Virus record (IMG/VR): IMGVR_UViG_3300036857_000619
Coordinates: 1 to 64,000 of that record
From: a virus
Strand: one strand, 5' to 3'
Length of the DNA stretch: 64,000 nt
The position numbers and the translations under genes are program-made. The notes below the pieces were generated by a model. That model was not told where the DNA came from. It saw only the letters and a list, made by a program, of their open reading frames with translations, and did no database searches. Shown one piece after another: positions 1 through 64,000 of this stretch (position 1 is the stretch's first letter; the number at the start of each line of letters is the position of its first letter).

Positions 1-1
1 T

Positions 2-112
2 GGTGGTGGTGGTGGTGGTGTGGCCTCCGCACCTGGAGTTCCGACCGTTCGCCTGGACGCTCCAAAAAATATGCGCGTCGGTATTCCCCCGCCCTGGCGT
101 GACTTGACATAA
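2..112 (+). CDS. C-terminal fragment of an unknown protein (cut by window edge)
   Basis: One frame is open from the window edge to a TAA at 110-112. The (GGT)n stretch at 1-22 encodes a glycine run, followed by VASAPGVPTVRLDAP and ending IPPPWRDLT. It reads like a linker and tail, but too little is present to name it. It could also be chance coding over a simple repeat. Confidence 0.35.
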   Translation, partial: GGGGGGVASAPGVPTVRLDAPKNMRVGIPPPWRDLT

Positions 113-131
113 CGGGACAGGGGGGGGGTGG

Positions 132-160
132 TTGTCGTTTGGGTTCTGACGTGCTAGTAA
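132..160 (+). promoter_or_regulatory. Promoter P1 (recurrent phage promoter family)
   Basis: TTGTCG at 132-137, a 17-nt spacer, and extended -10 TGCTAGTAA (TAGTAA 155-160). The block GGGTTCTGACGTGCTAG matches P2, P3 and P9. It lies about 60 bp upstream of the first complete gene. Confidence 0.7.
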
Positions 161-171
161 TGTTGGTGCAT

Positions 172-212
172 CGAGCGATGTGGTGTCGCTCGGATGACAT
201 CCCACACAGGAG
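172..212 (+). promoter_or_regulatory. Leader hairpin plus extended ribosome-binding element
   Basis: CGAGCGA (172-178) pairs with TCGCTCG (186-192). It is followed by GACATCCCACACAGGAG, the same ATCCCAC-SD string found ahead of the genes at 1757, 2366 and (as CATCCCACC) 4187. The SD AGGAG lies upstream of the ATG at 219. Confidence 0.55.
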
Positions 213-218
213 ATAGGA

Positions 219-863
219 ATGGACACCACGAGCATTCTCTCGAATATGAGCGCCAGTGAGCGCTCGGCGGCCGCCCGACTACTCGCGGCTCTGCTCGACG
301 ATTCCGCGCCAGCCGCGCCAGCCGCGCCAGCGGAGTCGATCTGGACAGCGGACAAGATTGTCCGTTGGGTCGACCGTGGCGGATCCGCTCGCAATGCGGC
401 CGGCGCCACGATTACGGATGGCGCATCCGACCCGGATGGACTGCTGGCCGTGGCGGCCAAGTTCCCCGGTCGGCCAGTGTTCACGGCCGCGTATCCCAAG
501 TCGGCCAGCGCTCGCGCGAAGTACCCGGACGCGGTTCTGGCTGGCACCACGCCAGCGCCGAAAGCGCCGGTAGCGCCACCAGCACCAGCCGCACCAGCGC
601 CGACGCTACGCGGCCGACTGCTGGAGACGCTTGGCTACGCGGCCGAGCCAGCGCCAGCGCCAGCGCCGAAAGCGGATCCGCTGGAGGAGTTGCTCGCAGA
701 CGTCGCTCGCGTGCGAGCGCTGCCGGGTGCAGACGTGGTGCTGCGAGCGCTCCGCATGGTGCACGACAAGCACGCGGCCAATCGTGGGAACTTCACCCAC
801 GCGGACGTGGACGTAGCGCTCGGACTGCGCGAGCCAGCTACCACGAGCGCTCGCACCAAGTAA
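219..863 (+). CDS. Hypothetical protein, 'WTADK-VRWVDRGG' family, Pro/Ala linkers
   Basis: A 214-aa protein with SD AGGAG 5-9 nt upstream. It has a helical N-terminus (SERSAAARLLAALLDD), then an IWTADKIVRWVDRGG block and an ATITDGASDP block, followed by two Pro/Ala-rich linkers and a helical C-terminal domain. The N-terminal half is clearly paralogous to the protein at 2610, and the helical start resembles the one at 4385. Unlike that pair it lacks the C-terminal CxxC...HxxxxH finger. Function unknown; as the first complete gene after P1 it is probably expressed early. Confidence 0.8.
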   Translation: MDTTSILSNMSASERSAAARLLAALLDDSAPAAPAAPAESIWTADKIVRWVDRGGSARNAAGATITDGASDPDGLLAVAAKFPGRPVFTAAYPKSASARAKYPDAVLAGTTPAPKAPVAPPAPAAPAPTLRGRLLETLGYAAEPAPAPAPKADPLEELLADVARVRALPGADVVLRALRMVHDKHAANRGNFTHADVDVALGLREPATTSARTK

Positions 864-869
864 CCGCAC

Positions 870-893
870 GCGGGACTGTCGCAGCAGTCCCGC
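870..893 (+). terminator. Intercistronic hairpin
   Basis: GCGGGACTG (870-878) and CAGTCCCGC (885-893) form a perfect 9-bp stem with a 6-nt loop, followed by CATTCTCCCCAGGAGGT. There is no long T tract, so it may be a weak terminator, an RNA-stability hairpin or a translation element. The same hairpin-TTCT-CCC-SD arrangement recurs at 2558, 5157 and 20062. Confidence 0.6.
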
Positions 894-914
894 CATTCTC
901 CCCAGGAGGTACGC

Positions 915-1118
915 ATGTTCGTTGTTCTGTTCTCTGCTCTCTGGAGCGCTTGGTGCTCCGTTGTCGATCTGTTCCAACACGTCGTCGTTCACGTGGTCGA
1001 GGTGCTGTTCTCGCGCGACTCGTTCCACACCAATTGCTGTACTGAGTGCTCGCTCGATCGCTGGGAGTCGACCGGCTTCATGGATCGCCGACGCGAGCGC
1101 TGGGGTAGCTACTCCTAA
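915..1118 (+). CDS. Small hydrophobic/basic protein
   Basis: A 67-aa protein preceded by a perfect CAGGAGGT, 6 nt before the ATG. The first 32 residues are hydrophobic (possible membrane segment or amphipathic helix). A CCTEC motif follows, and the tail is Arg-rich. No family recognised; the strong SD and the hairpin upstream support it as a real gene. Confidence 0.6.
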   Translation: MFVVLFSALWSAWCSVVDLFQHVVVHVVEVLFSRDSFHTNCCTECSLDRWESTGFMDRRRERWGSYS

Positions 1119-1364
1119 CCCGGACAGGCCGGCAGGCCTCAGCGCCTGCCTTAGGCCAGCCTAGGGACTTTGTGACCCCTGCCTCCCTAAGGAGGGACCA
1201 GGCAGGGTGAGCCATCACGGGAGCAGGCCCAGGGAGGGAGCTGCTCTCGAGGCAGGCTGCGTCCTCGGAGCGGGATGCGGTCGGAAGCACGGCAGGTCGC
1301 ATGCGTGCCTGCCTGCCTCAGGTCCAGGGCAGCGGGCCTGCCTACCTGCCTAGCGCGAGCCTCA
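1119..1364. other. Non-coding GC-rich island with CCTGCC/GGCAGG repeats
   Basis: No credible gene. It carries many direct and inverted copies of GCCTGCC, GGCAGG and AGGGAGG, for example GCCTGCCTGCCT near 1308-1319 and CCTACCTGCC near 1341-1350. It ends at promoter P2. Similar islands occur at 3766-3870, 5998-6030 and 8917-8960. Confidence 0.6.
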
Positions 1365-1374
1365 TTGGATGCCG

Positions 1375-1397
1375 TTAGGGTTCCGATGCGCTAGTAA
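1375..1397 (+). promoter_or_regulatory. Promoter P2
   Basis: TTAGGGTTCCGATGCGCTAGTAA: extended -10 CGCTAGTAA (TAGTAA 1392-1397) in the conserved family context. There is no good -35 at 17 nt, so it probably relies on the extended -10. Confidence 0.6.
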
Positions 1398-1476
1398 TCT
1401 CTTGTCGGTTTGTCCGCCGGTGCCGCGCTCTGCGCGAGCGTTCACGTCTCGACCCTGGAGGTCTGAACACCCCACC

Positions 1477-1659
1477 ATGCAGTTCACCTGCGTCGCCTGC
1501 TCCAACGAGAGCACCAACCCTCGCCGATTCGCGATCGGCCTCGTCTGCCGTGCCTGTGCGGCGTTCCTCCGCCGCGAGGAGGCCACCTTCGAGGAGAAGG
1601 CCCTCCAGTTCGCGGAGGAGACCGCGCGCATCAAGCGTGCGTACCAGGCGGTCAGCTGA
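1477..1659 (+). CDS. Small four-Cys zinc-ribbon-like protein
   Basis: 60 aa. CVAC near residue 5 and CRAC near residue 24 form two CxxC knuckles in FTCVACSNES...GLVCRACAAF, followed by a charged helix. It is a clear paralog of the proteins at 2366 and 4187. The ATG is 14 nt from GGAGGT (1457-1462), an unusually long spacing; an in-frame upstream ATG at 1369 lies inside the promoter and is rejected. Confidence 0.7.
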   Translation: MQFTCVACSNESTNPRRFAIGLVCRACAAFLRREEATFEEKALQFAEETARIKRAYQAVS

Positions 1660-1666
1660 CCGCACA

Positions 1667-1746
1667 GCCCAGGAGGAATGCTCCGCAGGCAGGTCGCTCC
1701 TGCCCCTGGGCTCCAGCGCTTCGGCGCTGATATCCCACTCCGGAGG
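1667..1746 (+). promoter_or_regulatory. Structured leader A (three helices, copy 1)
   Basis: Outer helix GCCCAGG (1667-1673)/CCTGGGC (1705-1711). Inner helix GCAGG (1685-1689)/CCTGC (1699-1703). Third hairpin CAGCGC-TTCG-GCGCTG (1714-1729) with a UUCG tetraloop. Then ATCCCAC and SD GGAGGT. Copy 2 at 2277 keeps the same fold with different inner-helix sequence. Confidence 0.65.
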
Positions 1747-1756
1747 TGAGGCTGTT

Positions 1757-2266
1757 ATGCCCACACCCCGCATTCACGCTGCGCCGTTCATCTGGACGGA
1801 AGGCAGCTACTCCGTCGGTACGGACGTTGACGTCCTGACCGGCATCGTCTTCCGCGCGGTCAAGGCTCCGTCCCGGCGCCGCGCGAAGACGCAAGCCTGG
1901 CGTAAGACCCAGGCCGCACGGTTCGAGCGCCGCCAGGAGCGGGCGCTCATCGCGGAGCACATCGAGGCTGAGGCCCCGGTGTACGACCGCCAGTTCGCGC
2001 GCTACGCCCGCGAGTATCGCCTGGCGCGTGCCGAGGAGGAGGAGCTCGACCTCCTCTACGGCAGCGAGGCCGAGCGGCGGCTCGAGGACCTGCGCTACGA
2101 GGCGCAGCTCGCGGCCTGGCGAGCCGGTGTCGCCGACAAGCGGGAGCGACTCGGCGCGCTCCGCCAGCAGATTGCCCAGCTCGTCGAGGAGGCCGATGAG
2201 CTGGAGGCGTCCATCGACTACCAGGTCGGTGGCGTCTGCGCCATCTGTGGCGACCCGCGCTGCTAG
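1757..2266 (+). CDS. Coiled-coil protein with C-terminal Cys cluster
   Basis: 169 aa; ATG 8 nt after CGGAGGTG. Residues about 35-150 are strongly charged and helical (repeated Arg/Glu/Ala, RQERALIAEHIEAEAP, LRQQIAQLVEEADELEASI), consistent with a long coiled coil. The end CAICGDPRC is a possible metal-binding knuckle. It sits between two four-Cys paralogs and behind structured leader A. No known family recognised; possibly a scaffold or adaptor (inference). Confidence 0.7.
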   Translation: MPTPRIHAAPFIWTEGSYSVGTDVDVLTGIVFRAVKAPSRRRAKTQAWRKTQAARFERRQERALIAEHIEAEAPVYDRQFARYAREYRLARAEEEELDLLYGSEAERRLEDLRYEAQLAAWRAGVADKRERLGALRQQIAQLVEEADELEASIDYQVGGVCAICGDPRC

Positions 2267-2276
2267 CCACAGCGCA

Positions 2277-2358
2277 GCCCAGGAGGTTGACCGAAGGCGG
2301 GTCATTCCCGCCCCTGGGCACCAGCGCTTGTCAGAGCGCTGACATCCCACCCAGGAGG
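2277..2358 (+). promoter_or_regulatory. Structured leader B (three helices, copy 2)
   Basis: GCCCAGG (2277-2283)/CCTGGGC (2313-2319) encloses GGCGGG (2296-2301)/CCCGCC (2307-2312). Then CAGCGCT (2322-2328)/AGCGCTG (2335-2341), ATCCCAC and CAGGAGGTG. The inner helix differs from leader A but still pairs, which is covariation. Confidence 0.65.
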
Positions 2359-2365
2359 TGCGCGC

Positions 2366-2530
2366 ATGTTCACGTGTGCTGCCTGCCGGAACGAGAGCAC
2401 CAGACCGCTACGCATCAAGGGCGTCGGCCTGGTCTGCCGTCTCTGCGCAGCCTTCCTGATCCGCTCGGAGCTCTCGTTCGACGAGAGCGCCCTGCGCGAG
2501 CAGGAAGCCGTCCGTCGCCTCCGCGGCTAA
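2366..2530 (+). CDS. Small four-Cys zinc-ribbon-like protein (paralog of 1477)
   Basis: 54 aa, ATG 8 nt after AGGAGG. FTCAACRNEST...GLVCRLCAAFLIRSE aligns with the 1477 protein over its whole length, conserving both CxxC knuckles and the acidic C-terminal helix. Probably a zinc-binding protein; function unknown. Confidence 0.75.
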   Translation: MFTCAACRNESTRPLRIKGVGLVCRLCAAFLIRSELSFDESALREQEAVRRLRG

Positions 2531-2557
2531 TCCCGCGCGCGACACCTCATCCGTCTC

Positions 2558-2585
2558 GCCCGGCCCGACTGACAGCGGGCCCGGC
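2558..2585 (+). terminator. Intercistronic hairpin
   Basis: GGCCCG (2562-2567) pairs with CGGGCC (2576-2581), extended by GCC/GGC across one mismatch, loop ACTGACAG. It is followed by CGTTCTCCCCAGGAGGT, the same downstream string as at 891-910. Confidence 0.5.
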
Positions 2586-2609
2586 CGTTCTCCCCAGGAG
2601 GTGACCAGC

Positions 2610-3203
2610 ATGGTCATGCCTACCCTTTCCTCCCTTACTCCCGCCCAGCGCGCGGCTGCCGCGCAGCTGCTCGCCGCCCTGCTCGAGGATGTCGCTCCGG
2701 CGGCGCCCGAGCCTGCGGCGGCGTCCATCTGGACCGCTGACAAGGTGGTCCGCTGGGTGGACCGCGGAGGCCGCCCGCGCAACGACATGGCGGCCACGAT
2801 CACCGACGGCGCCAGCGATCCGCTGGGCCTGCTGCCGGTGGCCGCGCGCTACCCCGGCCGGCCGATCTTCCCGGAAGGCTTCCGCTTCAAGACGAAGCGG
2901 GACCTGCCGATGGACGCGGTGATCGTCCGCAAGGCGGGCACCGTGCGCAGCCCGCAGCCGGCCGACCTGCGGACCACCGCCCCTGCGTCGCAGCGCAGCG
3001 GCGGTTCGCAGGCCGCGTTCAAGGCGGGCCACGACCTGGGCTCGAACGCGCCCACGCGCACGGTCGTGGTGCGCGACCTGCTGCGCGCGGACGGGCCCTG
3101 GCTGCGCTGCCCGGAGTGCAGCGAGGCGTACTGGAGCGCGACGCGCGACGACGCCTGGCTCGAGACGAAGGTGCGCAAGCACATCGCCTCGAAGCACGCC
3201 TGA
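2610..3203 (+). CDS. 'WTADK-VRWVDRGG' family protein with C-terminal C2H2-type finger
   Basis: 197 aa. The ATG at 2610 is chosen because GTG 2601 overlaps the SD itself. Order: helix (TPAQRAAAAQLLAALLED), IWTADKVVRWVDRGG, ATITDGASDPLGLLPVAARYPGRP, a basic linker, then WLRCPECSEAYW...KHIASKH, a CxxC...HxxxxH zinc finger. The N-terminal half is paralogous to 219 and the finger to the C-terminus of 4385, so the family looks modular. Probably nucleic-acid or protein binding (inference). Confidence 0.8.
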   Translation: MVMPTLSSLTPAQRAAAAQLLAALLEDVAPAAPEPAAASIWTADKVVRWVDRGGRPRNDMAATITDGASDPLGLLPVAARYPGRPIFPEGFRFKTKRDLPMDAVIVRKAGTVRSPQPADLRTTAPASQRSGGSQAAFKAGHDLGSNAPTRTVVVRDLLRADGPWLRCPECSEAYWSATRDDAWLETKVRKHIASKHA

Positions 3204-3209
3204 GGCGCT

Positions 3210-3252
3210 GACCCCGATGGTCGTAAGGCGAGTTCGACTCTCGCCTGGGGTC
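3210..3252 (+). ncRNA. tRNA-like minihelix (acceptor stem plus T-arm)
   Basis: GACCCCG (3210-3216) pairs with TGGGGTC (3246-3252; one G-U), a 7-bp acceptor-like stem. Inside is GGCGAG-TTCGACT-CTCGCC (3227-3245), a T-arm with the TTCRANY consensus loop. D-arm and anticodon arm are absent and no CCA follows. It could be a tRNA remnant, a tRNA mimic, or the tRNA 3'-end match of an attachment site. Transcription is likely as part of the operon. Confidence 0.45.
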
Positions 3253-3290
3253 CCGGTGCGACATGCACCTGGAAGGAGGTCATGACAGTC

Positions 3291-3473
3291 ATGGCCAGGA
3301 AGAACGATCGGGTAGGCGGCAAGATCAGCCGCGGCACGTGTGAGGGCTGCGGCCTGGACCTGGGCAACCGCCTGGACCCGTACTGCTGGGCCTGCGCCAA
3401 GCAGCTCGAGCGCGTGATCGAGCAGCGCATGCGCGAACGGCGCCGCGAGCTGGCCGAGCAGGCCGCCTCGTGA
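3291..3473 (+). CDS. Small four-Cys protein with basic helix
   Basis: 60 aa: CEGCGLDLG and CWACAKQLE knuckles followed by a charged helix (RMRERRRELAEQA). AAGGAGGT ends 2 nt before ATG 3282 and about 10 nt before ATG 3291, so the later start is preferred; starting at 3282 would add MTV. Probably zinc-binding. Confidence 0.65.
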   Translation: MARKNDRVGGKISRGTCEGCGLDLGNRLDPYCWACAKQLERVIEQRMRERRRELAEQAAS

Positions 3474-3712
3474 CGGCCGACATCTACTACCACCCGGCGC
3501 CGGAGTGCGAGGCGTACGCGCGGCACTGCCGCGTGTGCCGCAAGCCCTGGTGCCCGATCTGCCTGCCGCAGTGCGACTGTGGCCCGCGCACGCTGGACTG
3601 GCGCCACGCCGTGTGCGGTGACGAGGTGTGGTGCCAGCTGTCCGCCGAGACCCTGACCTGCGTCGAGTACCTCGACGCGATGGACACGGCCGATGCTGCG
3701 ATCGGCCGCTAG
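3470..3712 (+). CDS. Cys-rich putative zinc-binding protein
   Basis: 80 aa, GTG start overlapping the previous stop (GTGA), implying coupled translation. CRVCRKPWCPICLPQCDCG followed by two more Cys suggests two metal sites (treble clef or RING-like). It resembles B-box-like 'C..C..PWC..C' proteins of phage accessory regions. No precise family. Confidence 0.65.
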   Translation: MTADIYYHPAPECEAYARHCRVCRKPWCPICLPQCDCGPRTLDWRHAVCGDEVWCQLSAETLTCVEYLDAMDTADAAIGR

Positions 3713-4042
3713 CGGCGCCTGAGGGCGCCACACGCCAACCCTGACGATAGGGAGGGAGGTCTGAAAATTAGGCCTGCCTGCCTGCCAGGCAGGGTGACGA
3801 GCCTCCCTGCCGGCCTATCGGCCTGCCTGCCACGCAGGGGGTTCAGGCCCCCGGAGCCTGCCCCAATCGCTGGGCCTGCGCATGGCCCTGCGCGCCTGCC
3901 CATGCGCGCCCCTGATGCGGGCGCTGGCGTCCGATAACGGACGCTTAGCGGACCCCTCCCTGCAGGCCCATCCCGCGCGCCCGCATGCGCCCACACACGA
4001 GCGCACGGGCCACGCATGGCGAAGCCCCCATTCGAGTTCAGT
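3713..4042. other. Non-coding island before P3
   Basis: No gene seen. 3766-3870 is dense in CCTGCC/GGCAGG (GCCTGCCTGCCTGCCAGGCAGG near 3772-3793 folds on itself). 3871-4020 is rich in GCGC and CATGCGCCC motifs. Composition resembles 1119-1364. Confidence 0.55.
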
Positions 4043-4071
4043 TTGCTCGTTTGGGTTCCGACATGCTATCG
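4043..4071 (+). promoter_or_regulatory. Promoter P3
   Basis: TTGCTC (4043-4048), 17-nt spacer containing GGGTTCCGACATGC, and -10 TATCGT (4066-4071) followed by TTTTGTCC. Family match to P1 and P2. Confidence 0.7.
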
Positions 4072-4148
4072 TTTTTGTCCCGTTCGGTCGCTGGTCGCCA
4101 CGATCACGATCGGACGGCCCCGCCCCCGCGAGCGTGCACACACGTCGT

Positions 4149-4186
4149 GCGCATCGCGCATCCCACCTGAGGAGGTCTCGAGACCT
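4149..4186 (+). promoter_or_regulatory. Leader hairpin and SD-overlapping palindrome
   Basis: TGCGC-ATC-GCGCA (4149-4161), then TCCCACCTGAGGAGG. The perfect 14-bp palindrome AGGTCTCGAGACCT (4173-4186) includes the 3' half of the SD and ends directly at the ATG. AGGTC/GACCT can pair around a TCGA loop and hide the SD. Confidence 0.55.
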
Positions 4187-4381
4187 ATGCCCACGTTCAC
4201 CGCGTCCTGCATCGCCTGTGGCGAGTTCACGTCGTCCGCCCGCTCCACTCGCAGCGGCCTGATGTGCCGCGCCTGCGCGCGCTTCATGCGCGCCCCGCTC
4301 GACGAGCTGGCGCCTGAGCCGCTCGTCCAGCCCTACGTCCCGCCCGCTCACCTGGAGCCCGAGCTCGAGGAGGTCGCCTAG
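4187..4381 (+). CDS. Small four-Cys zinc-ribbon-like protein (paralog of 1477/2366)
   Basis: 64 aa: FTASCIACGEF and GLMCRACARFM knuckles matching the 1477 and 2366 proteins, then an acidic Pro-rich tail. It starts at the ATG directly after the SD palindrome. Longer upstream open frames cross the promoter and are not used. Confidence 0.75.
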   Translation: MPTFTASCIACGEFTSSARSTRSGLMCRACARFMRAPLDELAPEPLVQPYVPPAHLEPELEEVA

Positions 4382-4384
4382 CCC

Positions 4385-5122
4385 ATGTCCGCCCCCGCCC
4401 TGTCCAGCGCGCGCCGTCGCCTGGCCGCCCAAGCGCTCGCCGCCACCGAGGCGCGTCTCGCCATGACCCCCGCCCAAGCCGATGAGGCCATTCGCACCCT
4501 GGAGGTTGCTCCCGTCATGACCGTCCCTACCACCGCGCCCGCCACCGTCGACCTCGCCGCATTCCTGGCTCAGGGCCAGGCGCTCCTCGCCTCGCTGCAG
4601 CCCGCCGCGCCGGTGGCGCCCGCTGCTCCGGCGCCCGCTGCTCCGGCGCCCGCTCCCGCGGCGCCCGCGCTGACGGGTCTGGCCAAGGCCCAGGCGTTCT
4701 GGAAGTCCGACTACGCGGGCAAGGGCGTGCCGGTACGCCAGCTCGCGAGCGGCACCTGGGTGGACGTCAAGGGCGCGTTCTGCAAGGCCCCCAAGGCGGC
4801 GCCGAAAACGCAACGCGCGCCAGAAGCGCCGCGTGTGGCGCCCGTTTCGGCGGTGCCGGCTGGGCCTGGCATCACGCTGGAGCAGCTGGAGCGGCTGCTG
4901 GCGGCGCTGGGTGGTGCGCCGGCGGTGGCTGCGGCTGCGGCGCCTGCTGCGGCGGCGGTGGTCGCGGCGGTGACGCCGGGCATCCGCGAGCAGCTGGTGG
5001 ACGACGGCAAGGGCTGGCTGCACTGCCCGGCCTGCGAGAGCGCGTACTGGGGCGCGTTCCGCTCGGACGACGAGCTGGCGCGCAAGTACGGCAAGCACGT
5101 GGCGAAGGCGCACGCCAGCTGA
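4385..5122 (+). CDS. Pro/Ala-linker protein with C-terminal C2H2-type finger
   Basis: 245 aa; GAGGAGG lies 10 nt before the ATG inside the previous gene's end. Helical N-terminus, a 30-residue Pro/Ala repeat, a FWKSDYAGKGVPVRQ block, a second Ala-rich linker, and WLHCPACESAYWGAFRS...KHVAKAHAS, a CxxC...HxxxxH finger paralogous to 2610. The modular beads-on-linkers layout suggests a tethering or DNA-binding role (inference). Confidence 0.75.
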   Translation: MSAPALSSARRRLAAQALAATEARLAMTPAQADEAIRTLEVAPVMTVPTTAPATVDLAAFLAQGQALLASLQPAAPVAPAAPAPAAPAPAPAAPALTGLAKAQAFWKSDYAGKGVPVRQLASGTWVDVKGAFCKAPKAAPKTQRAPEAPRVAPVSAVPAGPGITLEQLERLLAALGGAPAVAAAAAPAAAAVVAAVTPGIREQLVDDGKGWLHCPACESAYWGAFRSDDELARKYGKHVAKAHAS

Positions 5123-5156
5123 GCCTGCACCCCACCGCGCTCCTGACCCTGGCCAT

Positions 5157-5183
5157 GACCCCCGCTCACAGCGAGCGGGGGTC
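5157..5183 (+). terminator. Strong intercistronic hairpin
   Basis: GACCCCCGCTC (5157-5167) pairs perfectly with GAGCGGGGGTC (5173-5183), 11 bp with an ACAGC loop, followed by GTTCTGTCCC and SD GGGAGG. It could be a partial terminator between operon segments. Confidence 0.65.
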
Positions 5184-5204
5184 GTTCTGTCCCTGGGAGG
5201 ACCT

Positions 5205-5516
5205 ATGGACACGCTGATGACACCCGCGACTGAGACCTCAATCGACGCCCTGGCGCTGCACTGCGGCAAGTGTGGGCAGCGCCGCCAGGCGGTGGTGCTG
5301 GCGATGTACGAGGGGCTGTGCCGCCGCTGCCACGAGCGGGCGCAGCGCACGCTGTGCGGTGCCTGCCACAACGACGCCAGGCCGGAGGTGCTGTGGCGCT
5401 TTGGCGGGGTGTGCCGCGCCTGCCACTTCCGCGGGCGGTATCCGGCGGGCGGGCCGACGCTGGCGGAGTTCCGCGCCCAATCGGGCTGCGTCCACGACCA
5501 GGCGGAGGTGGCCTGA
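5205..5516 (+). CDS. Multi-CxxC zinc-ribbon protein
   Basis: 103 aa, SD GGGAGGACCT immediately before ATG. Four CxxC knuckles: CGKCGQ, CRRCHE, CGACHN, CRACHF, with His-containing variants, suggesting two zinc ribbons. Two tandem similar halves (GLCRRCH and GVCRACH). Unknown role; the following gene is coupled. Confidence 0.7.
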   Translation: MDTLMTPATETSIDALALHCGKCGQRRQAVVLAMYEGLCRRCHERAQRTLCGACHNDARPEVLWRFGGVCRACHFRGRYPAGGPTLAEFRAQSGCVHDQAEVA

Positions 5517-5518
5517 CC

Positions 5519-5980
5519 GTGGGCGTGCTGAAGGCCCAGCCGGTCGGGCGCAACTGGCAGTACCACCTGGCGTACGGGCAGACGCTGCTGCGCAACGTGG
5601 GCTCGGTCGACCCTGCCAACGACGGCTGGCAGGTGAGCAACCAGGACCCTCGGCTGGTGAGTGCCCACGTGCACATCAGCCCTGAGGTGGCGCTGCTGCT
5701 GCTCAAGGGGCTGCGGGCGCAGCAGCTCCGCGATCGCGACCCGGTGAACCTGCCGTGTGGTGCGGCCTACTGGGTCGACTTCCGCGGCAACGCCCACGAG
5801 GTCAGCTGCGGCTCGTGGCATGGCGGCGAGCGGAGCCTGTGCGAGGGCTGCACGGCGCGGGCTGAGCGGGACTACCCGCAAGGCTGGCGCGGCTACCCCG
5901 GCGACGTGTGCCGCCACGGGACCTACGTGGGTGGGTCCGGGCGGGACGTGCTGTGCGGGCGCTGCGAGATGGGCGACTAG
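5519..5980 (+). CDS. Hypothetical protein with Cys-rich C-terminus
   Basis: 153 aa from GTG 5519 (GGAGG 10 nt upstream, in the previous gene). Residues 1-75 are mixed alpha/beta (QPVGRNWQYHLAYGQT, VSAHVHISPEVALLLLKGL). Residues 78-153 hold paired CG/CxxC motifs (LPCGAAYW, CEGCTARAE, CRHG, CGRCEMGD), probably a zinc site. No family recognised. Confidence 0.7.
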   Translation: MGVLKAQPVGRNWQYHLAYGQTLLRNVGSVDPANDGWQVSNQDPRLVSAHVHISPEVALLLLKGLRAQQLRDRDPVNLPCGAAYWVDFRGNAHEVSCGSWHGGERSLCEGCTARAERDYPQGWRGYPGDVCRHGTYVGGSGRDVLCGRCEMGD

Positions 5981-6103
5981 GGCTCGAGCGAGAGGGCGGC
6001 AGGCCTGGGTGCCTCGCCTGCCTGCCTTGAACCGAGGGCCGGAAGCCTGGGCCGCCGGCAAGCAATACGCGCACGTTGGCGCGCTATTCGAGGGAGGTTG
6101 CAG
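5981..6103. other. Non-coding spacer with CCTGCC repeats
   Basis: Contains GGCAGGCCTGG and CGCCTGCCTGCC; short relative of the islands at 1119 and 3766. It ends at the SD GGGAGG of the next gene. Confidence 0.45.
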
Positions 6104-6259
6104 ATGAGGGTTGTGGTTCGCGCGCGCGCGCGAGTGGCCGTACGAGCGCTGAGGGCGGCGTTTGGCACGCGGACGAGGCCGGGCACCTGGCGAACGAGCC
6201 CCGCCGGGCGGTCCGTGCGGCTGGTCCGCGTCGAGAGGAGGCTGGCGTATGGCCGTTGA
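6104..6259 (+). CDS. Very Arg-rich small protein
   Basis: 51 aa, ATG after GGGAGGTTGCAG. Sixteen Arg and only one acidic residue (MRVVVRARARVAVRALRAAF at the start), so it is highly basic, perhaps nucleic-acid-condensing. It overlaps the next gene by 11 nt. Composition could also reflect a chance GC-rich frame, but the SD is good. Confidence 0.45.
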   Translation: MRVVVRARARVAVRALRAAFGTRTRPGTWRTSPAGRSVRLVRVERRLAYGR

Positions 6260-6563
6260 GGGCACCGTCTACCTGATTCACCTGGATCAGAAGCTGGCGC
6301 ACGCGGGCCACTACCTGGGGTGGGCGCATACCGAGCGACTGGAGGCTCGACTGGTGCACCACCGCAAGGGCTCGGGCGCGCGCTTCATGGCGGCGGTGTC
6401 CGAGGCGGGCATCGCGTGGAACGTGGTCAGGACGTGGCCTGGCGACCGCCACCTCGAGCGGTCCCTGAAGAACCGCAAGGGGGCAGCGAGGTTCTGCCCC
6501 ACGTGCAAAGCGGCAGCGCGCGCCAAGTCGCGCATTCCCACACAGGAGGTCAATCAGACCTGA
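6249..6563 (+). CDS. GIY-YIG-like small nuclease
   Basis: 104 aa, AGGAGG 7 nt before ATG. VYLIHLDQKLAHAGHYLGW near the N-terminus and LEARLVHHRKG, AGIAWNVVRTWPGDRHLERSL and FCPTC follow the GIY-YIG fold pattern (GIY-like VYLI, YIG-like HYLGW, conserved Arg, Glu in RHLERSLK). This compact version is common in phages and actinobacterial genomes. Catalytic activity is inferred only. Confidence 0.55.
   Translation: MAVEGTVYLIHLDQKLAHAGHYLGWAHTERLEARLVHHRKGSGARFMAAVSEAGIAWNVVRTWPGDRHLERSLKNRKGAARFCPTCKAAARAKSRIPTQEVNQT
6545..6560 (+). promoter_or_regulatory. SD-sequestering hairpin
   Basis: AGGTC (6546-6550) overlaps the SD AGGAGG and can pair with GACCT (6556-6560), loop AATCA, 3 nt before the ATG at 6564. 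This explains an otherwise long 13-nt SD spacing. Confidence 0.45.
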
Positions 6564-7244
6564 ATGGCTACGCAGACGAAGCAGCAGGACGAGCAGGCAG
6601 TGGTGACGGTGGACCTGAGCGCGCGCATCGCGGCGGCGATGGCCGAGCGCGAAAGCGCCAGGGAGCTGCTCAAGGCGGCGCGCATGCGCGGTGATCCGGC
6701 GGAGGTCGCCGTCGCGGAGGGCATGGTCAAGGACGCGCTGAAGGCGTACCGCCAGCTGGAGCGCGCGCCGACGGCGCAGGAGGCGCTGGCCGACGCGCTC
6801 CAGCGCATCAAGGCCGAGGAGGCGGCAAAGCCGGCGAGCGATACGACGCGGCTGAGCGGCACCGAGATGCGCCGCAAGGCCAAGGCGCGCACGACACCAA
6901 CGGTCGCGGCAGCCGAGAGCGACAAGGCCGCCGTCGTCAAGGAGCGCCAGGAGGTCGCCGAGGCCGCAGCCAGCGACGCGCAGATCGGCGCGTACCTCGA
7001 GCCGCGGATGCAGGAGCTGCTCGCCAACCAGACGCTGCGCGGTGAAGCCCTGCGCTGGACGCGGCGGCTGATCACCTGGCTGGCCGAGGCCGACGGCCAC
7101 TGCATCAGCAACCAGCCAGTGCTGGCGCGCAAGTTCCTGGGCCTGGTCAAGAGCGAGCTGATGGCCCAGGAGCAAGCGCTGAAGGACGCGCAGGCGGAGC
7201 GGCCCAGGGCCGCGAGCACCAAGAAGGGAAAGGGAGCCAAGTAG
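6564..7244 (+). CDS. Helical hypothetical protein
   Basis: 226 aa, almost all alpha-helix: a charged N-terminal helix pair (RIAAAMAERESARELLKAARM), a basic linker, a second helical part with NQTLRGEALRWTRRLITWLAEADGHC, and a Lys-rich tail (TKKGKGAK). No motif recognised. It may be structural or a nucleic-acid accessory given its basic tail. Confidence 0.75.
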   Translation: MATQTKQQDEQAVVTVDLSARIAAAMAERESARELLKAARMRGDPAEVAVAEGMVKDALKAYRQLERAPTAQEALADALQRIKAEEAAKPASDTTRLSGTEMRRKAKARTTPTVAAAESDKAAVVKERQEVAEAAASDAQIGAYLEPRMQELLANQTLRGEALRWTRRLITWLAEADGHCISNQPVLARKFLGLVKSELMAQEQALKDAQAERPRAASTKKGKGAK

Positions 7245-7247
7245 GCA

Positions 7248-7712
7248 ATGCGACGACTCAGGACGATCGAGGGCATGGCAACAGAGGTGACGGCAACGAC
7301 GACGGAGGCTGGATCAAGCCAGGTGGCCGCCGTTGCTCCGGTGACCCAGCTGCGCGGCAGCCTGGCCCGCCCGGCGCGTGAGCCGAAGCCAACACACGTG
7401 CTCGAGGGCCAGGTCGAGCGCACCAACACGCGCGGCTTCGTGGTCGCCGGCGAGTGGGCCAACGTGTCCCGCTACCGCCCGCTGGCCGTGCCGCCCAGGG
7501 GCGCCGAGGTCCGCGTCGAGGTCGACGAGGACGGCTGGATCCAGGACCTCGAGGTCCTCAGCCGCCCGCCAGTCGAGATCAGCGGCAGCGACCGCATCAA
7601 CCTGCGCCTGTCGGTGCTGCAGGCCGCGGCCAGCTTCGGCTCCGGCCAGGACTGGGCCGACAACGTCGTGATCGCCACCGCCGAGAAGTGGCTTGCCTGG
7701 GTGCAAGCCTGA
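7248..7712 (+). CDS. Putative OB-fold-like protein
   Basis: 154 aa (ATG 7248; ATG 7275 also possible). Residues 50-105 (LEGQVERTNTRGFVVAGEW...VEVDEDGWIQDLEVL) read as five short beta strands of OB type. The C-terminal segment (RLSVLQAAASFGSG...AEKWLAWV) is helical. Phage single-strand binding or replication accessory proteins have this layout, but no signature residue proves it. Confidence 0.5.
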   Translation: MRRLRTIEGMATEVTATTTEAGSSQVAAVAPVTQLRGSLARPAREPKPTHVLEGQVERTNTRGFVVAGEWANVSRYRPLAVPPRGAEVRVEVDEDGWIQDLEVLSRPPVEISGSDRINLRLSVLQAAASFGSGQDWADNVVIATAEKWLAWVQA

Positions 7713-7723
7713 AAGGAGGCTCG

Positions 7724-7969
7724 ATGAGCCGACCCGTGTACGCCGATACCCTGCCGCGCCCCCGGAATGGGCGCGGCTACCTGCGCGCACTCCACCAGGC
7801 ACCGAGCATCGAGTTCTGGTGCACCTGCTGCGCCTACTGCCGCCGCTGGGATGGCCCGCGCACCATCGGTGGCCGCCGCGACGCCAAGGCGCTGGCCAGC
7901 CGTTCGATCCGCCGCCAACTCGATCGCCAGCTCCGCGCCGAGCTGGCCTCTCTCCCGGAAGGAGCCTGA
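7724..7969 (+). CDS. Small basic hypothetical protein
   Basis: 81 aa with an ideal AAAGGAGG 5 nt before ATG. WCTCCAYCRRW gives three Cys in a possible metal site, followed by a basic helix (SIRRQLDRQLRAELASL). Unknown. Confidence 0.65.
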   Translation: MSRPVYADTLPRPRNGRGYLRALHQAPSIEFWCTCCAYCRRWDGPRTIGGRRDAKALASRSIRRQLDRQLRAELASLPEGA

Positions 7970-7975
7970 CCCGTC

Positions 7976-8255
7976 ATGACCCTGCCAGCCACCTGCTGCC
8001 ACCGCGAGGACATCTACCTCCGGCCTGCCCGACCCGTGCTTCGCCACCGCCAGCTACCGCCTGAGCTTCGACCAGGGCAACGGCTCGAGCGTCACGTTCG
8101 ACCTGTGCGATAGCCACGCCTGGGCGTACGTCGCCTTCAACGCCGACCAGGGCGGCCCCGGCGAGGGCGTCCAGGTCCAGGTCGAGCCCTGTCATGACCC
8201 CCGTGCCACCCACCGACGCCGAATCCGAGGCGGCACTCACCGCCTTCGCCGATGA
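7976..8255 (+). pseudogene. Frameshifted small Cys-containing protein
   Basis: GGAAGGAG precedes ATG 7976. The first frame gives MTLPATCCHREDIYL and then loses protein character. A second frame from about 8022 gives GLPDPCFATASYRLSFDQ... and FDLCDSHAWAYVAFNADQ, ending at TGA 8253-8255. That frame has no start codon. Removing one C near 8020 joins them (DIYLGLPDPC). The result has CC/H/C/C/H metal-site character. It could be a true mutation, an assembly error, or programmed shifting. Confidence 0.55.
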
Positions 8256-8358
8256 CCGCGCCTTCGCGCTCGCCCAGCTCACGCGCCTGGTCATGATCCG
8301 CCGCGCCGTCGCCGCCGGCTTCTACACCGACGCCCTCGAGGAGGCCGCCACGTCATGA
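8194..8358 (+). CDS. Small helical protein
   Basis: 54 aa; ATG 8194 inside the end of the broken gene. MTPVPPTDAESEAALTAFAD... then a predicted helix pair (LAQLTRLVMIRRAVAAGFYTD). The stop overlaps the next ATG (ATGA). No strong SD; probably coupled. Confidence 0.5.
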   Translation: MTPVPPTDAESEAALTAFADDRAFALAQLTRLVMIRRAVAAGFYTDALEEAATS

Positions 8359-8528
8359 CCCGCAACCAGCCCTACGAACCGCTGTGCCAGCACGCCCTGC
8401 GCGTGCCGCTGTGCTGCGACCAGTGCGGCTTCGGCTTCGGCCTGTGCGCCGACTGCCCCGACCAGCCCTGCCCCGAGTGCGGCGCGCAGCTGGCGGCCTG
8501 CCTGCACACGAGCTACGTCCACGCGTGA
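8355..8528 (+). CDS. Small Cys-rich zinc-binding protein
   Basis: 57 aa. LCCDQCGFGFGLCADCPDQPCPECG holds seven Cys in CxxC pairs, a compact zinc-ribbon pattern. Start by ATGA overlap with the previous gene; stop overlaps the next GTG. Confidence 0.6.
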   Translation: MTRNQPYEPLCQHALRVPLCCDQCGFGFGLCADCPDQPCPECGAQLAACLHTSYVHA

Positions 8529-8608
8529 TCGGCCTCGAGCCATCCACGATTGCCCTGCTGCTGCTGCTGGCGCTCAGCCTCAGCTACATGCTCATCACCC
8601 GCGACTGA
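8525..8608 (+). CDS. 27-residue single-pass membrane peptide
   Basis: GTG start overlapping the previous stop. STIALLLLLALSLSYMLI is one hydrophobic segment flanked by MIGLEP and TRD. Too small to classify; could be a membrane microprotein. Confidence 0.45.
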   Translation: MIGLEPSTIALLLLLALSLSYMLITRD

Positions 8609-8621
8609 AAGGAGCCTGAGC

Positions 8622-8892
8622 TTGCATCATTCCCTGAGCACCGTGGCCACACCCGTCGCCAACCCCTACCTCGACTTCTACCGCCAGGCCGGCGTCCAGA
8701 GGTACAACCCGCGAGTGGACCGAGCTCGACGACAGGGTCTACATCCCGCAGTGGGACGGCATCCACGACTACCTGCAGGTCTACCAGCGCGCGCGCCGAC
8801 CGGCGCGGACCCTGCGCCGCTGCGCCGCCGCGTACGCCGAGGACTGCCCCCTCGAGACCTGCGCCCGCCACGGCCGCCGCATCGACCGCTAG
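8622..8892 (+). pseudogene. Frameshifted hypothetical protein
   Basis: AAAGGAG precedes TTG 8622. The first frame gives HHSLSTVATPVANPYLDFYR and QAGVQRYN; a second frame gives REWTELDDRVYIPQWDG, HDYLQVYQRARR, CPLETCARHGRRIDR and stop TAG 8890. Deleting one A near 8704-8706 (TACAACCC) restores one ORF (VQRYTREWTEL). The second frame lacks its own start. Only 0.4 kb from another single-base disruption. Confidence 0.55.
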
Positions 8893-9096
8893 AGCCTCGT
8901 TTCGGACCGAAAACCTGGCAAGCCTGGGCCATTCCCTGCCTGCCGCCTGTGCGCACCTGTCACGCCCTGAGCCTGGCCTGTCACGGGCCTGTCATGCGCG
9001 CGTGACGGAGCGGTGCGCGCGCGCGAGCTACAACCAACCACCGCCTTACTCCGGCGTGACCACCGCCTACCCAGCCTGGGAGACACCAGCCCTGTC
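8893..9096. other. Non-coding spacer with CCTGCC repeats
   Basis: CCTGGCAAGCCTGGG, CCTGCCTGCCGCC and repeated CCTGTCA(C/T)G units (near 8956-8996), then a GCGCGCGCG stretch. No gene or clear promoter seen. Confidence 0.45.
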
Positions 9097-9561
9097 ATGA
9101 CGCTCCGTCCCTACCTCCTCATCGCGCCGCTGCTGCTGGCGAGCACGCTGGCCGCCTGCACGCCGGCACCACGCATCGAGCGCATCGCCACCAAGCTGGT
9201 GGCCGTCCCGCTTTTTCGCACCGAGGCCGACTTCCGCGCCGGCTGGCCGCGCGTGCTGACCGACGGTCCCTTCCAGTCCCCGCCCAGCCAGACGTGGATC
9301 GAAGGCACCGCGTCGATCCAGCCCCTCGAGCCCGAGCAGTTGGCTCGCACCGGCCAGTGCAAGGACCTGCCGCTGCACGTACGCGTCGGCGCCGATGGCG
9401 CGCTGGGTGTGCCGCCGCCCGCAACGCAGGAGCCAAGCGTGCTCCGCACCCAACGCGCGATGGACCCCAAGCTCATCGCGTACAGGGGCGACGAGGGCTG
9501 GATCAGCGTGTGCGATCTCGAGGGGCGCATGCGCACGAGCGGACCCAACGCGACCGCGTAA
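9097..9561 (+). CDS. Putative secreted lipoprotein
   Basis: 154 aa. The N-terminus MTLRPYLLIAPLLLASTLAA followed by Cys21 is a type II signal peptide with lipobox LAAC. The mature part has mixed alpha/beta content with two further Cys (GQCKDLPLHV, ISVCDLEG). Phage lipoproteins commonly act in superinfection exclusion or host-envelope alteration; that role here is inference. The SD is weak (GGGAG 17 nt upstream). It stands alone before promoter P4. Confidence 0.7.
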   Translation: MTLRPYLLIAPLLLASTLAACTPAPRIERIATKLVAVPLFRTEADFRAGWPRVLTDGPFQSPPSQTWIEGTASIQPLEPEQLARTGQCKDLPLHVRVGADGALGVPPPATQEPSVLRTQRAMDPKLIAYRGDEGWISVCDLEGRMRTSGPNATA

Positions 9562-9584
9562 CACGCCCGCGCGGATCGGGGAGT

Positions 9585-9614
9585 TTGCAAGATAGCATCC
9601 CGATGTGCTACAGT
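9585..9614 (+). promoter_or_regulatory. Promoter P4
   Basis: TTGCAA (9585-9590), 18-nt spacer and -10 TACAGT (9609-9614). The segment GATAGCATCCCGATGTGCTA carries a near-dyad TAGCAT/GTGCTA between the boxes. It is almost identical to P6 for 40 bp, including downstream TTTCTGTCC. Confidence 0.8.
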
Positions 9615-9737
9615 TTCTGTCCCGAGTTCGACTGAATTCGGCTCCGCCCCGCTTCGCGTGGGGCGCGTCCACTGCGCAAACCCGCGTCCGAGTGACGCCG
9701 CACGCCCCTGTCAGTCGCCCCCTGAAGGAGCACCTCG

Positions 9738-10061
9738 TTGCCGCACCTGACCAAGCACACCGCCGCGCACGTCGAAATCGCCGACGACAAGACCAAGGCT
9801 GTCACGCCGTATCTGGCCATCCGCCGCAGCTCGCACGAGCTCTCCAGCGGCGAGTTCCGCAAGAACATGAGCGGCGGCCTGTGGATCAACCTGTCGGCCG
9901 ATCGCCCCAACGCGGAGATCGTCCGCGACCTGACCGACGCCGCGATGGCCGCGCTGGCCTTCGTCGAGCTGGCCAAGGCCGAGATCGACGCCCGCTCGGC
10001 GCCCACGCCGATCGCCGCCAGCTCCAAGCCCGGCTCAAAGGGCAAGAAAGCCGCGGCCTGA
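9738..10061 (+). CDS. Hypothetical protein
   Basis: 107 aa, TTG start 7 nt after GAAGGAG. YLAIRRSSHELSSGEFRKNM and GGLWINLSADRPNAEIVRD suggest an alpha/beta fold with a Lys-rich flexible tail (SKPGSKGKKAAA). First gene of the P4 operon. No family recognised. Confidence 0.7.
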   Translation: MPHLTKHTAAHVEIADDKTKAVTPYLAIRRSSHELSSGEFRKNMSGGLWINLSADRPNAEIVRDLTDAAMAALAFVELAKAEIDARSAPTPIAASSKPGSKGKKAAA

Positions 10062-10289
10062 GTGCCGCGCACCCTGTACCAGCTCGAGGGCCAGCAGCTT
10101 CGGCTGCTGGACTCGAAGGTCAACGCCGCCCGCGCGCACCTCATCCACATCGCGCGTGAGGCCGGCGACGTGCCCGAGTGGAACGCCGGCGGCCACGGCT
10201 ACGAGGCGCTCATGCTCCTCGAGAGCGCGCGCGAGCTGATCGACGCCTACCTCACCTCGAGCCAGACCCTCCAGGACGAGGACGACTAG
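10062..10289 (+). CDS. Small helical protein
   Basis: 75 aa, GTG immediately after the previous TGA. Helical (LRLLDSKVNAARAHLIHIAREAG, ALMLLESARELIDAYL) with acidic end DEDD. Unknown. Confidence 0.65.
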   Translation: MPRTLYQLEGQQLRLLDSKVNAARAHLIHIAREAGDVPEWNAGGHGYEALMLLESARELIDAYLTSSQTLQDEDD

Positions 10290-10604
10290 GTGAGCCACCC
10301 CGCGGACTGCTTCGTCTGCGCCGACAAACGCGCCCGCTTCGCGCGGGCCTACCCCGCCAAGGAGGCAACCATCGCCATGACCATCCCTGAGCGCGAGTCT
10401 CGCTTCGACGAGAACCACGATGGTCCCGAGTGCATCAACTGCCAGCTGCCCATGCCCGAGGGCGCGCGCTGGCAGACGCTCGTCATCGCCAGGGTCACCA
10501 CCCAGGGCGAGATGGACACGCTCGACGACTGGGCGCTGTGCCCGGACTGCGAGACCGCCTCGCCCGATCAGCTCGGCAAGTTCGTGAGGTACGCCCTGTC
10601 GTGA
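10290..10604 (+). CDS. Hypothetical protein with CxxC pairs
   Basis: 104 aa from GTG 10290 (CFVCADKR, CINCQLPMPEG, CPDCETAS). A strong internal AAGGAGG about 10 nt before ATG 10377 could start a shorter 75-aa form (MTIPERESRF...). The last four Cys resemble a zinc ribbon. Confidence 0.65.
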   Translation: MSHPADCFVCADKRARFARAYPAKEATIAMTIPERESRFDENHDGPECINCQLPMPEGARWQTLVIARVTTQGEMDTLDDWALCPDCETASPDQLGKFVRYALS

Positions 10605-10855
10605 AGCGCATCACGCTGCTGCTGACCGAGGACGAGGCCGACGCCCTGGTCGAGGACGTGACCTTCGACACCAACACCGCGGAAGAGTACGGAGGCCACC
10701 CGGCCTCCGACTCCCTGCTCCGCAAAATCCGCCGCGCCCTGAGTCTGCCCGAGATCCAGGACGCTCCGCTGGCTCAGTGCAGCATCTGCGGCGGCTACGG
10801 CGGCGAGCACGATTGGGAGGTTCATACGGCCGAGTTGAGGCAGGGTCATGACTGA
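10601..10855 (+). CDS. Hypothetical protein
   Basis: 84 aa, GTGA overlap with the previous stop. An ITLLLTEDEADALVEDVTFD start is typical of small phage regulators; CSICGGYGGEHD near the end may bind zinc. Confidence 0.6.
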   Translation: MKRITLLLTEDEADALVEDVTFDTNTAEEYGGHPASDSLLRKIRRALSLPEIQDAPLAQCSICGGYGGEHDWEVHTAELRQGHD

Positions 10856-11450
10856 ACTGGACATGCAGCGCATCGCCGAGCTGGTCGCCCAGGCCGGCTT
10901 CACGGCCTACGTCGAGCACACCGGCGGCGGCGTCATGACCATCTACGCCTACCGTGAGCCCGGCGTGTCGCTGCCCTGCCGCACCCAGCCCGACGTCGAG
11001 GCCGGGCCGGGCTCGCTCGTCGAGGGGCGCTCGACCGGCTTCCGAGGCGACTTTTACGTCGGCCGCTCCGGCGACGACGCCGCACGCCAGGAGTGGGGCC
11101 AGGACGAGTACCGCACCGACCTGGTCACCGTCACCGACGAGACTCTCGAGCAGGTCGCCGAGCTCATCGTCCGCCAGCTGCGCCAGGCATTCGAGGAGTG
11201 GGGGCCGCGCCGCGAGCCGCCGCTGTGCCTGCGCTACCGGCCAGCGCGTTCCGCTCAGTGCCAGAACCTGGCGGTGTGGGACCTGGCCGCCGACGACGGC
11301 AGCGACGGCACCGTCGCGCGGGTGTCGTCGGTGTGCAACGACCACCTGGCCGAGCGTGTCCGGGAGTGGTACGACGGCGCGATCGTCAGCGACGAGACCG
11401 CCGTCCAGGTCCGCCCGTGGGACCCGGACCTGCGCGAGCCGGCCGACTAG
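10848..11450 (+). CDS. Hypothetical protein, 200 aa
   Basis: Starts ATG 10848, 8-nt overlap with the previous gene. Two parts: residues 1-110 alpha/beta (MQRIAELVAQAGFTAYVEHT, GVMTIYAYRE, ETLEQVAELIVRQLRQAFEEW) and residues 120-200 with CLRYRPARSAQCQNLAVWDL...VCNDHLAERV, a Cys/His set that may bind metal. No family recognised. Confidence 0.7.
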   Translation: MTELDMQRIAELVAQAGFTAYVEHTGGGVMTIYAYREPGVSLPCRTQPDVEAGPGSLVEGRSTGFRGDFYVGRSGDDAARQEWGQDEYRTDLVTVTDETLEQVAELIVRQLRQAFEEWGPRREPPLCLRYRPARSAQCQNLAVWDLAADDGSDGTVARVSSVCNDHLAERVREWYDGAIVSDETAVQVRPWDPDLREPAD

Positions 11451-11452
11451 CC

Positions 11453-11644
11453 GTGGCCGCCTCGAACCAGCCGATCCCCGTCTACGATCCGCCCGCCTTC
11501 TGCAAGGCGACGCAGCGCGACGCGAAGGGCGTCGCCCACCAGTGCACGGTCCTGGGCACGCACACGCGCCACGTGTGCACCCCGGCCTGCCGCTACACCT
11601 GGCAGGCGAACAAGCCCGGCAGCAAGCCCAGGGCGGAGCGATGA
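11453..11644 (+). CDS. Small Cys/His-rich protein
   Basis: 63 aa from GTG 11453. FCKATQRDAKGVAHQCTVLG and HVCTPACRYTWQ give a CX..C..H.C..C pattern; basic tail. Likely a metal-stabilised mini-domain. Confidence 0.6.
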   Translation: MAASNQPIPVYDPPAFCKATQRDAKGVAHQCTVLGTHTRHVCTPACRYTWQANKPGSKPRAER

Positions 11645-11805
11645 CCGGCGACGAGTTCGTGCAACGTCTGGCGCGCCTGGTCGACGAGCTGTTCGAGGAC
11701 GAGGCCGACCTGCGGCTGTTCCGCGACTGGCTGCAGCTGTACCGGGCGCAGCGGCGCCGCCTACCACCGCCCGCGGCCAGGAGCGAGGCAACGCCCTCGA
11801 CCTGA
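11641..11805 (+). CDS. Small acidic-to-basic helical protein
   Basis: 54 aa, ATGA overlap. Helix FVQRLARLVDELFEDEADLR then LQLYRAQRRR and a Pro/Ala tail. Unknown; last gene of the P4 operon. Confidence 0.55.
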   Translation: MTGDEFVQRLARLVDELFEDEADLRLFRDWLQLYRAQRRRLPPPAARSEATPST

Positions 11806-11835
11806 GCTCATAGCGCCACGCGCGGGCGCATCGCC
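11806..11835 (+). repeat. Conserved operon-end element (copy 1 of 3)
   Basis: GCTCATAGCGCCACGCGCGG and GCGCAT; matches 36561-36590 at 25 of 30 positions and, more loosely, 18767-18796. All three sit at the end of an operon and 50-120 bp before a family promoter. It may be a terminator, operator or processing site. Confidence 0.5.
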
Positions 11836-11861
11836 ACCGCGCCGCCGCATGCTCCGAGACG

Positions 11862-11896
11862 TTGCAGAAATGGTGCCGATGTGCTAGTATTTCTGC
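11862..11896 (+). promoter_or_regulatory. Promoter P5 with spanning inverted repeat
   Basis: TTGCAG (11862-11867), 17-nt spacer and -10 TAGTAT (11885-11890). Perfect 8-bp arms GCAGAAAT (11864-11871) and ATTTCTGC (11889-11896) flank the promoter core, an apparent operator. Confidence 0.75.
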
Positions 11897-11936
11897 GTTG
11901 AGTTTCGCCGACCGTTCCACCCAGGAGGTACCACCT

Positions 11937-12278
11937 ATTTCTCGCTCAGTTCGCATGCGCACGCTGCGCGGCCGCGATCTCGGGCAACTGCTCGATCCGC
12001 AGCCTCCGTCCGCCGAGCCGCTCGACTGCGGCTGCACGCTCGCCGATCCGCGCACGTGGTGCGCCGTCCACGCCGACCTGCTCGGCGAAGTCCTGACTGC
12101 CTGGACCAGCGGCATCTCCTGGCAGCGCCGCGCCATCTGGCAGGAGGCCGACGGTCTGGGCGTGCGCGGCCACGTGCCGCCCGGCGGCCGCTTCGATCGA
12201 ACCGCCCTGGAGCGCTCCACGCCCCCCGCCGTCGAGAGGATGTGGCGTGTATGTCACGATCTCGGCCCGCTCGGCTGA
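11937..12278 (+). CDS. Hypothetical protein with a probable ATT start
   Basis: 113 aa. AGGAGG (11923-11928) is followed by TACCACCT and then ATT TCT CGC. Related leaders read ACCT-ATG at 4187, 5205 and 32762, so ATT sits where ATG is expected. The next ATG (11955) is 26 nt from the SD. The protein has LDCGCTLADPRTWCAVHADLLGE, a Cys/His motif, then a basic C-terminal part. Unknown function. If ATT is not used, the protein starts at MRTLRGRDLG. Confidence 0.6.
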   Translation: MSRSVRMRTLRGRDLGQLLDPQPPSAEPLDCGCTLADPRTWCAVHADLLGEVLTAWTSGISWQRRAIWQEADGLGVRGHVPPGGRFDRTALERSTPPAVERMWRVCHDLGPLG

Positions 12279-12466
12279 TGCGGCTCGCCTTGCTGCCGCC
12301 CGACCCCGAGACCATCGACGGCTGGCGCTGCCCGCACTGCGCCGAGAACCTGCCGCTCGCCGACGTGCGCGCTCACGTCCGCCTCCACGATTGCCCCGGC
12401 TGCATGCTGGAGCTGCTCGTGGTCGACGCCGTGATCGCCGAGCAGCGCCAGCGCAGGCGCAACTGA
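12251..12466 (+). CDS. Small C2H2-like zinc-finger protein
   Basis: 71 aa, ATG 12251, 28-nt overlap with the previous gene. WRCPHCAENLPLADVRAHVR then LHDCPGCMLELLV: CxxC...HxxxH followed by CxxC. Probably zinc-binding. Confidence 0.6.
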   Translation: MSRSRPARLMRLALLPPDPETIDGWRCPHCAENLPLADVRAHVRLHDCPGCMLELLVVDAVIAEQRQRRRN

Positions 12467-12469
12467 GCC

Positions 12470-12619
12470 GTGAACGCGCTCGGCTGTCTCGGCCTGCTGC
12501 TGCTGCTGGCGCTGGCCGTCGCCTTCCCGCCGTTGTTCGCGGGCGTCGGCTGCGCCCTGCTGCTCGTCGGCGGCTACTTCATCCTCCGCGGCCTGTCCGA
12601 GCCGCGCGAACGCCGCTAA
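12470..12619 (+). CDS. Small two-helix membrane protein
   Basis: 49 aa from GTG. Two hydrophobic stretches (LGLLLLLALAVAFPPLFAGV and ALLLVGGYFILRG) and a basic end EPRERR, suggesting a hairpin in the inner membrane. Located with another small membrane gene before ku. Confidence 0.55.
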   Translation: MNALGCLGLLLLLALAVAFPPLFAGVGCALLLVGGYFILRGLSEPRERR

Positions 12620-12639
12620 GCCTCAGGAGAACCATCCAC

Positions 12640-12840
12640 GTGAATCGACTCCACCCACTCACCTTCGTCCTGCTCATCGGCCTCGCCGTGGCCGTCCTTG
12701 GCAACGCTGCCACGCACGCCATGACCTGGCTGGGCGTCAACCTGTTCGCCCTGTTCTACGACGACTGGCTGCTGATCGGCCTGTTCGTGGTCATGCTGGT
12801 CGCCAGCTTCCTGCTCGGACGCGCCCGCAGCCAGAGCTGA
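12640..12840 (+). CDS. Small two-helix membrane protein
   Basis: 66 aa, GTG after CAGGAGAA. Hydrophobic segments LTFVLLIGLAVAVLG and WLLIGLFVVMLVASFLL separated by a short loop, basic end GRARSQS. Holin-like topology, but no lysis gene is nearby, so a role is not assigned. Confidence 0.6.
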   Translation: MNRLHPLTFVLLIGLAVAVLGNAATHAMTWLGVNLFALFYDDWLLIGLFVVMLVASFLLGRARSQS

Positions 12841-12863
12841 GCAGTGCCCACATCGGAGGGATC

Positions 12864-12885
12864 CGCGGCCCGTTTTCGGGCCGCG
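12864..12885 (+). terminator. Hairpin terminator-like element
   Basis: CGCGGCCCG (12864-12872) and CGGGCCGCG (12877-12885) form a perfect 9-bp stem with a TTTT loop, directly upstream of ku. There is no T tract after it; it may protect or attenuate the transcript. Confidence 0.6.
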
Positions 12886-12920
12886 CGCACGTCGCCAAGC
12901 ACCCTCAAGGAGAACCGCAA

Positions 12921-13748
12921 TTGCCTGCACGAGCCATCTGGAGCGGCGCTATCACGCTCAGCCTGCTGAGCATCCCCGTCAAGCTGTACGCGGCCACGGA
13001 AAGTAAGGACCTCGCCTTCAACACCCTGCACAGCCAGTGCAGCAGCCGCTTGAATCAGAAGCGCTGGTGCGCCACGTGCGACCGCGAGGTTCCCTCGGAG
13101 GAGACCGAGCGCGCCTACCAGTGGTCGAAGGGCGTCTACGTCCCGGTCAGCGACGACGACCTGGCCAGCGTGGCCGTCGAGTCGGCCCACACCATCGACC
13201 TCAAGCAGTTCGCCGGCGCCGAGGAGTTCGACCCGGTGTACTTCGAGAAGGCGTACTGGCTCGAGCCCGACAAGATCGGCGTGGGCCCCTACAACCTGCT
13301 CTACCGCGCCCTGCAGGAGCGCAACGTCTACGGCATTGGGACGGTGACCCTGCGCACCAAGGAGCGCCTGGTCGCGCTGCGTGCCGGCGGCGGGCCGCAG
13401 CCGGCGCTGATGCTCGACACCCTGTTCTACCCGGACGAGATCCGCGAGCGCGCCGCGCTCAGCATGCCCGCCGTCGACGCCCGCCAGCTCGAGGTCGCGC
13501 TGCAGCTGGTGGATGCCAAGACCGAGCCGTTCGTGCCGGCCGACAACGTCGACACCTACCGCGACGCGCTGCTAGCGCTCATCACTGCCAAGCAGAGCGG
13601 CCAGGCGATCGTCGCGCCCATCGCCACGGCCAAGCCCGAGGCTGGCATCCCGGACCTGATGTCCATGCTGCAAGCCGCCGTCGCCGACGCGCAGACCAAG
13701 GCGCGGCCGGACGCCATCCAGCCCAAGCGCAAGAAGGGAGCCGCTTAG
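12921..13748 (+). CDS. ku: Ku protein (prokaryotic NHEJ DNA-end-binding)
   Basis: 275 aa, TTG start 8 nt after CAAGGAG. Bacterial Ku core from the first residues: RAIWSGAITLSLLSIPVKLY, then ATESKDLAFNTLHSQC, WCATCDREVPSEE, GVYVPVSDDDL, VYFEKAYWLEPD and a YNLLYRAL block, matching the Ku70/80 beta-barrel family in order and length. The C-terminus has a basic tail (IQPKRKKGAA), as in many bacterial Ku proteins that contact DNA or LigD. Ku homodimers thread DNA ends and recruit ligase. An ATP-dependent ligase lies 2.6 kb downstream. Known phage Ku proteins (mycobacteriophages Omega and Corndog) help circularise genomes. Confidence 0.95.
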   Translation: MPARAIWSGAITLSLLSIPVKLYAATESKDLAFNTLHSQCSSRLNQKRWCATCDREVPSEETERAYQWSKGVYVPVSDDDLASVAVESAHTIDLKQFAGAEEFDPVYFEKAYWLEPDKIGVGPYNLLYRALQERNVYGIGTVTLRTKERLVALRAGGGPQPALMLDTLFYPDEIRERAALSMPAVDARQLEVALQLVDAKTEPFVPADNVDTYRDALLALITAKQSGQAIVAPIATAKPEAGIPDLMSMLQAAVADAQTKARPDAIQPKRKKGAA

Positions 13749-13753
13749 CCATC

Positions 13754-14353
13754 ATGCCCAACCATTGCGAATCCGACCTGATCGTCACCGGGCCTGCCGA
13801 GCAGATCGACGAGTTCCTGGCCAAGCACGTCGTCAAGGATGACGGGACCGTGCTCGACCTGAACACGATCCGCCCGTACCCGCAGGAGCTCGCGGAGCTC
13901 GACCGCGCCGAAAGAGAGTGGTCGAGCGGCTACGAGGCTGCCCGCGCCGCCGCGGGCGAGGGCGACAGCCCGCTGCCCAGGGAGCTGAGCATGGCCGTCT
14001 ACCAGGAGTACGTTCGCCAGCACGGCGAGCGCCCCAAGGACGGCTTCAACTCGGGCGGCTACGACTGGTGCGTCAAGAACTGGGGCACGAAGTGGGGCTG
14101 CTACCACCAGGGCTACACCGGCAAGCCGCCGCTCAGACGCACAAGCCGCGGGCGTGTCGAACTGCACTTCTCGACCGCCTGGGGGCCCTTTGATACGGGG
14201 CTGCTCGAGGAGGTCTCGACGAAGTTCCCCGCCCTCAAGTTCAAGATGGACTCGTACGAGCGCGGCATGGGCTTCCAGTGCCACGTCGTCGTCGAGGGCG
14301 GCGAGATCGCCGACGAAACGAGCGGCGACTACCACGGCTCTCGGGGAGGCTGA
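13754..14353 (+). CDS. Api92-like protein (ferredoxin-like, DUF1281-type)
   Basis: 199 aa. MPNHCESDLIVTGP at the N-terminus and GYDWCVKNWGTKWGCY in the middle are hallmark motifs of the Api92/DUF1281 family found in phages and plasmids. The C-terminal half (LHFSTAWGPFDTGLLEEVST) completes the ferredoxin-like fold. Biochemical role unknown. ATG 5 nt after the ku stop region, so probably co-transcribed with ku. Confidence 0.75.
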   Translation: MPNHCESDLIVTGPAEQIDEFLAKHVVKDDGTVLDLNTIRPYPQELAELDRAEREWSSGYEAARAAAGEGDSPLPRELSMAVYQEYVRQHGERPKDGFNSGGYDWCVKNWGTKWGCYHQGYTGKPPLRRTSRGRVELHFSTAWGPFDTGLLEEVSTKFPALKFKMDSYERGMGFQCHVVVEGGEIADETSGDYHGSRGG

Positions 14354-14358
14354 GCCCG

Positions 14359-14586
14359 GTGACGAGCCACTTCTCGCTTGGCAATTCTTCCCGAGGCCCG
14401 ATCGGCTTCTGCGCGCGCGTCGACGCGGGCAACAAGTCGGAGGCGGTCGAGAAGCTCAAGGAGTACATCGAGGACCTCAACCGCGAGGTCTCCGTCAGCA
14501 GCTACGACGACGACATCGAGTATTTCGAGGTCTATCTCAACCCGGACGTGATCAGCACGCGCCACATCGACGAGGTGGGCGGATGA
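14359..14586 (+). CDS. Small hypothetical protein
   Basis: 75 aa from GTG 14359 (GGGAGG 11 nt upstream). FCARVDAGNKSEAVEKLKEY and EDLNREVSVSSYDDDIEYFE suggest an alpha/beta fold. Stop overlaps the next ATG. Confidence 0.65.
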   Translation: MTSHFSLGNSSRGPIGFCARVDAGNKSEAVEKLKEYIEDLNREVSVSSYDDDIEYFEVYLNPDVISTRHIDEVGG

Positions 14587-14867
14587 GCGTCCAGCGCTGC
14601 GGCGCCACGGTCGACGTGCGCGACGGCCCGTACAGCGAACCGATCCCCTGGCAGCGGTGCGGCAAGCCCGTCGGCCACGAGGGCAGCTGCGATGTGGTGT
14701 TCACCGTCTACTACAGCGACGCTGACGGCAACGAAACCGACGTCGAGGATTTCCTCGCGCGCGACGAAGCTGAGCAGGCTGCCGAGTACCTGATGGGCAT
14801 TCGCGATGTCAGTCAGGTCCTGACGGGCTGCACATTCGAGGTTCGGGAGGCAACCGAAGAGTCATGA
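14583..14867 (+). CDS. Hypothetical protein
   Basis: 94 aa. RCGATVDVRDG, RCGKPVGHEGSCD carry Cys and His in the pattern seen in small phage zinc proteins; the second half is acidic. ATGA coupled to both neighbours. Confidence 0.65.
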   Translation: MSVQRCGATVDVRDGPYSEPIPWQRCGKPVGHEGSCDVVFTVYYSDADGNETDVEDFLARDEAEQAAEYLMGIRDVSQVLTGCTFEVREATEES

Positions 14868-15160
14868 CGCTCAAGAACCGTGAGGTCCAGATCACCATCC
14901 CGGATGACGCCTGGGAGCCGAACGACGGGTTAGCCGATCCACGCTCGCGGCTGCTGGCGACGATCAGCATCAACGACTGCCCGATGCACCTCGAGGCGTG
15001 GGAAGTCCGCGTCAACGAGGAGGGCATCCAGGAACCCACGGCGATCGAGGACGACGGCGACTTCTGGAATCTGTACGCGGCCGTGGGCGCCGACGGCCAC
15101 TTCCAGACCGTGGAGATCGGCGGGCGCGAGTACATCCTCGTGGCCAGCCCCTACTGCTGA
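14864..15160 (+). CDS. Hypothetical protein, acidic, beta-rich
   Basis: 98 aa. NREVQITIPDDAWEPNDG, LLATISINDCPMHLEAWEVR and FQTVEIGGREYILVASPY read as beta strands. No family recognised. Confidence 0.65.
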   Translation: MTLKNREVQITIPDDAWEPNDGLADPRSRLLATISINDCPMHLEAWEVRVNEEGIQEPTAIEDDGDFWNLYAAVGADGHFQTVEIGGREYILVASPYC

Positions 15161-15167
15161 GGAGAAC

Positions 15168-15470
15168 ATGCAGCAAATCACCACCACGACGGTCATCCGC
15201 CAGCTCGAACGCCCGCCGTGCCCAAAGTGCGGCGGCAGGCTCGACTTCACACGCCGCTACATCGGCACCGAATCGCGCGGCATCCAGGCGCTTGAGCGCC
15301 AGCTGCCGATCGCGACAGGCCCGGATGCGCGCGGTCCCGACACGTGGCGCCTCACCGTCGACGACGAGGTCGCCAGCGACGAGTACGACGAGATCCTCGA
15401 GGAGCGCGTGTTCTGCCTCGACGACGCCTGCGGCTTCGCCGTGAGCGGCGACCGACTGGAGGTCGAGTAG
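15168..15470 (+). CDS. Zinc-ribbon hypothetical protein
   Basis: 100 aa, GAGGAGA 5 nt upstream. PPCPKCGGRLDFTRRYIG and VFCLDDACGFAV: CxxC...CxxxxC ribbon wrapped around a variable insert. Typical phage accessory zinc protein. Confidence 0.7.
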   Translation: MQQITTTTVIRQLERPPCPKCGGRLDFTRRYIGTESRGIQALERQLPIATGPDARGPDTWRLTVDDEVASDEYDEILEERVFCLDDACGFAVSGDRLEVE

Positions 15471-16160
15471 TTGATCTACCTGTCCGGCGTGGTGCGCCCC
15501 GAGATCCTGGGCGCGCGCGCCGACCTGGGCGTCATGATGACGCCGCGGGCGGGCAACCGCCCCGACCTGAGCCGGACGTACTGGGCCCTGGACAACGGCC
15601 TGTACCACGACACCGACGAGCCCGAGCGGCAGTTCGACGACGACCGCTTCTTCCGCCTGCTGGATGCTACCGAGCGCTACAAGCCGACGTGCCTGTTCCT
15701 GGTCTGCCCGGACGTGCCCTACGAGGACGTGAACACCATCACGCTGTCGATGCTGTGGTGGCCGGCCCTGAGAAAGACGGGCTACCCGCTGGCGCTGGCC
15801 GCGCAGAACGGCATGGAGCGCTGGCGCATCCCCTGGGAGTGCTACGACTGGCTGTTCCTGGGTGGCACCGTCGACTGGAAGTTTTCTCCAGGCGCCGCCG
15901 GCATGGTCCGCCAGGCGAAGGCGCGCGGGCTGAGAGTACATCTCGGCAAGTGCAACTCGCTCAAACGGCTTGTTTGGGCGAAGGCGCTCGGCTGCGATAC
16001 CGCCGATGGCACCTACGTCGCGTTCCGTGCGCGCGGCGGCGGCAAGGGCCGCGGCGTGCGCGAGATCGCCGGCTGGCTCGATCAAATCAATGGGAGGCCA
16101 CCATCCCCACCAACTTCGAGGCTCGCGACGTTCTCGCCGCCGCCCGCCGTGGCGGCCTAG
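15471..16160 (+). CDS. TGT/DpdA-like TIM-barrel protein (candidate 7-deazaguanine transglycosylase)
   Basis: 229 aa, TTG start directly after the previous stop. Blocks in order: YWALDNGLYHDT, CLFLVCPDVPYEDVNT, YPLALAAQNGMERWRIPWEC, YDWLFLGGTVDWKFS, VHLGKCNSLKRLVWAKALGCD, ADGTYVAF. These recur in a phage/actinobacterial family that I associate with queuine tRNA-ribosyltransferase/DpdA-type proteins. In the known systems DpdA inserts a preQ0-derived base into DNA. No preQ0 synthesis gene is in the window, so the precursor would be host-derived or encoded elsewhere. The last 30 residues overlap the next gene and look unstructured. Family assignment is moderate. Confidence 0.5.
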   Translation: MIYLSGVVRPEILGARADLGVMMTPRAGNRPDLSRTYWALDNGLYHDTDEPERQFDDDRFFRLLDATERYKPTCLFLVCPDVPYEDVNTITLSMLWWPALRKTGYPLALAAQNGMERWRIPWECYDWLFLGGTVDWKFSPGAAGMVRQAKARGLRVHLGKCNSLKRLVWAKALGCDTADGTYVAFRARGGGKGRGVREIAGWLDQINGRPPSPPTSRLATFSPPPAVAA

Positions 16161-16291
16161 AGCGCGAAGTACACCGCACCGTGCCGATCGCCGAGCTCGC
16201 CACTCCCGATCCGAACGCCCTGGTCCAGCAGGTTCTGACTGTCTGGGCCCAGTGCCTGGAGCTGCTCCAGGCGCGCATGGAAGGAGCCTGA
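16103..16291 (+). CDS. Small protein with a probable ATC start
   Basis: 62 aa. The frame has convincing protein character (FEARDVLAAARRGGLEREVH, LATPDPNALVQQVLTVWAQC) but no ATG, GTG or TTG nearby. GGGAGG ends 5 nt before ATC 16103, at ideal spacing. Overlaps the end of the TGT-like gene by 58 nt. Alternatively it is a fusion partner reached by frameshift. Confidence 0.5.
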   Translation: MPTNFEARDVLAAARRGGLEREVHRTVPIAELATPDPNALVQQVLTVWAQCLELLQARMEGA

Positions 16292-16294
16292 GCT

Positions 16295-16372
16295 TTGACG
16301 CTGCTACTGCACGCGCTACACCCGCCGACGATCCCCGGTGTCCGTCCCCTGGAAGCGGAGTGGTCCACCTAG
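16295..16372 (+). CDS. Short upstream ORF in frame with the ligase
   Basis: 25 codons from TTG 16295, 8 nt after an ideal AAGGAG, ending at TAG 16370-16372 (MTLLLHALHPPTIPGVRPLE...). It is in the same frame as the ligase, whose GTG follows 10 nt later without an SD. Either a coupling uORF or an amber-interrupted N-terminus. Confidence 0.5.
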   Translation: MTLLLHALHPPTIPGVRPLEAEWST

Positions 16373-16381
16373 CCGGCTCCC

Positions 16382-17257
16382 GTGGAAGCCTTCGGTCTGT
16401 GCGCGCGCGCCGAGCGCCTGCCAGACCGACTGCAGGATTGGCTCATGGAGCCCAAGCTGGACGGCGTGCGCGTGCATGTCCGCGCCGGCGGTGGGCGCGT
16501 GGACGTCATGACGCGCCGCGGCCAGCGTTTCAACGGCCGCCTGCCGCGCATCGAGTCGCGGCTAGAGTCCCTCGAGCTCGTGCTCGACGGCGAGGTGGTG
16601 TGGTTCGACCGCTCGGGCCAGGTCGACTTTCACCACGGCTCGGGCCTGTTCCGCGCCGAGCCGACGCTCAGCCTGCGGCGGCAGCTGGCCGAGGGGCCGC
16701 TGGTGCTGATGGCCTGGGACATCCTGTCGTTGGCGGGCAATGACCTGCGCGGGCTGCCGATCGAGGAGCGCCGCGAGGTGGTAGCCAAGCTGGTCGAAAT
16801 CCTCGAGCTCGACGAGCTGCGGCTGGTCGACCAGGTGCCCGCCAGTCCCGAGGCCCAGGCGTACTTCGTGTCCGTCTACCACGAGGGCGTGGTGCTCAAA
16901 CGGCGAGGCAGTGCCTATCCCCGCGGCCGCGGCGGCAGCTGGCTGAAGCTCAAGGAGGTCTTCGACGAGGACGTGGTGATCATGGGCCTGGTCGAAGGCA
17001 AGAACTCGCTGACCGGCACCACCGGCGCGGTCGCCTTCGGCCAATACCGCGACGGGGTGTTGGTGCAGCGTGGCACCTGCAGCGGCATGGACGACCGGAC
17101 CCGTCATGACCTGTGGGCGAATTTTCCCGAGCGCTACGAGAGCCGCGTACTCGTGATTCGCCACATGGGACATGACGGAGCCGGCTTCCGTCACCCGCAA
17201 TGGCAGTATCTGCGCCCGCTGGATGACAAAGCCCCGGAGGAGTGCCTTTGGACGTAA
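16382..17257 (+). CDS. ATP-dependent DNA ligase
   Basis: 291 aa from GTG 16382. Nucleotidyltransferase motifs: I EPKLDGVRV (adenylated Lys25), LVLDGEVVWF (III), MAWDILSL (IIIa-like), YHEGVVLKRR (IV), SWLKLKEVF (V). An OB-like C-terminal part follows (DVVIMGLVEGKNSLTG, VAFGQYRDGVLVQRGTCSGM). It matches the compact ligase domain of LigD/T7-type enzymes and lacks polymerase and phosphoesterase domains. With Ku it forms an end-joining pair. There is no SD at the GTG; the SD lies before the in-frame uORF. The end overlaps the homing endonuclease by 10 nt. Confidence 0.92.
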   Translation: MEAFGLCARAERLPDRLQDWLMEPKLDGVRVHVRAGGGRVDVMTRRGQRFNGRLPRIESRLESLELVLDGEVVWFDRSGQVDFHHGSGLFRAEPTLSLRRQLAEGPLVLMAWDILSLAGNDLRGLPIEERREVVAKLVEILELDELRLVDQVPASPEAQAYFVSVYHEGVVLKRRGSAYPRGRGGSWLKLKEVFDEDVVIMGLVEGKNSLTGTTGAVAFGQYRDGVLVQRGTCSGMDDRTRHDLWANFPERYESRVLVIRHMGHDGAGFRHPQWQYLRPLDDKAPEECLWT

Positions 17258-17781
17258 CACCCGAGCAGATCGCCTGGGCGGCGGGTTTGTTTGAGGGTGA
17301 GGGCAGCATTTCGCTGGCTTACAAACTCAGCGGCCCGGCTCGCACGAGGCTCGGCTACGGCCGCATGGTGGTGGCCATGACCGATCGCGATGTTGTGGAA
17401 CGGTTTCACAAGGTCATGGGCTGTGGGACGGTCCGCACCGCAAAGCGCCCACCGCATAAGGACATCCATATCTGGAGCACCACAAGCCGCGCGTCGTTCG
17501 TGAAGGTCAGTGAGGCGCTCGGACCATGGCTTGGCGCGCGTCGCCGCGAGCGTCTCGAAGCAGTCATAGCCGCCTCGTCTCCAGTGCGCCGCCGCCCACC
17601 GAAGCGGCAGTTGTGCCGTCGCGGACACTGGCTGCACGGTGACAACGCAAAGCCCAATGGGCTCGCCGCGAACGGGCTGCCGAAGATCGCCTGCCGCAAA
17701 TGCATCAACGAAGCGCAGCGAGCGCGCTACGCGCGGAGAACGCGTGACGACAAGTCCGCCCTGGATTGCACCTGGAGCTAA
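17248..17781 (+). CDS. LAGLIDADG-type homing endonuclease with C-terminal zinc motif
   Basis: 177 aa, TTG 17248 chosen (GGAGGA 6 nt upstream; GTG 17242 is too close). IAWAAGLFEGEGSISL near residues 8-23 is the LAGLIDADG signature helix with its acidic catalytic region. One motif only, so it would act as a homodimer. The C-terminus CRRGHWLHGD...KIACRKCINEAQRAR is a CxxGH...CxxC module found in phage HNH/homing proteins. It lies directly behind the ligase gene as a free-standing mobile gene. Confidence 0.8.
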   Translation: MDVTPEQIAWAAGLFEGEGSISLAYKLSGPARTRLGYGRMVVAMTDRDVVERFHKVMGCGTVRTAKRPPHKDIHIWSTTSRASFVKVSEALGPWLGARRRERLEAVIAASSPVRRRPPKRQLCRRGHWLHGDNAKPNGLAANGLPKIACRKCINEAQRARYARRTRDDKSALDCTWS

Positions 17782-17791
17782 GGAGGGCTCA

Positions 17792-18175
17792 ATGACTCTA
17801 CTGACCATCTACGTCCCCGCGGGCGAGGACACGCTCGGCATCAAGCCTGGCAGCGGCATCGTCGGTTCCAGCGAACCGACCTCGTCGAGCATCGTGCAAG
17901 GGCTGGCAGCAGCGATGGACCGCGTGCGCATCGACTACGAGGGCAACCTGCACGGCGCGGTCAACATCGTGACCTGGGAGGACCGGGTCAAGCACGCCGC
18001 CGGCCGCCACGTGTGGAACGAGGGCCGCGGCTACCCGACCGTCGCTCGCCGGTGGGTCGAACCCGAGAAGCTGCACGCCGTGGGCACCTACGACACCGAC
18101 ACCTGGAGCATCGTGGAGATCACCGATCTGGCCGCGGTCGCCGCCTGGGACGCGCAGTATCGCGAGGGGCGGTGA
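17792..18175 (+). CDS. Hypothetical protein
   Basis: 127 aa, AAGGAGG 7 nt before ATG. TLLTIYVPAGEDTLGIKPGS then GLAAAMDRVRIDYEGNLHGA; alpha/beta. Stop overlaps the next GTG. No family recognised. Confidence 0.7.
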   Translation: MTLLTIYVPAGEDTLGIKPGSGIVGSSEPTSSSIVQGLAAAMDRVRIDYEGNLHGAVNIVTWEDRVKHAAGRHVWNEGRGYPTVARRWVEPEKLHAVGTYDTDTWSIVEITDLAAVAAWDAQYREGR

Positions 18176-18519
18176 GCGACTACGACTACGGCCCGCTGGC
18201 CGAACAACGATTGCAACAGGGCTACTCCACCACGTGCGCGAACGGAGGACACCCACGCTGCAAGGGCAGTCGTCTCCAGAACCGCGGCACCGGCCCACGC
18301 GTGCGGTGCACGTGTCAGTGCCACACGCCGCAGGCTGTCGCAGCTGATGAGCGCGAGGAGCTCGAGCGCTCGATTGACGAGACGATCAGCGAGGTCGCGC
18401 AGCACATCGAACGGCTGGAGTACCTCCAGCGAAAACTCGTGGCCTTACGAGCCCTCGTCAGGCGGAGGAGCTTGAGCTTGACCCCTTCCTGTGAGCCTAT
18501 CTACAAGGAGGGCCGCTGA
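18172..18519 (+). CDS. Cys/His motif protein with coiled coil
   Basis: 115 aa. TTCANGGHPRCKGSRLQNRG and VRCTCQCHTP form a C..GH..C.G...C.C.CH module, also present at 29840 and in part at 26946. Residues 60-100 are a coiled coil (REELERSIDETISEVAQHIE). Confidence 0.65.
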   Translation: MSDYDYGPLAEQRLQQGYSTTCANGGHPRCKGSRLQNRGTGPRVRCTCQCHTPQAVAADEREELERSIDETISEVAQHIERLEYLQRKLVALRALVRRRSLSLTPSCEPIYKEGR

Positions 18520-18520
18520 G

Positions 18521-18754
18521 GTGGCTACCTTCATCACCGTCCTGGCGCAGGGCTACGGCAGCATCGAGCTGAACCTGGATCAGGTGCGCTGGATGCACGC
18601 GCTCGACAAGGCGACGACAGTCGTCCATTTCGGGCCTGAGACGGACGATCTGCGCGTGGCCGAAAGCCTGGCAAGCCTGAGCGATCGCCTGCCTGGGCCT
18701 GAGGACCGCCTGATCGCCGCCCACGAGCGCTCGGCCGCGCCCGCGCAGCCCTAA
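18521..18754 (+). CDS. Small hypothetical protein
   Basis: 77 aa from GTG 18521 with AAGGAG 10 nt upstream. IELNLDQVRWMHALDKATTV and RVAESLASLSDRLPGPEDRL. Last gene before P6. No family recognised. Confidence 0.6.
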   Translation: MATFITVLAQGYGSIELNLDQVRWMHALDKATTVVHFGPETDDLRVAESLASLSDRLPGPEDRLIAAHERSAAPAQP

Positions 18755-18766
18755 GCCCTCGCTCGC

Positions 18767-18796
18767 GCTCATACGCACACGCGCGGCTGCATGCGG
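18767..18796 (+). repeat. Conserved operon-end element (copy 2 of 3)
   Basis: GCTCATACGCACACGCGCGG then CTGCATGCGG. Diverged match to 11806-11835 and 36561-36590; 35 nt before the -35 of P6. Confidence 0.4.
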
Positions 18797-18831
18797 CTCG
18801 GGTATCCGTGCGCCCGCGCGCCGTTCTGAGT

Positions 18832-18868
18832 TTGACAGATAGCATTCCGATATGCTACAGTTTCTGTC
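18832..18868 (+). promoter_or_regulatory. Promoter P6 (best consensus) with dyads
   Basis: Perfect -35 TTGACA (18832-18837), 18-nt spacer, -10 TACAGT (18856-18861). TAGCAT (18840-18845) and ATGCTA (18852-18857) form a perfect dyad between the boxes; GACAGA (18834-18839)/TCTGTC (18863-18868) is a second, wider dyad. Near-identical to P4, which suggests co-regulation. Confidence 0.85.
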
Positions 18869-18982
18869 CAACGTGTTCCAACTTCAGTTCGTGTTCGACA
18901 CCCCATCACCCCACTCACACTCGTGACGCGCCGCACCCGTGCTCGTAAGAGCGCCGTTCCCACCCAGGAGGTCGATGCCACT

Positions 18983-20074
18983 GTGGCCGTAGATCCCGCA
19001 CCCGGTCCCGCTCCCGATACCGCGCCGGTCGAGTTGAGCTCGCGGCGCGCCTCGCGCAAGATCGCCAGGCCCGCGCCAGCCACGGACGACGCCGACGCGG
19101 CCCTCGCCGCGGCCGCCCGCGTCGCCGCCAGCACGCCCGACGAGCCCGCCGCCCCGAGCGAGCGCTGGCTCGCGCCCATCGACAAGCTGCGCGTCGCTGC
19201 CGAGCCGCTCAGCCTGGTCCGCCACCGCGTCAGCAAGGCGCTGGTCGGCAGCTTCGCCAACGCCGACTGCGGCTACACGCTGATGGTCGACCCCAAGGCC
19301 CCGCTGTCGGCCGCCGAGGTCGATCTCGAGCGCTGCGGCTGGTGCGTCAAGCTCGCCGCGGGCGAGCAGATCCCGCCCTACAACAAGGGCCAGCGCCGCC
19401 CGGTGCTGCCCGACGACAATCTCGTCCGCGTTCGCCAGCGCACGCCCGAGCCGCGCAAGGTCGAGGTCGCGCCCGAGATCGCCGCGCTGCTCGACGAGAG
19501 CGCGTTCAACGCCGCCCTGGGCGAGGTCCAGACCGCCATGCAGCGGATCCTGGGCGGCGAGTGGGCGCCGAACGCCGAGGAGATGGCGCGCCTGAACACG
19601 CTCAGCGCCAACCTGAAGCTGGCCGCCGAGACGCGCGGCAAGGCGACCGTCACGAAGGAGCCCGACGGCACGCTGACGCTCACCTCGACGGCGGTTGCGC
19701 CCACCCGCACGCGCTCCGAAGCGGCCGCTCAGGTGCGTGGTCCGCGCGGCCCGCTGGTGCGCGTGGCCAAGCAGACAGTGGACGGCGAGGCCGCCACGCT
19801 GCCGGACGTGCGCAAGGACGGCAAGCTGCTCGGCGTGCTGTTCCGCACCTTCGACCCGCAGGGCCCGTTCCTGCTCGGCGACGGCAACAAGCGCTGGACC
19901 GTGCGCGACATCCGCACCAACGAGGATCGCTACTTCGGCAAGGACAAGAAGGGCGCTATCGACTACCTGAACGAGCGTCTGGCCGAGCTCAGCATGGAAG
20001 AGCGCGCGTCTGGCGCGGCCCTGGCCCGCGCGCGCATGCAAGCCAGTGACCCGACCCACCGCCGCTCGCGCTGA
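18983..20074 (+). CDS. Hypothetical protein, 363 aa
   Basis: GTG 18983 is preferred (CAGGAGGT 11 nt upstream); an in-frame GTG at 18923 would add 20 residues that encode the SD region. Low-complexity Pro/Ala N-terminus, then a folded block with CGYTLMVDPKAPLSAAEVDL and CGWCVKLAAGEQ (three Cys), a helical middle (AAETRGKATVTKEP), and a C-terminal GVLFRTFDPQGPFLLGDGNK with RWTVRDIRTNEDRYFG. No family recognised. First gene of the P6 operon with the AAA ATPase. Confidence 0.75.
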   Translation: MAVDPAPGPAPDTAPVELSSRRASRKIARPAPATDDADAALAAAARVAASTPDEPAAPSERWLAPIDKLRVAAEPLSLVRHRVSKALVGSFANADCGYTLMVDPKAPLSAAEVDLERCGWCVKLAAGEQIPPYNKGQRRPVLPDDNLVRVRQRTPEPRKVEVAPEIAALLDESAFNAALGEVQTAMQRILGGEWAPNAEEMARLNTLSANLKLAAETRGKATVTKEPDGTLTLTSTAVAPTRTRSEAAAQVRGPRGPLVRVAKQTVDGEAATLPDVRKDGKLLGVLFRTFDPQGPFLLGDGNKRWTVRDIRTNEDRYFGKDKKGAIDYLNERLAELSMEERASGAALARARMQASDPTHRRSR

Positions 20075-20082
20075 GCGAGCGG
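20062..20082 (+). terminator. Hairpin across the stop codon
   Basis: CCGCTCGC (20062-20069) pairs with GCGAGCGG (20075-20082); the loop GCTGA contains the TGA stop. CATTCCC-CAAGGAG follows, as in other gene-junction hairpins. Confidence 0.6.
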
Positions 20083-20103
20083 CCATTCCCTCAAGGAGCC
20101 ACC

Positions 20104-20517
20104 ATGCCCTGTAACTCGATCGCCGTCATCTCGATCAAGCTCGCCGTCGGCACGCTCAACGAGCTGCGCGGCAACGCCGACGCGCTGCAAGCCCTGCACA
20201 CCGCCCTCGAGCAGATCACGGGCGAGAAGATCCGCGTGCAGCTCAGCGGCAGCGCCCCGAGCATCGACTGCTACTTCATCACCGAGGGCCGCAACTACCG
20301 CTACGTGCTGCTCGGCGCGAACGGCCTGCAGCTGTATGGCAGCTTCAGCGCCCAGGAGCGCGCCGCGATCGAGGCCTTCGTGAACGCGCTGCCGGCCGCG
20401 ATGGCCGAGCAGGCGCTGGTCACCGCCCTCGCCACGCAGCTCACGCTGCTCGACGACCAGCCCACCTACAACGAGCTTGGTCAGCAGGTTGGCCGCACGC
20501 TCGTCGTCCGCGTCTAA
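20104..20517 (+). CDS. Partner protein of AAA ATPase (DUF1257-like by context)
   Basis: 137 aa, CAAGGAG before ATG. MPCNSIAVISIKLAVGTLNE start, central beta strands (CYFITEGRNYRYVLLGANGL), helical end. The small-small-AAA order resembles the ycf35/DUF1257-DUF2997-ycf46 neighbourhood of cyanobacteria and phages. The sequence resemblance itself is weak, so this is a context-based guess. Confidence 0.5.
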   Translation: MPCNSIAVISIKLAVGTLNELRGNADALQALHTALEQITGEKIRVQLSGSAPSIDCYFITEGRNYRYVLLGANGLQLYGSFSAQERAAIEAFVNALPAAMAEQALVTALATQLTLLDDQPTYNELGQQVGRTLVVRV

Positions 20518-20532
20518 GCCCAGGAGGAACCC

Positions 20533-20769
20533 ATGGCAGACATCAAGATCCAGATCGACCGCTCCGACCCGGACGCACCCGGCGTGATCATCAGCGCGCT
20601 GCCTGGCACCGACTCGGCCACGTACGAACTGGCCAAGCCCAAGATCCAGGCGGTGCTCGAAGCCCTCGGCATCGCTGGCGTGCGCTTCAGTCCGCTCACG
20701 GACATCGAGCAGCACGTCCACGGCGAGCAGACGCTCGTCGTCGATCAGATGAACCTGCGACAGCGCTGA
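20533..20769 (+). CDS. Small partner protein (DUF2997-like by context)
   Basis: 78 aa, CAGGAGG before ATG. IKIQIDRSDPDAPGVIISAL then a helix and LGIAGVRFSPLTDIEQHVHG: a small beta-alpha-beta protein ahead of the ATPase. The link to DUF2997 rests on size and position only. Confidence 0.5.
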   Translation: MADIKIQIDRSDPDAPGVIISALPGTDSATYELAKPKIQAVLEALGIAGVRFSPLTDIEQHVHGEQTLVVDQMNLRQR

Positions 20770-20791
20770 CAGCGCTAAGGAGAGCAGCAGC

Positions 20792-22714
20792 TTGACCCTG
20801 TCCCCCACCGCACCCTCCACCGAGCTCGTGGACAACGCCACCGAGGCTCGTCGCAACCCGGACTGGTACGCCAAGCTGGCGGCGGACCTGACGGCCAACG
20901 TCGCCACGACCTTCATCGTCCACGGCGCGGGCGTACACGACTACCAGTCGGGCACCGACCTGCTGCCCGACTACCTGTCGGACAAGCTGGAGCGCTTCTT
21001 CGAGACCGTGGTGCGCTTCAACGTGGGCAGCCTGGACGCCGAGCCGCTGGCGTTCTCGGGCGCCAACGCGCGCGACGCCAGGGGCAACAAGCCCGATCCC
21101 AACAAGCCCGATCCGCGCGAGCGCTTCGAGATCGTGACCGGCCTGCGCATGCCGCAGGGCGCGGGCGCCGCGCAGCCGGGCGTGCCCGATCCGTTCCAGG
21201 CGCTGCGCCAGAACCAGCCCGCCGGCGCGGCTGGCCCGCCCATGGCGCGGCCGCTGCCGACCAGCAACACCGATCTGGTGCGCCTGCTGATGCGCTTCCT
21301 GCGGGCGAGCGGGCGCATGCAAGCCGCCGTCATCATCGAGCGGGCCGACCTGCTGGTGCCGCCCGCTGACCTGGGCACGCTGCCGGACGGCCGCGCGGCG
21401 GTGCTCGGCATGATCGGCAACGCGGGCACCGACACGGTGCTCATCGACAAGGGCAATCCGCTGATCCTGCTGGCGCCCACGATCGAGAGCATCCACCAGG
21501 ACCTGCCGTCGGCCAAGACGGGCATCCAGTCGATCGAGGTCACGCTGCCCGATCAGACCGAGCGGCTGGCGTTCGCGCAGCTGGTCGAGCAGTCCAAGGG
21601 CAAGGGCTCGGTGCGCATGGAGGTCAGCGTCAAGGAGATCGCCAATCTCACGGCTGGCCTGTATCGCCGACACATCCTGGACATCTGGCTGCGCGGCGAG
21701 CAGGTGGGCGCCATCACCAAGCCGCTGGTCATCGCCCGCAAGAACGAGATCATGCGCGGCGAGTACGCCGAGGTGCTGGAGACGATGGAGCCGCGCTTCT
21801 CGTTCGACGACATTGGCGGCAACGTCGCCCTCAAGGAGTACCTACTCGAGTACGTCGTGCAGCGCATGAAGACGGGCAAGGTGAAGCGGCTTAGCAAGGG
21901 CATCGTGTTCACCGGTCCGTCGGGCACGGGCAAGTCGCTGTTCGCCGAGGCGCTGGCGATGGAGTTGCAGATCAACGTCGTGCTGCTGCGCCCGGAGAAG
22001 ATCAAGGGCTCGCTCTACGGCCAGTCGGAGCAGAATCTTGCCCGCGCGCTGGCGGGTATCCGGGCGAACTCGCCGTGCGTCGTGTTCATCGACGAGATCG
22101 ACCAGCGCTTCAGGCGCGGCGGCGGCGGGGCTGGCGGCGCTGCGGACGCGGCCGAGAACAACATCTTCGGCCGCATGCTGGAGGAGGTCGGTGATCCTGG
22201 CTCGCGCGGCCAGATCATGTGGATCGGCGCGACCAACCGTCCCGACACCTGCGACGCGGCGCTGTTCCGGCCTGGCCGCTTCGACGACAAGCTGCCGGTG
22301 TTGCCGCCGCCCGCCGCCGAGCGCGAGGGCATCTTCCGCACGCTGGTGGCGCGGCACGCCGACGGGCCGCTGCCGGCCCTCGACGGCGCGGACTGGAAGA
22401 CGATCGTCAACACGAGCGACGGCTGGACGGGCGCCGAGATCGAGCAAGCGGTCATCACCGCGTACGACCTGAACGAGCTGCGCAACGTGGCCATGCCGGC
22501 CGCGCTGCTGCAGGCGACCGAAGAGCTGATCCCGTCGACGCGGGACATCAAGCTGCACACCGACCTGGCGATCGCGGCGTGCAACCGTCGCGAGCTGATG
22601 CCAGTGGAGTACCGCGAGCGAGCCAGAGACGAGGAAGCCCTGGCCAAGAGCGCCGAGGAGGTCGACCGCCGGAGCGGCGGGCTGCGCGCTCGCCGCGATC
22701 GCGAGATCGACTAA
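20792..22714 (+). CDS. AAA+ ATPase with degenerate first domain (Ycf46-like)
   Basis: 640 aa, TTG after AAGGAG. Residues 1-330: a degenerate AAA-like half (FIVHGAGVHDY, VVRFNVGSLDAEPL, AAVIIERADLLVPP) lacking a P-loop. Residues 335-560: an active AAA+ domain with GPSGTGKS (375-382), Walker B VVFIDEID (about 430-437), sensor WIGATNRPDTCDAALFRPGR with arginine fingers, and a lid. The two-half design and inactive first half match Ycf46-type ATPases. Probably a hexameric remodelling machine acting with the two small upstream proteins. Ends DREID; the next gene ends with the same five residues. Confidence 0.85.
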   Translation: MTLSPTAPSTELVDNATEARRNPDWYAKLAADLTANVATTFIVHGAGVHDYQSGTDLLPDYLSDKLERFFETVVRFNVGSLDAEPLAFSGANARDARGNKPDPNKPDPRERFEIVTGLRMPQGAGAAQPGVPDPFQALRQNQPAGAAGPPMARPLPTSNTDLVRLLMRFLRASGRMQAAVIIERADLLVPPADLGTLPDGRAAVLGMIGNAGTDTVLIDKGNPLILLAPTIESIHQDLPSAKTGIQSIEVTLPDQTERLAFAQLVEQSKGKGSVRMEVSVKEIANLTAGLYRRHILDIWLRGEQVGAITKPLVIARKNEIMRGEYAEVLETMEPRFSFDDIGGNVALKEYLLEYVVQRMKTGKVKRLSKGIVFTGPSGTGKSLFAEALAMELQINVVLLRPEKIKGSLYGQSEQNLARALAGIRANSPCVVFIDEIDQRFRRGGGGAGGAADAAENNIFGRMLEEVGDPGSRGQIMWIGATNRPDTCDAALFRPGRFDDKLPVLPPPAAEREGIFRTLVARHADGPLPALDGADWKTIVNTSDGWTGAEIEQAVITAYDLNELRNVAMPAALLQATEELIPSTRDIKLHTDLAIAACNRRELMPVEYRERARDEEALAKSAEEVDRRSGGLRARRDREID

Positions 22715-22723
22715 CCACCGCAC

Positions 22724-22894
22724 GTGCAGCCGCTGCGCCTGATCGTGCGCGACCGCGACGGCACGCCCATCGCTGTCGTCGAGCTGAATCCAGGCCCAGG
22801 TGAATCCTGGGCCACCGCAGAGGCGTGGGCGTACATAGCGTGGAAGCGCTATCAGGAGCAGCAAGAACAAGCGCCCGATCGCGAGATCGACTAG
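22724..22894 (+). CDS. Small protein behind the AAA ATPase
   Basis: 56 aa from GTG 22724. RLIVRDRDGTPIAVVELNPG then a helix WAYIAWKRYQEQQEQ. Its last 17 bases (GATCGCGAGATCGACTA) repeat the last 17 of the ATPase gene exactly, suggesting duplication of the gene end. Confidence 0.6.
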   Translation: MQPLRLIVRDRDGTPIAVVELNPGPGESWATAEAWAYIAWKRYQEQQEQAPDREID

Positions 22895-22923
22895 CCCTCA
22901 GCGTCCGTCCCGACCGACCGAGC

Positions 22924-22968
22924 ACGGCCGCGCGATCCGAGGTAACTGCCTTGGGACCGCGCGGCCGT
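22924..22968 (+). terminator. Long-loop terminator-like hairpin
   Basis: ACGGCCGCGCG (22924-22934) and CGCGCGGCCGT (22958-22968) pair over 11 bp with a 23-nt loop, followed by TTGG. It separates the P6 operon from promoter P7. Confidence 0.6.
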
Positions 22969-22990
22969 TTGGTTGCCGATGTAGTAGAAT
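22969..22990 (+). promoter_or_regulatory. Promoter P7
   Basis: TTGGTTGCCGATGTAGTAGAAT: family core with -10 TAGAAT (22985-22990) and downstream TTTCT. No -35 at 17 nt. SD AGAGGAGG and TTG start follow 15-30 nt later. Confidence 0.6.
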
Positions 22991-23018
22991 TTCTAGCACC
23001 AAGAGGAGGCCAACACTC

Positions 23019-24491
23019 TTGACCACGACCGTGACCGAACCACGTCCCGGCAAGCCGCGCAATCGGCGCGGCCGCCCGCCGTCCGAGATCGCTCAGGCGC
23101 TGAGCGAACAGCCCGCTGCCAACCGGCTCGCCGACGAGGCGCGCGCCGAGTACGCGGAGGCGATGCAGCAGGACGCTGCCAGCGTCGACTTCCTGAGGGT
23201 CAACTGGTCGGCTGTTATGCAGCGCGGCGGCCGCGCCAGCATCAGCTTCGGCTACTGGCGCGCGGTGCGCGCGCTGACGCTCGAGGACATCGGCCTGGTG
23301 CCGCAGACGCCCCAGGAGCGCGAGGCGCTGCAGCGCGTCATCAAGCTGCCCAAGGGCCGGCTGCTGGTCGGCCGCGAGGACTTCGACCCGATCGCCGAGG
23401 CGGCCAGCGTCGAGAGCCGTGGCCGTACCCTGCTCAAGCTGTACAGCGTGCCGACCGCGCTCGGTCCGTACGTGCCGCTCGGCGAGATCGACGACCAGCA
23501 CCCCGAGGCGGGCTGGCATTACCGCGAGCTCAAGGCCGCGATCGCCGCTGTCGAGCGCGATTTCCTGGCCGTCCGCGACAAGATGGGCGAGCCCGAGCAG
23601 TGGGACGCCCTGGTCAGCCAGACGATCGGCTACTGGGCCACGATCGCCGACCGGCTGTACGGCGACATGCTCAGCGCCGGTCGGCTGCCTACGCGCGGCG
23701 ACATCGGCGTGCGCTTCGCCCCGCGCAAGCCGGAATTCCCGGTCACCGAGCCCGAGGCCGCTAGTCGGGAGACGTATCTCGCCGAGACGCCCTCGCAGGA
23801 ACAGTGGGTCGACTGGTTCCTGAACACGCGGGTGAAGCCCTTCATGCGCAGCCGCGAAGAGGCCATGGCGAGCTTCCGCTTCGCGTGGGGCATGCAGCCG
23901 ATCCTGCCGCCCCAGGCGCTGCTGCAAGCGCAGGCCGAAGACGCCCTGGACGCGGCCGAGCTGGAGCTGCGGCAGGACATGCTGGCCAAGTCGCGCGACG
24001 CGGTCGACTCGTTCTATCGCGACGTGGTCGGCGAGCTGCGCGCGCGCCTGCTCGAGAACTGCACCCAGGCGCTCGAGGCGATGGACAAAAACGACGGCAA
24101 GCTGCCGTCGCGAACGCAGACGGGCATCCGCACGCTGATCGAGTACATCGAAGCCGTCAAGGTGTGGCCCGACTCGACGCTCGAGGGGCAGATCGCCGAG
24201 ATGCGCGCCGCGCTCGATTTGCCGGTCGCGGTGCGCGAGGTGGCCGCCGACGAGATCAAGGCGCTGTTCCGCCGCATCGCCGCGGAGGCGCAGCTGACGC
24301 TGCAGGAACTCGATCGCGCCGAGATGCGTTCGAGCCGCGACCTGAAGCTCGAAGAGCTTGGCATCCCCGAGGACGGGCCTGAGCTGGAAGCGCTGGCCGG
24401 TCGCTCGCGCCGCACGCTGGATATCGGGGCCGACACCGGCCCTGCGGACATCACGATCGCCCGCGCCGCACGTGGGCGGTCGCTCAACTGA
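23019..24491 (+). CDS. Large helical protein (DUF3150-like?)
   Basis: 490 aa, TTG after GAGGAGG. The N-terminal NRRGRPPSE is AT-hook-like. The rest is nearly all alpha-helical with SRGRTLLKLYSVPTALGPYV, WFLNTRVKPFMRSREEAMAS and long Glu/Ala/Arg helices (about 310-450). A helical protein next to an AAA ATPase recalls the phage MoxR-DUF3150 pairing, but I see no decisive signature. First and largest gene of the P7 operon. Confidence 0.7.
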   Translation: MTTTVTEPRPGKPRNRRGRPPSEIAQALSEQPAANRLADEARAEYAEAMQQDAASVDFLRVNWSAVMQRGGRASISFGYWRAVRALTLEDIGLVPQTPQEREALQRVIKLPKGRLLVGREDFDPIAEAASVESRGRTLLKLYSVPTALGPYVPLGEIDDQHPEAGWHYRELKAAIAAVERDFLAVRDKMGEPEQWDALVSQTIGYWATIADRLYGDMLSAGRLPTRGDIGVRFAPRKPEFPVTEPEAASRETYLAETPSQEQWVDWFLNTRVKPFMRSREEAMASFRFAWGMQPILPPQALLQAQAEDALDAAELELRQDMLAKSRDAVDSFYRDVVGELRARLLENCTQALEAMDKNDGKLPSRTQTGIRTLIEYIEAVKVWPDSTLEGQIAEMRAALDLPVAVREVAADEIKALFRRIAAEAQLTLQELDRAEMRSSRDLKLEELGIPEDGPELEALAGRSRRTLDIGADTGPADITIARAARGRSLN

Positions 24492-24504
24492 GGGGAGAAC
24501 TCAA

Positions 24505-24555
24505 TTGGGTTACGACCAGTTCTTGGGAGTTGATTGGGAGTTGATTCCGTCATGA
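24505..24555 (+). CDS. Possible 16-residue leader peptide
   Basis: TTG 24505 after GGGGAGAA; MGYDQFLGVDWELIPS, stop overlapping the next ATG (ATGA). It contains a perfect 11-bp tandem duplication (TTGGGAGTTGA at 24523 and 24534). Its 5' part matches the upstream half of P9 (CAATTGGGTTACGA). Confidence 0.35.
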   Translation: MGYDQFLGVDWELIPS

Positions 24556-24986
24556 CCAGCTACGACTGCCCGGCGTGCAAGGCGCCAGAGAGCATCACCA
24601 TCGTTGAGCTCGCCGATCAGCGACTGCAGCAGTTCGCAGTCGACATGATGGGCGCACCAGTGCGGCGGATAGTGTGCTCGGCCTGCGACAGAGACGGCCG
24701 ATTGATGCCCGGCATGAACGATCAAGAGGGCTTGCGCTTATTCGCTCATTGCTTCGCAGACGATGCCGGGCTCGGTATGGAGTCCGGGAAGCGCTATCGC
24801 ATCGTGTGGCGGGGCGAGATGCACCGCAAGGACCACGAATCCGTCGTCGACTTCCTGGGTCGCGCGAAAGGTACGCCAGTCGCGCTCAACTTCAGCGGCT
24901 CGACCATGATCCTTGCCAATGACATCAAGTCTGTTAGCGCAGTGCCGCAGAGCAGCAGGATCGTGCTCGACAGGGTGGTGTCATGA
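24552..24986 (+). CDS. Zinc-ribbon hypothetical protein
   Basis: 144 aa, ATG 24552. YDCPACKAPESITIVELADQ ... IVCSACDRDG makes a split CxxC...CxxC ribbon. The second half (YRIVWRGEMHRKDHESVVDF, LNFSGSTMILANDIKSV) is beta-rich. Stop overlaps next ATG. Confidence 0.65.
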   Translation: MTSYDCPACKAPESITIVELADQRLQQFAVDMMGAPVRRIVCSACDRDGRLMPGMNDQEGLRLFAHCFADDAGLGMESGKRYRIVWRGEMHRKDHESVVDFLGRAKGTPVALNFSGSTMILANDIKSVSAVPQSSRIVLDRVVS

Positions 24987-25342
24987 CCGCGACCAAACTC
25001 ACGCCCCGCATCGAGGCGCTGCTGCAACGCATCGAGGAGGCAGCCGCGTCCGATGACATGGCGAGTTGGGATAGCGATCCGATTCGCGAGGCCGTGGCCG
25101 AGCTGCGCGAGCGGCTCGGCGGCGACGGCGAGCGCGACTTCGAGGTCGGCTGGGCGATGCCGGTGACCGCCAGCAACCCGATCGCCGCGGCCCTGCTCGC
25201 CCGCGACATCCACCAGGACCCGGCCAACATCGCCACGATCTACACCGTCACCGACCTGAACGGCGCCACGCGCTACGTGATCGACCTCGATCCGGACAAC
25301 AACGGCGGGCCGCTGATCATGCACCAGGAGTCATTGACATGA
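24983..25342 (+). CDS. Hypothetical protein
   Basis: 119 aa. N-terminal helices (LLQRIEEAAASDDM, IREAVAELRERLGG) then a beta sheet ending TRYVIDLDPDNNGG. Coupled at both ends by ATGA. Confidence 0.65.
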   Translation: MTATKLTPRIEALLQRIEEAAASDDMASWDSDPIREAVAELRERLGGDGERDFEVGWAMPVTASNPIAAALLARDIHQDPANIATIYTVTDLNGATRYVIDLDPDNNGGPLIMHQESLT

Positions 25343-25548
25343 CGACGCCTGAGTCCTGCCCGAACTGCGGCGGGCGCGGCTACACCACGGAGACGCGTCG
25401 CGTGCGGGGCTATGGCGCCCTGCACAACGAGCGTGTCCGCAACTACCGGGGCGGTCCCAGGCCGAACCTGCGCACGGACTACAACGAGTCGTACCGCGAG
25501 CGCTGCCCGCTGTGCGATGGCGGCCGACGCTGGCAGGAGGACGAGTAA
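25339..25548 (+). CDS. DnaJ-type zinc-finger small protein
   Basis: 69 aa. CPNCGGRGY and CPLCDGGRRW are the CxxCxGxG repeats of the DnaJ Cys-rich domain, here alone without J domain. Such single modules are common in phages; they may bind unfolded protein or nucleic acid. Confidence 0.7.
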   Translation: MTTPESCPNCGGRGYTTETRRVRGYGALHNERVRNYRGGPRPNLRTDYNESYRERCPLCDGGRRWQEDE

Positions 25549-25973
25549 TGCAAGAGCCGATGCCACTCGATATGGCGGAGGTGCGCGCAGCTGCGCAAGC
25601 GCAGTCAGACCTGGAGCCGGTCGGCGCAGACATTCCCGCGCCGCCGATTACCGAGGTCCAGCTCACGCGGCTGGTGACGTTCATCGTCGACACCGAGGCG
25701 ATCCGCTCGGACGACGACGAGCCCGACGACACGTGGGACCCGGAACGGGCCGCGAGCGACTTCGTCTACGGCCTGGACGGCGCGGACGTCGATAACTACG
25801 CGACGATCGACTACGTCTATCCGGCGCTGGATCGGGACATCCTGGCCGCGCTCGACTTCGCGATCAAGCGCGTCGAGGACAACGCCGTCGGCGTCCCGCA
25901 AACGACGATCGACTTCTACCTGCGCCAGCTCGGGAAACTGCGCGAGCTGGTCGCCGGAGGCACGCGCTCGTGA
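25548..25973 (+). CDS. Acidic hypothetical protein
   Basis: 141 aa, TAATG junction, GGAGG 7 nt upstream. Strongly acidic middle (RSDDDEPDDTWDPERAASDF, DNYATIDYVYPALDRDI), helical end. No family recognised. Confidence 0.65.
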   Translation: MQEPMPLDMAEVRAAAQAQSDLEPVGADIPAPPITEVQLTRLVTFIVDTEAIRSDDDEPDDTWDPERAASDFVYGLDGADVDNYATIDYVYPALDRDILAALDFAIKRVEDNAVGVPQTTIDFYLRQLGKLRELVAGGTRS

Positions 25974-26233
25974 CGACTATCCAGACGAGGCAGCCTGACC
26001 CGAGCTTCGAGTTCAGCGAGTCCGAATCCGTGCGCTGGATGCACCTGCAACTGGTCACCAGGCGGCTGGAGACGCTGGACGCCATCGCCGCGCAGTTCAA
26101 CGCGGAAGGCCGCTTTCCTGGCCTGGCGGTGATCGGTCGGCTCCGCGCCAGACAGCAGCGGCTGGCCCTGGTCCAGTTGCACAACATCGACCGCACGCCG
26201 GTCGAGGGCTACATCGCGGAGGACGCGAGATGA
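25970..26233 (+). CDS. Small helical protein
   Basis: 87 aa, GTGA overlap. SESVRWMHLQLVTRRLETLD and LRARQQRLALVQLHNIDRTP; helical, unknown. Confidence 0.6.
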   Translation: MTTIQTRQPDPSFEFSESESVRWMHLQLVTRRLETLDAIAAQFNAEGRFPGLAVIGRLRARQQRLALVQLHNIDRTPVEGYIAEDAR

Positions 26234-26949
26234 GCTTCGACAACATTGCCGACATCGTCGAGCAGGCGGCCGGACTGGCCATGCAGGTCCGCCGCGCGCA
26301 GCGCAAAGACCTGGCGCCGATGTTGCACCTGGTCACGTTCTCGGGCCAGGTCGAGATCGCGGCCCTGGCGTTCACCGGCGACGGGCACATGATGGCGCAC
26401 ACCATGCGCCAGGCGCTGCTGCTCCGCCAGCCCAAGCACGCGGTGCTGATGATGGAAGGCTGGACGGCGCGCAAGGATCTCAGCCGCGACGATCCGGACA
26501 TGCGCGCGCTCATGGCGGGCGTACTCACGCCCAGCCGGCTGCCGCCGCACAAACGCGGCGAGATGCTGACGGCCATCGGCGAGAGCGCCTCGGGCGAGCA
26601 GGCGTACGCGATGAACTACATCGAGCCGGACGGCAGCTTCTCCGAGATGATGGCCTCGTGGAAGCTGACGAAGGAACAGCACCAGGCGCAGGACGGCCTG
26701 GCGACGCACATGTACCCGATGTTCCTGGACCACTACCTCCTGCGCCAGATCCCCTCGGAGCTGCGCGCGGTGCTGGTCGAACACCTGGGCTCGGAGAAGA
26801 AACTGCTGCACATGGTGAACCGCGCCTGCCGCAAGTGGCTGGCGAGCGTGGGCCCGGAGGCGGAGCCGGCCGAGTACAGCAAGCGTATGGACGAGCTGGT
26901 CACGCGCATGCGCGAGGACATTGGCTGGCGCAAGCGCGACGCGTCATGA
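26230..26949 (+). CDS. Hypothetical protein, 239 aa
   Basis: ATGA coupled. MLHLVTFSGQVEIAALAFTG, HTMRQALLLRQPKHAVLMME, LTPSRLPPHKRGEMLTAIGE; mixed N-terminal half and helical C-terminal half. Unknown; conserved-looking composition. Confidence 0.7.
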   Translation: MSFDNIADIVEQAAGLAMQVRRAQRKDLAPMLHLVTFSGQVEIAALAFTGDGHMMAHTMRQALLLRQPKHAVLMMEGWTARKDLSRDDPDMRALMAGVLTPSRLPPHKRGEMLTAIGESASGEQAYAMNYIEPDGSFSEMMASWKLTKEQHQAQDGLATHMYPMFLDHYLLRQIPSELRAVLVEHLGSEKKLLHMVNRACRKWLASVGPEAEPAEYSKRMDELVTRMREDIGWRKRDAS

Positions 26950-27104
26950 CGTGGGGCCACGCCTTCGTCGAACGCGGCGACGGAATGTGCCGCGTGTGCG
27001 GCAGGCCCGCGGACGCACCGGGCCAGCACTACTGCTGCAAGCACCGCGCGGACGAGACGCCGGAGTCGATGGCGCGCCGCTGCGAGTGCGCGTGTCACCG
27101 CTGA
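26946..27104 (+). CDS. Small Cys-rich protein
   Basis: 52 aa. CRVCGRPADAPGQHYCCKHR and RCECACHR: eight Cys/His ligands, probably two zinc sites. The C.C.CH end resembles 18172 and 29840. Last gene of the P7 operon. Confidence 0.65.
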   Translation: MTWGHAFVERGDGMCRVCGRPADAPGQHYCCKHRADETPESMARRCECACHR

Positions 27105-27109
27105 GCTAC

Positions 27110-27139
27110 CTGACCAATTGCTTGCGGTTATGCTAGGAT
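27110..27139 (+). promoter_or_regulatory. Promoter P8
   Basis: CTGACC (27110-27115), 18-nt spacer, extended -10 TGCTAGGAT (TAGGAT 27134-27139). The ATG of the next gene is only 11 nt beyond the -10 and has no SD: predicted leaderless mRNA. Confidence 0.7.
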
Positions 27140-27149
27140 TTATTGACCG

Positions 27150-28010
27150 ATGCCAACCACTGCCAATGCCGCCAGAGGCGTGCTGGCGGTCGCGCGAGCC
27201 GTTCTCGCGCAGTTCCCCGACACCACGCTCGACGACCTCGCCGCTCAGCTCGCCAGCGGGCTCGGCGGCAAGCGCCCCGAGATGCGCCAGGTCCTGCTCG
27301 ATGCCGGCCTGTTCAACGTCACCATCCCGCCGCCCGACGGCGAGCGCGAGCCGCTGCCGCGCTACGTCGTGCACTTCGAGCGGATCAAGGGCGTCCAACC
27401 CTTCGTCGTCGCGTCCACCGATCCGCCGCGGCCGATCATGCCGTTCGATCACCTGCGCGACGCGCAGATGGTGTGCGACGGGCTGAACCTCGAGCTGCCG
27501 ATTGGGCGCGCCCTGGACCGCGCCCGACTGCTGGACGAGCTCGTCCACGGCGACGGTGGCCTGATTCGCTTCGACCGTCCAATCCCCACCAACCCGTCCA
27601 AACGCGAAGCGTTCGCGTGCGATCTCTTGCAACCCCGCGCCTGGGGCCCGTTCGAGTCCGTCGACGACGCCGATCTCTGGCGCGAGCGTGACGACCGCAT
27701 CCGCGTGTGGGCCGTCACGTCGCACTGGCCGTTCAGCCGGTACTACCCGCCCGCGCTGTACGGCCTGTTCCGCAACAAGGAGCACCCGTTGCGTTCTCAG
27801 AACCCCTGGCTGAACAAGCCCCAGGAAGCCCCCAAACGGTCCGAGACCGATGCCAAGGACATGACGCCGGTCATCCTCGAGGCGGTGCGCCAGTACATGG
27901 CGTTCCAGTCCGAGACCGACCGCATGTACGGCCCGTGCCGCGAGGCCTTCGAGCGACTGCGCGCACTGCTGCAAGCCGGAGGTGCGAGCGAATCCGCCGG
28001 ACAGTCATGA
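27150..28010 (+). CDS. Hypothetical protein, leaderless
   Basis: 286 aa from ATG 27150. N-terminal helical region (LDDLAAQLASGLGGKRPEMR), central alpha/beta with YVVHFERIKGVQPFVVAST, VWAVTSHWPFSRYYPPALYG, helical end. No family recognised. The start codon falls 3-5 nt from the expected transcription start. Confidence 0.7.
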   Translation: MPTTANAARGVLAVARAVLAQFPDTTLDDLAAQLASGLGGKRPEMRQVLLDAGLFNVTIPPPDGEREPLPRYVVHFERIKGVQPFVVASTDPPRPIMPFDHLRDAQMVCDGLNLELPIGRALDRARLLDELVHGDGGLIRFDRPIPTNPSKREAFACDLLQPRAWGPFESVDDADLWRERDDRIRVWAVTSHWPFSRYYPPALYGLFRNKEHPLRSQNPWLNKPQEAPKRSETDAKDMTPVILEAVRQYMAFQSETDRMYGPCREAFERLRALLQAGGASESAGQS

Positions 28011-28531
28011 CCGAGACGACCACGGACCGCCTCGAGCAGATCGAGACGCGCTACGCCGTGACGTCGCAGGGGATGCTGATCCTGCCGCCCGGCGTCCGCG
28101 AGGACATCCAGTGGCTGGTGGCCGAGCTCAAGCGGCGCCGCGTCGAGAGCGAGCCGGGCGACCCGACGCCCATCCTCGAGATGCTTCGCGATCGCGTGAA
28201 AGAGCTTCAGGAGGCCGATGACCCGGACCCGATCACCCAACTGCTGATCCGCACCGACAAGTGGGAGAACGGTTACTTCTACTCGCTGGCGTCGGTTCTG
28301 GGCCGCACGCCCAAGGGCGAGCTGTGGTGGATTGAGACGGAGATGAGCGAGTGGGAGGCCGAGCTCGGCGAGGCGGTGTGCGACGGCCGGCTGTGGGACG
28401 AATCCGCGCTGGTGGTCACCTTCGATTGGGAGGCCGGCAGCGTCGAGTGGGACGACGAGCCCGATTGGGGCACGCTCAAAAGCTTCGAGGGGCAGCCGCA
28501 AGGCACGCTCACCACGGGGGAGGACTCGTGA
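28007..28531 (+). CDS. Acidic hypothetical protein
   Basis: 174 aa. Helical start (RLEQIETRYAVTSQGMLIL, WLVAELKRRRVESEPGDP), acidic Trp-rich end (GELWWIETEMSEWEAELGEA, VTFDWEAGSVEWDDEPDWG). Unknown. Confidence 0.65.
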   Translation: MTETTTDRLEQIETRYAVTSQGMLILPPGVREDIQWLVAELKRRRVESEPGDPTPILEMLRDRVKELQEADDPDPITQLLIRTDKWENGYFYSLASVLGRTPKGELWWIETEMSEWEAELGEAVCDGRLWDESALVVTFDWEAGSVEWDDEPDWGTLKSFEGQPQGTLTTGEDS

Positions 28532-28716
28532 CAACGCAATCGTTACCGCCGCATCGTGAGCGGCAGATTGTCCACGTGGCGCAGGGCTGGGTCGCCGAAT
28601 GTGCCTGCCACTTCCAGACACGCGCGCTGGCGTCCGAGGACCTGGCGCGCGAGCAACTGGACGACCACATCGGCTATCTCACCACCGTCGGGCTCAACGA
28701 GGTGCCGCGGTCGTGA
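28528..28716 (+). CDS. Small hypothetical protein
   Basis: 62 aa, GTG overlapping previous stop. IVHVAQGWVAECACHFQTRA then an acidic helix; resembles small proteins carrying a single CxC(H) element. Unknown. Confidence 0.6.
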   Translation: MTTQSLPPHRERQIVHVAQGWVAECACHFQTRALASEDLAREQLDDHIGYLTTVGLNEVPRS

Positions 28717-29186
28717 GCGTCTACTCGAAGATCCGCGCCCGCGTCGAGGACGACATCCGGCGGACCGGATGGCACGTCACAGGCGTATTTCCGAGCGAGG
28801 ACGGGGGCGTGCCGACGTACTTCGTCTACACGGCTGGTTTGTGGGGCACGCTGCAGCACCCCGAGCTGATCGTGTTCGGGCTGCGCCCTGAGGTCGCCCA
28901 CGGCATCTTCAGCGGCGTGCGCGAGCGCATCCTCAAGGGCGAGCGCTTCGAGGACGGCCAGTTCGCCGATCGCGTAGTGCGCAACTACCGCGTCTATTTC
29001 CACCGCGTGCGCAACGACGACGACATGTATCCGACGACGTCGGCCACCGCCTACTACGGGCATCGCGACTACGAGGTGCTGCAGATCGTGCTGCCCGACA
29101 TGCAGGACCGCTTCCCCTGGGATCCAGCGTGCGACGAGAAGATGCGCCTGACGCAGCAGCTGTTGGGCGCGATCAAGGAGCCATGA
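28713..29186 (+). CDS. DUF4262 family protein
   Basis: 157 aa, GTGA overlap. RTGWHVTGVFPSEDGGVPTY, FVYTAGLWGTLQHPELIVFG, RERILKGERFEDGQFADRVV follow the DUF4262 pattern (GW.V..V...P.f.YT.GL...HPEL...GL). The family is widespread in bacteria and phages; function unknown. Confidence 0.8.
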   Translation: MSVYSKIRARVEDDIRRTGWHVTGVFPSEDGGVPTYFVYTAGLWGTLQHPELIVFGLRPEVAHGIFSGVRERILKGERFEDGQFADRVVRNYRVYFHRVRNDDDMYPTTSATAYYGHRDYEVLQIVLPDMQDRFPWDPACDEKMRLTQQLLGAIKEP

Positions 29187-29220
29187 GCACAGCGAGCGAT
29201 AGGCCAGGAGGTCCAAGCCA

Positions 29221-29385
29221 ATGCGACCCGACTACGTCAGCTACGACGTGACGTTCGCGGTGTCATTCACCAGCCCGCAACAGCTGGCTGCATTCGACAA
29301 GGCGCTCGAGGACCTGCTCGCGAAAGCGAATGCCTTCGACATCGAGATCGAGTGCATCCCGATCGACAGCAAGGAGATCAAGTGA
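29221..29385 (+). CDS. Small hypothetical protein
   Basis: 54 aa, CAGGAGGT 9 nt before ATG. VSYDVTFAVSFTSPQQLAAF, ALEDLLAKANAFDIEIECIP; beta-alpha-beta. Unknown. Confidence 0.6.
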   Translation: MRPDYVSYDVTFAVSFTSPQQLAAFDKALEDLLAKANAFDIEIECIPIDSKEIK

Positions 29386-29630
29386 CCGATAAGCCAGGCC
29401 ACCGCCTGCTCATCGTCGAACGGAGTGGGCCGCCGCGGCGCACGTTCTTCTCGGAATGCGCCTGCAGCTACACAGGCCCGGAGCGCACCCAGTACGCCCT
29501 GGCGCAGGACAACGGGCGCGAGCATCTCGCGTCGATTCCGACGCTCGACATCGCGTTCTTCGTTCGTGCCGGCTTCAGTGAGGACCAGGCCGCGGCGCTC
29601 GAACGAGCATTCACGGAGGTCAACCGCTAA
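29382..29630 (+). CDS. Small hypothetical protein
   Basis: 82 aa, GTGA overlap. HRLLIVERSGPPRRTFFSEC, ACSYTGPERTQYALAQDNGR. Unknown; two Cys. Confidence 0.6.
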   Translation: MTDKPGHRLLIVERSGPPRRTFFSECACSYTGPERTQYALAQDNGREHLASIPTLDIAFFVRAGFSEDQAAALERAFTEVNR

Positions 29631-29836
29631 TGGCCCGTAGAGCAGCGCACGCCGAGGAAGATCGGCTGCGCGACGAGCAGGATCGCGCCGAGCGCGAAGC
29701 CGCAGAGGCCGAGGAGCGCGCCGCCCAAGCGGAAGCGAGCACGATCGAGATCGGCGAGGTCCGCACGCTGCCGATCGAAGCGGCGAGCTACGCCGGTGGC
29801 GTCGCGGCGTGGACCCGCGACCACCCGAACGACTGA
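29630..29836 (+). CDS. Small charged coiled-coil protein
   Basis: 68 aa, TAATG junction. EEDRLRDEQDRAEREAAEAE is a single charged helix, followed by a short folded tail. Unknown. Confidence 0.6.
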   Translation: MARRAAHAEEDRLRDEQDRAEREAAEAEERAAQAEASTIEIGEVRTLPIEAASYAGGVAAWTRDHPND

Positions 29837-29839
29837 GCG

Positions 29840-30004
29840 ATGGTCAAGTACGACAAGCTGCGGATCAGTTACGAGTGCATGTACGGCCAGCACCACGGTT
29901 GCCAGGGCTACGACAACACGCGCACTGGCCGCCACTATCGGTGCCAGTGCGCGCATCACACGCCCACGCCGAAGCCAACACTGCCCGTGAAACGGAGGAA
30001 CTGA
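29840..30004 (+). CDS. Small Cys/His protein (C..H.GC.G...C.CAHH module)
   Basis: 54 aa. ECMYGQHHGCQGYDNTRTGR and YRCQCAHHTP parallel TTCANGGHPRCKGS...CTCQCHTP at 18172. Probably the same metal-binding module. Confidence 0.6.
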   Translation: MVKYDKLRISYECMYGQHHGCQGYDNTRTGRHYRCQCAHHTPTPKPTLPVKRRN

Positions 30005-30011
30005 CAGCGTC

Positions 30012-30842
30012 ATGACCCAAGTCTGGACAGACGGCCAACCCTGGACAGACGCGAATCCCTGGACGGACGAGTACCTCGAGCGTGAGCTCGCGAGCATGCA
30101 GCATCTGGCGCCCTACGACGACGGGCGCCTGGTGCTCATTCCCGACAAGCACCGGCCGTTCACCGACGGCCCGATCCGCTGCTACATGCGCAGCGACCTC
30201 GTCGAGTGGGGACCGTTCCCGCTACTCGGCGAGCGCAACCCCGCGCCGATGGACGACCTGGTGTGGATGTCCATCACGCCGATGGAGATCGAAAGCCAGT
30301 ACATGCCGATCGCGCTCGCCGAGGGGTGCGTCGGCATCGGCGGGCTCGGCCTGGGCTACGCGACGCAGCGCATCCTGTCGAAGCCGAACGTCGATCGCGT
30401 CACTGTCTTTGAGGTCAACCCGCGGATCATCGCGCTGTTCCAGCAGAACTTCCCGGAGCAGGCGGACGATCCGCGCCTGGAGATCTCCGAGCAGGATGTC
30501 GGCACAGTCCAGGGCAAGAGCTTCGACGTGTTCTTCAACGACGTGTACGCGCGCATGCTCGAGGACCTGACGTTCGAGCACTGGCGCGTGCTGATCGAGC
30601 GCAACGAGATCGGCGTCTACCACCCGTGGGGACTCGAGGCGATGCTGATGAGCTTTGTGCGCTACGACGCGAGGAACGATGTGCCCTTCGGGCTGCGCTA
30701 CACGTACTTCCCGTTCCTCAAGCAGCTGCTCGCGGCCATCACAGAGGGCCACGGCGCCTTCAGCGACGACTACATCCCGCCCCTGGAGCTGGCCCGCAAG
30801 GACGCGATCGCGCTCGGCTACGACGTGTGGCCCGTTGATTAG
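30012..30842 (+). CDS. SAM-dependent methyltransferase-like (Rossmann) protein
   Basis: 276 aa. The N-terminus has a triple WTD repeat (WTDGQPWTDANPWTDEYL). The core has VGIGGLGLGY (motif I, glycine-rich SAM loop), VTVFEVNPRI (acidic residue after strand 2) and SFDVFFNDVY (strand 4), the order of class I methyltransferases and spermidine-synthase-like enzymes. No target-recognition motif, so substrate unknown. Last gene before P9. Confidence 0.7.
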   Translation: MTQVWTDGQPWTDANPWTDEYLERELASMQHLAPYDDGRLVLIPDKHRPFTDGPIRCYMRSDLVEWGPFPLLGERNPAPMDDLVWMSITPMEIESQYMPIALAEGCVGIGGLGLGYATQRILSKPNVDRVTVFEVNPRIIALFQQNFPEQADDPRLEISEQDVGTVQGKSFDVFFNDVYARMLEDLTFEHWRVLIERNEIGVYHPWGLEAMLMSFVRYDARNDVPFGLRYTYFPFLKQLLAAITEGHGAFSDDYIPPLELARKDAIALGYDVWPVD

Positions 30843-30850
30843 GCGATGCA

Positions 30851-30873
30851 ATTGGGTTACGATGTGCTATCAT
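30851..30873 (+). promoter_or_regulatory. Promoter P9
   Basis: ATTGGGTTACGATGTGCTATCAT: -10 TATCAT (30868-30873), followed by TTCTGCATGG. ATGCA (30846-30850) and TGCAT (30877-30881) flank it as inverted arms. SD GGAG then ATG 30893. Confidence 0.7.
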
Positions 30874-30892
30874 TTCTGCATGGAGTTTCTCG

Positions 30893-31144
30893 ATGACCAC
30901 CACCGATGACTACGTGAGCTACGAGCCGAACGAGGACGGCGGCGTGAACGTGTACGTCGACGATCGCCACGCGGGCAGCTACGACCGCGGCCAGTACCAG
31001 GCCGGCCGCTACGTGGACGACGCGCCTGGTTTCACGCTCAGCTACGGCCCCGAGTGGGCGCAGCGCCACTGGGAGCCCGATGAAGGCTCCATGCGCTCGT
31101 GGATCGAAGCCCACGCCGACGACGTCAACGAAACCGAGGACTGA
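30893..31144 (+). CDS. Small acidic protein
   Basis: 83 aa, GGAG 7 nt before ATG. DGGVNVYVDDRHAGSYDRGQ, TLSYGPEWAQRHWEPDEGSM. Beta-rich, unknown. Confidence 0.6.
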   Translation: MTTTDDYVSYEPNEDGGVNVYVDDRHAGSYDRGQYQAGRYVDDAPGFTLSYGPEWAQRHWEPDEGSMRSWIEAHADDVNETED

Positions 31145-31145
31145 G

Positions 31146-31460
31146 GTGACAGACAACACCCTTATCCACGCCGAGAGCCCGCATTGGCACGGACGCGAGC
31201 AGTGCACTATCAACCACGGCGCGACGTTCGTGGCGCGTGACGAGGCCGCGCGCGAGCAGTTGCCGTCCGCGTTCGCCGAATTGAAGGAGGCCGAAGCCGC
31301 GCTCGCCGCGGCCACGCAACGTGTGGATACCGCCCAGGCACAGCTCAGGGAATTGCTGCGCGACGTGATCAAGGACCACCGAAAGGCGGGCGAGATCGGC
31401 GTCACGACGATGGCCAGCGGCGCGGTGGTCTGCTGGATCCCCGAAAACCTGGGCGTGTGA
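31146..31460 (+). CDS. Coiled-coil hypothetical protein
   Basis: 104 aa from GTG. ELKEAEAALAAATQRVDTAQ and AQLRELLRDVIKDHRKAGEI form a coiled coil; beta end TTMASGAVVCWIPENLGV. Unknown. Confidence 0.6.
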   Translation: MTDNTLIHAESPHWHGREQCTINHGATFVARDEAAREQLPSAFAELKEAEAALAAATQRVDTAQAQLRELLRDVIKDHRKAGEIGVTTMASGAVVCWIPENLGV

Positions 31461-31711
31461 CAGCTAGTCTGTCGCGCCCACGACGCGCCCGCTTCAGGCG
31501 TCGGCCGACCAAAACGGAGGTCGCCGAATTGCTCGACGGCGTGCGCGCGCTCTACCCGCGCATCCGGGCGCTTCGCGATTACGAGCGCAACGCCCGCGAC
31601 TCCGAATGGGCCGACCTGGGCGACCAGTTCTCCACGTTCGCCATGTTCGCCGACAGCGACGCGCGCAGTCTCATGCTGCGCCTCGAGCAGGCGCTGGTGG
31701 AAGCGCGATGA
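31457..31711 (+). CDS. Small basic helical protein
   Basis: 84 aa, GTGA overlap. RPRRARFRRRPTKTEVAELL at the start is very basic; helical rest. Possibly nucleic-acid-binding (inference). Confidence 0.6.
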   Translation: MTASLSRPRRARFRRRPTKTEVAELLDGVRALYPRIRALRDYERNARDSEWADLGDQFSTFAMFADSDARSLMLRLEQALVEAR

Positions 31712-32013
31712 GCGATCCCACCGATCGCAAGTCGCTGCCCAGAGGCGCCTGCGGCTTCCACCGCAGCGACGGCTCGTACTGCACCAAACCGCAGGAGTTC
31801 AAGCTGATCTTCTTTCACTTCTCCGAGGGCACGGCCCCCGAGACCCGTCACCGCATCACCGTGTGTCGCCAGCACCTGGGGCGCACCGTGTTCCGCGTCG
31901 CCACCCGCTACAAGGCGGACAAGATCACCATCTTCCCGCGCACCGCGCCCGAGACCGCCGAGGAGGCGGGCGCCGAGCCCGCGGACGAGCTGCTGGAGGA
32001 AGCCGAGGCGTGA
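31708..32013 (+). CDS. Hypothetical zinc-type protein
   Basis: 101 aa, ATGA overlap. CGFHRSDGSYCTKPQEFKLI and RITVCRQHLGRTVFRV place C..H..C...C..H, a probable zinc site; acidic tail (PADELLEEAEA). Confidence 0.65.
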   Translation: MSDPTDRKSLPRGACGFHRSDGSYCTKPQEFKLIFFHFSEGTAPETRHRITVCRQHLGRTVFRVATRYKADKITIFPRTAPETAEEAGAEPADELLEEAEA

Positions 32014-32543
32014 CTCTCCCGCGCTGGACGCCGTTCGTGCGCGGCACCCGGCCGCGCCAGACGCTCGTCGAGAGGATCGAGTTCATCGAGAAGGTCGCGC
32101 GCGACTTCGGCGTGAGCGTCGAGCAGGCGCGCACCATGATGGACGACATTGACGCCAACGAGGACGTGTGGGTCAACAGCCGCTATCAGGTCAACGTCCG
32201 CCGTACCCCACCGCCCAACGAGACGACCGGCCCTGGCTGGCCGGACATGATCCACCTGTCGATCAAGCGTCATGACCGGGCGCCCATCGGACCCGAGCGG
32301 TACAGGGACTTCATGCTCATTCGCGACGAGCTGGTCGGCCCGAAGCACGAAGCCGTCGAGCTCTATCCGCGCCGATCGCGCGAGGTCGACTCCAGCAACC
32401 AGTACCACCTGTGGGTACTAGCGGACGACAGCATCAATTTCCCGTTCGGCTTCCGCGACGGCCGCCACGTGCGCGACCTGCCGAACGGCGTGGGCAGCGC
32501 TGGCGCACGCCAGAACCCGTTCGAGGAGCACCACCCCCGATGA
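32010..32543 (+). CDS. Conserved phage protein (DUF7694-like)
   Basis: 177 aa, GTGA overlap. MIHLSIKRHDRAPIGPERYR, DFMLIRDELVGPKHEAVELY, SSNQYHLWVLADDSINFPFG, FRDGRHVRDL is the signature order of a very common phage protein (I recall it as DUF7694). N-terminal helical part with GVSVEQARTMMDDIDAN. Function unknown. Confidence 0.65.
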   Translation: MTLPRWTPFVRGTRPRQTLVERIEFIEKVARDFGVSVEQARTMMDDIDANEDVWVNSRYQVNVRRTPPPNETTGPGWPDMIHLSIKRHDRAPIGPERYRDFMLIRDELVGPKHEAVELYPRRSREVDSSNQYHLWVLADDSINFPFGFRDGRHVRDLPNGVGSAGARQNPFEEHHPR

Positions 32544-32746
32544 CCAGCACCAATCTGCACCGCTACGTGGTGCAGGAACGCCACCCGCGTACCGAGCCGC
32601 GCTCGTGTTATCGCGACAACTGCGAGAGCGCCGCGACCTACGACGTCGCGCTCGATCTGATCACCCTCTCGGGCGGCACCAGCGCCGGCCCCAGGACGCC
32701 GCTGTGCTTTCCGCACGCGGTCGAATGGCTCAGCTTTTCCTTGTAG
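32540..32746 (+). CDS. Small hypothetical protein
   Basis: 68 aa, ATGA overlap. CYRDNCESAATYDVALDLIT, TPLCFPHAVEWLSFSL; C/C/C/H set typical of small zinc proteins. Confidence 0.6.
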   Translation: MTSTNLHRYVVQERHPRTEPRSCYRDNCESAATYDVALDLITLSGGTSAGPRTPLCFPHAVEWLSFSL

Positions 32747-32761
32747 GAGTTTCATCCACCT

Positions 32762-33784
32762 ATGACCGACAGCAGCCCCACGTCCGCCAACCGCGTGGTG
32801 GCCAGCGACGAACAGGGCGACGACGCCGACGCGATCTCCAGCGCGCTGCGTCCTCGCGACCTCGAAGAGTTTGTCGGGCAGCCCGAGCTTCGCGAGCAGC
32901 TCGGCATCGCCCTGGAAGCTGCCCGCCGCCGTGACGAGCCGCTCGAGCACGTGCTGCTCAAGGGCCCGCCTGGGCTCGGCAAGACCACGCTCAGCAACAT
33001 CATCGCCAAGAGCATGCGCGGCAACCTGGTGACCACCTCGGGCCCGGCGCTCGAGCGTACCGCCGACCTGATGGGCATGCTCACCGGCCTGCAGCGCGGC
33101 GACGTGCTGTTCATCGACGAGATCCACCGCCTGCCGCGGCCGGTCGAGGAGTACCTGTACCCGGCCATGGAGGACGGCCGGGTCGACTTCGTGCTCGACA
33201 AGGGCCCGTTCGCACGTTCGGTGCAGATCAACCTGGAGCAGTTCACGCTGGTCGGCGCCACCACGCGCGCGGGCATGCTCTCCTCGCCGCTGCGCGACCG
33301 CTTCGGGCTGCTGTTTGACCTGGAGTTCTATTCCAGCGCTGACCTGATGCTGATCGTGCGCCGCTCGGCCGGGCTGCTCGGCGTGCGCATCGAACCCGAG
33401 GCGGCGGCCGAGATCGGCAACCGCTCGCGGGGCACGCCGCGGATCGCCAACCGGCTGCTGCGCCGCGTGCGCGACTACGCCGTGGTCAAGGATCGGGTCA
33501 CGGTCGATCGCGCCACGGTTAACGACGCGCTGGCCGTCGCGGGCGTGGACGCCAGGGGCCTTGACCGGCTGGACCGCCGCTATCTGGAGACACTGTGCGA
33601 CGCGTACCAGGGCGGACCGGCTGGCGTGCAGGCGATCGCCTCGAGCATGCAGCAGGAGGTCGAGACGCTCGAAGAGATGGTCGAGCCGTTCCTGCTGTAC
33701 GCCGGCTTCCTGCTGCGGACGCCCCAGGGGCGTCGGGCCAGCCCGAAAGCCTTCGCTCATCTCCAGCGCGCTGTCGCTGCGTAA
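32762..33784 (+). CDS. ruvB: RuvB Holliday-junction branch-migration ATPase
   Basis: 340 aa, full length for the family. Near-consensus through all domains: LRPRDLEEFVGQPEL, Walker A KGPPGLGKTTL (GPPGLGKT 68-75), VTTSGPALER, Walker B DVLFIDEIHRL (DEIH 119-122), VEEYLYPAMEDGRVD, FTLVGATTRAGMLSSPLRDRFG (sensor 1 and arginine finger), RSRGTPRIANRLLRRVRDYA (sensor 2), C-terminal winged helix. RuvB normally works with RuvA; no ruvA or ruvC is visible, so it may borrow host RuvA or act alone in phage recombination. SD AGGAG, then ACCTATG. Confidence 0.95.
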   Translation: MTDSSPTSANRVVASDEQGDDADAISSALRPRDLEEFVGQPELREQLGIALEAARRRDEPLEHVLLKGPPGLGKTTLSNIIAKSMRGNLVTTSGPALERTADLMGMLTGLQRGDVLFIDEIHRLPRPVEEYLYPAMEDGRVDFVLDKGPFARSVQINLEQFTLVGATTRAGMLSSPLRDRFGLLFDLEFYSSADLMLIVRRSAGLLGVRIEPEAAAEIGNRSRGTPRIANRLLRRVRDYAVVKDRVTVDRATVNDALAVAGVDARGLDRLDRRYLETLCDAYQGGPAGVQAIASSMQQEVETLEEMVEPFLLYAGFLLRTPQGRRASPKAFAHLQRAVAA

Positions 33785-33810
33785 GCCCCATCACACCCGA
33801 GGAGAACCGC

Positions 33811-34077
33811 ATGACCGCCTACCCGTATGGCTTCCGCGAGCAGCCCATGTGCAACTGTGGGCAGCTGTTCAACACCACCCAGGCCCTCAACAGCCACATC
33901 ACCGAGCTGATCGACGACGTGCAGCAGTGGCCGAATGGCAACCGTGGCCACGGCAATTTCACCCAGAAGATCGCCATCACCGAGCGCGAGCACGAGCAGG
34001 AGCAGCTCGAGCTCGAGCGGCTGCAGGACCAGCGCCTGCGCAGCACGCCCGGTGTGCGCGGGAGGAAGCCGTCATGA
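33811..34077 (+). CDS. Small hypothetical protein
   Basis: 88 aa, GAGGAGAA before ATG. MCNCGQLFNTTQALNSHITE is a C.C...H type element (half zinc finger); then a charged coiled coil (EREHEQEQLELERLQDQRL). Confidence 0.6.
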   Translation: MTAYPYGFREQPMCNCGQLFNTTQALNSHITELIDDVQQWPNGNRGHGNFTQKIAITEREHEQEQLELERLQDQRLRSTPGVRGRKPS

Positions 34078-34244
34078 CCGAGGTCGCCACCGCGCTGCGC
34101 GACATCGAGCAGGCCCTCATCCTCCTCGCCCACCACGTGAGCCGTGTCGCCATCCTCGACTACGACGCCCGCGACGAGCTCGACCGAGCGCTGAACGACG
34201 TGTCCAGCAGCGTGCGCGCCGTGCGCGAGGAGGTGCGGCCATGA
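34074..34244 (+). CDS. Small helical protein
   Basis: 56 aa, ATGA overlap. ALRDIEQALILLAHHVSRVA and LDRALNDVSSSVRAVREEV; helical hairpin. Unknown. Confidence 0.55.
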   Translation: MTEVATALRDIEQALILLAHHVSRVAILDYDARDELDRALNDVSSSVRAVREEVRP

Positions 34245-34525
34245 GCCCACGCCGATCGTCCAACACACCGCACAAGAACTGGGTCCCTGCCGACCAGGAA
34301 GACCCGGTCGTTAAGGTCGAAGAGAACGAGACGATCTACTACCCGGAGTCGCAGCACAGCGGGCGCTCGTTCGCCCGACCGAAGTGCGACCTGAACGAGG
34401 GTCGCTGGTACTGCGCCACGCATCGCGAGCGCTTCGACAACCAGATGCAGAAAGACATCCACATCGAGCAGCACAAGCACCGCCTGGCGTGGCTGTGTTT
34501 CGAGCACGGCTTCGAGGTGCCCTGA
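34241..34525 (+). CDS. Hypothetical Cys/His protein
   Basis: 94 aa, ATGA overlap. CDLNEGRWYCATHRERFDNQ and HIEQHKHRLAWLCFEHGF: spaced Cys and His ligands suggest a treble clef or two fingers. Unknown. Confidence 0.6.
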   Translation: MSPRRSSNTPHKNWVPADQEDPVVKVEENETIYYPESQHSGRSFARPKCDLNEGRWYCATHRERFDNQMQKDIHIEQHKHRLAWLCFEHGFEVP

Positions 34526-34529
34526 GACG

Positions 34530-34739
34530 ATGACCGGCCGCGATCAGAGCGAGCTTCTGCGTCGACGTGAGCTCGACAACGACGCCATGACCCTGCTCGG
34601 CCGCGTCTGGTACGCGCTGCACGCCGCGGGCCGCTCTGATAAGGAGATCGGCGACTGGCTCGCGCTCAAGGGCCGCAACATCGCCGACGGGCGTATCCCG
34701 CTGCTGTGGATCGCCGAAAACGAGCCCGAAGGTCAGTGA
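34530..34739 (+). CDS. Small helical protein
   Basis: 69 aa. LRRRELDNDAMTLLGRVWYA, AAGRSDKEIGDWLALKGRNI may be a small HTH (helix, DKEIGDWLA, turn). Unsure. Confidence 0.5.
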   Translation: MTGRDQSELLRRRELDNDAMTLLGRVWYALHAAGRSDKEIGDWLALKGRNIADGRIPLLWIAENEPEGQ

Positions 34740-34745
34740 CGCGTC

Positions 34746-35102
34746 ATGACCAACGTCGTCGCCTTTCCTGGCGCCGAATCCCCCGTCCAGTTTCCGAGCC
34801 GCTCGCCGACGGCGGGCTGCCAGTGGCTGAGCGCCACCGATCCGCCGCGGCGCTGTCCGCGGCGGGCGTTCTACGCGCTCGAGGTGCGCGAGCTGCCGAA
34901 TCAGCCCGAGGTGCTGTGCGCGCTGCACCTGGACCTGGCGCTGCAGCAGGCGGTCGTCGCGCCGGGCGAGATGCAGATCAGCCCGCTGGTGATCGACCGC
35001 TCGAGCTGGCTGGTCGGCCGCTGGGCCTGGCGGCTGAAAGAGAAACGGCGGCTGCTGGAGATGCTCGCGGCCGTCGGCATTGAGGAGCAAAGGAGTGCCT
35101 GA
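34746..35102 (+). CDS. Hypothetical protein
   Basis: 118 aa. CQWLSATDPPRRCPRRAFYA, VLCALHLDLALQQAVVAPGE (Cys/His set), then a basic helix (WRLKEKRRLLEMLAA). Immediately upstream of the Tat-signal gene. Confidence 0.6.
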   Translation: MTNVVAFPGAESPVQFPSRSPTAGCQWLSATDPPRRCPRRAFYALEVRELPNQPEVLCALHLDLALQQAVVAPGEMQISPLVIDRSSWLVGRWAWRLKEKRRLLEMLAAVGIEEQRSA

Positions 35103-35642
35103 GTGAGCCCTTCCCGACGCGAGTTCCTACTGAGTGTCGGCGCGGCTGGCGCCATCTACGTCGTCCTGCCGTCGGGTGTCGCGACCGCGGCGGCGACGGC
35201 AGCAACGTCCGTCCCGCCGCCACTGCTCGATCGTCACGGGCTGCCGCCCTGCACGCGACTGGAGCAGCTGCGCTGCGCCGAGTGCGGCCAGCTGATCGGC
35301 GAGGCGCTGATCGACTTCGCGTACAGCTCGGGCGCGTCGTTGGTCGTATGCCGCGACTGCTATCGCAGCATGGAGAAGGACCTCGAGGAGGCCGAGGCCG
35401 ACCAGCACCTCGCCAACGACGACCTCGAGCGCGAGGATCTGCAGGACGAGCTGGACGAGCTGCAGGAAAAGCACGAGAGGCTCAGAGCAAAGCACACGTC
35501 GCTGCAGGGCGCCTATGACCGGCTGCGCTGGCAGCTGCGCGATGTCGAGCTGGACCTGCGCAACCGCGAGCCGGGCCTTGCGCGCGCTGTCGAGCGGCTG
35601 CGCGAAGGGCTCGAGGATGTCGCGCTGCCACTGGAAGCATAG
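35103..35642 (+). CDS. Putative Tat-exported protein with zinc ribbon and coiled coil
   Basis: 179 aa, GTG after AAAGGAG. Residues 4-10 SRREFLL followed by SVGAAGAIYVVLPSGVATAA form a classical twin-arginine signal (S-R-R-x-F-L-x, hydrophobic core, Ala-rich cleavage region about 30). The mature part has LRCAECGQLIG ... VVCRDCYRSM (zinc ribbon) and a long coiled coil (DDLEREDLQDELDELQEKHE) to the end. Tat exports folded metal-containing proteins, which fits. Role unknown; if exported it might act at the cell envelope during infection. Confidence 0.65.
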   Translation: MSPSRREFLLSVGAAGAIYVVLPSGVATAAATAATSVPPPLLDRHGLPPCTRLEQLRCAECGQLIGEALIDFAYSSGASLVVCRDCYRSMEKDLEEAEADQHLANDDLEREDLQDELDELQEKHERLRAKHTSLQGAYDRLRWQLRDVELDLRNREPGLARAVERLREGLEDVALPLEA

Positions 35643-35905
35643 GTCATTCGGGCTAGCCCACTTGACCGGTATCGAGCGACCCTTGCCGGATGCGTTAGCC
35701 TTCGACGTTATGCAGTCGCCTCGGCGTGTCCGACGGGTGTGGACGGCCAACCCCGCACCTCTCGGCGCATCCACGCCGCGCTGCATCCCACCGCCGAGCA
35801 ACCGTAATCGACGTGGGCGCGCGCGCTGCGCTGGCGGGGGAGCTGTGGGCCGCCGCGCTAACTGTCCGATCGGGTTGGCCGACCTTTGGCCCCGGAGGTC
35901 GCCCT
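35643..35905. other. Gap before the XRE-type regulator
   Basis: No family promoter and no convincing gene; overlapping open frames through here (for example from ATG 35710) have no SD and biased composition. It ends with SD GGAGGT at 35894-35899. Confidence 0.4.
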
Positions 35906-36568
35906 ATGCAGTGCCTCGGCACGCACCTGGAGGCGGAGCTCGAACGCACCGACCCACGCGAACTCACCGATCTTCCTGACGACAGCGAACTCGAAGAAGA
36001 CGGCTACCCGAGCCTCTACGTCGGGCCGGCGCTGCGCATGTTGCGCATGCGGGCGGGGGTGCGCCAGAGCGAGATCGCGCGGCATCTCGGCGTCGACTCG
36101 TCGATCCCCTCGCGCTGGGAGGGCTTCGATTCGACGCACAACGGCCAGACGACGCGCTACAAACCGGTGCCTGGCAAATACTTCGAGCCGCTGGCCAGCC
36201 TGCTGCGCTGCTCAGTCGGCGACCTCGCGCCCGAGCTGCTCGAGCAGAGCAACGGGACGACGACGAGCTGCGCGTTCATGGCGACGACCACGGCGAATGG
36301 GCTGGCACACGGCCAAACCATTGCGACGATTTCGGGCTACATGGTCGGCGGGGCGATGACAACGACCCCGAGCCCGGTGCCTGGCATGCCACCCGAGGAC
36401 CTTCGGGCGCTCGGCATGTGGCGGCGTTGGTGCCCGAAGTGCAAGAAGGTGTTTCTCGAAAGCGCCGACGTCAGGGCGCCGTACGTGTGCGACGTGTGCG
36501 AGGCGCCCGTTCGAGCGCACGTCACCGTGACGTCTCCGACGTCTCCGACGTCACCCGAAAGCTCATAG
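35906..36568 (+). CDS. XRE-type HTH regulator with C-terminal zinc ribbon
   Basis: 220 aa, ATG 6 nt after GGAGGT. LRMLRMRAGVRQSEIARHLG, VDSSIPSRWEGFD (about residues 47-80) is a helix-turn-helix of Cro/C1 type, followed by a region with YFEPLASLLRCSVGDLAPEL. The C-terminus is RWCPKCKKVFLES ... YVCDVCEAPVRAH, a CxxC...CxxC ribbon, then three TSP repeats encoded by a 9-bp tandem repeat. Probable DNA-binding regulator, a candidate for controlling the dyad-bearing promoters (inference). Confidence 0.7.
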   Translation: MQCLGTHLEAELERTDPRELTDLPDDSELEEDGYPSLYVGPALRMLRMRAGVRQSEIARHLGVDSSIPSRWEGFDSTHNGQTTRYKPVPGKYFEPLASLLRCSVGDLAPELLEQSNGTTTSCAFMATTTANGLAHGQTIATISGYMVGGAMTTTPSPVPGMPPEDLRALGMWRRWCPKCKKVFLESADVRAPYVCDVCEAPVRAHVTVTSPTSPTSPESS

Positions 36569-36590
36569 CACCGTACGCGGGCGCATGGCC
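36561..36590 (+). repeat. Conserved operon-end element (copy 3 of 3)
   Basis: GCTCATAGCACCGTACGCGG then GCGCATGGCC; closely matches 11806-11835. It overlaps the stop codon of the regulator and precedes P10 by about 115 bp. Confidence 0.5.
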
Positions 36591-36688
36591 TGCAGAGTTC
36601 ATAACGTCGCGCGCGGCTACATGACGTCGGACGAACGTCTGCCGCGTGTGATTCCCGGTCTCTGAGTGAGATCGTGCTGCCTCAAAGA

Positions 36689-36710
36689 TTGCTTGTGAAT
36701 ATGCTATAGT
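36689..36710 (+). promoter_or_regulatory. Promoter P10
   Basis: TTGCTTGTGAATATGCTATAGT: extended -10 TATAGT (36705-36710). AAAGA (36684-36688) and TCTTT (36712-36716) are inverted arms. The ATG follows 9 nt after the -10: leaderless. Confidence 0.7.
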
Positions 36711-36718
36711 TTCTTTCG

Positions 36719-37096
36719 ATGGCCAACCATACCCCACCCCATCCCGATGTCATCTTGCCGCCCCGTGGCGTGTGTGATTTCTGTTCCGACGGGTCTCCCG
36801 CGTGGGCGTACCCCGCGACGTCGTTCACCCTGCCCGGTCCCGACGGGCGCCTGTACACGTCCGCGGGCGCGTGGGCCGCGTGCGACGCGTGCTCCGCGCT
36901 CATCGAGCGCGACGATCGCCGCGCCCTGTTCGATCGCTATCTCGCCGATAAGCCCGCCCACGTCCGCCCGTTCCTGCGGCCATGGGGCACGGCGCTCCAC
37001 GAGCGTTTCTTCGCTCATCGCACCGGCCCGTGCGTGCCGACTACGCCGCAGTACGGCTTCACTCCACAACCCCAGGAAGGGCGAGCATCTCATTGA
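36719..37096 (+). CDS. Cys-rich protein, 'CDFC...GAWAACDAC' family
   Basis: 125 aa, leaderless ATG. VCDFCSDGSPAWAYPATSF, SAGAWAACDACSALIERDDR parallel the protein at 41599. Two CxxC knuckles form a probable zinc ribbon in a family with a conserved GAW.AC..C..(L/M)I..D motif. Function unknown. Confidence 0.7.
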   Translation: MANHTPPHPDVILPPRGVCDFCSDGSPAWAYPATSFTLPGPDGRLYTSAGAWAACDACSALIERDDRRALFDRYLADKPAHVRPFLRPWGTALHERFFAHRTGPCVPTTPQYGFTPQPQEGRASH

Positions 37097-37102
37097 CCGC
37101 GA

Positions 37103-37124
37103 ATAGTTGCAGAGGCGATAGAAT
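37103..37124 (+). promoter_or_regulatory. Promoter P11
   Basis: -10 TAGAAT (37119-37124) in GCGATAGAATTTCGCC; GGCGA (37114-37118) and TCGCC (37126-37130) are inverted arms around it. The GTG of the next gene begins 7 nt after the -10: leaderless. Confidence 0.6.
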
Positions 37125-37130
37125 TTCGCC

Positions 37131-37790
37131 GTGAACTGGACCCAGGACCGGCTCCAGCAGCTGGCCAATTGCTGCTGGGGCGAGGTCACGCGCTTCCTCA
37201 AGCCGGACTCGTGCGTGCTGGCCACGCGCGTGTTCGTGGACGCGCTCAACGCGCTCGGCGAACAGGGCGCCGACGGCATGGTCGCCCTGGCCATCGTCAT
37301 GAGCCCGAACGCCGCCGAGCACAGCCTCGAGCATGGCTGTAACCAGCGCATCACGGAATGCCCCGAGCGAGGCGATCGCGCCGTCGCCATCCTGGGCTGG
37401 GAGCCCAACGCGCCAGCGCGTGGCTTCACCGAAGTCTGGTCCGGGCACCTCGTGGCCGTCGTCCGCCGCCAGTGGCTGGTCGATCTGAGCCTACCCCAGG
37501 TGCATCGCCCCGAGCTCGGGCTGGTCATCGACAGCCCGCTGGTGGTCGAGCTGCCACGCGACTTCTTCAAGGGCGGCAAGAGCGCCGATCTGCACGAGGA
37601 CAGCGGTATGCGGCTGCTCTACACCGCCATGCCCAACGCCAGGGCCGACTGGCGGCAGAGTCCCGATTGGGCGTGGGGCTCGCAGGTCCGCCGCGAGCTC
37701 GGGCTCGGCACGCTGGCGCGCTTCCGGGGCCAGGACTATCACTACCCGGACTCGCTGCTGCGCATCTTCGCGTTCACGGGGAAGATCTGA
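37131..37790 (+). CDS. Transglutaminase/papain-like fold protein
   Basis: 219 aa from leaderless GTG. Candidate triad: Cys28 in PDSCVLATRVFVDALNALG (helix N-terminus), His106 in WSGHLVAVV, Asp118 in WLVDLSLPQ. This C...H...D order and the GHLVAVV...LVDLSL wording are typical of transglutaminase-like cysteine peptidase folds. The C-terminal region (RRELGLGTLARFRGQDYHYP) is extra. Activity and substrate unknown. It is followed by a coupled WGR-like gene. Confidence 0.5.
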   Translation: MNWTQDRLQQLANCCWGEVTRFLKPDSCVLATRVFVDALNALGEQGADGMVALAIVMSPNAAEHSLEHGCNQRITECPERGDRAVAILGWEPNAPARGFTEVWSGHLVAVVRRQWLVDLSLPQVHRPELGLVIDSPLVVELPRDFFKGGKSADLHEDSGMRLLYTAMPNARADWRQSPDWAWGSQVRRELGLGTLARFRGQDYHYPDSLLRIFAFTGKI

Positions 37791-38419
37791 TGGCCGAGGA
37801 CGTCGAACTCTTTCGCGTCCAGGCGATGCGCTTCAACGGCCCATCCGCCACCAAGGGCGGCTGGTCCGACAAGGTATGGGCCGGCGTCATGCTCAAGCGG
37901 GTCGGTCCGGCCACCAGCACGTTGCCACGTGGCGAAGCGTGGCGCTTCGTCCCCGTGTGGGGACCGACCGGCGGCACGCTGCAGCACAAGCCCCAGCCGT
38001 GGACAAGCGCGACCGAGGCGACCAGGCGCTACGAGGACGAGCTGCGCAAAAAACAGCTCGAGGGCTACCAGCCGATCGAATGGCGCAACACCGTCAACAT
38101 GCAGCCGTTCATCGACGACTTGCCGAGGCGCATGGCCGACCCCGTCACGAGCGGCGACACCGCGCGCAAGGCGTGGCAGACCCGCAAGAACAATGAGCCG
38201 CTGCGCACCGCCGAAGGCGAGCGGGCCGCACGCGTGCTTGGCGACGGGCCGCTGGCCAGGGACATCGACGCCGCCGCGGCCCGCGACTCGGCCGCCTTCA
38301 AAGCCGCCAACGATGCCCTGCGCGACATCCAGTTGGACGTGCCGCCCCGGCCGAAACCAGCCGAAGAGCCGCCGGCCAGGGGCATGCGCAGCGTGCGGCG
38401 CGACATGAAACTCGAATGA
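37790..38419 (+). CDS. WGR-like domain protein
   Basis: 209 aa, TGATG junction. Residues 1-100 (VELFRVQAMRFNGPSATKGG, WSDKVWAGVMLKRVG, VPVWGPTGGTLQHKPQPW, RYEDELRKKQLEGYQPIEW) follow the WGR pattern: strand, SDK.W, (V)WG..G, helix with KK..GY. The C-terminal half is helical and charged. WGR domains bind nucleic acids or polymerases; here a DNA-binding role is inferred. Confidence 0.5.
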   Translation: MAEDVELFRVQAMRFNGPSATKGGWSDKVWAGVMLKRVGPATSTLPRGEAWRFVPVWGPTGGTLQHKPQPWTSATEATRRYEDELRKKQLEGYQPIEWRNTVNMQPFIDDLPRRMADPVTSGDTARKAWQTRKNNEPLRTAEGERAARVLGDGPLARDIDAAAARDSAAFKAANDALRDIQLDVPPRPKPAEEPPARGMRSVRRDMKLE

Positions 38420-38589
38420 GCCGCGACCACATCCTGGTGCACGATCGCGACATGAGCGTGCACTGCACGATCTGCGGCGACCGCATGCGCCTGGACTTGC
38501 CGGTCCATATCGACGTGTGGCTCGCCGCCGCGCAGAAGTTCACCGAGCTGCACGCCGGCTGCGCACCCAGGACGGAGGCGACGTCATGA
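38416..38589 (+). CDS. Small Cys/His protein
   Basis: 57 aa, ATG near previous stop (ATGA). VHCTICGDRMRLDLPVHIDV and LHAGCAPRTEA: CxxC...H...H..C. Probable zinc site. Confidence 0.6.
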   Translation: MSRDHILVHDRDMSVHCTICGDRMRLDLPVHIDVWLAAAQKFTELHAGCAPRTEATS

Positions 38590-39212
38590 CGCGTCAGCCG
38601 CTGCGTGGCGTGTATGCCATCGTGCACACCGCCAGTCGCCAGGCGTACGTCGGCTGCACTGACGACATCGAGTCGCGCTGGCGCTGGCACCTGCTGCACC
38701 TGGCCGCCGGCAAACACCACAGCCCGGCGCTGCTGGCAGCCTGGACCGAGCACGGCCGCGACGCTTTCGACTTCCGCATCCTCGAGCTCGTGCTCCCCGC
38801 GCGCCCGCTGCGACCGCGCGAGGAGTTCTGGATGAAGGCGTTCGGCGGGCGGCTCTACAACGCCATGCCCGACAACCGTCACGGCCCCGAGAGCCGCGCC
38901 GCCATGAGCCGCGCCCAGCTGCTCGCCTGGGAGCGGCGCTACCTCGAGGGCCGCGACACGCTGAGTCTCGAGACGCGCCGCGAGATCGCGCGCACCACTG
39001 CGCGCTGGGCGCGCCAGCTCGTCGTTCGCGCGCAGAAGCACCTGTCCGCCATCCGCCAGGACGCCGCGGCCAACTTCCGCTCGCCCGAGGCGATCGCCAA
39101 GAACGCCGCCGCCCTGCGCGGCGTACCCAAAAGCCCGTCACATCGCGCCGCGATGCAAGCCCGACATACCAGCGGGACGTGTAAATGTCACCCGCGAAAG
39201 GACCCATCGTGA
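38586..39212 (+). CDS. GIY-YIG homing-endonuclease-like protein
   Basis: 208 aa, ATGA overlap. GVYAIVHTASRQAYVGCTDD (GIY...YIG), ESRWRWHLLHLAAGKHHSPA, LLAAWTEHGRDAFDFRILEL, then REEFWMKAFGG: the catalytic-domain order of GIY-YIG nucleases. The basic C-terminal half includes NUMOD-like segments (GPESRAAMSRAQ, SPEAIAKNAAALRGVPKSPS). A free-standing mobile-type gene inside a coupled operon. Confidence 0.75.
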   Translation: MTRQPLRGVYAIVHTASRQAYVGCTDDIESRWRWHLLHLAAGKHHSPALLAAWTEHGRDAFDFRILELVLPARPLRPREEFWMKAFGGRLYNAMPDNRHGPESRAAMSRAQLLAWERRYLEGRDTLSLETRREIARTTARWARQLVVRAQKHLSAIRQDAAANFRSPEAIAKNAAALRGVPKSPSHRAAMQARHTSGTCKCHPRKDPS

Positions 39213-39427
39213 GTACCGACGACTCGCGTATCGAGCAACGATTGGGCCGCATCGAGCAACGTCTCGACAGCGTTGACCGTGTGCTGGACCGCCATCTGGA
39301 ACTGCTCACCGAGATCTCGACGCGCATGGCGACCAGCTTCGCCCGCATCGAGGGGCGGCTGGAGCAGATCGACCAGCGCCTGGGCCGCATCGAACTCCAC
39401 TTTCAGGCCCCGGAGCAAGCAGCGTGA
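39209..39427 (+). CDS. Small heptad-repeat coiled-coil protein
   Basis: 72 aa, GTGA overlap (ATG 39185 also possible). Repeated IEQRLGRIEQRLDSVDRVLD and RIEGRLEQIDQRLGRIELHF heptads: parallel coiled coil of the kind used for oligomerisation. Confidence 0.65.
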   Translation: MSTDDSRIEQRLGRIEQRLDSVDRVLDRHLELLTEISTRMATSFARIEGRLEQIDQRLGRIELHFQAPEQAA

Positions 39428-39603
39428 CCGAGATCGAAACAACGCCTTGCGGCAATCCGAACTGTCCCTGGTACGGCGCAGACGGGACGCACTATGCGCT
39501 GGATGCGCCGTGGTGTGGCCGCTGCGCACGGCTGGGCGAGACGCTGCTGGCCATCATGCGCCACGCCTTTGCATCCGCGTGGAGTCAGGCCGATCGGTCG
39601 TGA
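39424..39603 (+). CDS. Small Cys protein
   Basis: 59 aa, GTGA overlap. PCGNPNCPWYGADG and WCGRCARLGETLL: two CxxC-like pairs, probable zinc ribbon. Confidence 0.6.
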   Translation: MTEIETTPCGNPNCPWYGADGTHYALDAPWCGRCARLGETLLAIMRHAFASAWSQADRS

Positions 39604-39884
39604 CTGACGCGCCGACCTGTCGCGACTGCGCGATCCCGATCGACCCGACCGGGGCGAGCGTGCCCACGCTGTGCCCGGAGTGCTACGCCAAACACCGCGC
39701 GCGCATCCAGACCGAGCTGCTGGCGCTGATCGAGCGCGGCACGAGCCTCGACCAGCTGCTCGACGAGCTGCGCTGGCAGCTGCTCGAGCTCGGCATGCAC
39801 CGCGAGACCGCCGACCGCTCCGTCGACCGCATGCGCGTTTCGATGCTGCTCAATCTGCCCTGGGAAGCCGTCGCCACGTCTTGA
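39600..39884 (+). CDS. Small zinc-ribbon plus helical protein
   Basis: 94 aa, GTGA overlap. TCRDCAIPIDPTGASVPTLC, PECYAKH: CxxC...CxxC ribbon, then helices (LLALIERGTSLDQLLDELRW). Unknown. Confidence 0.65.
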   Translation: MTDAPTCRDCAIPIDPTGASVPTLCPECYAKHRARIQTELLALIERGTSLDQLLDELRWQLLELGMHRETADRSVDRMRVSMLLNLPWEAVATS

Positions 39885-40474
39885 CCACCACCCCGAGCGC
39901 CCCCGACTGGCGCAAGATCGTTCCACCGCCCCGCCTGGCGCGCCGCCCGCGCGATCAGCGTGGATTCGTCATCCCCTTCTCCGTCGATGACGGGACCGAC
40001 CACCCGGACTTCCGCATCACGCAGGCCGACAAGCTGCGCGAGCTGCTCAACAAGCACCTGTGCTGGCTGTGCGGCGAGGCGCTCGACTACTGGATGTGCT
40101 TCATCGGCGGGCCGCTGTCGATCACGAATCGGAGCTTCACCGATGGCCCGATGCACGAGGCGTGCGCGGTCTACGCGCTGCGCGTGTGCCCGTTCCTGGC
40201 CAGCCCGAACGGCCGCTACACCTCGAGCGAAGACAACATCCCCGAGGGCGGCGGCTACAACCAGCTCGTCGCCGACACGCGCCCGGAGCTCTTCGGACTC
40301 GGCTTCACGCACGGCTACAAGACGGGCGTCGCGCCCAACGGCATGCTGTTCATGCGCGCCGAGTCCTGGCGCAAGGTGATCTGGTACAGCCACGCCGGCC
40401 AGGTCGTGCGCCGCCAGATCTTCGACAACGCCACCCGCACCGACCGCAAGAAACCTCGCAATCGCCACGGCTAG
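39881..40474 (+). CDS. Conserved phage protein, 'CWLCG...CPFL' family
   Basis: 197 aa, TTGA overlap. KHLCWLCGEALDYWMCFIGG, HEACAVYALRVCPFLASPNG are hallmark segments of a protein family widespread in actinophages and related phages. C-terminal GMLFMRAESWRKVIWYSHAG. Function unknown; probably metal-binding. Confidence 0.65.
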   Translation: MTTTPSAPDWRKIVPPPRLARRPRDQRGFVIPFSVDDGTDHPDFRITQADKLRELLNKHLCWLCGEALDYWMCFIGGPLSITNRSFTDGPMHEACAVYALRVCPFLASPNGRYTSSEDNIPEGGGYNQLVADTRPELFGLGFTHGYKTGVAPNGMLFMRAESWRKVIWYSHAGQVVRRQIFDNATRTDRKKPRNRHG

Positions 40475-40481
40475 ATAAGCC

Positions 40482-40497
40482 GTTGATCTGCTAGAAT
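40482..40497 (+). promoter_or_regulatory. Promoter P12
   Basis: GTTGATCTGCTAGAAT then TTCTTT: extended -10 TAGAAT (40492-40497). No clear -35. A possible leaderless ATG lies at 40509 but the better protein frame starts at GTG 40520. Confidence 0.6.
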
Positions 40498-40519
40498 TTC
40501 TTTACGAGATGTCTCCCGC

Positions 40520-40624
40520 GTGCTCGTCGAACACATCGTCTCCGCCGAGACGATTGACGACGCGCTCGTCGCAGCCCGCTTATCGCAGGGCGTCGTGACC
40601 ACCGCGGCGCGCCTTGACCCCTGA
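40520..40624 (+). CDS. 34-residue protein resembling a SNF2-helicase C-terminal tail
   Basis: GTG 40520. VEHIVSAETIDDALVAARLS and QGVVTTAA resemble the end of phage SNF2/DEAD helicases ((V)HHIVAAGTID..V..AL..K..V..A). No helicase body is upstream; a remnant or recombination scar is likely. Could be chance. Confidence 0.35.
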   Translation: MLVEHIVSAETIDDALVAARLSQGVVTTAARLDP

Positions 40625-40630
40625 GGACCC

Positions 40631-41059
40631 GTGCCAAGCTCCTACCGGAGGATTCGCTGTTTGACCCATGACATGACGCCGGGCGGCAAACGACCCGACG
40701 ACCGACACCCTGGCCCATCTCGCCAGTGGCCCGCTGACATGACACCCCCGCCCGTCGGGTATGACGAGGACGGCCCGATCCCGGCCGATCCGCGCCACAT
40801 CACCGGCCAGGTCTTCGTCCGCGAGACCGGCGCTGTCACGCTCGACGGACGCCGCCTCGTGCAGTTCGCCGGCGTGATCGCGCTCGACCAGCGCGCGCTC
40901 GAAGGCGAGCACCAGTACGTCGTGCTCGGCCGCGTCGACCCCGAGACCGACATCGTCCGCCTGAGCGTCATCTCGCGCGAGGCGGTGCACGACCGCACCG
41001 AGCTGGCGCGCGGCAAGAGCATCGACGACCTGCTCGGCGAGCCGATCTGGACGACGTAG
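40631..41059 (+). CDS. Hypothetical protein
   Basis: 142 aa from GTG 40631; only the part from about residue 37 (MTPPPVGYDEDGPIPADPRH, ITGQVFVRETGAVTLDGRRL) looks folded, so ATG 40739 is an alternative start. Beta-rich then helical. Unknown. Confidence 0.55.
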   Translation: MPSSYRRIRCLTHDMTPGGKRPDDRHPGPSRQWPADMTPPPVGYDEDGPIPADPRHITGQVFVRETGAVTLDGRRLVQFAGVIALDQRALEGEHQYVVLGRVDPETDIVRLSVISREAVHDRTELARGKSIDDLLGEPIWTT

Positions 41060-41602
41060 ATGAGCATGCAAGCCGTGCATGTCGCCAAGCGCTTCCACGG
41101 ACTCGAGTCGCCGTACTTTCAGGAGGCGCTCAAGCTGGTGCCGATGGACGACCAGCAACTGCTCGCCTGCGAACTGTGCGGCCATCAGGTCTTCGTCCAG
41201 CACAGCGCGCGGGCAATCACCGCTCCGCAAGGAGCACCCGTGTGGTGCATCCAGTGCGTGAGCGTCGATCACCCCGTGCCGGGTCTGGAGTTGGAGGCCT
41301 GTCCGTCGCCATGTGTGTTTGCGCTCGGTGCGCTGCGCGTGTGGGAGATCGAGGCCCGCACCCGCTACCGCGTCGCCGCGCATTCGGCGCACGCCGCACT
41401 CCAGGTACTGCACGAGCTGGATGAGTGCACGCCGCTCGACGAGCACATTTCTCAGGAGGTCGATGTCCAGTTCATCGCCTCCTGCTCGGTTGACGAATCG
41501 ACCATCGAGGACGTCAGCGACGAGCACGACCACGATCACCCGCTGTGGGTAAGCCACCGCGACGCCTGTTCGATCTGCCGGGGGGAAACGTCGGGCAAGT
41601 GA
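41060..41602 (+). CDS. Cys-containing hypothetical protein
   Basis: 180 aa, ATG directly after previous stop. LLACELCGHQVFVQHSARAI, VWCIQCVSVDHPVPG: CxxC...CxxC, plus CSICRGE at the end; acidic His/Asp stretch DEHDHDHP. Unknown. Confidence 0.65.
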   Translation: MSMQAVHVAKRFHGLESPYFQEALKLVPMDDQQLLACELCGHQVFVQHSARAITAPQGAPVWCIQCVSVDHPVPGLELEACPSPCVFALGALRVWEIEARTRYRVAAHSAHAALQVLHELDECTPLDEHISQEVDVQFIASCSVDESTIEDVSDEHDHDHPLWVSHRDACSICRGETSGK

Positions 41603-42030
41603 CACTCAACTGCGACTTTTGCTGTTCCGGAGCACCGAGCGCGGTGTATCTCGTCAGCGGTTTCACCACCGACACGCCGCTTATGCGCTTCGTCAACGCC
41701 GACGGCGCGTGGGGCGCGTGCGAGTTCTGCGCGAAGATGATCGACGCCGACCGCCTCGGCGATCTCGTTGATCGCGTCCTTCGCCTCGGCACGTTCCGCG
41801 AGATGATCCGCGATCCACGCTTCGTCCCAATCGTCAAGCTGCACGTGCGCCAGGTCTACGCCGAGATCCTGCGCCACCGCTCCGATGGGATCACCACCGA
41901 CGATCCGCGCGCGGTCGCCCTGGCGCACCCGGACGACAGCCCCATCGGCGTCGCGTGGCGGCACAATCGCGACGGCTCGCTGGACATCGCGCCCATCCCA
42001 CCGGCCCCGCCGCATCCGCTGCGACCATGA
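41599..42030 (+). CDS. 'CDFC...GAWGACEFC' family protein (paralog of 36719)
   Basis: 143 aa, GTGA overlap. LNCDFCCSGAPSAVYLVSGF, ADGAWGACEFCAKMIDADRL align with 36719 over the zinc ribbon. Longer C-terminal domain (VDRVLRLGTFREMI and beyond). Function unknown. Confidence 0.7.
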   Translation: MTLNCDFCCSGAPSAVYLVSGFTTDTPLMRFVNADGAWGACEFCAKMIDADRLGDLVDRVLRLGTFREMIRDPRFVPIVKLHVRQVYAEILRHRSDGITTDDPRAVALAHPDDSPIGVAWRHNRDGSLDIAPIPPAPPHPLRP

Positions 42031-42164
42031 ATCCGTCAGCAGCCACGCCCAGCCACATCTCCGGGCCCGCACACCGCGTGCGGGCTCCGCGACGTGTATC
42101 CGACCATCCGCGCAGAAACGCGCCAGAATCGCGTCTACGCGCGTTCTGGGGGCATGCGCCGTGA
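42027..42164 (+). CDS. Small basic protein
   Basis: 45 aa, ATGA overlap with the previous gene and GTGA with the next; MNPSAATPSHISGPAHRVRA then basic. Supported mainly by perfect coupling at both ends. Composition is GC-driven, so low confidence. Confidence 0.35.
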   Translation: MNPSAATPSHISGPAHRVRAPRRVSDHPRRNAPESRLRAFWGHAP

Positions 42165-42424
42165 GCCGCCAGCCACACTCGGTCCGCATGGCGCAGCAGG
42201 AGGAGCTGTTGCAGCTGCGCCTGGAGTTGGACCGCCGACTGAATCTCTACCACTCGATCGTGGTCGGCTACCTGGGCGATTCCCCGAAAGCCACGCGGGA
42301 TCGCATCGAGGAGCTGGAACGTGACGCTCGCTCCGCCTGGGACGGCTATTGCGGCGCGCTGAGCCGCGCCTGGTACGCCGAGCTTCAGCACGACCAGCAC
42401 GACGAATTGGAGTTCGAGAACTGA
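42161..42424 (+). CDS. Small helical protein
   Basis: 87 aa from GTG 42161. MAQQEELLQLRLELDRRLNL, RIEELERDARSAWDGYCGAL; helical. Unknown. Confidence 0.6.
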   Translation: MSRQPHSVRMAQQEELLQLRLELDRRLNLYHSIVVGYLGDSPKATRDRIEELERDARSAWDGYCGALSRAWYAELQHDQHDELEFEN

Positions 42425-42438
42425 TGGGAGGATCCCCC

Positions 42439-42585
42439 GTGACTGTTCGTGAGTTGCTCAAATCGCTTCTTGAGCTGGACAACCTCGATCTTGAGATCGT
42501 CGTCAGTGTCGATGTCCATCCAATCGCTCGGGTCGATACCGACTATGTGCCCGGCCGGGTCGTCATCATGACAGGGCCAATCTGA
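42439..42585 (+). CDS. Small hypothetical protein
   Basis: 48 aa, GTG 7 nt after GGGAGG. TVRELLKSLLELDNLDLEIV then VDTDYVPGRVVIMTGPI: the short 'VxELLxxL...(D)LEVVV...GxVVI' protein common in phages. Unknown. Confidence 0.6.
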   Translation: MTVRELLKSLLELDNLDLEIVVSVDVHPIARVDTDYVPGRVVIMTGPI

Positions 42586-42620
42586 GATGGGGCATTCAAT
42601 GACACGGATGGAGGAGTGAC

Positions 42621-43196
42621 GTGGCGATCGTCAGCACCGAGCCGATGTCGCGGGCCGAGTTCCGGCAACTGCTCAAGAACGATGATCGTCGCTTGGAGCT
42701 CTGGCCCGATGGACTCGTGCGCGAGAAACCACCTGTGACGCTCGGCCACAGTCGGCTGGCATCGAGACTGGTCGAATTTCTCGAGGCTGGTCTGCCGGCT
42801 CGACGAGCGGTACTCGTCGAGGCGTACGCCGATTGGGCCGATCGTCCGATGCTTCGCCCTGACGCGATGGTCTACGCACAGGACGAGTATCTGGCCATGT
42901 GGGAGCGGGTTGGCCAGGCGGGCTATGCCGACGTCCCTCCGGCCGTTGCGATCGAGATTCGTTCGCCCGATCAGAACTGGACCGAACTCGTCAACAAGTG
43001 CCGCTACTTTGTCCAGCACGGCGCCCAACGCGCACTCATCATCGACCCGCAGCAACGCGTGGTCATCCTCGTGCGCCAGGACGAGCCGGACGAAGTCGGT
43101 CTGTATATCGAGGATGATGCGCGCGCACTGGATCTCGGACCGCTCTTCGACGATCGCGACGTGCATGTCCGCGAGTTGTTCGCGCTGCTCGGGTGA
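42621..43196 (+). CDS. Uma2-family (PD-(D/E)XK-like) nuclease
   Basis: 191 aa, GTG after GGAGG. RLELWPDGLVREKPPVTLGH, RPDAMVYAQDEYLAMWERVG, PPAVAIEIRSPDQNWTELVN, KCRYFVQHGAQRALIIDPQQ match the Uma2 order (E...G...H; PD; IEIxS; K...Y...G). The PD/ExE/K set suggests an active PD-(D/E)XK fold. Uma2 genes are typical of Cyanobacteria, Chloroflexota and Deinococcota chromosomes and rare in phages; biological role unknown. Slightly less GC-biased than its neighbours, perhaps acquired. Confidence 0.85.
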   Translation: MAIVSTEPMSRAEFRQLLKNDDRRLELWPDGLVREKPPVTLGHSRLASRLVEFLEAGLPARRAVLVEAYADWADRPMLRPDAMVYAQDEYLAMWERVGQAGYADVPPAVAIEIRSPDQNWTELVNKCRYFVQHGAQRALIIDPQQRVVILVRQDEPDEVGLYIEDDARALDLGPLFDDRDVHVRELFALLG

Positions 43197-43202
43197 AAGC
43201 GA

Positions 43203-43619
43203 ATGCTGGATAGACGCGTCAACGGCCCGGCCGAGCTGGTCGAGTCGGTGCGCTTCCTGAGCGAGCACGGCGCGTACCGCGACGCGCTGGTGACCGCCAG
43301 CGTGTGGGCGCCGCGCTACGCCGGGCAGTTCTCAGCCGAGCAGCAGACCGAGCTCAACGCACTGCTCGGCCAGGCTGAGGAAGCTGCCGATGTCGAGGTC
43401 GCGCGCACCAACCGTGTCGAGCTGGACCGCACCGATCTGCAGCAGCTGGAGTGGGCGCTCGAAGAGCTGCGCCTGTTGCACGACGACCAGATCGGCCAGC
43501 ACCTGATGACGCAGCCGATACTCCGTTGCCAGTGTGCGGTCGCCAGCCGCTACCGCAAGGCGCGCGACGTCACCGATCGGCTGCGTGGCGACCTGGGGCT
43601 CCGGCCGCGCATCCTGTAG
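43203..43619 (+). CDS. Hypothetical helical protein
   Basis: 138 aa. ELVESVRFLSEHGAYRDALV, LEWALEELRLLHDDQIGQHL: helical repeats, TPR-like at the start. Unknown. Confidence 0.6.
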   Translation: MLDRRVNGPAELVESVRFLSEHGAYRDALVTASVWAPRYAGQFSAEQQTELNALLGQAEEAADVEVARTNRVELDRTDLQQLEWALEELRLLHDDQIGQHLMTQPILRCQCAVASRYRKARDVTDRLRGDLGLRPRIL

Positions 43620-43661
43620 CCCAGGCCCTACCACACCCCACCCCACCGGAAGGAGCCAACC

Positions 43662-44096
43662 GTGCCCCGCCGCAAACGCCAGGACCTGCTTCACCCGCGC
43701 GAGAACGAGATCGTCACCGCCTACCAAGCCGGCACTCCGACCAAAGACATCCTCGCCGACCTGCACATCAGCACCAACACGCTCGCGCAGGTGCGCCACA
43801 AGCACGGCCTGGGCCGACGGCGCGCCTCGCGCCCGACGCTCACCGTCGCGTCCGCGCCCGCCGAACAGTTCGCCGAGCCGGATCTCGAGCGGCTCAATGC
43901 GGGTACCGGCTTCGCCACGCCGCAGCTGCCGCCGTCGGACGGCCAGGCCCCGCCGGCGCCGCTCTGGGAGATCTCCTACGTCAGCACGACCACCGAAGGC
44001 GTGGTCGCCCCCGACATCGACACGGCATTGCGGCTGCTGCGCGAGCGCCACGGGGCGTCGATTGATATTCGCTTGGTACGCCGCGCGGAATCATGA
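43662..44096 (+). CDS. HTH (recombinase/homeodomain-like) DNA-binding protein
   Basis: 144 aa, GTG after GGAAGGAG. ENEIVTAYQAGTPTKDILAD, LHISTNTLAQVRHKHGLGRR is a Hin/homeodomain-like HTH preceded by a basic arm. A C-terminal domain follows (WEISYVSTTTEGVVAPDIDT, ALRLLRERHGASIDIRLVRR). Probable regulator at the end of the + strand block. Confidence 0.7.
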   Translation: MPRRKRQDLLHPRENEIVTAYQAGTPTKDILADLHISTNTLAQVRHKHGLGRRRASRPTLTVASAPAEQFAEPDLERLNAGTGFATPQLPPSDGQAPPAPLWEISYVSTTTEGVVAPDIDTALRLLRERHGASIDIRLVRRAES

Positions 44097-44098
44097 AT

Positions 44099-44129
44099 TT
44101 GCCTATGAACGCTTCCATCTCACTAGAAT
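44099..44129 (+). promoter_or_regulatory. Promoter P13
   Basis: TTGCCT (44099-44104), 19-nt spacer, -10 TAGAAT (44124-44129) then TTCCC. Weakest family member (lacks TG extension). The in-frame GTG 44138 lies 9 nt after the -10. Confidence 0.5.
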
Positions 44130-44137
44130 TTCCCGAC

Positions 44138-44539
44138 GTGATCGACGCTGCTCGCCGGACGCATATGAGCGTGCGCGAAGCCGCGCAGCTGCTGGGGCTG
44201 GCACCACAGCGCGTCGGCTTCTACATTCGACGCGGCGACCTGCCCGCGACCAGCGTCAACGGCCTCGACTACGTCCTGCTGCGCAAGGACGTCTTGCAGT
44301 TCGACCGCGAGCGGCGCTCCGGCAAACGCCAGACGACCCCTGGCCGACCCGGTCGCGAGAAACTTGCCCGGCTGCAGGCCGAACGCGAACTGGCCGACGA
44401 GCGTGCCGCGCAGCTCCGCAAGCTGCGGCCAACGCGCCCGATCCCCACCCGCGAAGAACTGCAGCGCATGCAGCGCGAGAACGCCGCCCGCCGCCGCGCC
44501 CGGCGACGCGCCGAAGCTCAGGCCGCCTCGTCCGCCTGA
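44138..44539 (+). CDS. MerR/excisionase-like HTH protein
   Basis: 133 aa from leaderless GTG 44138 (ATG 44093 would lie upstream of the promoter; ATG 44168 is a second alternative). MSVREAAQLLGLAPQRVGFY, IRRGDLPATSV, DYVLLRKDVLQFD is the winged-helix HTH of excisionase/MerR type. Then long basic helices (RLQAERELADERAAQLRKLR, NAARRRARRRAEAQAASSA). Probable DNA-binding regulator. Its last 22 bp overlap the convergent gene. Confidence 0.75.
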   Translation: MIDAARRTHMSVREAAQLLGLAPQRVGFYIRRGDLPATSVNGLDYVLLRKDVLQFDRERRSGKRQTTPGRPGREKLARLQAERELADERAAQLRKLRPTRPIPTREELQRMQRENAARRRARRRAEAQAASSA

Positions 44540-44706
44540 AGCGGCCGCGGCCGCGGCACCTCGAAGCGGTTCAGGTCGTGGTCGTACACCACGTAGGTGT
44601 CGGCCAGCAGCCCGTCGCGCGCGATCGCGTACAGCACGATCTCTTCAGGCGTCTCGGCATTGCCGACGAAGCCTCGCTCGCCGACGCGCACGATCCAGGT
44701 CTTCAC
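44518..44706 (-). CDS. Small hypothetical protein
   Basis: 62 aa, GTG overlapping the previous stop. TWIVRVGERGFVGNAETPEE, LLADTYVVYDHDLNRFEVPR; beta-rich. Last gene of the - strand block; converges with 44138-44539. Confidence 0.6.
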   Translation of the reverse strand: MKTWIVRVGERGFVGNAETPEEIVLYAIARDGLLADTYVVYDHDLNRFEVPRPRPLQADEAA

Positions 44707-44939
44707 ACGTGGGCCACCGCCATGAGCCGCACCTTCGTTTTCCAGGGCACGCGCACCACGCGGCCGCGTTTGCCGGCGACGAAGGCGGTGCTCATCAGCA
44801 AGGCTTTGGCCGTCTCGGCGTCGCCCTCGGTGTCGAACTCGTAGACCACCGCCTCGCGCGCATCGGGAAACCGATTCAGGAACTCGAGCTCGGGCTCGAC
44901 GCGCTTTTCGACCAGCTGCTCGGGGTTCGGGATCGTCAT
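44703..44939 (-). CDS. Small hypothetical protein
   Basis: 78 aa, ATG 44939 coupled to the methyltransferase stop. EPELEFLNRFPDAREAVVYE, TEGDAETAKALLMSTAFVAG: alpha/beta, unknown. Confidence 0.6.
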   Translation of the reverse strand: MTIPNPEQLVEKRVEPELEFLNRFPDAREAVVYEFDTEGDAETAKALLMSTAFVAGKRGRVVRVPWKTKVRLMAVAHV

Positions 44940-45586
44940 CAGCACCTGGCTCCTTTCTTGGCCACTGCCCAATATGCGTGGGCTCTTCTCGAGTGATGCA
45001 CCACCTGCCAGTTGTGGCCAGTCATCGTTTCGGCCCGCCGCTCTTCTTTGATCAGCGGCTCGCACGCCACGAGCCCCGGCGTCGCGCGCACCGCCAGGAT
45101 GTAGTCGACGTACTGGTGGCGGTAGCGGCCGCGGTGCACCTGGTCGATGACCTTGCACAGGATCGTGCCGCGGCGTTTGAGCACGCGCGCCGCCTCGAGC
45201 AGGAACGGCGCAAACAGGTGGCAGATGTCCGGCGCGTGCTGCAAGTCATCATTCCGCGCGCCGAAGTGGCTCGCGTAGCGGCTCCTGGCCCCCGCCTCGG
45301 CGATGTGCGGCGGGTCGAAGACGACCACGTCGAAGGTGCCCGTCCACTCCTCAGGTAGCTCCCTGAAGTCGTAGTGGCTGTCCGCCTCCAGCTCGGGGTT
45401 GCTGTCGTTGCGCCACGGCTGGTACTCGAGGCCGCGCCACATGCTGCCGCGGCCGAAGGTCGCGTCGAGAATCCGCGGCTGGGCTGGCGCGTGCAACTCG
45501 AGCAGCTGGCGCAGGCAATCCTGGTCGGTGCCGTGCAGGATCGAGCGCGGCCGTGTCGTGACTGCCACCCGACCGACGATAGCCAC
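44939..45586 (-). CDS. DNA methyltransferase (N6/N4 type), small
   Basis: 215 aa from GTG 45586 (no clear SD). ILDATFGRGSMW is the SAM-binding motif I; FDVVVFDPPHIAEAGARSRY is the catalytic motif IV (DPPH instead of DPPY); AARVLKRRGTILCKVIDQV follows as the next core strand. The order fits beta-class-like methylases of phages without a target-recognition domain. DPPH variants are seen in some family members; base specificity unknown. Read from the late strand, it may protect packaged DNA (inference). Confidence 0.75.
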   Translation of the reverse strand: MAIVGRVAVTTRPRSILHGTDQDCLRQLLELHAPAQPRILDATFGRGSMWRGLEYQPWRNDSNPELEADSHYDFRELPEEWTGTFDVVVFDPPHIAEAGARSRYASHFGARNDDLQHAPDICHLFAPFLLEAARVLKRRGTILCKVIDQVHRGRYRHQYVDYILAVRATPGLVACEPLIKEERRAETMTGHNWQVVHHSRRAHAYWAVAKKGARC

Positions 45587-45621
45587 CGCGTCTGGCGTTG
45601 TCCCGGCCTGGGCCGGCAGGG

Positions 45622-46038
45622 TCAGACTTCGTTCCGATTCGCCGTCAACACCACGCTGCCGTCCTCAAAGGCAAACGTGTAGCTGCCCGTACCGTCCGGC
45701 CACTCGTAGCCCAGGCAATGCACCGTTGGCCAGTGGGACTGCTGACCTGCCAGATTGAGCTCAATGGCGCGCCGCCGGAAAAAGACGGGCCGCATGCTGG
45801 GATGCGTGATGCGCACGGCTAGCTGCGACAGACCCTCACGTCGCGGCAGCAGCACCATGGTCTGCACGCGCGGCACGTCGATGTGCGCCCAGGCGGCGTG
45901 CGAGGCGCTCGAGCCTTCGCACTCAAACAGCCCGGTGTTGTCGTGGTACACCGCGACCCACGTCCACGCGTCCTTACAGTGCGTGCAGACGGGCGGGTGC
46001 CACCCATCGGGAGCACCCCGTCGGGCGAGCATGGTCAT
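45622..46038 (-). CDS. Hypothetical protein with Cys/His
   Basis: 138 aa, ATGA overlap. PVCTHCKDAWTWVAVYHDNT, LFECEGSSASHAAWAHID: CxxC...C...H, then beta strands (LGYEWPDGTGSYTFAFEDGS). Unknown; perhaps a tail accessory. Confidence 0.6.
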   Translation of the reverse strand: MTMLARRGAPDGWHPPVCTHCKDAWTWVAVYHDNTGLFECEGSSASHAAWAHIDVPRVQTMVLLPRREGLSQLAVRITHPSMRPVFFRRRAIELNLAGQQSHWPTVHCLGYEWPDGTGSYTFAFEDGSVVLTANRNEV

Positions 46039-46343
46039 GGGGACACGTCAAGAGCGATGACGATCGGCGCGGTCGGCGCGATGGCCCCAGCGTCGGTCGT
46101 GAAATCCATCGCACCGCTGAAGTTCGGCAGCGTGGGATCGCTGTCACACGTCACTGTCACCGTGACGGGCGCCAGCGCGCGCAGCGTGGCCTGTGCCTGA
46201 TTGGAACCGTCAACCAGCGTAATGGTGGACTGGTCCGGATCACTGGTGGTCCACGCGGGCGGTCCGGTCCAGTCCGTTTCGCCCGATGGGAATGCAACCT
46301 CCAGCAGCACGTCGGTGTCGGGCGGGATCGTGGACATCGTCAT
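46035..46343 (-). CDS. Small Ig-like beta protein
   Basis: 102 aa. VLLEVAFPSGETDWTGPPAW, TLVDGSNQAQATLRALAPVT, VTVTCDSDPTLPNFSGAMDF: alternating strands resembling a bacterial Ig-like (BIG2/DUF) module. No SD seen near the ATG. Confidence 0.55.
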   Translation of the reverse strand: MTMSTIPPDTDVLLEVAFPSGETDWTGPPAWTTSDPDQSTITLVDGSNQAQATLRALAPVTVTVTCDSDPTLPNFSGAMDFTTDAGAIAPTAPIVIALDVSP

Positions 46344-46364
46344 GGTTCGTCGTAATTGTTCGGC

Positions 46365-46505
46365 TCAGCCTCCGGTCGGGCCAAGCGCCGGGCCGGCGCG
46401 ATGTGCTTCGACCCACGCCGCCGCCGCGGCTTTGCCCTCATCGGTGTAGGGGAAACGCTTCTGGTGCTCATAGATTCGCGAGCCCTTATGCTTCGTCGTA
46501 CCCAA
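46365..46505 (-). CDS. Small helical protein
   Basis: 46 aa. GSRIYEHQKRFPYTDEGKAA then WVEAHRAGPALGPTGG. Start uncertain (TTG 46505 used). It overlaps the end of the next upstream gene in another frame; phage-like small coupled ORF. Confidence 0.45.
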   Translation of the reverse strand: MGTTKHKGSRIYEHQKRFPYTDEGKAAAAAWVEAHRAGPALGPTGG

Positions 46506-47031
46506 GCACGATGTTGCCCAGTGACGCACTGCCAGGTCCGCCCGCGTAGGTCGAATCCACCGCGAGCTCAATGCCTAGCAACAGCGTCGTCCCGATACCC
46601 GTGCTTGCCGTTGATTGGGACGTGTTGTCGTACTGCACAGCCGTTGGGGTGATGGCCGTATAGCCACTCGGTGCCGTTGGCCCGGAATTCGACGTGGTCT
46701 GGTCAGCCGTAGCTTTCGACGTCGTCTGCTGGTTGAACGTCGTCGGCCAGTTGGCCTGGGTATCCGTTTTCCAGTGCATACCGAGCCCTGCGGCGAAGGC
46801 CGATGAAATGCGCACGGTCCGGTTGCTGATCGTGGTGGTGCTTGTCGCCGTGACAGCGAGCTGCAGCGCCTTGAGGTAGGAGTAATTGGTGCCAGTCGAG
46901 GTGGGGATCGGAATCGGCGTCGTGCCGGTCTGCGTATCGACCTTATTCCACGTCACACCCGTTTCGGCATTCACGCCCGCGGGGAGCGTGGCTGATGCCC
47001 CGAAGAACTGGGCTTGGACGGTCGCAGGCAT
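46486..47031 (-). CDS. Tail/capsid accessory protein (paralog of 47135)
   Basis: 181 aa, ATG 47031 with AAGGAG 7 nt upstream. VNAETGVTWNKVDTQTGTTP, IPIPTSTGTNYSYLKALQLA and ending GNIVLGYDEA. It aligns with the 47135 protein (STGVSLDRSDIQTGTEPLPV...PNLIVSYDEF). Probable small structural protein; function unknown. Confidence 0.7.
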   Translation of the reverse strand: MPATVQAQFFGASATLPAGVNAETGVTWNKVDTQTGTTPIPIPTSTGTNYSYLKALQLAVTATSTTTISNRTVRISSAFAAGLGMHWKTDTQANWPTTFNQQTTSKATADQTTSNSGPTAPSGYTAITPTAVQYDNTSQSTASTGIGTTLLLGIELAVDSTYAGGPGSASLGNIVLGYDEA

Positions 47032-47134
47032 CCTCAGACTCCTTCCACGAGGCATTGTCCGGGTGGCCTGCCGCGGCGCCAAGCGCCGGGCCGGCAGGCG
47101 GCCGGCGCCACCTGAGCTCACCCGGTTCGGCCCA

Positions 47135-47896
47135 TCAGAATTCGTCGTAGGAGACGATCAGGTTCGGCACCGCCGCCGTGCCCGGTGTGGTGCCGTATGC
47201 CGTGGAGATAGCGCCGATCACGACCACGAACGGACCAATGCGGCCCTTGTTCAGGACGCTCAACCCCAGCGGGGAGAACTGGGTCGGAGTCGTCAGTGGC
47301 AGCGCATAGCTGGGTGGGACGAACGGCTGTCCGCCAGTCTCCGAAGGCACGTCTGCCGGTCCTGCCGTGTTGAACTGCGCAATCTGTGCGCCGATGGAGT
47401 GATTGAACGCCAGAATTCGATCCACGGTCAGCGTGTAGGGGCCCGTGCCCGTGACGGCCAACACCTGACGTAGCTCAGCCGTCGCGCCCTCATCAATCTG
47501 GACAAAGGCGTTGATGGCATATGCGAAGGATGCGACCAGCGTTACATCGCCGCCTGTGGCACCGGCCGCCAGCGACGATGTGAGCGACAGTTGCGGGATG
47601 TACGTGGGACTGGACGAAAACATCCAGGCCGCGCCGGTGGGCATGCTCGCCGCTGCCCGTACCGTGCCGTTCACCAGCGTGGTCGGTGGCGACGGCAACG
47701 GGTCGAGCACTTCGAGGGCGATCTGCTTGATGGCGCTATACGACGTCCTCGGGCCGGTGGTCGGCACGGGCAGCGGTTCGGTCCCCGTCTGAATGTCCGA
47801 CCGATCCAGACTGACGCCCGTCGATGCGTCGGACCCGACCAGTGGCTCGGTGGCCTCCCCTCCGTACCAACTCGCCCGAATGTTTGCAGTAGGCAT
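47135..47896 (-). CDS. Structural protein (longer paralog of 46486)
   Basis: 253 aa, AAAGGAG before ATG. IRASWYGGEATEPLVGSDAS, DIQTGTEPLPVPTTGPRTSY, ending VPNLIVSYDEF like 46486. It contains an extra middle region (SLAAGATGGDVTLVASFAYA, NAFVQIDEGATAELRQVLAV). Likely virion-associated. Confidence 0.7.
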   Translation of the reverse strand: MPTANIRASWYGGEATEPLVGSDASTGVSLDRSDIQTGTEPLPVPTTGPRTSYSAIKQIALEVLDPLPSPPTTLVNGTVRAAASMPTGAAWMFSSSPTYIPQLSLTSSLAAGATGGDVTLVASFAYAINAFVQIDEGATAELRQVLAVTGTGPYTLTVDRILAFNHSIGAQIAQFNTAGPADVPSETGGQPFVPPSYALPLTTPTQFSPLGLSVLNKGRIGPFVVVIGAISTAYGTTPGTAAVPNLIVSYDEF

Positions 47897-47911
47897 GCTG
47901 TCTCCTTTCTC

Positions 47912-49693
47912 CTAGCCGACCATCTGGCCATACGGCGTCGGCTGTAGCCTCGGCGCGATCACCTCGATGACAAACTGCGTCACCGCCAGCTCATCCTCGT
48001 GCGTGGTCAGCACGTCCAGGAACATCTGCGTCACGTGAATGCCTGGACGGGTGTCGCCGACCGGAATGCTGAGCGGGACCGTGAACGTGCTGGTGAGCAG
48101 TAGCCGTCCAACGGCGACGACCCACTCGCCGGCGCGGCCAGACCCGCGTCCCTTGACGATCAGCGTCAGCGGGACGGCCCGATCGGGCCGTCTGACGAAC
48201 CGCGCCAGGACGGGTACGTCCTGCGACGGTCTGGTGAACCCGACCGGTATCGACAGCGGGACCGGGAGGTTGGTTTCGACCTGCACCGGAATCCGCAGCG
48301 GGACGACCGTTCGAAGTGAGGTGAAGACGGCCTGGATCGGAATCCAGCCCGCCCGGTACAACTGCGTCCGCGCCGGGACGCTGCGCGGGGTGGCGTAGGT
48401 CTTGACCCACAGCTGGAGCGGAACCGTCAGGGCGTGCGGGGTGGGTTGGACGATCTGTCCCGTGGCAGGCACGGAGCGCGACCGACGGGTGCCGCCAAAG
48501 CACGCGGTGACCGGGATGTAGCGGTCCCAGTGCGCGATGAATCGAGCGGGGACACTGCGTTGCTGGTGCCAACGGAAGGCGGGATAGACCGGGACCGGGC
48601 GTTCCCTGGCAGGCAGGAACCACGCCGTGCCTGGAACCGACCGCTCGATCTGAGGTCGCGGGAGAGCCTCGACGTTCAGCGCGAAGCTGCCGATGCGGCG
48701 GCTGGGGACGGCGCGAACCTCGACGTTGAGCGCGAAGCTGCCAATGCGGCGCGGCGTGGGCGGCGTGGCGAAAACGACGGTGACTGGAACGACGCGGGTC
48801 GCGACGGGCCGGTAATCGACAAGGAAACCGAACGACCCAAGCTGGCGTGCCGGTGGCGGTGAGGCGAAGTCAACGACAAACCCAAACCCACCCAGTTGTC
48901 GCTGGGGTGGCGTGGGCTGGTAGTCGACGACGAACCCGAAAGCACCGACCTGGCGGAGTGGTCCTGCGGAGAAGCTCGCCGTAATGGGTACGCTGCGGAA
49001 GTTGCTGACGACCGTGGACAGCAGCGCCGTGGCAGGCACGCTGCGGGAGTTGGTGCTGATCGCCCCGTACCACCAGCGCTGGGCAGCGCTCGCATCCGTG
49101 ACGGCAACCACCACCGCGGCGGTGTCCAGTGACGCGGCGGCGGTAGGCGCAGTCGCCCTAATCCAGGGCGGGAATAGCCCGGAGAATTGCGCGAGCGCTA
49201 CGACGTTGCGCGACAGCCGCTGACCGCCGAATTGCGCGGTCGCCGGCACGCTGCGTCCCAGAAGCTGGGGCGGGACGTAGAAGTCGACGCTGACGCCCGC
49301 GGCGCCGACCTGGGGATACCCCGTGGCCGGACGGGCGAACTCGACGCTGATCCCCGCGCCACCCACCAGCGCGGCGGGCGGGTAGCGGTCGATCTGGAGC
49401 GCGACGCCGCCGATCTGGCGCGGCGCGGTGGTGACGATGTCCGGCTGCAGCCCGACGCCGCCCACCTGACGTCCGATGCCAGGCGTGATCTCGACGTTCA
49501 GCGCGACACTGCCGACTTGACGCGCGGGCGCCGTGGCCTGCACGTCCACGTTCAGCACGACACTGCCGACCCGACGCGCGGGCGCCGTGGCCTGCACGTC
49601 CACGTTCAGGGCATCGCCGCCTACTTGACGTACAGGCGGGGCCGCGACGATCTCGACGTTCAGCCCGACACTGCCAGCTCGGCGGTCGGTCAC
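47912..49693 (-). CDS. Beta-repeat fibre-like protein
   Basis: 593 aa, GTG start 10 nt after the previous stop. The first third and the middle are built of short repeats of about 16-18 residues, of the form R-Q-(V/I)-G-(S/G)-x-(A/G)-(L/F)-N-V-(D/E)-(V/Y) separated by P-rich turns. Interspersed are SVPATA/SVPITASF repeats. The C-terminus (QMFLDVLTTHEDELAVTQFV) is a normal fold, perhaps the attachment domain. Beta-solenoid or fibre architecture is inferred from repeat geometry. Confidence 0.75.
   Translation of the reverse strand: MTDRRAGSVGLNVEIVAAPPVRQVGGDALNVDVQATAPARRVGSVVLNVDVQATAPARQVGSVALNVEITPGIGRQVGGVGLQPDIVTTAPRQIGGVALQIDRYPPAALVGGAGISVEFARPATGYPQVGAAGVSVDFYVPPQLLGRSVPATAQFGGQRLSRNVVALAQFSGLFPPWIRATAPTAAASLDTAAVVVAVTDASAAQRWWYGAISTNSRSVPATALLSTVVSNFRSVPITASFSAGPLRQVGAFGFVVDYQPTPPQRQLGGFGFVVDFASPPPARQLGSFGFLVDYRPVATRVVPVTVVFATPPTPRRIGSFALNVEVRAVPSRRIGSFALNVEALPRPQIERSVPGTAWFLPARERPVPVYPAFRWHQQRSVPARFIAHWDRYIPVTACFGGTRRSRSVPATGQIVQPTPHALTVPLQLWVKTYATPRSVPARTQLYRAGWIPIQAVFTSLRTVVPLRIPVQVETNLPVPLSIPVGFTRPSQDVPVLARFVRRPDRAVPLTLIVKGRGSGRAGEWVVAVGRLLLTSTFTVPLSIPVGDTRPGIHVTQMFLDVLTTHEDELAVTQFVIEVIAPRLQPTPYGQMVG
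49506..49609 (-). repeat. 54-bp tandem repeat inside the fibre gene
   Basis: Two near-perfect 54-bp (18-residue) units, starting near 49506 and 49560 (CACTGCCGAC at 49507 and 49561), almost identical at DNA level, so recently duplicated. Neighbouring units are more diverged. Confidence 0.7.
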
Positions 49694-49703
49694 CGCATTG
49701 GCC

Positions 49704-50780
49704 TTAGCGGACCGTGACGCCCGCTTCTACAGCATTGACCGCGGCTGAGGTCCAGGCAGCGCCGGTGTTGGGATCTGTTTCCCAGCGGCTCACGACGTAG
49801 TTGGCGCTGGTTCCCAGCGCGGCGGCGGCCGCTTCGCTGGTGGTCGCGCCGCTTTTGAGAGTGGGCGCCAGCGATCCCGCGCCCGCGTCCGAGTTCTGCG
49901 CCAGCGCGATGGCCTCCACCACGTTGATGGAAAACCCCGCGGGCACATCCGTCATCGCATACAGATCGCGGTCACCCACGTTGGCCGACATCACGTAGTC
50001 GGACATGGACGGCGGCACCTCGTCCACCTGGCTCCAGTTGGCGCCGGAGTCCGTGCCGCCTCGCGTCAGCACGGTGCTGCTGCCCGCGCCGCTGGGTGTG
50101 AGCAGAATGACGCGCCCGTCGCCGGGACGGCCGTTATTGAGTGTGCCGTTGGTGTCGTTGACGGCCAGATCGTCGTACGCGTAGTAGGTGCCGGTCGTCG
50201 GAGCAACCCCACTGAGCAGCGTCAAGCCCACCTGAAGCACCTGGACGTTCAGCGTGCTGCTGGCCGTGTTGTCCACGCCGCTCACGTTGATGACCTGGCT
50301 CCCATCCAGCCAGAGCTCGCTGGTGCCGCTGGTCGCGCTGGTGATCTGCGTGCGCCATTCGATCACGTGCCAGCTGTCGGGCGGGCAAGCCGCGTTGGAC
50401 GAGGCAATAGAACCTCCCGAAGCGAGTGAGCCCGGCGCGCGGTAGATGCGCAGCAGACCATCAGTCGCCGACCAGCTCAACTGGGTCTGCTGTTGCCCGG
50501 TTGACTCAAGCCACTGCGCGATGGCTTCTTCCGTCGAATTTGTGGCGTGCGCGTAGAACGCAAACCGAACCCACACGTCCGTCTTCGGTGCGGGAAGCAC
50601 GAAGCTCTTGTAGGTCAGAGCGGCGCCGGACGCGATCTGGGCGTATTTCAGGCAGAACGTGCCCGCGCGAGGCGTCGGCGTGGTGCTGACGACCGTGAGC
50701 GTCGTGTTACCCCCGATGGTTGAGGTGCCAGCCTCGTTGACGTCGCCGGTCTCCCAGCCACATGTGAGTAAACGCGTCAT
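49704..50780 (-). CDS. Lectin-like tail protein, paralog 1
   Basis: 358 aa, ATG 50780 overlapping the previous stop. RLLTCGWETGDVNEAG at the N-terminus; a concanavalin/LamG-like jelly roll about residues 60-200 (WVRFAFYAHATNSTEEAIAQ, WHVIEWRTQI, ELWLDGSQVINVSGVDNTAS, YAYDDLAVNDTNGTLNNGRP); then a conserved GDGRVILLTP...GGTDSGANWSQVDE block and a helical C-terminus (WETDPNTGAAWTSAAVNAVE). Likely receptor-binding or capsid-decorating; function inferred from fold. Confidence 0.75.
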   Translation of the reverse strand: MTRLLTCGWETGDVNEAGTSTIGGNTTLTVVSTTPTPRAGTFCLKYAQIASGAALTYKSFVLPAPKTDVWVRFAFYAHATNSTEEAIAQWLESTGQQQTQLSWSATDGLLRIYRAPGSLASGGSIASSNAACPPDSWHVIEWRTQITSATSGTSELWLDGSQVINVSGVDNTASSTLNVQVLQVGLTLLSGVAPTTGTYYAYDDLAVNDTNGTLNNGRPGDGRVILLTPSGAGSSTVLTRGGTDSGANWSQVDEVPPSMSDYVMSANVGDRDLYAMTDVPAGFSINVVEAIALAQNSDAGAGSLAPTLKSGATTSEAAAAALGTSANYVVSRWETDPNTGAAWTSAAVNAVEAGVTVR

Positions 50781-51838
50781 CGCACCGTAACCCCCGCTTC
50801 CGCGCCGTTGACGCCGGCGAACGTCCAGGGCTGCCCCGTATTCGGGTCGGTCTCGCGTGCCAGCCGCGGGTAGGCGGGCCACATGCCCAGCGTCACGGCC
50901 GAGCCTTCCAGCACGGCGGCGCCACTTTTGAGCGTGGCCGCGGCCGCGGCTTCGCCCGCGTCGCCCTTTTGCGCCTGGGCGACCACGTCTACCGCGTAGA
51001 TCACCACTGGCGGAGCCGCCAGGTCGGTGATGGCGTACAGGTCGCGGTCGCCGGGCGTGGCGGACTGGACGTAGTCCGCCACGGACATCGGCGACTCGTC
51101 CACCTGGCTCCAGTTGGCGCCGCTGTCGGTCCCGCCGCGCGTCAGCATCGTGCTGCTGCCAGTCCCACTCGGCGGCAGAAAGACCACCCGGCCGTCACCC
51201 GGCCGCCCGTTGTTGATCGTGCCGGTCGTGTCGTTGATGGCCAGGTCGTCGAAACAGTGGTAGCTAGCCCCCCGCACTACGCCGATACACCCGATACGCA
51301 GCTGCCCGATCGTCAGCAGCGTGGTCGCCGCGTTGTTGTCGCCGGAGAAGAGGATGATCTGCATGCCATCCAGCCACACCTCGGTGATGCCGCTGGTAGT
51401 GCTGCTCATCTGATGCCGCCATTCGAGGGTGTGCCAAACAGCCAGCGACACGCTCACGCTGGACGTCGCGACCACCGTGCCGTTGCTCCCCTGACACGCG
51501 TCGATGAATTGAGTGCTGCGCAAGCACAGCGAGGCCAGCGCCACGCCGTTTGGATCGCGCAACTCGCAGAACGGCGCGATGCTATCGCCGGAGGCGCCGC
51601 CGTTGTATAGCTGGAAGTTTCCCGACCACCGTACCCAGACTTCGTTTGCAGCCGGACCGAACACAATCGTTTTGTAGGAACTATCGAAGGACGCGCTTGG
51701 CGTCCACGCCTTGATGCAGTACGCCGTGCGCGGCGTCGGGGACGTGTTGACCGCCGTCACGCTGCCGATGTTGGTGTAATCGAAGCCCAGCTCGCTGGAG
51801 TCACCCGATTCCCAGCCGCACGTCACCAGGCGGCTCAT
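50777..51838 (-). CDS. Lectin-like tail protein, paralog 2
   Basis: 353 aa. RLVTCGWESGDSSELG start; same jelly-roll order and conserved C-terminal blocks (GDGRVVFLPPSGTGSSTMLT, DSGANWSQVDESPMSVADYV, ETDPNTGQPWTFAGVNGAEA). Loops between strands differ strongly from the neighbours. Confidence 0.75.
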   Translation of the reverse strand: MSRLVTCGWESGDSSELGFDYTNIGSVTAVNTSPTPRTAYCIKAWTPSASFDSSYKTIVFGPAANEVWVRWSGNFQLYNGGASGDSIAPFCELRDPNGVALASLCLRSTQFIDACQGSNGTVVATSSVSVSLAVWHTLEWRHQMSSTTSGITEVWLDGMQIILFSGDNNAATTLLTIGQLRIGCIGVVRGASYHCFDDLAINDTTGTINNGRPGDGRVVFLPPSGTGSSTMLTRGGTDSGANWSQVDESPMSVADYVQSATPGDRDLYAITDLAAPPVVIYAVDVVAQAQKGDAGEAAAAATLKSGAAVLEGSAVTLGMWPAYPRLARETDPNTGQPWTFAGVNGAEAGVTVR

Positions 51839-52893
51839 CGCGCCGTGATCCCAACTTCCGCGGCGTTCACCGCCGCCGGCGTCCACGCCGCGGAAGTATT
51901 CGGATCGGTTTCGTACTGGGTGCGGACATACGCGGGCGTGGTGGTGAGCGCTGAGGCAGCCGCCTCGTTGATCGTCGTTCCGCTTTTGATGGTCGGCGCC
52001 AGACTGGCCCCCACGTCCACGGCCTGCGCCAGCACGAGGTTGTCCACCGCGTTCACGCTCGTGGTGATGGCAGGTAGATCGGCCACGGCGTACAGATCGC
52101 GGTCCCCGATGGTGAAGGATTCGACGTAGTCGGTCATCGCCATGGGGTTGTCGTCGACCTGACTCCAGTTCGCGCCGCTATCCGGCCCGGAGAGCCGCAG
52201 CCACGTGGTGGAGCTGCCCACAGCGTTCGGAGTGAGCAGCACCACCCGGCCATCGCCGGGGCGGCCGTTGTTGATGGCGCCGGTCGTGTCGTTGATCGCC
52301 AGATCGTCGACCGCGTGCCACCAGTAGCGGGTGGACCCCCAGACGCCGAGGTCCAACTGCGCGACGTTCAGCAGCGTGCCGGCCGAGTTGTCGCCGGAGA
52401 AGCTGATCTGCTGGCTGCCGTTGACCCACAGCTCGGTGATGCCCTGCGTCAGGCTGGTCATCTGGTGCCGCCATTCGAGCGTATGCCACACCAACAGCGG
52501 CGCCGACTGGCTGGTGCCGAGTAGTGTGGTGTTGGTCGCGCCACCCTGGCGTGCGCGGATGAACCCGTCGACCCTCGAGTACGTGAGGCACGCCACCGCC
52601 GTCCCGCCGCTATCTCGCAGTCGGGCCACCATCCACTCGGTGCCACCCGCTAGCTGCGGACTGCGAAATTGCGCCGCCCAGCGGACCCACACCTCGGTGC
52701 GCGCTCCGAAGTTGAACGTCTTGTAGACGTCCGCGCCCGAGATCGAATTGATGCCCATGCGACAGCACCAGTTGCCCGCGCGCGGCACCGGCGTGCTGTT
52801 GACCGCGAAGATCTCGGCGCTGGGGCCCAGGAAGTTGGTGCCCGCCTCGTTGGGGTCGCCAGTTTCCCAGCCGCACGTCAGCAGGCGGGCCAT
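51835..52893 (-). CDS. Lectin-like tail protein, paralog 3
   Basis: 352 aa. RLLTCGWETGDPNEAGTNFL start; LRDSGGTAVACLTYSRVDGF, HTLEWRHQMTSLTQGITELW, VNGSQQISFSGDNSAGTLLN; C-terminal TDPNTSAAWTPAAVNAAEVG. Same family. Confidence 0.75.
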   Translation of the reverse strand: MARLLTCGWETGDPNEAGTNFLGPSAEIFAVNSTPVPRAGNWCCRMGINSISGADVYKTFNFGARTEVWVRWAAQFRSPQLAGGTEWMVARLRDSGGTAVACLTYSRVDGFIRARQGGATNTTLLGTSQSAPLLVWHTLEWRHQMTSLTQGITELWVNGSQQISFSGDNSAGTLLNVAQLDLGVWGSTRYWWHAVDDLAINDTTGAINNGRPGDGRVVLLTPNAVGSSTTWLRLSGPDSGANWSQVDDNPMAMTDYVESFTIGDRDLYAVADLPAITTSVNAVDNLVLAQAVDVGASLAPTIKSGTTINEAAASALTTTPAYVRTQYETDPNTSAAWTPAAVNAAEVGITAR

Positions 52894-53954
52894 CAGTGCA
52901 CCGTCACTCCAGCCTCGAGCGCATTCAGGTCGGCTACCGTCCAGCCGGCGGTGGTGTCCGGGTTGGTCTGGTACTGCTGGCGGAAATATTGCGGGCTGAT
53001 TGCGAGCGCTTGCGCAGCGCCTTCGGCTGTCGTGGCGCCCGTCTTGAGCGTGGGCGCCACCGACATCGAGCCGACGTCGCTGGTCTGGGCGTAGGCGAGC
53101 GCCTCGACGGTGTTCACCGACCAGCCGCTGGCCGCCGAGGGGACGTCCTGCAACGTGTACAGATCGCGGTGGCCAGCGGTGGCGTCGTACACGAAGTCTG
53201 TCATGGACATGGGCACATCGTCGACCTGCGACCAGTTCGCGCCGCTGTCGGTCCCGCCCCGCAGCAGCTGCGTGCTGCTGCCAGCTCCACTCGGACTCAG
53301 CAGCACCACGCGGCCGTCACCCGGCCGCCCGTTGTTGACCGTCCCGTTGGTATCGTTGATCGCCAGGTCATCGAACGCGTAGTACGGGCCTCCAGAGAGC
53401 ATGGCAGCACCCGTCCCCACAAGAACATTGCCTATATTCAGAGCCGAAGTCTGTGTGTTATCGACGCCGACGAGGTTGAGTGTCTGGGCGCCGTCGAGCC
53501 AGACCTCAACCGTGCCGACGGTCAGCGACGTCATTTGCCAGCGCACTTCGAGTGTGTGCCACTGATCGGCGCTCATTTGCAGCGCACTGGTCCCGAGCAA
53601 GAAGACGGTCGACCGATAGGCGCGTAACAGCGAGTCGCTGGTGGTCCAGGTCACGCGGCCTTGCAACGAGCCAGCGTTGTCGGAGAAGCTGACCAGCGCG
53701 TTTTCGCTGTTCGGGTTCGCGTGCATGAGCACTCCCAGGCGAACCCACACATCCGTCAGCGGGTTGGGGAGAACCCAGTTGACATTGGCGATGTTGACAG
53801 CGCCGATCGCCATGAGCTTCAGACAGTGCGCACCTGGAGCACGTGGCGTTGGTCCGCTGGATACCACCGTCGCGACACCTGGCCCATTCACCGAGAGCAA
53901 GCCCGACTCGTTCGGGTCACCAGTCTCCCAGCCGCAGGTGAACAGCCGCGTCAT
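52893..53954 (-). CDS. Lectin-like tail protein, paralog 4
   Basis: 353 aa, ATG 53954. RLFTCGWETGDPNESGLLSV; VWVRLGVLMHANPNSENALV, VEVWLDGAQTLNLVGVDNTQ; conserved DSGANWSQVDDVPMSMTDFV, and end TNPDTTAGWTVADLNALEAG. Same family. Confidence 0.75.
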   Translation of the reverse strand: MTRLFTCGWETGDPNESGLLSVNGPGVATVVSSGPTPRAPGAHCLKLMAIGAVNIANVNWVLPNPLTDVWVRLGVLMHANPNSENALVSFSDNAGSLQGRVTWTTSDSLLRAYRSTVFLLGTSALQMSADQWHTLEVRWQMTSLTVGTVEVWLDGAQTLNLVGVDNTQTSALNIGNVLVGTGAAMLSGGPYYAFDDLAINDTNGTVNNGRPGDGRVVLLSPSGAGSSTQLLRGGTDSGANWSQVDDVPMSMTDFVYDATAGHRDLYTLQDVPSAASGWSVNTVEALAYAQTSDVGSMSVAPTLKTGATTAEGAAQALAISPQYFRQQYQTNPDTTAGWTVADLNALEAGVTVH

Positions 53955-54874
53955 TGGGTCGGCACCGCAAGCACGGGATAGTTGTTCGTGTTGGCCGTCG
54001 ACCCCCAGCCAAAGGGCGTGCGCACCTGTTGCGCGCTCACCGTATGGCGAGTGACCAGGACGAGAATGTAGTTTTCGGCGTTGTAGACCAGCCGCCCGTA
54101 AATCGGCGCCGGGAAGTCGTTCGCCGACGAGGCGTTCCACAAACTCATCGCAAAGCCCGCGGAAAAACACTTGCCGATACGACCCCGGATGCCCGCGGCG
54201 TCCTCGATCACCACGTATGGCCAGAGATAGTTGTTGCCGTCCACCAGACACGCGCGTTGCGGGTTGAGCCATGCCGCTCCTGCCTGTGACCCTCCGTTCG
54301 GCATGGACAGCGTGGCCAGCTTGGCGGTCACCCAGGAGGCAGTGTCGGCCCGATTGCGCGATACCCAGCAGGTGTCGACATCCATCTGGGTGGTCGCGGT
54401 CGGGTTGGCGATGAGCACGACGATGGGATTCGGCTCGCCCGCAAAGTAGGGCACCACATCGCCGAGAAAGAAAACCTGGCGCATGGACCCAAGTGACGCC
54501 GAATCCGCGTTCGTCTCGCCCGCACGCGGGCCTTCAATCGACATGAGCAAATGGTCCTGGCCGGCGCTGACCATCGCATGGATCGTGTCGGTGGTCGCAC
54601 CGGTCACCGAGTGCCAGCACAGATACCGCGTGAGCTTGTCGGTGCCGGAACCGGCGCTGTAGCTGCGGTAGACCCCCAGTTGCATGCGCTGCGCGGTCGC
54701 CGCCGCATCCGCCAGATCGACGTTCATCTGCGCCCCGCGCGAGGTCACGGCCTGCATGACGTTGCCCGTGCCGCCCGAGATGTTCGCCCAGTTGGAGGAG
54801 TTGAGAATGCGCGCCTTCATATCGGCGACGATGTTGGCCGGGGTCGAATTAAATTCTGCGAAGTAATTCGGCAT
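53951..54874 (-). CDS. Hypothetical structural protein
   Basis: 307 aa, AAGGAG before ATG. MPNYFAEFNSTPANIVADMK, LGVYRSYSAGSGTDKLTRYL, NPIVVLIANPTATTQMDVDT; not homologous to the lectin set by eye. A phage 'GTDKL' style surface protein; role unknown. Confidence 0.65.
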   Translation of the reverse strand: MPNYFAEFNSTPANIVADMKARILNSSNWANISGGTGNVMQAVTSRGAQMNVDLADAAATAQRMQLGVYRSYSAGSGTDKLTRYLCWHSVTGATTDTIHAMVSAGQDHLLMSIEGPRAGETNADSASLGSMRQVFFLGDVVPYFAGEPNPIVVLIANPTATTQMDVDTCWVSRNRADTASWVTAKLATLSMPNGGSQAGAAWLNPQRACLVDGNNYLWPYVVIEDAAGIRGRIGKCFSAGFAMSLWNASSANDFPAPIYGRLVYNAENYILVLVTRHTVSAQQVRTPFGWGSTANTNNYPVLAVPTQ

Positions 54875-54883
54875 GCGGTCTCC

Positions 54884-55606
54884 TTACGCCACCACGCCCG
54901 CGTCGGCGGTATTGCTGTCGCGCCCCTTGTAGACAAACGCCGCCACCGGCGTCGGCGATGCGGGAAAATGGCTCAGATTGACGATCAACCCCAGCCAGGC
55001 CGCCGACGTGATCGTCCACTGCAGTCGCGACAGATTCGCCGCGGTGGCCGAGGCGTACGCCACGGCCGTTCTGATCGTCGTGCTCGAGCCGCTTTCGCCG
55101 TTGTTGACGAAGGTGTTGCCCGTCGACGCGCGAGCCGTCGAGGCGGTGTTGTTGGCCCAGGTGGTGGCCGCGATCACCAGATCGCCGACCGCCGGCGTGA
55201 TCGTCCCACTATCCGCGGTCACGCTCGTGCCGGACGTGGGCGTCCCGGCGGTGGCCGTCGGGGCTCCCTGCGACAGATCGGAGTCCACCCAGACGCAGCT
55301 GACGCCCGAGGCCGCCGTTCCGCCGCCGGTGAAATTGACCGTGTAGGAGGTCGGCGCGCCACCGCTGAAGTTGTAGGCAATCCAGATTTCGAGCGCCCGC
55401 GCGCCGCTAGTCGTAAACGCCAGACGCGTCGTCGTCGCGGTGCCGCTGGGAAAGGTGATGCTGGTGACCGCACCGGCCGTCGGCAGCGCGATGGTGAAGA
55501 TCAACAGCGTGGTCAACGGCGAGGGCGGCGTTAGCCCTCCGGCGGCGACGGCCACGCCCGTGGCGGCGGCACCTCCGGTTTGCGAACCGAGTTGGACCGC
55601 GGGCAT
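54884..55606 (-). CDS. Thr/Ser/Ala-rich beta protein
   Basis: 240 aa. Composition dominated by Ala, Thr, Ser, Gly with repeated strands (TSITFPSGTATTTRLAFTTS, LEIWIAYNFSGGAPTSYTVN, GDLVIAATTWANNTASTARA). The pattern is typical of phage surface or capsid-decorating beta proteins. Weak SD. Confidence 0.65.
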   Translation of the reverse strand: MPAVQLGSQTGGAAATGVAVAAGGLTPPSPLTTLLIFTIALPTAGAVTSITFPSGTATTTRLAFTTSGARALEIWIAYNFSGGAPTSYTVNFTGGGTAASGVSCVWVDSDLSQGAPTATAGTPTSGTSVTADSGTITPAVGDLVIAATTWANNTASTARASTGNTFVNNGESGSSTTIRTAVAYASATAANLSRLQWTITSAAWLGLIVNLSHFPASPTPVAAFVYKGRDSNTADAGVVA

Positions 55607-55640
55607 CAGCGCGTCTGCACCTTCACCATGTACAGCACCA

Positions 55641-56696
55641 CTACCGAACAGTCACACCGCCTTCAAGCGCATCGACGGCAGCCTGAGTCCACGCGGCACC
55701 GGTGTTTGGGTCAATCTCCCAGCGCGCGCCGATGTACGCCGGGCTGGTGCTCAAGTTTTGCGCAGTTGCTTCATCGATCGTCGAACCACTTTTCATCGTG
55801 AGCCCAAACGCGCCCACACCCGGAGCGGCGTTCTGCGCAAACGCCACGGCTTCGATCACATTGATGGGGCCGACACCGCTAGCAGGGGTATCGTTCATCG
55901 TGTAGAGATCGCGATCAGCCACCACGCCGGAACTGACGTACTGCGCCATCGACGGCGGCAGCTCGTTTTCCTGACTCCAGTTCGCACCCGTATCGGTCCC
56001 ACCCCGACTCAAGGTCGTAACCGAACCCGCACCATTGGGCACCAGCAGCACGATGCGCCCGTCACCGGGTCTGCCGTTATTGACCGTGCCGTTGGTGTCG
56101 TTGATGGCGATGTCATCAAACCCGTGGTAAACCGAGCCTCCAGTCCCAGGATTACCCAAGCCCCCAAGTTTGAGGCCAGCTAGATTGAGCGTGGCTGTCG
56201 CGGAATTGTCGCCGCTAAAGTTGACGACCCGCGCCCCATCGAGCCAAAGCTCCGTGGTGCCGGTGCTCGTCGTGAGTAATTGCGTACGCCACTCGATCAG
56301 GTGCCAGGTATCGATGGGAAAGCTGACGGTAGACGTTCCCAGCAGTGCAGGGCCGTACACACGCAGCAACCCGTCTGGCGGGTTATAGCTCAGGTATGTC
56401 TGGACCGCAGCACTGGCATCGGTCAGTTGCGCGAATGGGTACTCTGACAGGGTGCCTGTGGATGGATGTGTGAGAAACGCGAAGCGAACCCAGAGTTCTG
56501 TCCGTGCAGGCAGCACAAAGTTCTTGTAGCCAGTGTTCCCGATAGTGGTCGCCGCGGCTACTTTCAGGCAGTACGCACCGGATCGAGGCGACGGCGTGTT
56601 TGAGACCACCGTCGACGTAGCGTTGGAGTTGTTGACGGTGATCCCCGCTTCATTCACGTCCCCGGTCTCGTAGCCCGTCGTCAGCAGTCTGGCCAT
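55641..56696 (-). CDS. Lectin-like tail protein, paralog 5
   Basis: 351 aa, ATG 56696. RLLTTGYETGDVNEAGITVN; AQLTDASAAVQTYLSYNPPD, WLDGARVVNFSGDNSATATL; conserved GDGRIVLLVPNGAGSVTTLS, DPNTGAAWTQAAVDALEGGV. Separated from paralogs 1-4 by the two unrelated genes. Confidence 0.75.
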   Translation of the reverse strand: MARLLTTGYETGDVNEAGITVNNSNATSTVVSNTPSPRSGAYCLKVAAATTIGNTGYKNFVLPARTELWVRFAFLTHPSTGTLSEYPFAQLTDASAAVQTYLSYNPPDGLLRVYGPALLGTSTVSFPIDTWHLIEWRTQLLTTSTGTTELWLDGARVVNFSGDNSATATLNLAGLKLGGLGNPGTGGSVYHGFDDIAINDTNGTVNNGRPGDGRIVLLVPNGAGSVTTLSRGGTDTGANWSQENELPPSMAQYVSSGVVADRDLYTMNDTPASGVGPINVIEAVAFAQNAAPGVGAFGLTMKSGSTIDEATAQNLSTSPAYIGARWEIDPNTGAAWTQAAVDALEGGVTVR

Positions 56697-58027
56697 CAGT
56701 TGCTCACCCGGTAACCGAACGTGTCGGTCGTGAAGTCACTCGCCAGCCAGCCGCGATGGGCAAACGGATTGCGCTCGAGCGTGGCCGTGGTCAACGCCCA
56801 GCCAGCGTTGAGCGGGCCGTACGTCACCCAGGACGGAACTTCAATGGGCTTCCCTGGCTGGTCAATCGTCAACGTTGGTCCGAGCGCCTGCACGGCTGCC
56901 TCGCCAATCACCGTCTCCAGCGTGGAGTTGATCGTGCCCAGGCGTTTCGTGACGGCAGCGAACTGGACGGCGATGATCCGCCCGTGCGCTGTCAGCGCCT
57001 CCATCGTGTATTGATCCGTAGCCCCGAAGGTGCTGCTCGCCACGTTGGTCGCGTCGTCATCGCTTGTTACGTCAGCCACGTCCTGCCAGTTCTGAGTTGT
57101 CGGCGGCATGGGCGCAAACTGCGTGCGTGGTCCGGCTCCAGTAGGCCGCAGGGTGGTCGTCTTGACCACGCCCAGGAAGTCCGTCACATCTCCAGCCTGC
57201 GTATCAGCGATATACACATCGTCGTAGTCGTAGCACCATTCCCAGATGTCGAGGTCCCCTCCGCCAAGTCCCCAGGTGACGGCCCCGCGACCACCGATCG
57301 CGCCCAGATAGACCCACGGATAGCCGAAGCCGTAGCGGTTCGTTTCCAGTCCACTCTCGTTCAGGATTTCTTCGCCGTCCTGGCGAATCACGATGGTCCC
57401 GTCGGTGGAGATCCTGAATTCCAGGTACGACCAGATGCCTTCGCGCATGACCGGGCGCCTGGTGCGGGCGATCTCCTCACAGAAACGGTCCGCTGCATGT
57501 TGGACGTCGATGGCCAGGAAGTTGCCGCGTGTGATGCGAAATCCCAGATTCAACCGCAGATAGGTGTTCGGTGGATACGGACCACCCAACCCGAATTCCC
57601 ACCTGCTGTCGAAAAAATCCCACGTCTCCGGTCGGCCCAGGCTCAGAAAGTGCATGTCGAAGGAAGAATTCGGATTCCCCAGATAGACGAACACCCCCAG
57701 CGGATGTCCCGCTGTTCGTCTCCAACGCAACGCCATACCGATGACGAGGGTGGTGGCACCTGGCGTCGGGTGGCCGACGAGATAGTACGCCGCACCCCAT
57801 GATTGGTAGTGCATCCGCAGATAATTGCCGTCGCCTGTCCAGCCTGTTGGCCCGACGATGGTCTCTGGTGGAAACGGACCACCTGGCGGAAGCGGGTAAC
57901 CAACTCCGCCCCGGTTGTTACCCGGAATCGAATTCCAATCGTACGTACCCCACTTGGCTACCAGCGCGGTTGGGTCAGCGTTGGTAGCCGTGTACGTGTC
58001 GAAGGAGTCGAAGAAGAGCAGCGTCAC
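56696..58027 (-). CDS. Lectin-like tail protein, paralog 6 (long form)
   Basis: 443 aa, GTGA start at 58027. LFFDSFDTYTATNADPTALV start, then a longer jelly roll (LVIGMALRWRRTAGHPLGVF, LEFRISTDGTIVIRQDGEEI, YDYDDVYIADTQAGDV) and a shared C-terminal module (TQNWQDVADV, DQYTMEALTA, FGYRVSN). Same architecture, different loop set. Confidence 0.75.
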   Translation of the reverse strand: MTLLFFDSFDTYTATNADPTALVAKWGTYDWNSIPGNNRGGVGYPLPPGGPFPPETIVGPTGWTGDGNYLRMHYQSWGAAYYLVGHPTPGATTLVIGMALRWRRTAGHPLGVFVYLGNPNSSFDMHFLSLGRPETWDFFDSRWEFGLGGPYPPNTYLRLNLGFRITRGNFLAIDVQHAADRFCEEIARTRRPVMREGIWSYLEFRISTDGTIVIRQDGEEILNESGLETNRYGFGYPWVYLGAIGGRGAVTWGLGGGDLDIWEWCYDYDDVYIADTQAGDVTDFLGVVKTTTLRPTGAGPRTQFAPMPPTTQNWQDVADVTSDDDATNVASSTFGATDQYTMEALTAHGRIIAVQFAAVTKRLGTINSTLETVIGEAAVQALGPTLTIDQPGKPIEVPSWVTYGPLNAGWALTTATLERNPFAHRGWLASDFTTDTFGYRVSN

Positions 58028-59379
58028 GTGCTCGCCATCCCGTGTTCGGCGTCGGGGGCGTTGAAGTCGTCGGCAACCCACGGCACGCCCGTCAATGGAT
58101 TCAGACCGTAGGGCACCGAATACACCGTGTAGTTGGCGGGCGATGGTCTGACCGACTGCCCGACGAGCTGCCCGGCCCGACGCGTCACGGTCGCGAGCTT
58201 GAAGCTGGTTCCGCTCACATTTTTGGTCGTGTAGACGTACTGCGCACCGAGAATGCGCCGCGGCACGTGCTCCATCGGATAGGTGTCGATCAACCCCGTC
58301 TCCCTGGCGGACACCAGCCCGTTGTCGAAGTCTGGCGTGGGTCGATCACTGACCAGTTGCCAGTTCGCGCCGTCCGGCTGGGGTGTCCAGCCCGTGGTCG
58401 TACCTACCGCACGGGGCCGGATCGCGGTGACCTGAACATCTCCCAGGAACGACACCGGGTCCGGCTCAATCGTATCCAGCATGTACACATCGTCGTAGTC
58501 GTACCGAAAGTTGAACAGAAACGGCCAACTGCTCTGACCACCGATCTTGCCCAGATAAATCGTGTCGTACTGGTTGCCCACGTCGCCTTCCCAGGAGCCG
58601 TAGAGTCTGCCATCGCGCTGCACGGTCATTCTTCCGTTGCCGATACGGAACTCCCAGTAGTGCCACTCGCCAGGCAACGCGGTGTCGGGCGGACCGTTGC
58701 CAAGCTGATTGCCCCACACCGCTTCCTCGAACCCCGACGTGGGCAATCCAGGGCCGTTCGGCTCGAAATGCAGTCCTTCAAACACGACACCGAGCCCGGT
58801 GGAGCCCTGGGCTTCGTCGTAGCTGAATGTCGTGTAGCCCGTGCCGTACGGGTGCCACAGGGCGACAATCGCGGCGTACATCGCTTTGACCGCCTCGCCC
58901 AGACCGATCAGGCCACCATGACCGGGCGGCGGCGGGATGTACACCCGATCCCGTCGGCCGATGCCGATGACCTCGTTGTGGTAGCCAATCAGCGCGCTGG
59001 CCTGGCAGATCCCACGCCGACTGAGGCCCATGAAGTCCCACCCGTAAATGGCTGGCGGGCTTGTCCCAAGCGCCCCGCCGACATCACTGACGTTGACATA
59101 CGGGCGCATGGCGAAACCGACGATCACTTCGTCCTTCGGTTGGGCCAGGTATTTTCCGAGAAAGTTGTACTGGCCGAACTGGTCGTGATAGTTCAGCTCG
59201 AGATAACCCAGACCGTTTCGGCCACCCGTGGCGTGCGTGCGCACTTGTGGTAAATCGCCCCGGCCAGCGAACTGCATGATGCCCCACTTGCTGGCAAGCG
59301 GCCACGCGTTCAGGTTCTCCGGATCGAGCGACAGGTCCATCGTGTAATGGTCGAACGAGTCGGTGAACAGCAAGCTCAC
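58024..59379 (-). CDS. Lectin-like tail protein, paralog 7 (long form)
   Basis: 451 aa, GTGA start at 59379. LLFTDSFDHYTMDLSLDPEN, EVIVGFAMRPYVNVSDVGGA, YWEFRIGNGRMTVQRDGRLY, YDYDDVYMLDTIEPDPVSFL; C-terminus VTRRAGQLVGQSVRPSPANY. Closest to paralog 6. Confidence 0.75.
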   Translation of the reverse strand: MSLLFTDSFDHYTMDLSLDPENLNAWPLASKWGIMQFAGRGDLPQVRTHATGGRNGLGYLELNYHDQFGQYNFLGKYLAQPKDEVIVGFAMRPYVNVSDVGGALGTSPPAIYGWDFMGLSRRGICQASALIGYHNEVIGIGRRDRVYIPPPPGHGGLIGLGEAVKAMYAAIVALWHPYGTGYTTFSYDEAQGSTGLGVVFEGLHFEPNGPGLPTSGFEEAVWGNQLGNGPPDTALPGEWHYWEFRIGNGRMTVQRDGRLYGSWEGDVGNQYDTIYLGKIGGQSSWPFLFNFRYDYDDVYMLDTIEPDPVSFLGDVQVTAIRPRAVGTTTGWTPQPDGANWQLVSDRPTPDFDNGLVSARETGLIDTYPMEHVPRRILGAQYVYTTKNVSGTSFKLATVTRRAGQLVGQSVRPSPANYTVYSVPYGLNPLTGVPWVADDFNAPDAEHGMAST

Positions 59380-59903
59380 GTCGGCTGCCCTCGCATCCGG
59401 AGCAGTTGCTCCTGGTCGCCGACCGCGATCGGCTGCACGGTGAGCTGCGGCTGCTCCTTCATGTACAGCACCAGCGTCAACTGCTCGACCACGGCGGCGT
59501 CGCGAGGCTGGATCAGAATGGCGTCGCGGCGGTTGAGCTGGAGCGGTCCATTCCAGCTGGAGAGATCCGTGGAGTTGATGTTCGTCGTGCCTGGCAGATA
59601 CGGCGCCGGGCCATCGCCGATCATGTCGCGCCACACCCGCGGCGTCTGCCAGTCCGACCAGGACAGCGCGAAGCGAACCTCGCCGGGCACCGTCGAGTCG
59701 ATCGACCATTCCACCAGCACGCACGGTTTGGTCACCACCAGAATCGCCTGTTCGTCGCCGGTGAAGAAGTAGCCTGGCGCGCCGAATTGCTGCTCCAGAC
59801 CGTGCGCGTCGGCGGGCATGGGCGGGCTGTTCGGCCGCGTGCGGGCAAGAAAGCTCTCTGCGGCACGCTGCAGATCGCGATCAGGCAGGATTTGCTGGGG
59901 CAC
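59376..59903 (-). CDS. Hypothetical tail protein
   Basis: 175 aa, GTG 59903 near GGAGG, overlapping the hub gene end. LVEWSIDSTVPGEVRFALSW, DMIGDGPAPYLPGTTNINST, QPRDAAVVEQLTLVLYMKEQ: beta-rich. Between hub and lectin genes, so perhaps an adaptor. Confidence 0.6.
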   Translation of the reverse strand: MPQQILPDRDLQRAAESFLARTRPNSPPMPADAHGLEQQFGAPGYFFTGDEQAILVVTKPCVLVEWSIDSTVPGEVRFALSWSDWQTPRVWRDMIGDGPAPYLPGTTNINSTDLSSWNGPLQLNRRDAILIQPRDAAVVEQLTLVLYMKEQPQLTVQPIAVGDQEQLLRMRGQPT

Positions 59904-61593
59904 CGGACCTCCGCATTTGGGTGGGAATGATGGGATTGCCGTTCTGATCGAGCTCCAGACCACCGCCCAGGTACGTCGGCGTCTGGGTCAGCACCGGCGC
60001 GCCGGCGCGGACTTCGAGCTCGAAGTCGTTACCCTGGCACCACAAGGGCTCGCCGGTGCCCAGCCGGTCGGGGAGGCCCGCCGGCCCCTGGACGAGATGG
60101 ATCTGGCCGGGCGCGATCAGCGTGTCCTGCGCGGTGGTGAGCGAGCCGGTGACCGTCTCGCGCGCGATCTCGAGCAGCCGCGCCTTTGCGACCGTCTCGC
60201 AATCCATGCCGAAGCGCTGGGTGGGATCAATGTCCTGGGGCGGCCCGTTCAGCGTGAAGCCGGCATTGATGGCCTTGGCGTCCGAGCCGTCCTGGCCCCG
60301 GTCGACCGTCCAGCTGCTGCCAGCGACGTCAGTCACCAGCATCGACTCGGCCGTCTCCGCGCAAAAAAGCGTGAAGGGCGGGTCCGGGAAGCGGTCCATG
60401 CTGTCGGGGGTGATCGACGTGGCGTCCGCGGTGGCGGCGGCCGCCGCCTTGGCCGAGACCGAGCGCTGGGTGTAGCTGAGTTGCCCGCTCACGCTCATCC
60501 AGTCGATCCAGTCGCTCGAGGGCGGCGACGGATCGTAGTGGTAGGTCGTGGGCCCTGGTGGCCCGATCGGCATGAAGATCGGGATGTTCGTCGCGGCCTC
60601 CCAGTGCATCTGGAAGGGCCCCAGCTCGGTGCCCATCACCAGCGTGCGATTGCCGAGCGGATAGTCGCGCTGGAAACTCGCCGACAGGATGTTCGGCGTG
60701 CCGGGCGCGGGCGGAAACTGGTTGCCATCGGCGTCGCGGATCTCCGTCGAGCCGCCCTCGGTGAAGATGATGTCGGTGCCGTCGAGGTCCTGCGAGTACG
60801 GGCCGCTCGGGTGACCGCCGACGAGTTTGACCACGACGTCGCCCGACGGCATCTCGAACAGGCGGAAGAAGCCGATGCGATTCGGCGGCCCGAGATCGTA
60901 CAGCGCTTCGATCTGGGAGTATTTCTGGAGATAACTGAGCGCGGACTCACCCGCGCGGCGGTAGGCGTTTTCGACGTTGACGTCCCCACCCGCAGACAGG
61001 CCGCCGGTGCCGGAGTGCCAGATGAAGCGCAACCCGACCGGATCGGCGATGCCGAAGCCATAAACGCGGCCCGTGGACTGGAGGTTGGCCAGCGTGTGCG
61101 GCACGTTCGCCCGCAGCAGCACCGCGTGGGCGATCTCCGTGTACGTCGCGCAACCGGCGAAGTGGCCAGAGCTGGGCACCAGGTCCTGGACGCGCAGACC
61201 CCCGATCCCGATCGAGTAGGTGGTGTTGCCGAAGGTCAGATTGGGGATCGTCCGTCCGGGGATGCTGGTGCTCTCCTGCCAGTTGATGTATTCGTCGGCT
61301 CGCGACAGCTCGCCGACGCAGTCCATGACGACGTTGCGCGGCAAGAGGTCGTAGTGCGCCTTGCGGCGGCGGCCCTTGAAGCGCGTGATGAGCCCATTAC
61401 CCCCGTCAGCTACGGCGACACCGCACTTGATCTCGACCGGAGAGTCGTACGTGCCGTAGGCGTAGGGCGCGACGATGGTGGCGCGCGCGACGGCGTCCGT
61501 CAGTGAGTGGCTGGCGCGAAACGCCAGGAAGTCGTGCACAGTCTGATTGCCGACGGTCAACTGCGCCTGGATCTGGCGGCGCACGATCGGCAT
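59881..61593 (-). CDS. Probable tail hub / baseplate protein (gpD-like)
   Basis: 570 aa, TGATG start at 61593. RRQIQAQLTVGNQTVHDFLA, FRASHSLTDAVARATIVAPY then GGHPSGPYSQDLDGTDIIFT; late part AKARLLEIARETVTGSLTTA, QDTLIAPGQIHLVQGPAGLP resembles the duplicated beta domains of phage late-control/hub proteins. Position directly after the small tail protein and the tape measure supports a hub. Moderate confidence in the exact family. Confidence 0.55.
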   Translation of the reverse strand: MPIVRRQIQAQLTVGNQTVHDFLAFRASHSLTDAVARATIVAPYAYGTYDSPVEIKCGVAVADGGNGLITRFKGRRRKAHYDLLPRNVVMDCVGELSRADEYINWQESTSIPGRTIPNLTFGNTTYSIGIGGLRVQDLVPSSGHFAGCATYTEIAHAVLLRANVPHTLANLQSTGRVYGFGIADPVGLRFIWHSGTGGLSAGGDVNVENAYRRAGESALSYLQKYSQIEALYDLGPPNRIGFFRLFEMPSGDVVVKLVGGHPSGPYSQDLDGTDIIFTEGGSTEIRDADGNQFPPAPGTPNILSASFQRDYPLGNRTLVMGTELGPFQMHWEAATNIPIFMPIGPPGPTTYHYDPSPPSSDWIDWMSVSGQLSYTQRSVSAKAAAAATADATSITPDSMDRFPDPPFTLFCAETAESMLVTDVAGSSWTVDRGQDGSDAKAINAGFTLNGPPQDIDPTQRFGMDCETVAKARLLEIARETVTGSLTTAQDTLIAPGQIHLVQGPAGLPDRLGTGEPLWCQGNDFELEVRAGAPVLTQTPTYLGGGLELDQNGNPIIPTQMRRSGAPANPA

Positions 61594-62102
61594 CAGGGAC
61601 CTATTCCATTCGGCGACGGAGCGCCCGTCTCCTCGTGCGTCTGGGCGGTCTTCGCGGTCCCACCGATCGCCCCGTCTGGGGCACTGGCGGGATCGACCAG
61701 CAGGAGGAAGTCGGCTTCCGCCTTGTGGACCGCCATCGGCAGCGCCTCGTTGCGGCTCAGGCTGACCAGGATGGCCGTGTAGGTGACTGGCTCCGTGATG
61801 ACAGGCCGGTTGGCGATGCCAGAGCGGACCTGCAGGCTCATGTTGAGCGGACCACTGGGGTCCGGCCCCCAGTGATCGACATACACGACACCGCCCACGC
61901 TCGGATCGCCAGCCACGCGCACGGAGCATGGGCGCACGTAGCTGAACAGCGCGTCGAGCTCGACGATGTCGTACACGAGGATGGATCCCGACAGGTGCAG
62001 GGCGCCGTCCTGGATGGTGCGTTTCGGGTTGCCGTATTCCCAGTCGAAGCCCGTGCCGCGGAAACTTGAGACCGGGGAGTAGTAGGGCGAGGGCATCGTC
62101 AT
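61593..62102 (-). CDS. Probable distal-tail (Dit-like) protein
   Basis: 169 aa, ATGA start 62102. MPSPYYSPVSSFRGTGFDWE, LHLSGSILVYDIVELDALFS, HWGPDPSGPLNMSLQVRSGI. Between tape measure and hub, the usual place of the distal tail protein. Identity by position more than sequence. Confidence 0.5.
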   Translation of the reverse strand: MTMPSPYYSPVSSFRGTGFDWEYGNPKRTIQDGALHLSGSILVYDIVELDALFSYVRPCSVRVAGDPSVGGVVYVDHWGPDPSGPLNMSLQVRSGIANRPVITEPVTYTAILVSLSRNEALPMAVHKAEADFLLLVDPASAPDGAIGGTAKTAQTHEETGAPSPNGIGP

Positions 62103-64000
62103 CGCTGAGCGACTCCCGACATCGTGCCGTTGACGTTGCCCTGAGCGGTGCGGAACACGTAGACGAGCTGATTGCGCACCTGTTCGTAGGTCTGATCGCC
62201 GGCTTGATCGGCGGCGGCGCGGGCGATGCGTTCGATGTCCTCCTGGGAATTGATCGTCGCGCCGCTCAGATCGACGCTGATCGACGGCGCGGTCGACGGC
62301 ATCATCGCCGCGTGGTACACCTCGGCCTGCTCGGGTTCGGCCGCGGGTGTGATCGGCGCCTGGACGTAGCTCTGAATCGGGCGAACGTCGGGCCCCTGCG
62401 GAAACAGCCGCCGCAGCACCTGGTCGCTCGCGCCGCTGAAGATCTGCCGGATCTCGGGCGTGAGCGTGTCGCCGAAGCCCTGCATCGCTGCCTGGAGCTG
62501 CTGTTTGGTCGCGACCGGCGCCTGGGCGGGTGGTGGCGCCGGCTGCGGCTGCGGTTGGGCCTCGAGACTGCGGAGCGCGGCGACGATCTGGGCGAACTCG
62601 CTCAGCTCTTCGGGCGTCGGCTGGGTCTGGTAGGGATCTCGGCCTGGGACGAGGATGCCCTGGCGCACGCCCTCCTGTTGGGCCCGCGCGAAGGCCGTCG
62701 GCAGATCGAGCAAACCCGATTCGATGGCCCCGAGATCGTTGTGCACGAACTCCGGCGCAAGCCCGAGGTGGCGCAGCGCCGCATTGGTCACTTCCTGCGC
62801 GGAGGGCGGTGCTGCCGCGGGTGGGGGCTGGGACGGTTGTCCGCCGCCGCCTGCGCCGCCACCCGGCCGCTGGTCCGGATACTCGCCGCGCTCGCCGCGC
62901 CGCTGGTCCTCGAGCGCGCGCTGGTTGGCTTGCTTGGTCTGCTCGTCGGTGATCTGCTTCTGAATATCCAGGCGCGCCTGGTCCGCCACGAGCTGCAGCG
63001 CCGTCGTCTTCAGCAGGTCGTTGGCGACATTCAGCAGGTCGGTCTCGGCTGCCAACCCGGCGTTTTCGAGGATCGCGGCGCGTTCGGCGGCCGTTGCCTG
63101 ACGCTCGAGCGCGTCAGCCCCCAGCACCTGCCGCTCGGCGATCTCGCGTTCCGGTTCGCGCTGCAGATCGCGCAGATCGAGGGCCGTCTGGATGTGTAGT
63201 TGCTGGTTCTGCAGACTCGCCGCGATCTGCTGTTGCTGGAGCTGGACGTCCTCGAGCGCGCGCTGCTCGTTGCTCAGTTGATTCAGGATCAGGTCGCGCG
63301 CGATCTGCTCGTCCTCAAGCTGGCGTTGGGGGCCGACCAGCGAGCGTTGCGCTTCCAGGGACTGGGGCAGTTGGGCCTGCGCTTCGAGCGTGGCCTGGAT
63401 CTGTTCCTGCACCAGACCAGGGATCGCCCCAAAGTCCGCGCCGCGGCCGAGCAGCACATTGGCGCCGATCGCACGCAACCGCGCGCCGGCGATCGTGGCG
63501 CGATACTGCAGGTCCTCCTGCTCGCGCGTGGCAGCCAACGAGCCCTGACGGGCCAGGAGCAGCTGTCGCTCAGTCTCCAGGTTGGTGCGCTGGGCGATGG
63601 TGACCCTTGCCTGGAGCTGAGTCTGTTGCAACTGGTTGTCGGAGATGGCCAGCTCGAGTTGGAGTTGCTGCGCCTTGAGATTGGTGAGCTCCTGCTGGCG
63701 GCTGATGCCATTGGCCTGGACGTCGAGCAAGTCGTGCTGGTGCTGGGCGGAGAGCTCGTCGAGTTGCGCCTGGGCCTGGGCACGGCCCATGGCGATGTAG
63801 GCGCGCGCCTGCTCGATCTGTTTGAGCTGCGCCTGGGCGCCGGCCTGGCGCTGAAGATCGGCCAGCTCCTCCGCGGCTGGCCGCGTGCCGGGCTGACCCT
63901 GGATCGTCGCGACCGCGCCGGGTCCCTGTGCCGCGGCGCGGACCAGCGGCGGCAGCACTTCCAGGTTCTGGGCCTGCAGCGCCGTCGCCGCGTTGCGCTG
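62099..64000 (-). CDS. Tape-measure-like coiled-coil protein (partial)
   Basis: At least 633 aa; open to the window edge, so the N-terminus is missing. Long Gln/Ala/Glu-rich coiled coil (QARAYIAMGRAQAQAQLDEL, LQLELAISDNQLQQTQLQAR, RTNLETERQLLLARQGSLAA), a Pro-rich linker (QRPGGGAGGGGQPSQPPPAA) and a short folded end (VQAPITPAAEPEQAEVYHAA, SISVDLSGATINSQEDIERI). This is the standard make-up of phage tail tape-measure C-terminal parts. Its length would set tail length. Confidence 0.75.
   Translation of the reverse strand, partial: QRNAATALQAQNLEVLPPLVRAAAQGPGAVATIQGQPGTRPAAEELADLQRQAGAQAQLKQIEQARAYIAMGRAQAQAQLDELSAQHQHDLLDVQANGISRQQELTNLKAQQLQLELAISDNQLQQTQLQARVTIAQRTNLETERQLLLARQGSLAATREQEDLQYRATIAGARLRAIGANVLLGRGADFGAIPGLVQEQIQATLEAQAQLPQSLEAQRSLVGPQRQLEDEQIARDLILNQLSNEQRALEDVQLQQQQIAASLQNQQLHIQTALDLRDLQREPEREIAERQVLGADALERQATAAERAAILENAGLAAETDLLNVANDLLKTTALQLVADQARLDIQKQITDEQTKQANQRALEDQRRGERGEYPDQRPGGGAGGGGQPSQPPPAAAPPSAQEVTNAALRHLGLAPEFVHNDLGAIESGLLDLPTAFARAQQEGVRQGILVPGRDPYQTQPTPEELSEFAQIVAALRSLEAQPQPQPAPPPAQAPVATKQQLQAAMQGFGDTLTPEIRQIFSGASDQVLRRLFPQGPDVRPIQSYVQAPITPAAEPEQAEVYHAAMMPSTAPSISVDLSGATINSQEDIERIARAAADQAGDQTYEQVRNQLVYVFRTAQGNVNGTMSGVAQR

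Follow-up and report, generated by a model that had tools for sequence, protein, structure and literature searches.

Minimal tRNA-like elements between phage genes and their probable divergent members in the leaders of a 124.8-kb phage

In mitochondria, whole functional tRNAs lying between protein genes serve as processing signals, an arrangement called tRNA punctuation, and the bacterial Y RNA YrlA contains a tRNA-like module. The phage elements described here resemble mitochondrial punctuation in placing tRNA shapes between protein genes but have no anticodon arm, and they are far shorter than YrlA (RF02553), the RNA linked with Ro/Rsr. Compared with tRNA itself (RF00005), they keep the 12-bp stack of acceptor on T-arm, the UUCRANY T-loop, the G53-C61 pair, a D-loop-like GG, a purine at position 73 and C74, whereas at about 41 nt they have neither an anticodon arm nor a D-stem, usually carry no CCA, and lie between protein genes.

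Non-tRNA substrates of RNase P also bear comparison. PMC11143913 describes the 12-bp measuring device of this enzyme, a model substrate (AT1) made of acceptor, T-stem and T-loop, and substrates among phage RNAs and mRNAs; the minihelix AT1, phage M3 RNA, C4 RNA, T4 gene 32 mRNA and polycistronic mRNAs presented there share with the present elements a structure that resembles tRNA or its acceptor/T-arm part, within phage or operon RNA. Those substrates are presented as single cases, whereas the present elements, known from sequence, are repeated and covarying and occur in one gap after another within a phage block.

Repeats in phage gaps have been described as well. In cluster K mycobacteriophages, the ESAS/SAS repeats occupy large gaps upstream of the ribosome-binding sites of non-structural genes, the ESAS being 17-bp imperfect inverted repeats of conserved sequence with a spacer of mostly 4–13 bp, accompanied by the 13-bp SAS GGGATAGGAGCCC, and in that account the authors report little support for mRNA hairpins (PMC3203893). 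Compared by description, the ESAS and the present elements are both repeated, gap-located and built on inverted repeats, whereas the ESAS has a conserved sequence and, in the description in PMC3203893, no T-arm. Phages Vardy and CaiB are described as carrying unexplained intergenic repeats, and the genome announcement of Gordonia phage VanLee, which figures largely below, reports one tRNA and mentions no elements of the present kind. Among the matches listed for the open-licence literature, no description of tRNA-like elements between phage genes was found. At the gathering score, Rfam 15 gave no match in the DNA analysed here, and 11 family loci gave one tRNA and one hammerhead and no element. 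The family of tRNA-shaped intergenic elements is apparently undescribed, and its recognition turns unannotated phage gaps into a defined RNA family.

Intergenic leaders of the window phage

The DNA analysed here, hereafter the window, is a 64-kb stretch forming the first part of a 124,823-base virus record (IMGVR_UViG_3300036857_000619). Bases 1–127 of the window recur at the end of the record and two other contigs span the joint, so that the 124.8-kb map is circular and probably complete. The phage is tailed, with terminase, portal, major head, tail fibre and Ku-like genes, and also has an integrase. Within the window, ARAGORN found only a tRNA-Leu, at 34796. A 103-bp inverted repeat with 90% identity lies elsewhere in the record (L005:4018–4120 and 18480–18582). 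Searches with the window's own genes returned no relatives beyond two contigs that belong to the same phage and show 100% identity where they overlap; searches with the gene at 18983 and three small genes gave none, the terminase search gave a contig of the same phage and otherwise distant relatives, and scans for the literal leader sequences gave chance coding matches besides the same phage, or nothing.

A block of small genes lies at the start of the window, where copies 1 and 2 of the leader separate genes 1477–1659, 1757–2266 and 2366–2530, all on the + strand. The gene upstream of copy 1 (1477–1659) encodes a small Cys4 protein with a SprT-like zinc ribbon match under the cut-off, and the gene downstream of copy 2 (2366–2530) encodes its paralogue, a small zinc-ribbon-like protein below Pfam's cut-off. 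The 169-aa protein encoded between the two copies (1757–2266) matched nothing in Pfam or PHROG at E 0.1.

A preliminary description had reported two similar leaders before the starts at 1757 and 2366, and every part that it named is present. Both spacers have the same layout, in which a 7-bp stem encloses a small hairpin and a 6-bp arm and is followed by a hairpin, ATCCCAC, a Shine-Dalgarno (SD) sequence and ATG. The tRNA-like element of copy 1 (1667–1711, +) has an acceptor-like stem, GCCCAGG (1667–1673) paired with CCTGGGC (1705–1711), a linker GG at 1675–1676, and a T-arm-like stem at 1688–1693/1699–1704, which can alternatively be drawn as 5 bp with the 7-nt loop GTCGCTC (1693–1699). A discriminator-like T and CCA follow (1712–1715), the CA being also in the base of the next hairpin, CAGCGC-TTCG-GCGCTG (1714–1729), and then ATCCCAC (1732–1738) and the SD GGAGG (1742–1746) precede ATG 1757. 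The element of copy 2 (2277–2319, +) has the stem GCCCAGG (2277–2283)/CCTGGGC (2313–2319), the linker AGGTTGACCGAA and a T-arm-like stem at 2296–2301/2307–2312, followed by an A73-like base and CCA (2320–2323), the hairpin CAGCGCTTGTCAGAGCGCTG (2322–2341), ATCCCAC (2344–2350) and the SD AGGAGG (2353–2358) before ATG 2366. RNAfold predicted an identical arrangement of junction and hairpin for the two copies, with z values of -1.46 for the whole leader of copy 1 (19 of 200 shuffles were as stable) and -4.73 for that of copy 2, and of -2.33 and -3.69, respectively, for the cores.

The copies are identical in 79 of 101 ungapped columns (78%), and their inner stems read GGCAGG/CCTGCC in copy 1 and GGCGGG/CCCGCC in copy 2. 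From this covarying inner helix, selection on RNA structure had been concluded. The change is indeed compensated, but it concerns a single pair (A-U to G-C), the other pairs being invariant (20/21), and covariation between two copies does not exceed chance, 257 of 500 shuffles being as good. A stronger argument is that the differences between the copies avoid the stems: two of 20 fall in paired columns, with 42 of 93 columns paired (hypergeometric p 2.5e-4), and random placement of the differences preserved all pairs in 1 of 20,000 trials. Selection on RNA structure was thus the right conclusion, for which one covarying pair could not suffice and for which the family supplies the evidence.

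When the copies are re-read as parts of a tRNA, each consists of a 7-bp acceptor and a 5-bp T-stem with a 7-nt loop, followed by a discriminator and CCA, whose CA is paired within the base of the following hairpin. This NCCA is unique to copies 1 and 2 among the 42 matches of a plain geometric descriptor in the pieces of the record. A 5+7 descriptor without loop constraint was unspecific, with 14 matches on the + strand of the window and 3–9 in ten shuffles. Other roles were considered for the leaders and rejected: for a leader peptide, the spacing would be too short, and the frame after the inner AGGAGG stops at the SD in copy 1 and continues in copy 2; sequestration of the SD by CCTGGG is feasible in copy 2 only; and an intrinsic terminator would call for a U-tract, which is missing 3' of the hairpin.

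A third copy, likewise between a stop codon and an SD, lies at 3210–3252 (+) and, like a TCCCAC leader before GTG 18983, had been missed by the preliminary description. It is composed of the acceptor GACCCC(G)/(T)GGGGTC, the linker GATGGTCGTA and the T-arm GGCGAG-TTCGACT-CTCGCC, which is a standard tRNA T-arm (T-loop TTCGACT) stacked directly on the GACCCC/GGGGTC stem. The short hairpin GGTGC-GACAT-GCACC (3255–3269) and the SD AAGGAGG (3273–3279) follow before ATG 3282 or 3291, and RNAfold of 3201–3293 favours a different pairing over the 3255–3279 stretch. A covariance model of copies 1 and 2 matched the region weakly (3198–3285, 14.6 bits, E 0.056) and reached 14.2 bits within a gene elsewhere, and a strict tRNA-loop descriptor had one match on both strands of the record pieces, at 3210. 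BLAST with copy 3 found weak matches (E 0.03 and 5) in unannotated stretches of VanLee and Mycobacterium phage Journey13; the remaining matches shown were mostly tRNA T-arms, including those of actinophage tRNA genes. A Y-RNA identity was rejected, as copy 3 scored 13 bits (E 2.4) against RF02553, whose gathering score is 69, and no TROVE protein was found in the record. VanLee, by comparison, has a gene for a Ro-like RNA-binding protein (65454–67367), 3' of a tRNA-Arg gene.

Fold and spread of the tRNA-like elements

Copy 3 resembles intergenic elements of VanLee and Journey13, and in VanLee the same object recurs through gap after gap between small genes. It is defined by a 6–7 bp acceptor stacked on a 5–6 bp T-arm (12 bp in all), a GG-bearing linker and no anticodon arm, so the earlier term "three-helix mRNA leader" misses an acceptor/T-arm mimic between genes, which in the window phage is joined to a separate module of hairpin, C-rich motif and SD. 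A pattern scan of IMG/VR yielded 38 stretches with a 6–7 bp acceptor, a linker of mostly about 10 nt, a 5–6 bp T-stem and a TTCRAYT loop. The linker GG, equivalent to G18-G19 of the D-loop, was present in 26 of 26 elements whose search had left it free, and together with the T-loop it makes up the elbow, the most conserved part of the element.

The fold was assessed with a second pattern, which constrained the T-loop, the two pairs that close it and a portion of the linker and left the stems otherwise free; 80 of the 88 stretches reported were used and, after removal of duplicates and contig-end elements, gave 73 distinct elements. The full 6-bp T-stem is formed in 68 of 73, and shuffled partners reached at most 11 in 200 shuffles; the full 6-bp acceptor is formed in 55 of 73 and five or more of its pairs in 69, with at most 10 full acceptors among shuffled partners (200 shuffles). 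Both helices are thus kept across 39 different acceptor 5' strands, and the further copies and compensated changes in relatives that the preliminary description had looked for were found once the tRNA-likeness was recognised. At the four free pairs of the T-stem, the non-Watson-Crick cells comprise 24 G-U, 2 A-C and 5 others, and this preference for G-U over A-C indicates selection on RNA rather than DNA. The acceptor cells comprise 397 Watson-Crick, 13 G-U, 1 A-C and 27 others, and the innermost pair accounts for many of these others (10 G-G, 3 G-A). In most elements the stack does not extend beyond 12 pairs: a 13th is possible in 19 of 69 elements (a slight excess over the 11.9 expected by shuffling) and a 14th in 6. 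Position 73 is A or G in 54 of 69 elements, position 74 is C in 64 and position 75 is C in 3, and the combination of a nearly fixed C74 with a rare C75 perhaps reflects avoidance of a CCA end.

A covariance model, R3, was trained on 41 phage elements, none of them from the window; its alignment retained 41 of 54 distinct elements, with 11 long-linker elements and two others left out. Paired cells make up 97.4% of this alignment, a value biased upward by a descriptor that required both stems, and 9 of 12 pairs show changes on both sides, with 0 of 500 shuffles as good. R3 matched 36 of 37 loci of the first scan (E up to 0.1) and 65 of 72 new loci (E up to 0.001), which corresponds to 99 contigs, a count that is partly by construction in that the scan patterns share the core of R3, and from which L065, a repeat of L053, was left out. 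Close elements (E 0.01 or less) occur in 13 annotated records of Gordonia, Mycobacterium and Streptomyces phages, and 17 matches fall in the searched part of VanLee and 10 in that of Cafasso. Streptomyces phage Dagobah has one element of 55.7 bits, in a gap, and the family is carried by phages of Mycobacterium smegmatis and Gordonia rubripertincta, both laboratory hosts. Some family contigs of IMG/VR have a GC content of 45–49%, and the locus L061, at 47%, means that the family is not restricted to high-GC phages. Taken together, there is little doubt that the family of tRNA-like elements is real.

Several loci show further particulars. In L061 (8367–9908), five elements occur within 1.5 kb, each 15 nt 5' of an ATG and with no clear SD, and in L068 (118–208) two elements stand in direct tandem. 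A Type II hammerhead ribozyme (37.6 bits) lies in L062 (6984–7047), about 430 nt 3' of a tRNA-like element. A member was also found on the Gordonia bronchialis plasmid pGBRO01 (L173:3001–3049; 50.6 bits, E 4e-10), typed as mobilizable, about 16 nt past a gene end.

Placement between genes and candidate processing

In the 71.5–82.7 kb block of VanLee, 17 gaps measure 60 nt or more, and 16 of them contain an element. The element-free gap is the largest (362 nt) and separates the block's first gene from its second; a promoter is suspected in it, and its final part has CCACCCAAC and an SD. Five annotated loci, comprising all of Rockstar and Appa and sections of VanLee, Journey13 and Cafasso, gave 31 matches, of which 29 were intergenic, counted against the annotated genes near the matches. 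Of 69 elements, 40 begin 5–13 nt past a stop codon, 18 have their nearest qualifying stop more than 13 nt away and 11 have none within 120 nt; in another set of 50 elements, the distance from stop to element was 1–15 nt in 39. The latter set was drawn from 56 of 82 R3 matches, 19 from VanLee and Journey13 having been treated separately and 7 weak or partial ones dropped. In this set, an SD-like stretch with a start within 150 nt was found for 46 of 50 (39.5% at random positions), a stop within 150 nt upstream for 46 of 50 (random 55.7%), and a location inside a long open frame for 23 of 50 (random 68.5%). By a simple rule, a start with an SD within 130 nt was found for 31 of the 69 elements and none for 38, and the distance from element to start was 22–89 nt in 30 of those 31. 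Copies 1, 2 and 3 of the window begin 7, 10 and 6 nt past the upstream stop codon, ahead of the SD of the next gene.

Three things are observed: the fold, with its covariation and its preference for G-U; the position that the elements usually take, behind a stop codon and ahead of the next gene; and how widely the family is spread. What the elements do is a matter of interpretation. The element would copy the top half of a tRNA, an acceptor on a T-arm (12 bp) with its T-loop, and the linker GG could dock with U55-C56. Host RNase P would then cut at the base of the acceptor stem, a few nucleotides past each stop codon, and the polycistronic message would be punctuated into single-gene mRNAs, each downstream mRNA beginning with a tRNA-like cap; in the window phage, the hairpin and C-rich/SD leader after the cap might set translation and stability. 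RNase P cutting between genes is favoured as the best mechanism, with a confidence no better than even. What is conserved, namely the 12-bp measure, the T-arm and the bases immediately 3' of the acceptor, coincides with what RNase P reads. Most elements have the 12-bp stack along with the purine 73 (54/69) and C74 (64/69). Against cutting by RNase P, the RCCA motif, which is stressed in PMC12710915 and with which the RNA of the enzyme pairs, is mostly incomplete here (C75 in 3/69), and its CCA is partly paired in the next hairpin in copies 1 and 2. The broader proposal is a tRNA-punctuation system in phages, which in the annotated cases infect Actinobacteria: reduced mimics would be placed after stop codons, and host RNase P would cut the operon mRNAs. 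It is judged to be just as evenly balanced. If it is true, the expression of neighbouring genes would be decoupled and the new mRNAs would have tRNA-like 5' ends, perhaps protected; phages would be using a mitochondria-like punctuation code made from the half of tRNA that RNase P reads. If RNase P does not cut the elements, another tRNA-reading factor would be recruited gene by gene.

Other functions are conceivable for a structure right behind a stop codon. The foremost alternative, held to be unlikely, is that the elements act uncut by binding a host factor that recognises the tRNA elbow, or the ribosome, and thereby control termination, re-initiation or translation of the next gene. It agrees with the position right after the stop and, in annotated phages, 5' of the SD and start, with the five elements of L061 that precede ATG at a constant 15 nt, and with the elbow being the most conserved part. 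However, the distance to the start (22–89 nt) is looser than that to the stop, and C74 and the 12-bp length would have no obvious role.

Substrates of RNase Z typically have no CCA after position 73, and a conserved C74 is not known to be needed by this enzyme. The reading in which RNase Z cuts the 3' side of the elements, or in which they cap 3' ends, so that the upstream mRNA would keep a tRNA-like stabiliser, draws on the scarcity of C75 and on the many elements close behind a stop codon, yet it is improbable in view of the strong conservation of C74 and the CCA of copies 1 and 2.

Membership of the window copies and neighbouring leader types

With full scoring over the 64-kb window, the best R3 match was copy 3 (42.1 bits, E 2e-7), followed by copy 2 (17.8 bits, E 0.07), the next match in the window reaching 14.1 bits and those in other pieces of the record at most 13.5. 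The E value of copy 2 is insignificant when taken alone, and this copy is missed by the default filters; copy 1 scored 7.2 bits, which is background (tenth of 49 in 6.6 kb), but its homology to copy 2 is clear. The 12-bp stack is found in all the copies, as 7+5 in copies 1 and 2 and as 6+6 or 6+7 in copy 3, and the linker GG is present in each (AGGA, AGGT and ATGGT). The T-loop TTCRANY is complete in copy 3, and the loops of copies 1 and 2, GTCGCTC and GTCATTC, keep U55, C56, R57 and Y60 and lose U54 and A58; the loci searched contain one further candidate whose loop is non-standard and whose geometry and placement are the same. A joint alignment sets copies 1 and 2 alongside phage elements (ACAGCCC..GG..GGCGGGT..TCCCGCCC..GGGCAC).

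Copy 3 is a family member with near certainty, and copies 1 and 2 are members with good, if lesser, confidence. It might instead be argued that copies 1 and 2 are a local duplicate of an ordinary intercistronic hairpin cluster for mRNA stability or weak termination, outside the family to which copy 3 alone belongs. Their 78% identity, their non-standard T-loops and their R3 scores of 7.2 and 17.8 bits would fit this, as would the many genes of the window phage with hairpins shortly 5' of the SD. We nevertheless regard it as improbable: R3, which never saw copy 2, placed it second on both strands of the record pieces, and the stop spacing and 12-bp geometry are shared; moreover, a loose NTCRNNY descriptor, written after the copies were known, gave 6 matches on both strands of these pieces, three of which are copies 1–3. 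Descent from decayed tRNA genes or attachment-site remnants, suggested by the likeness of the copy 3 T-arm to the T-arms of actinophage tRNA genes, can practically be dismissed, given the nearly all intergenic matches in the VanLee (17) and Cafasso (10) parts and the stems compensated across the family, since decay would not always keep both helices and yet lose the anticodon arm. The whole explanation, in which the divergent copies 1 and 2 and the canonical copy 3 belong to a widespread minimal tRNA-like family in phage operons and RNase P is included, is held with a confidence slightly above even.

A division like that in VanLee is seen in the window phage: three intergenic spacers have the tRNA-like part, and the leaders before 219, 4187 and 18983 consist of a hairpin, (A)TCCCAC and an SD. 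The simpler leaders that had been described before 219 and 4187 are both present, at 169–212 (hairpin 169–196, ATCCCAC 199–205, SD) and at 4133–4175 (a weaker hairpin, ATCCCAC 4160–4166, SD); the one before GTG 18983 lies at 18939–18971 (hairpin 18939–18954, TCCCAC 18958–18963, SD 18966–18971), all on the + strand. The CAYCCMAC motif of VanLee and the window is rare in the family (1/69), and that module is therefore outside the family.

A second leader type, at 864–914, 2531–2609 and 5123–5204 of the window, consists of a strong hairpin followed by TTCTCCCC or TTCTGTCC abutting the SD. A promoter-like repeat approximating TTCCGATGTGCTAGTA is located at 129–161, 1366–1398, 4041–4073, about 9590 and about 11870, where it precedes several early genes, and in our reading the repeats 5' of 219 and 4187 look like promoters.

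Follow-up and report, generated by a model that had tools for sequence, protein, structure and literature searches.

A bacteriophage genome that encodes Ku and its own compact ATP-dependent DNA ligase, a candidate two-protein end-joining module

In the genome of a bacterial virus, we found a gene for a bacterial-type Ku protein and a gene for a compact ATP-dependent DNA ligase within a single packed run of genes read in the same direction. From their sequences, we lean with modest confidence towards the view that the two products form a phage-encoded two-protein end-joining module, which would serve mainly for the circularisation of the phage genome. The window analysed is a 64-kb stretch (64,000 nucleotides) corresponding to the first part of the 124,823-bp record IMGVR_UViG_3300036857_000619, hereafter G000.

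The end of G000 repeats its start exactly over 127 bp, indicating that the genome is circularly complete as an assembly, although the repeat does not tell how the packaged DNA ends in the virion. A terminase large subunit and a portal protein were recognised, identifying G000 as a tailed phage. The gene for the former is probably interrupted by an intein. A Pfam scan of 49 G000 proteins revealed a tyrosine integrase, a Gp3-like recombination directionality factor, RuvB and a transglycosylase domain of the resuscitation-factor type. Because both an integrase and an excision factor are encoded, the gene content suggests that G000 is a temperate phage, and the type of transglycosylase together with the high G+C content (mostly 64-73%) suggests an actinobacterial host.

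The Ku gene (12921-13748, + strand, 275 aa) has a TTG start with the motif AAGGAG 7 nt upstream. As judged from its sequence, the product is a bacterial-type Ku: it scores 245 bits against the NCBIfam model TIGR02772 (bacterial Ku), above the curated cut-off of 150, and 150 bits against Pfam PF02735 (cut-off 25), and it matches PHROG 4873 ("Ku-like DNA end binding") as well as Ku structures in the PDB at E 9e-45. An alignment with 13 other Ku proteins resolved it into the core, a minimal C-terminal segment that is conserved (PDLMSMLQAAV), and a short tail of basic residues (KRKKG). The C-terminal segment is thus kept in G000, as it is in the Ku of phages that have no ligase.

The ligase gene (16382-17257, + strand, 291 aa) has a GTG start, and its product reaches 82 bits against PF01068 (cut-off 26) and matches PHROG 114, ATP-dependent DNA ligase. 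The family scores of both proteins are so high that neither assignment can be attributed to chance. Motif I (KLDGVR, with the invariant lysine at K25), motif III (MAWDI), motif IV (EGVVLK) and motif V (WLKLK) are present, and a motif-VI-like RHP region was additionally seen. The AlphaFold2 model shows a nucleotidyltransferase domain and an OB fold (mean pLDDT 87.8). Sequence and model together describe a complete two-domain ATP-dependent ligase in which motifs I and III-VI are present and the polymerase and phosphoesterase domains of LigD are lacking. A sequence-only reading of the window had proposed a phage that encodes Ku and also a ligase of its own, the latter with motifs I and III-V and without either of these domains. 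The TIGR02772, PF02735, PF01068 and PHROG matches bear this out, and the last point extends from the ligase to the rest of the phage: neither the LigD Prim-Pol domain (PF21686) nor the phosphoesterase domain (PF13298) was found in the whole G000 genome, PF13298 being also missing from some true LigD proteins, such as that of B. subtilis.

Among 13 NCBIfam ligase models, TIGR02779, which describes the LigD/NHEJ ligase domain, gave the highest score (132 bits, with about 84 for the best non-LigD model), but this is far short of its curated cut-off of 227.75. The protein also falls below the cut-offs of the LigC model NF006078/PRK08224 (77 bits against 296) and of the LigE-like model NF006592/PRK09125 (46 bits against 200), the latter despite a good fold match. 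The top rank of TIGR02779 was considered as a sign of LigD membership and rejected, since ligases of Ku-less phages (Alicyclobacillus phage, L006) rank the same model first. Foldseek matched the ligase model to the ligase (LIG) domain of LigD, to LigE and to archaeal and human ligases, in superpositions that vary with domain orientation; the best full-length superposition among bacterial ligases was that with LigE. In a tree of 32 ligases, characterised by long branches, the G000 ligase did not fall inside the LigD-LIG clade and grouped weakly with T4/T7-type ligases, and AU tests rejected none of the placements on the LigD side (p 0.14), the LigB side (p 0.26) or the T4/T7 side (p 0.47). The closest bacterial sequences retrieved by a pattern-limited search were actinobacterial, with 36% identity. 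Because the score lies far below the TIGR02779 cut-off, the rank by itself says little and the tree allows several placements, the ligase is not filed here as LigD.

Such a ligase may have nothing to do with Ku. It could be an ordinary nick-sealing enzyme used in phage replication or excision repair, and its proximity to Ku would then reflect the clustering of early DNA-metabolism genes. We consider this the strongest rival explanation, albeit an unlikely one. Minimal ATP ligases are common in Ku-less phages, the T4/T7-like placement is among those allowed by the tree, and LigE, which gave the best full-length superposition among bacterial ligases, is a minimal enzyme without a link to Ku. Moreover, mycobacterial LigC-type ligases are reported to function in base excision repair (PMC5663958). 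Against a replicative role, no DNA polymerase of families A, B or C was found in G000 or in the three other genomes with a Ku-ligase pair described below (G019, G024 and G041), and the 25 Pfam families listed, of 26, for the 49 G000 proteins include none for a replicative helicase or primase. In the same direction, none of the genes immediately flanking the pair is recognisable as a replication gene by Pfam or PHROG.

The sequence-only reading had also placed Ku and ligase in one co-directional cluster, and this is confirmed: the two genes lie at the stated coordinates, score strongly as coding sequence and belong to one tightly packed + strand run. The gap of 2.6 kb between them holds six clear + strand genes, several of which touch the next gene or share a few bases with it. 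The first (13754..14353) encodes an Api92-like protein (DUF1281_C; PF18406, E 1.5e-4), similar by BLASTP (E 5e-6) to the product of the G019 gene at 89258-89758. That homologue directly precedes the G019 ligase. There follow four small genes with no assigned function, recognised by gene calling (14359-14586, 14583-14867, 14864-15160 and 15168-15470), which abut or overlap, and a gene (15471..16160) for a conserved phage protein of 229 aa (PHROG 15826, E 1e-47), also without assigned function, for which neither Pfam nor a PDB sequence search gave a match. A TGT/DpdA-like fold considered for this protein is unsupported, the single-sequence structure model reaching a pLDDT of only 39. The idea that the genes between Ku and ligase form a defence system was discarded, as PADLOC returned no match. 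The 221 bp upstream of the ligase hold only a tiny ORF. At its 3' end, the ligase gene is overlapped by a homing-endonuclease-like gene (17242..17781, + strand; PHROG 5046 HNH endonuclease, E 3e-18, and a weak LAGLIDADG match), which is probably a neighbour outside the Ku-ligase system. Predicted promoters and terminators across the cluster were not above those of shuffled sequence, in scans of a kind that is weak for high-G+C hosts.

Two alignment-based scans of IMG/VR for Ku yielded 25 and 40 loci in overlapping sets; Ku is rare in viral contigs (at least 40 loci from 2.9 million contigs). When the whole Ku-bearing records were searched with PF01068, a ligase was found only in G019, G024 and G025, and none in the other records tested (about 35, Omega-type mycobacteriophages included). 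A reverse scan with the ligases of the window and of G019 recovered three viral loci: G019 itself, G042, which has no Ku, and G041, in which a Ku gene adjoins the ligase. Rare as Ku is among viral contigs, one of the two records added by this ligase-led scan therefore had it beside the ligase. Ku and a stand-alone ATP ligase encoded on one strand, 0.33-2.9 kb apart, are therefore found also in G019 (Ku 86051-86902, ligase 89840-90964), in G024/G025 (330 bp apart) and in G041 (332 bp apart). G019 and G041 are phages, as shown by terminase and portal matches. In G024 (85 kb, with a 127-bp terminal repeat), no terminase, portal or capsid protein was found among the proteins tested; G024/G025 represent a circular element, viral according to IMG/VR, which may be a phage or plasmid-like. 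The sequence-only reading had proposed a search for co-occurrence in related phages, and the pair was indeed seen in two more phage lineages and in an element of putative viral nature, each time with Ku and ligase near one another. Apart from these two genes and a handful of small or accessory ones, hardly anything is shared between any two of G000, G019 and G024. Under random gene order, same-strand closeness to Ku of this degree would be expected with a frequency of 0.115 in G019, 0.014 in G024 and 0.007 in G041, values that are optimistic, since functionally related phage genes tend to be grouped; moreover, it was the ligase that led to G041.

The ligases of G024 and G041 fall on the LigD side of the tree, and those of G000 and G019 are unplaced. 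A single clade of the four ligases was weakly rejected by the AU test (p 0.028), as was a single clade of the four Ku proteins (p 0.041), in both cases with four long branches and with p values uncorrected for several tests. Because the trees weakly reject one origin for the ligases and for the Kus, they are suggestive of a pair that probably came together on several occasions rather than being passed on as one cassette.

The repeated adjacency of ligase and Ku, at about 330 bp in two of the other genomes, together with the missing phage DNA polymerases, weakens the explanation of the ligase as a nick-sealing enzyme unconnected to Ku. The sequence-only reading had allowed that homology searches might assign the ligase to a replicative nick-sealing family never associated with Ku; the outcome was different, with an NHEJ model scoring best, no phage DNA polymerase found and the ligase adjoining Ku elsewhere.

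For the two-protein module that we favour, we infer a cooperation of Ku and ligase along the following lines. The phage's own minimal ATP-dependent ligase would seal abutting 5'-phosphate and 3'-hydroxyl ends. Because the module has no polymerase or phosphoesterase part, only compatible ends would be joined, either blunt ends or the cohesive ends produced by the phage terminase. Prim-Pol and phosphoesterase domains are likewise missing from G019, G024 and G041. Its likeliest job would be to circularise the phage genome soon after entry and before integration, a step presumably needed because the integrase and the recombination directionality factor imply integration; as a second job, it may re-seal breaks in phage DNA. 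In B. subtilis, the ligase domain of LigD alone, together with Ku, joins compatible ends, and this domain is contacted by the Ku core and, according to modelling, also by the minimal C-terminal helix (PMC13201618). The Ku of M. tuberculosis also binds the ligase domain on its own, but there this domain joins double-strand ends weakly, and the main Ku contact is the polymerase domain (PMC9638933), so a ligase without such a domain may not be recruited. Some features of our data also count against the module. In G000, Ku and ligase are separated by 2.6 kb and several genes, and the ligase is not assigned with confidence to the LigD family. Furthermore, most Ku phages have no ligase, and several phages with LigD-type ligases have no Ku.

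That most Ku-bearing phages do without a ligase indicates that Ku alone is evidently useful. It might act as a Gam-like shield of the phage DNA ends against host nucleases, with joining left to the LigD of the host, as has been proposed for Omega and Corndog, and the phage ligase being incidental. LigD is often encoded by actinobacterial hosts, and the C-terminal segment of the G000 Ku is conserved just as in ligase-less phages. The Gam protein of phage Mu, which is homologous to Ku, binds to the ends of the phage DNA and protects them (PMC1378119). Nevertheless, a shielding role leaves unexplained why a ligase lies beside Ku in unrelated phages, and we regard it as improbable.

The pair could also be cargo, providing repair for the lysogen or for transferred DNA, whether by helping the host to survive double-strand breaks or by driving illegitimate gene acquisition in the phage. 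The integrase and excision factor of G000 make lysogeny plausible, and phages with recent gene transfers are enriched for Ku (PMC8136500). Still, both genes are embedded among densely packed small phage genes and do not form an isolated cargo operon, and we see very little likelihood in this explanation. The shield and the cargo are both less likely than the nick-sealing ligase.

Compared with known systems, the G000 pair is most readily set beside the mycobacteriophages Omega (cluster J) and Corndog (cluster O), which also have a phage-encoded Ku of the bacterial type and for which circularisation of the genome by Ku has been proposed (PMC3706429, PMC4351075). These phages were said in the sequence-only reading to rely on host LigD. 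This agrees with our data for the Omega type, the one that the search covered: the IMG/VR records of that type and two genomes of Omegavirus, searched whole, have Ku and no PF01068 ligase. G000, in contrast, brings its own ligase and so departs from the Omega/Corndog type, defined by a phage Ku without a phage ligase and by the use of host LigD. The tail of Ku differs as well, being Lsr2-like in the Omega type (PMC3706429) and short and basic in G000.

The two-component NHEJ of bacteria resembles the G000 pair in that the genes for Ku and an ATP ligase lie near each other on the same strand, and LigD LIG is the nearest model for the G000 ligase; however, the G000 genome has no polymerase or phosphoesterase domain, and its ligase is under the LigD-LIG cut-off. 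Bacterial clusters with a stand-alone LIG, such as L096 (a separate LIG, a phosphoesterase-like gene and Ku), also have a separate ligase protein near Ku, but they are cellular, and the L096 ligase passes TIGR02779 whereas that of G000 does not. The Rhizobium/Sinorhizobium phages PPF1, X66 and N1_10 encode stand-alone ATP ligases too. Theirs are of the LigD-LIG type, those of PPF1 and X66 passing the TIGR02779 cut-off that the G000 ligase fails, and all three phages are without Ku. Phage Mu offers another case of a phage Ku homologue that promotes end joining, as cited in PMC8136500, but Gam uses the E. coli ligase and belongs to a separate Ku family.

Taken singly, Ku and ATP ligases of phages are already known, and so are Ku-ligase operons of bacteria. 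In the open-access literature searched, we found no description of phages carrying Ku and a DNA ligase as a recurrent pair. Among annotated phage records, those with a similar Ku are all Mycobacterium phages, except for one probable bacterial scaffold (MT838252, L009, labelled "Bacteriophage sp."), which was rejected as phage evidence because it resembles a bacterial scaffold and has Fpg-like and Clp-like genes. To our knowledge, phage Ku is known almost solely from mycobacteriophages and has been understood as dependent on host LigD. Our comparison raises a broader view, which we put forward tentatively and with some doubt: several unrelated phages may have independently combined Ku with small ATP ligases of various kinds, not confined to the LigD type, and gained a self-sufficient, polymerase-free end joining by which they would circularise or mend their genomes without host LigD. 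If so, phages with both proteins would not be restricted to NHEJ-competent hosts, and the smallest natural end-joining machine would consist of two proteins, with no end processing. A comparison of independently paired Ku-ligase couples may then reveal which contacts enable Ku to activate a ligase domain that stands alone; in this respect, the systems of M. tuberculosis and B. subtilis are not alike.

Between Ku and the ligase of the phage studied here (G000) lies an Api92-like (DUF1281_C) gene adjoining Ku (window 13754-14353), and a gene of the same kind is found within the Ku-ligase interval of G019, an unrelated phage, where it adjoins the ligase (13208-13708 of locus L035). The G000 interval also encodes a conserved phage protein of 229 aa (window 15471-16160) assigned to PHROG 15826, of unknown function; a likeness between it and TGT/DpdA-like proteins was no more than a guess, and our checks gave it no support. 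The last 16 bp of the ligase gene are shared with a homing-endonuclease-like gene (window 17242-17781). Further on, a 640-aa AAA ATPase (window 20792-22714) matched the PADLOC IetA models with an E value of 1e-19, a similarity that was confined to the ATPase core and that probably reflects generic AAA resemblance.

An intein-like insertion seems to interrupt the terminase large-subunit genes of G000 (98402-100867) and of G041, another unrelated Ku-ligase phage (76121-78988), since the terminase matches were split and a hint-domain protein was matched in the search.

The ligase of the circular element G024 is encoded in a single open frame (11216-12118 of locus L040, likewise in L041) and seems internally rearranged: the LYSKNGHDITGRFPEL segment lies between motifs III and IV instead of its usual place right behind motif I. 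Rhizobium phage PPF1 carries a complete LigD-type ligase domain (2845-3891 of locus L012) that exceeds the TIGR02779 cut-off, encoded by a gene adjoining the phage attP site. Similar ligases occur in rhizobiophages RHph_X66 and N1_10, and our search of these three ligase-bearing phages found no Ku.

Ku without any ATP ligase was found in many IMG/VR contigs (L019-L027, L055-L065 and others), most of them of high G+C; in several of these contigs, genes resembling those for terminase and portal were present. Most of their Ku proteins fall within one well-supported clade of the Ku tree. One Ku-bearing GenBank scaffold, L009 (MT838252.1), looks like a bacterial contig despite its name 'Bacteriophage sp.', because Fpg-like and Clp-like genes are present. 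Phage Ku is spread far beyond the mycobacteriophages on record.
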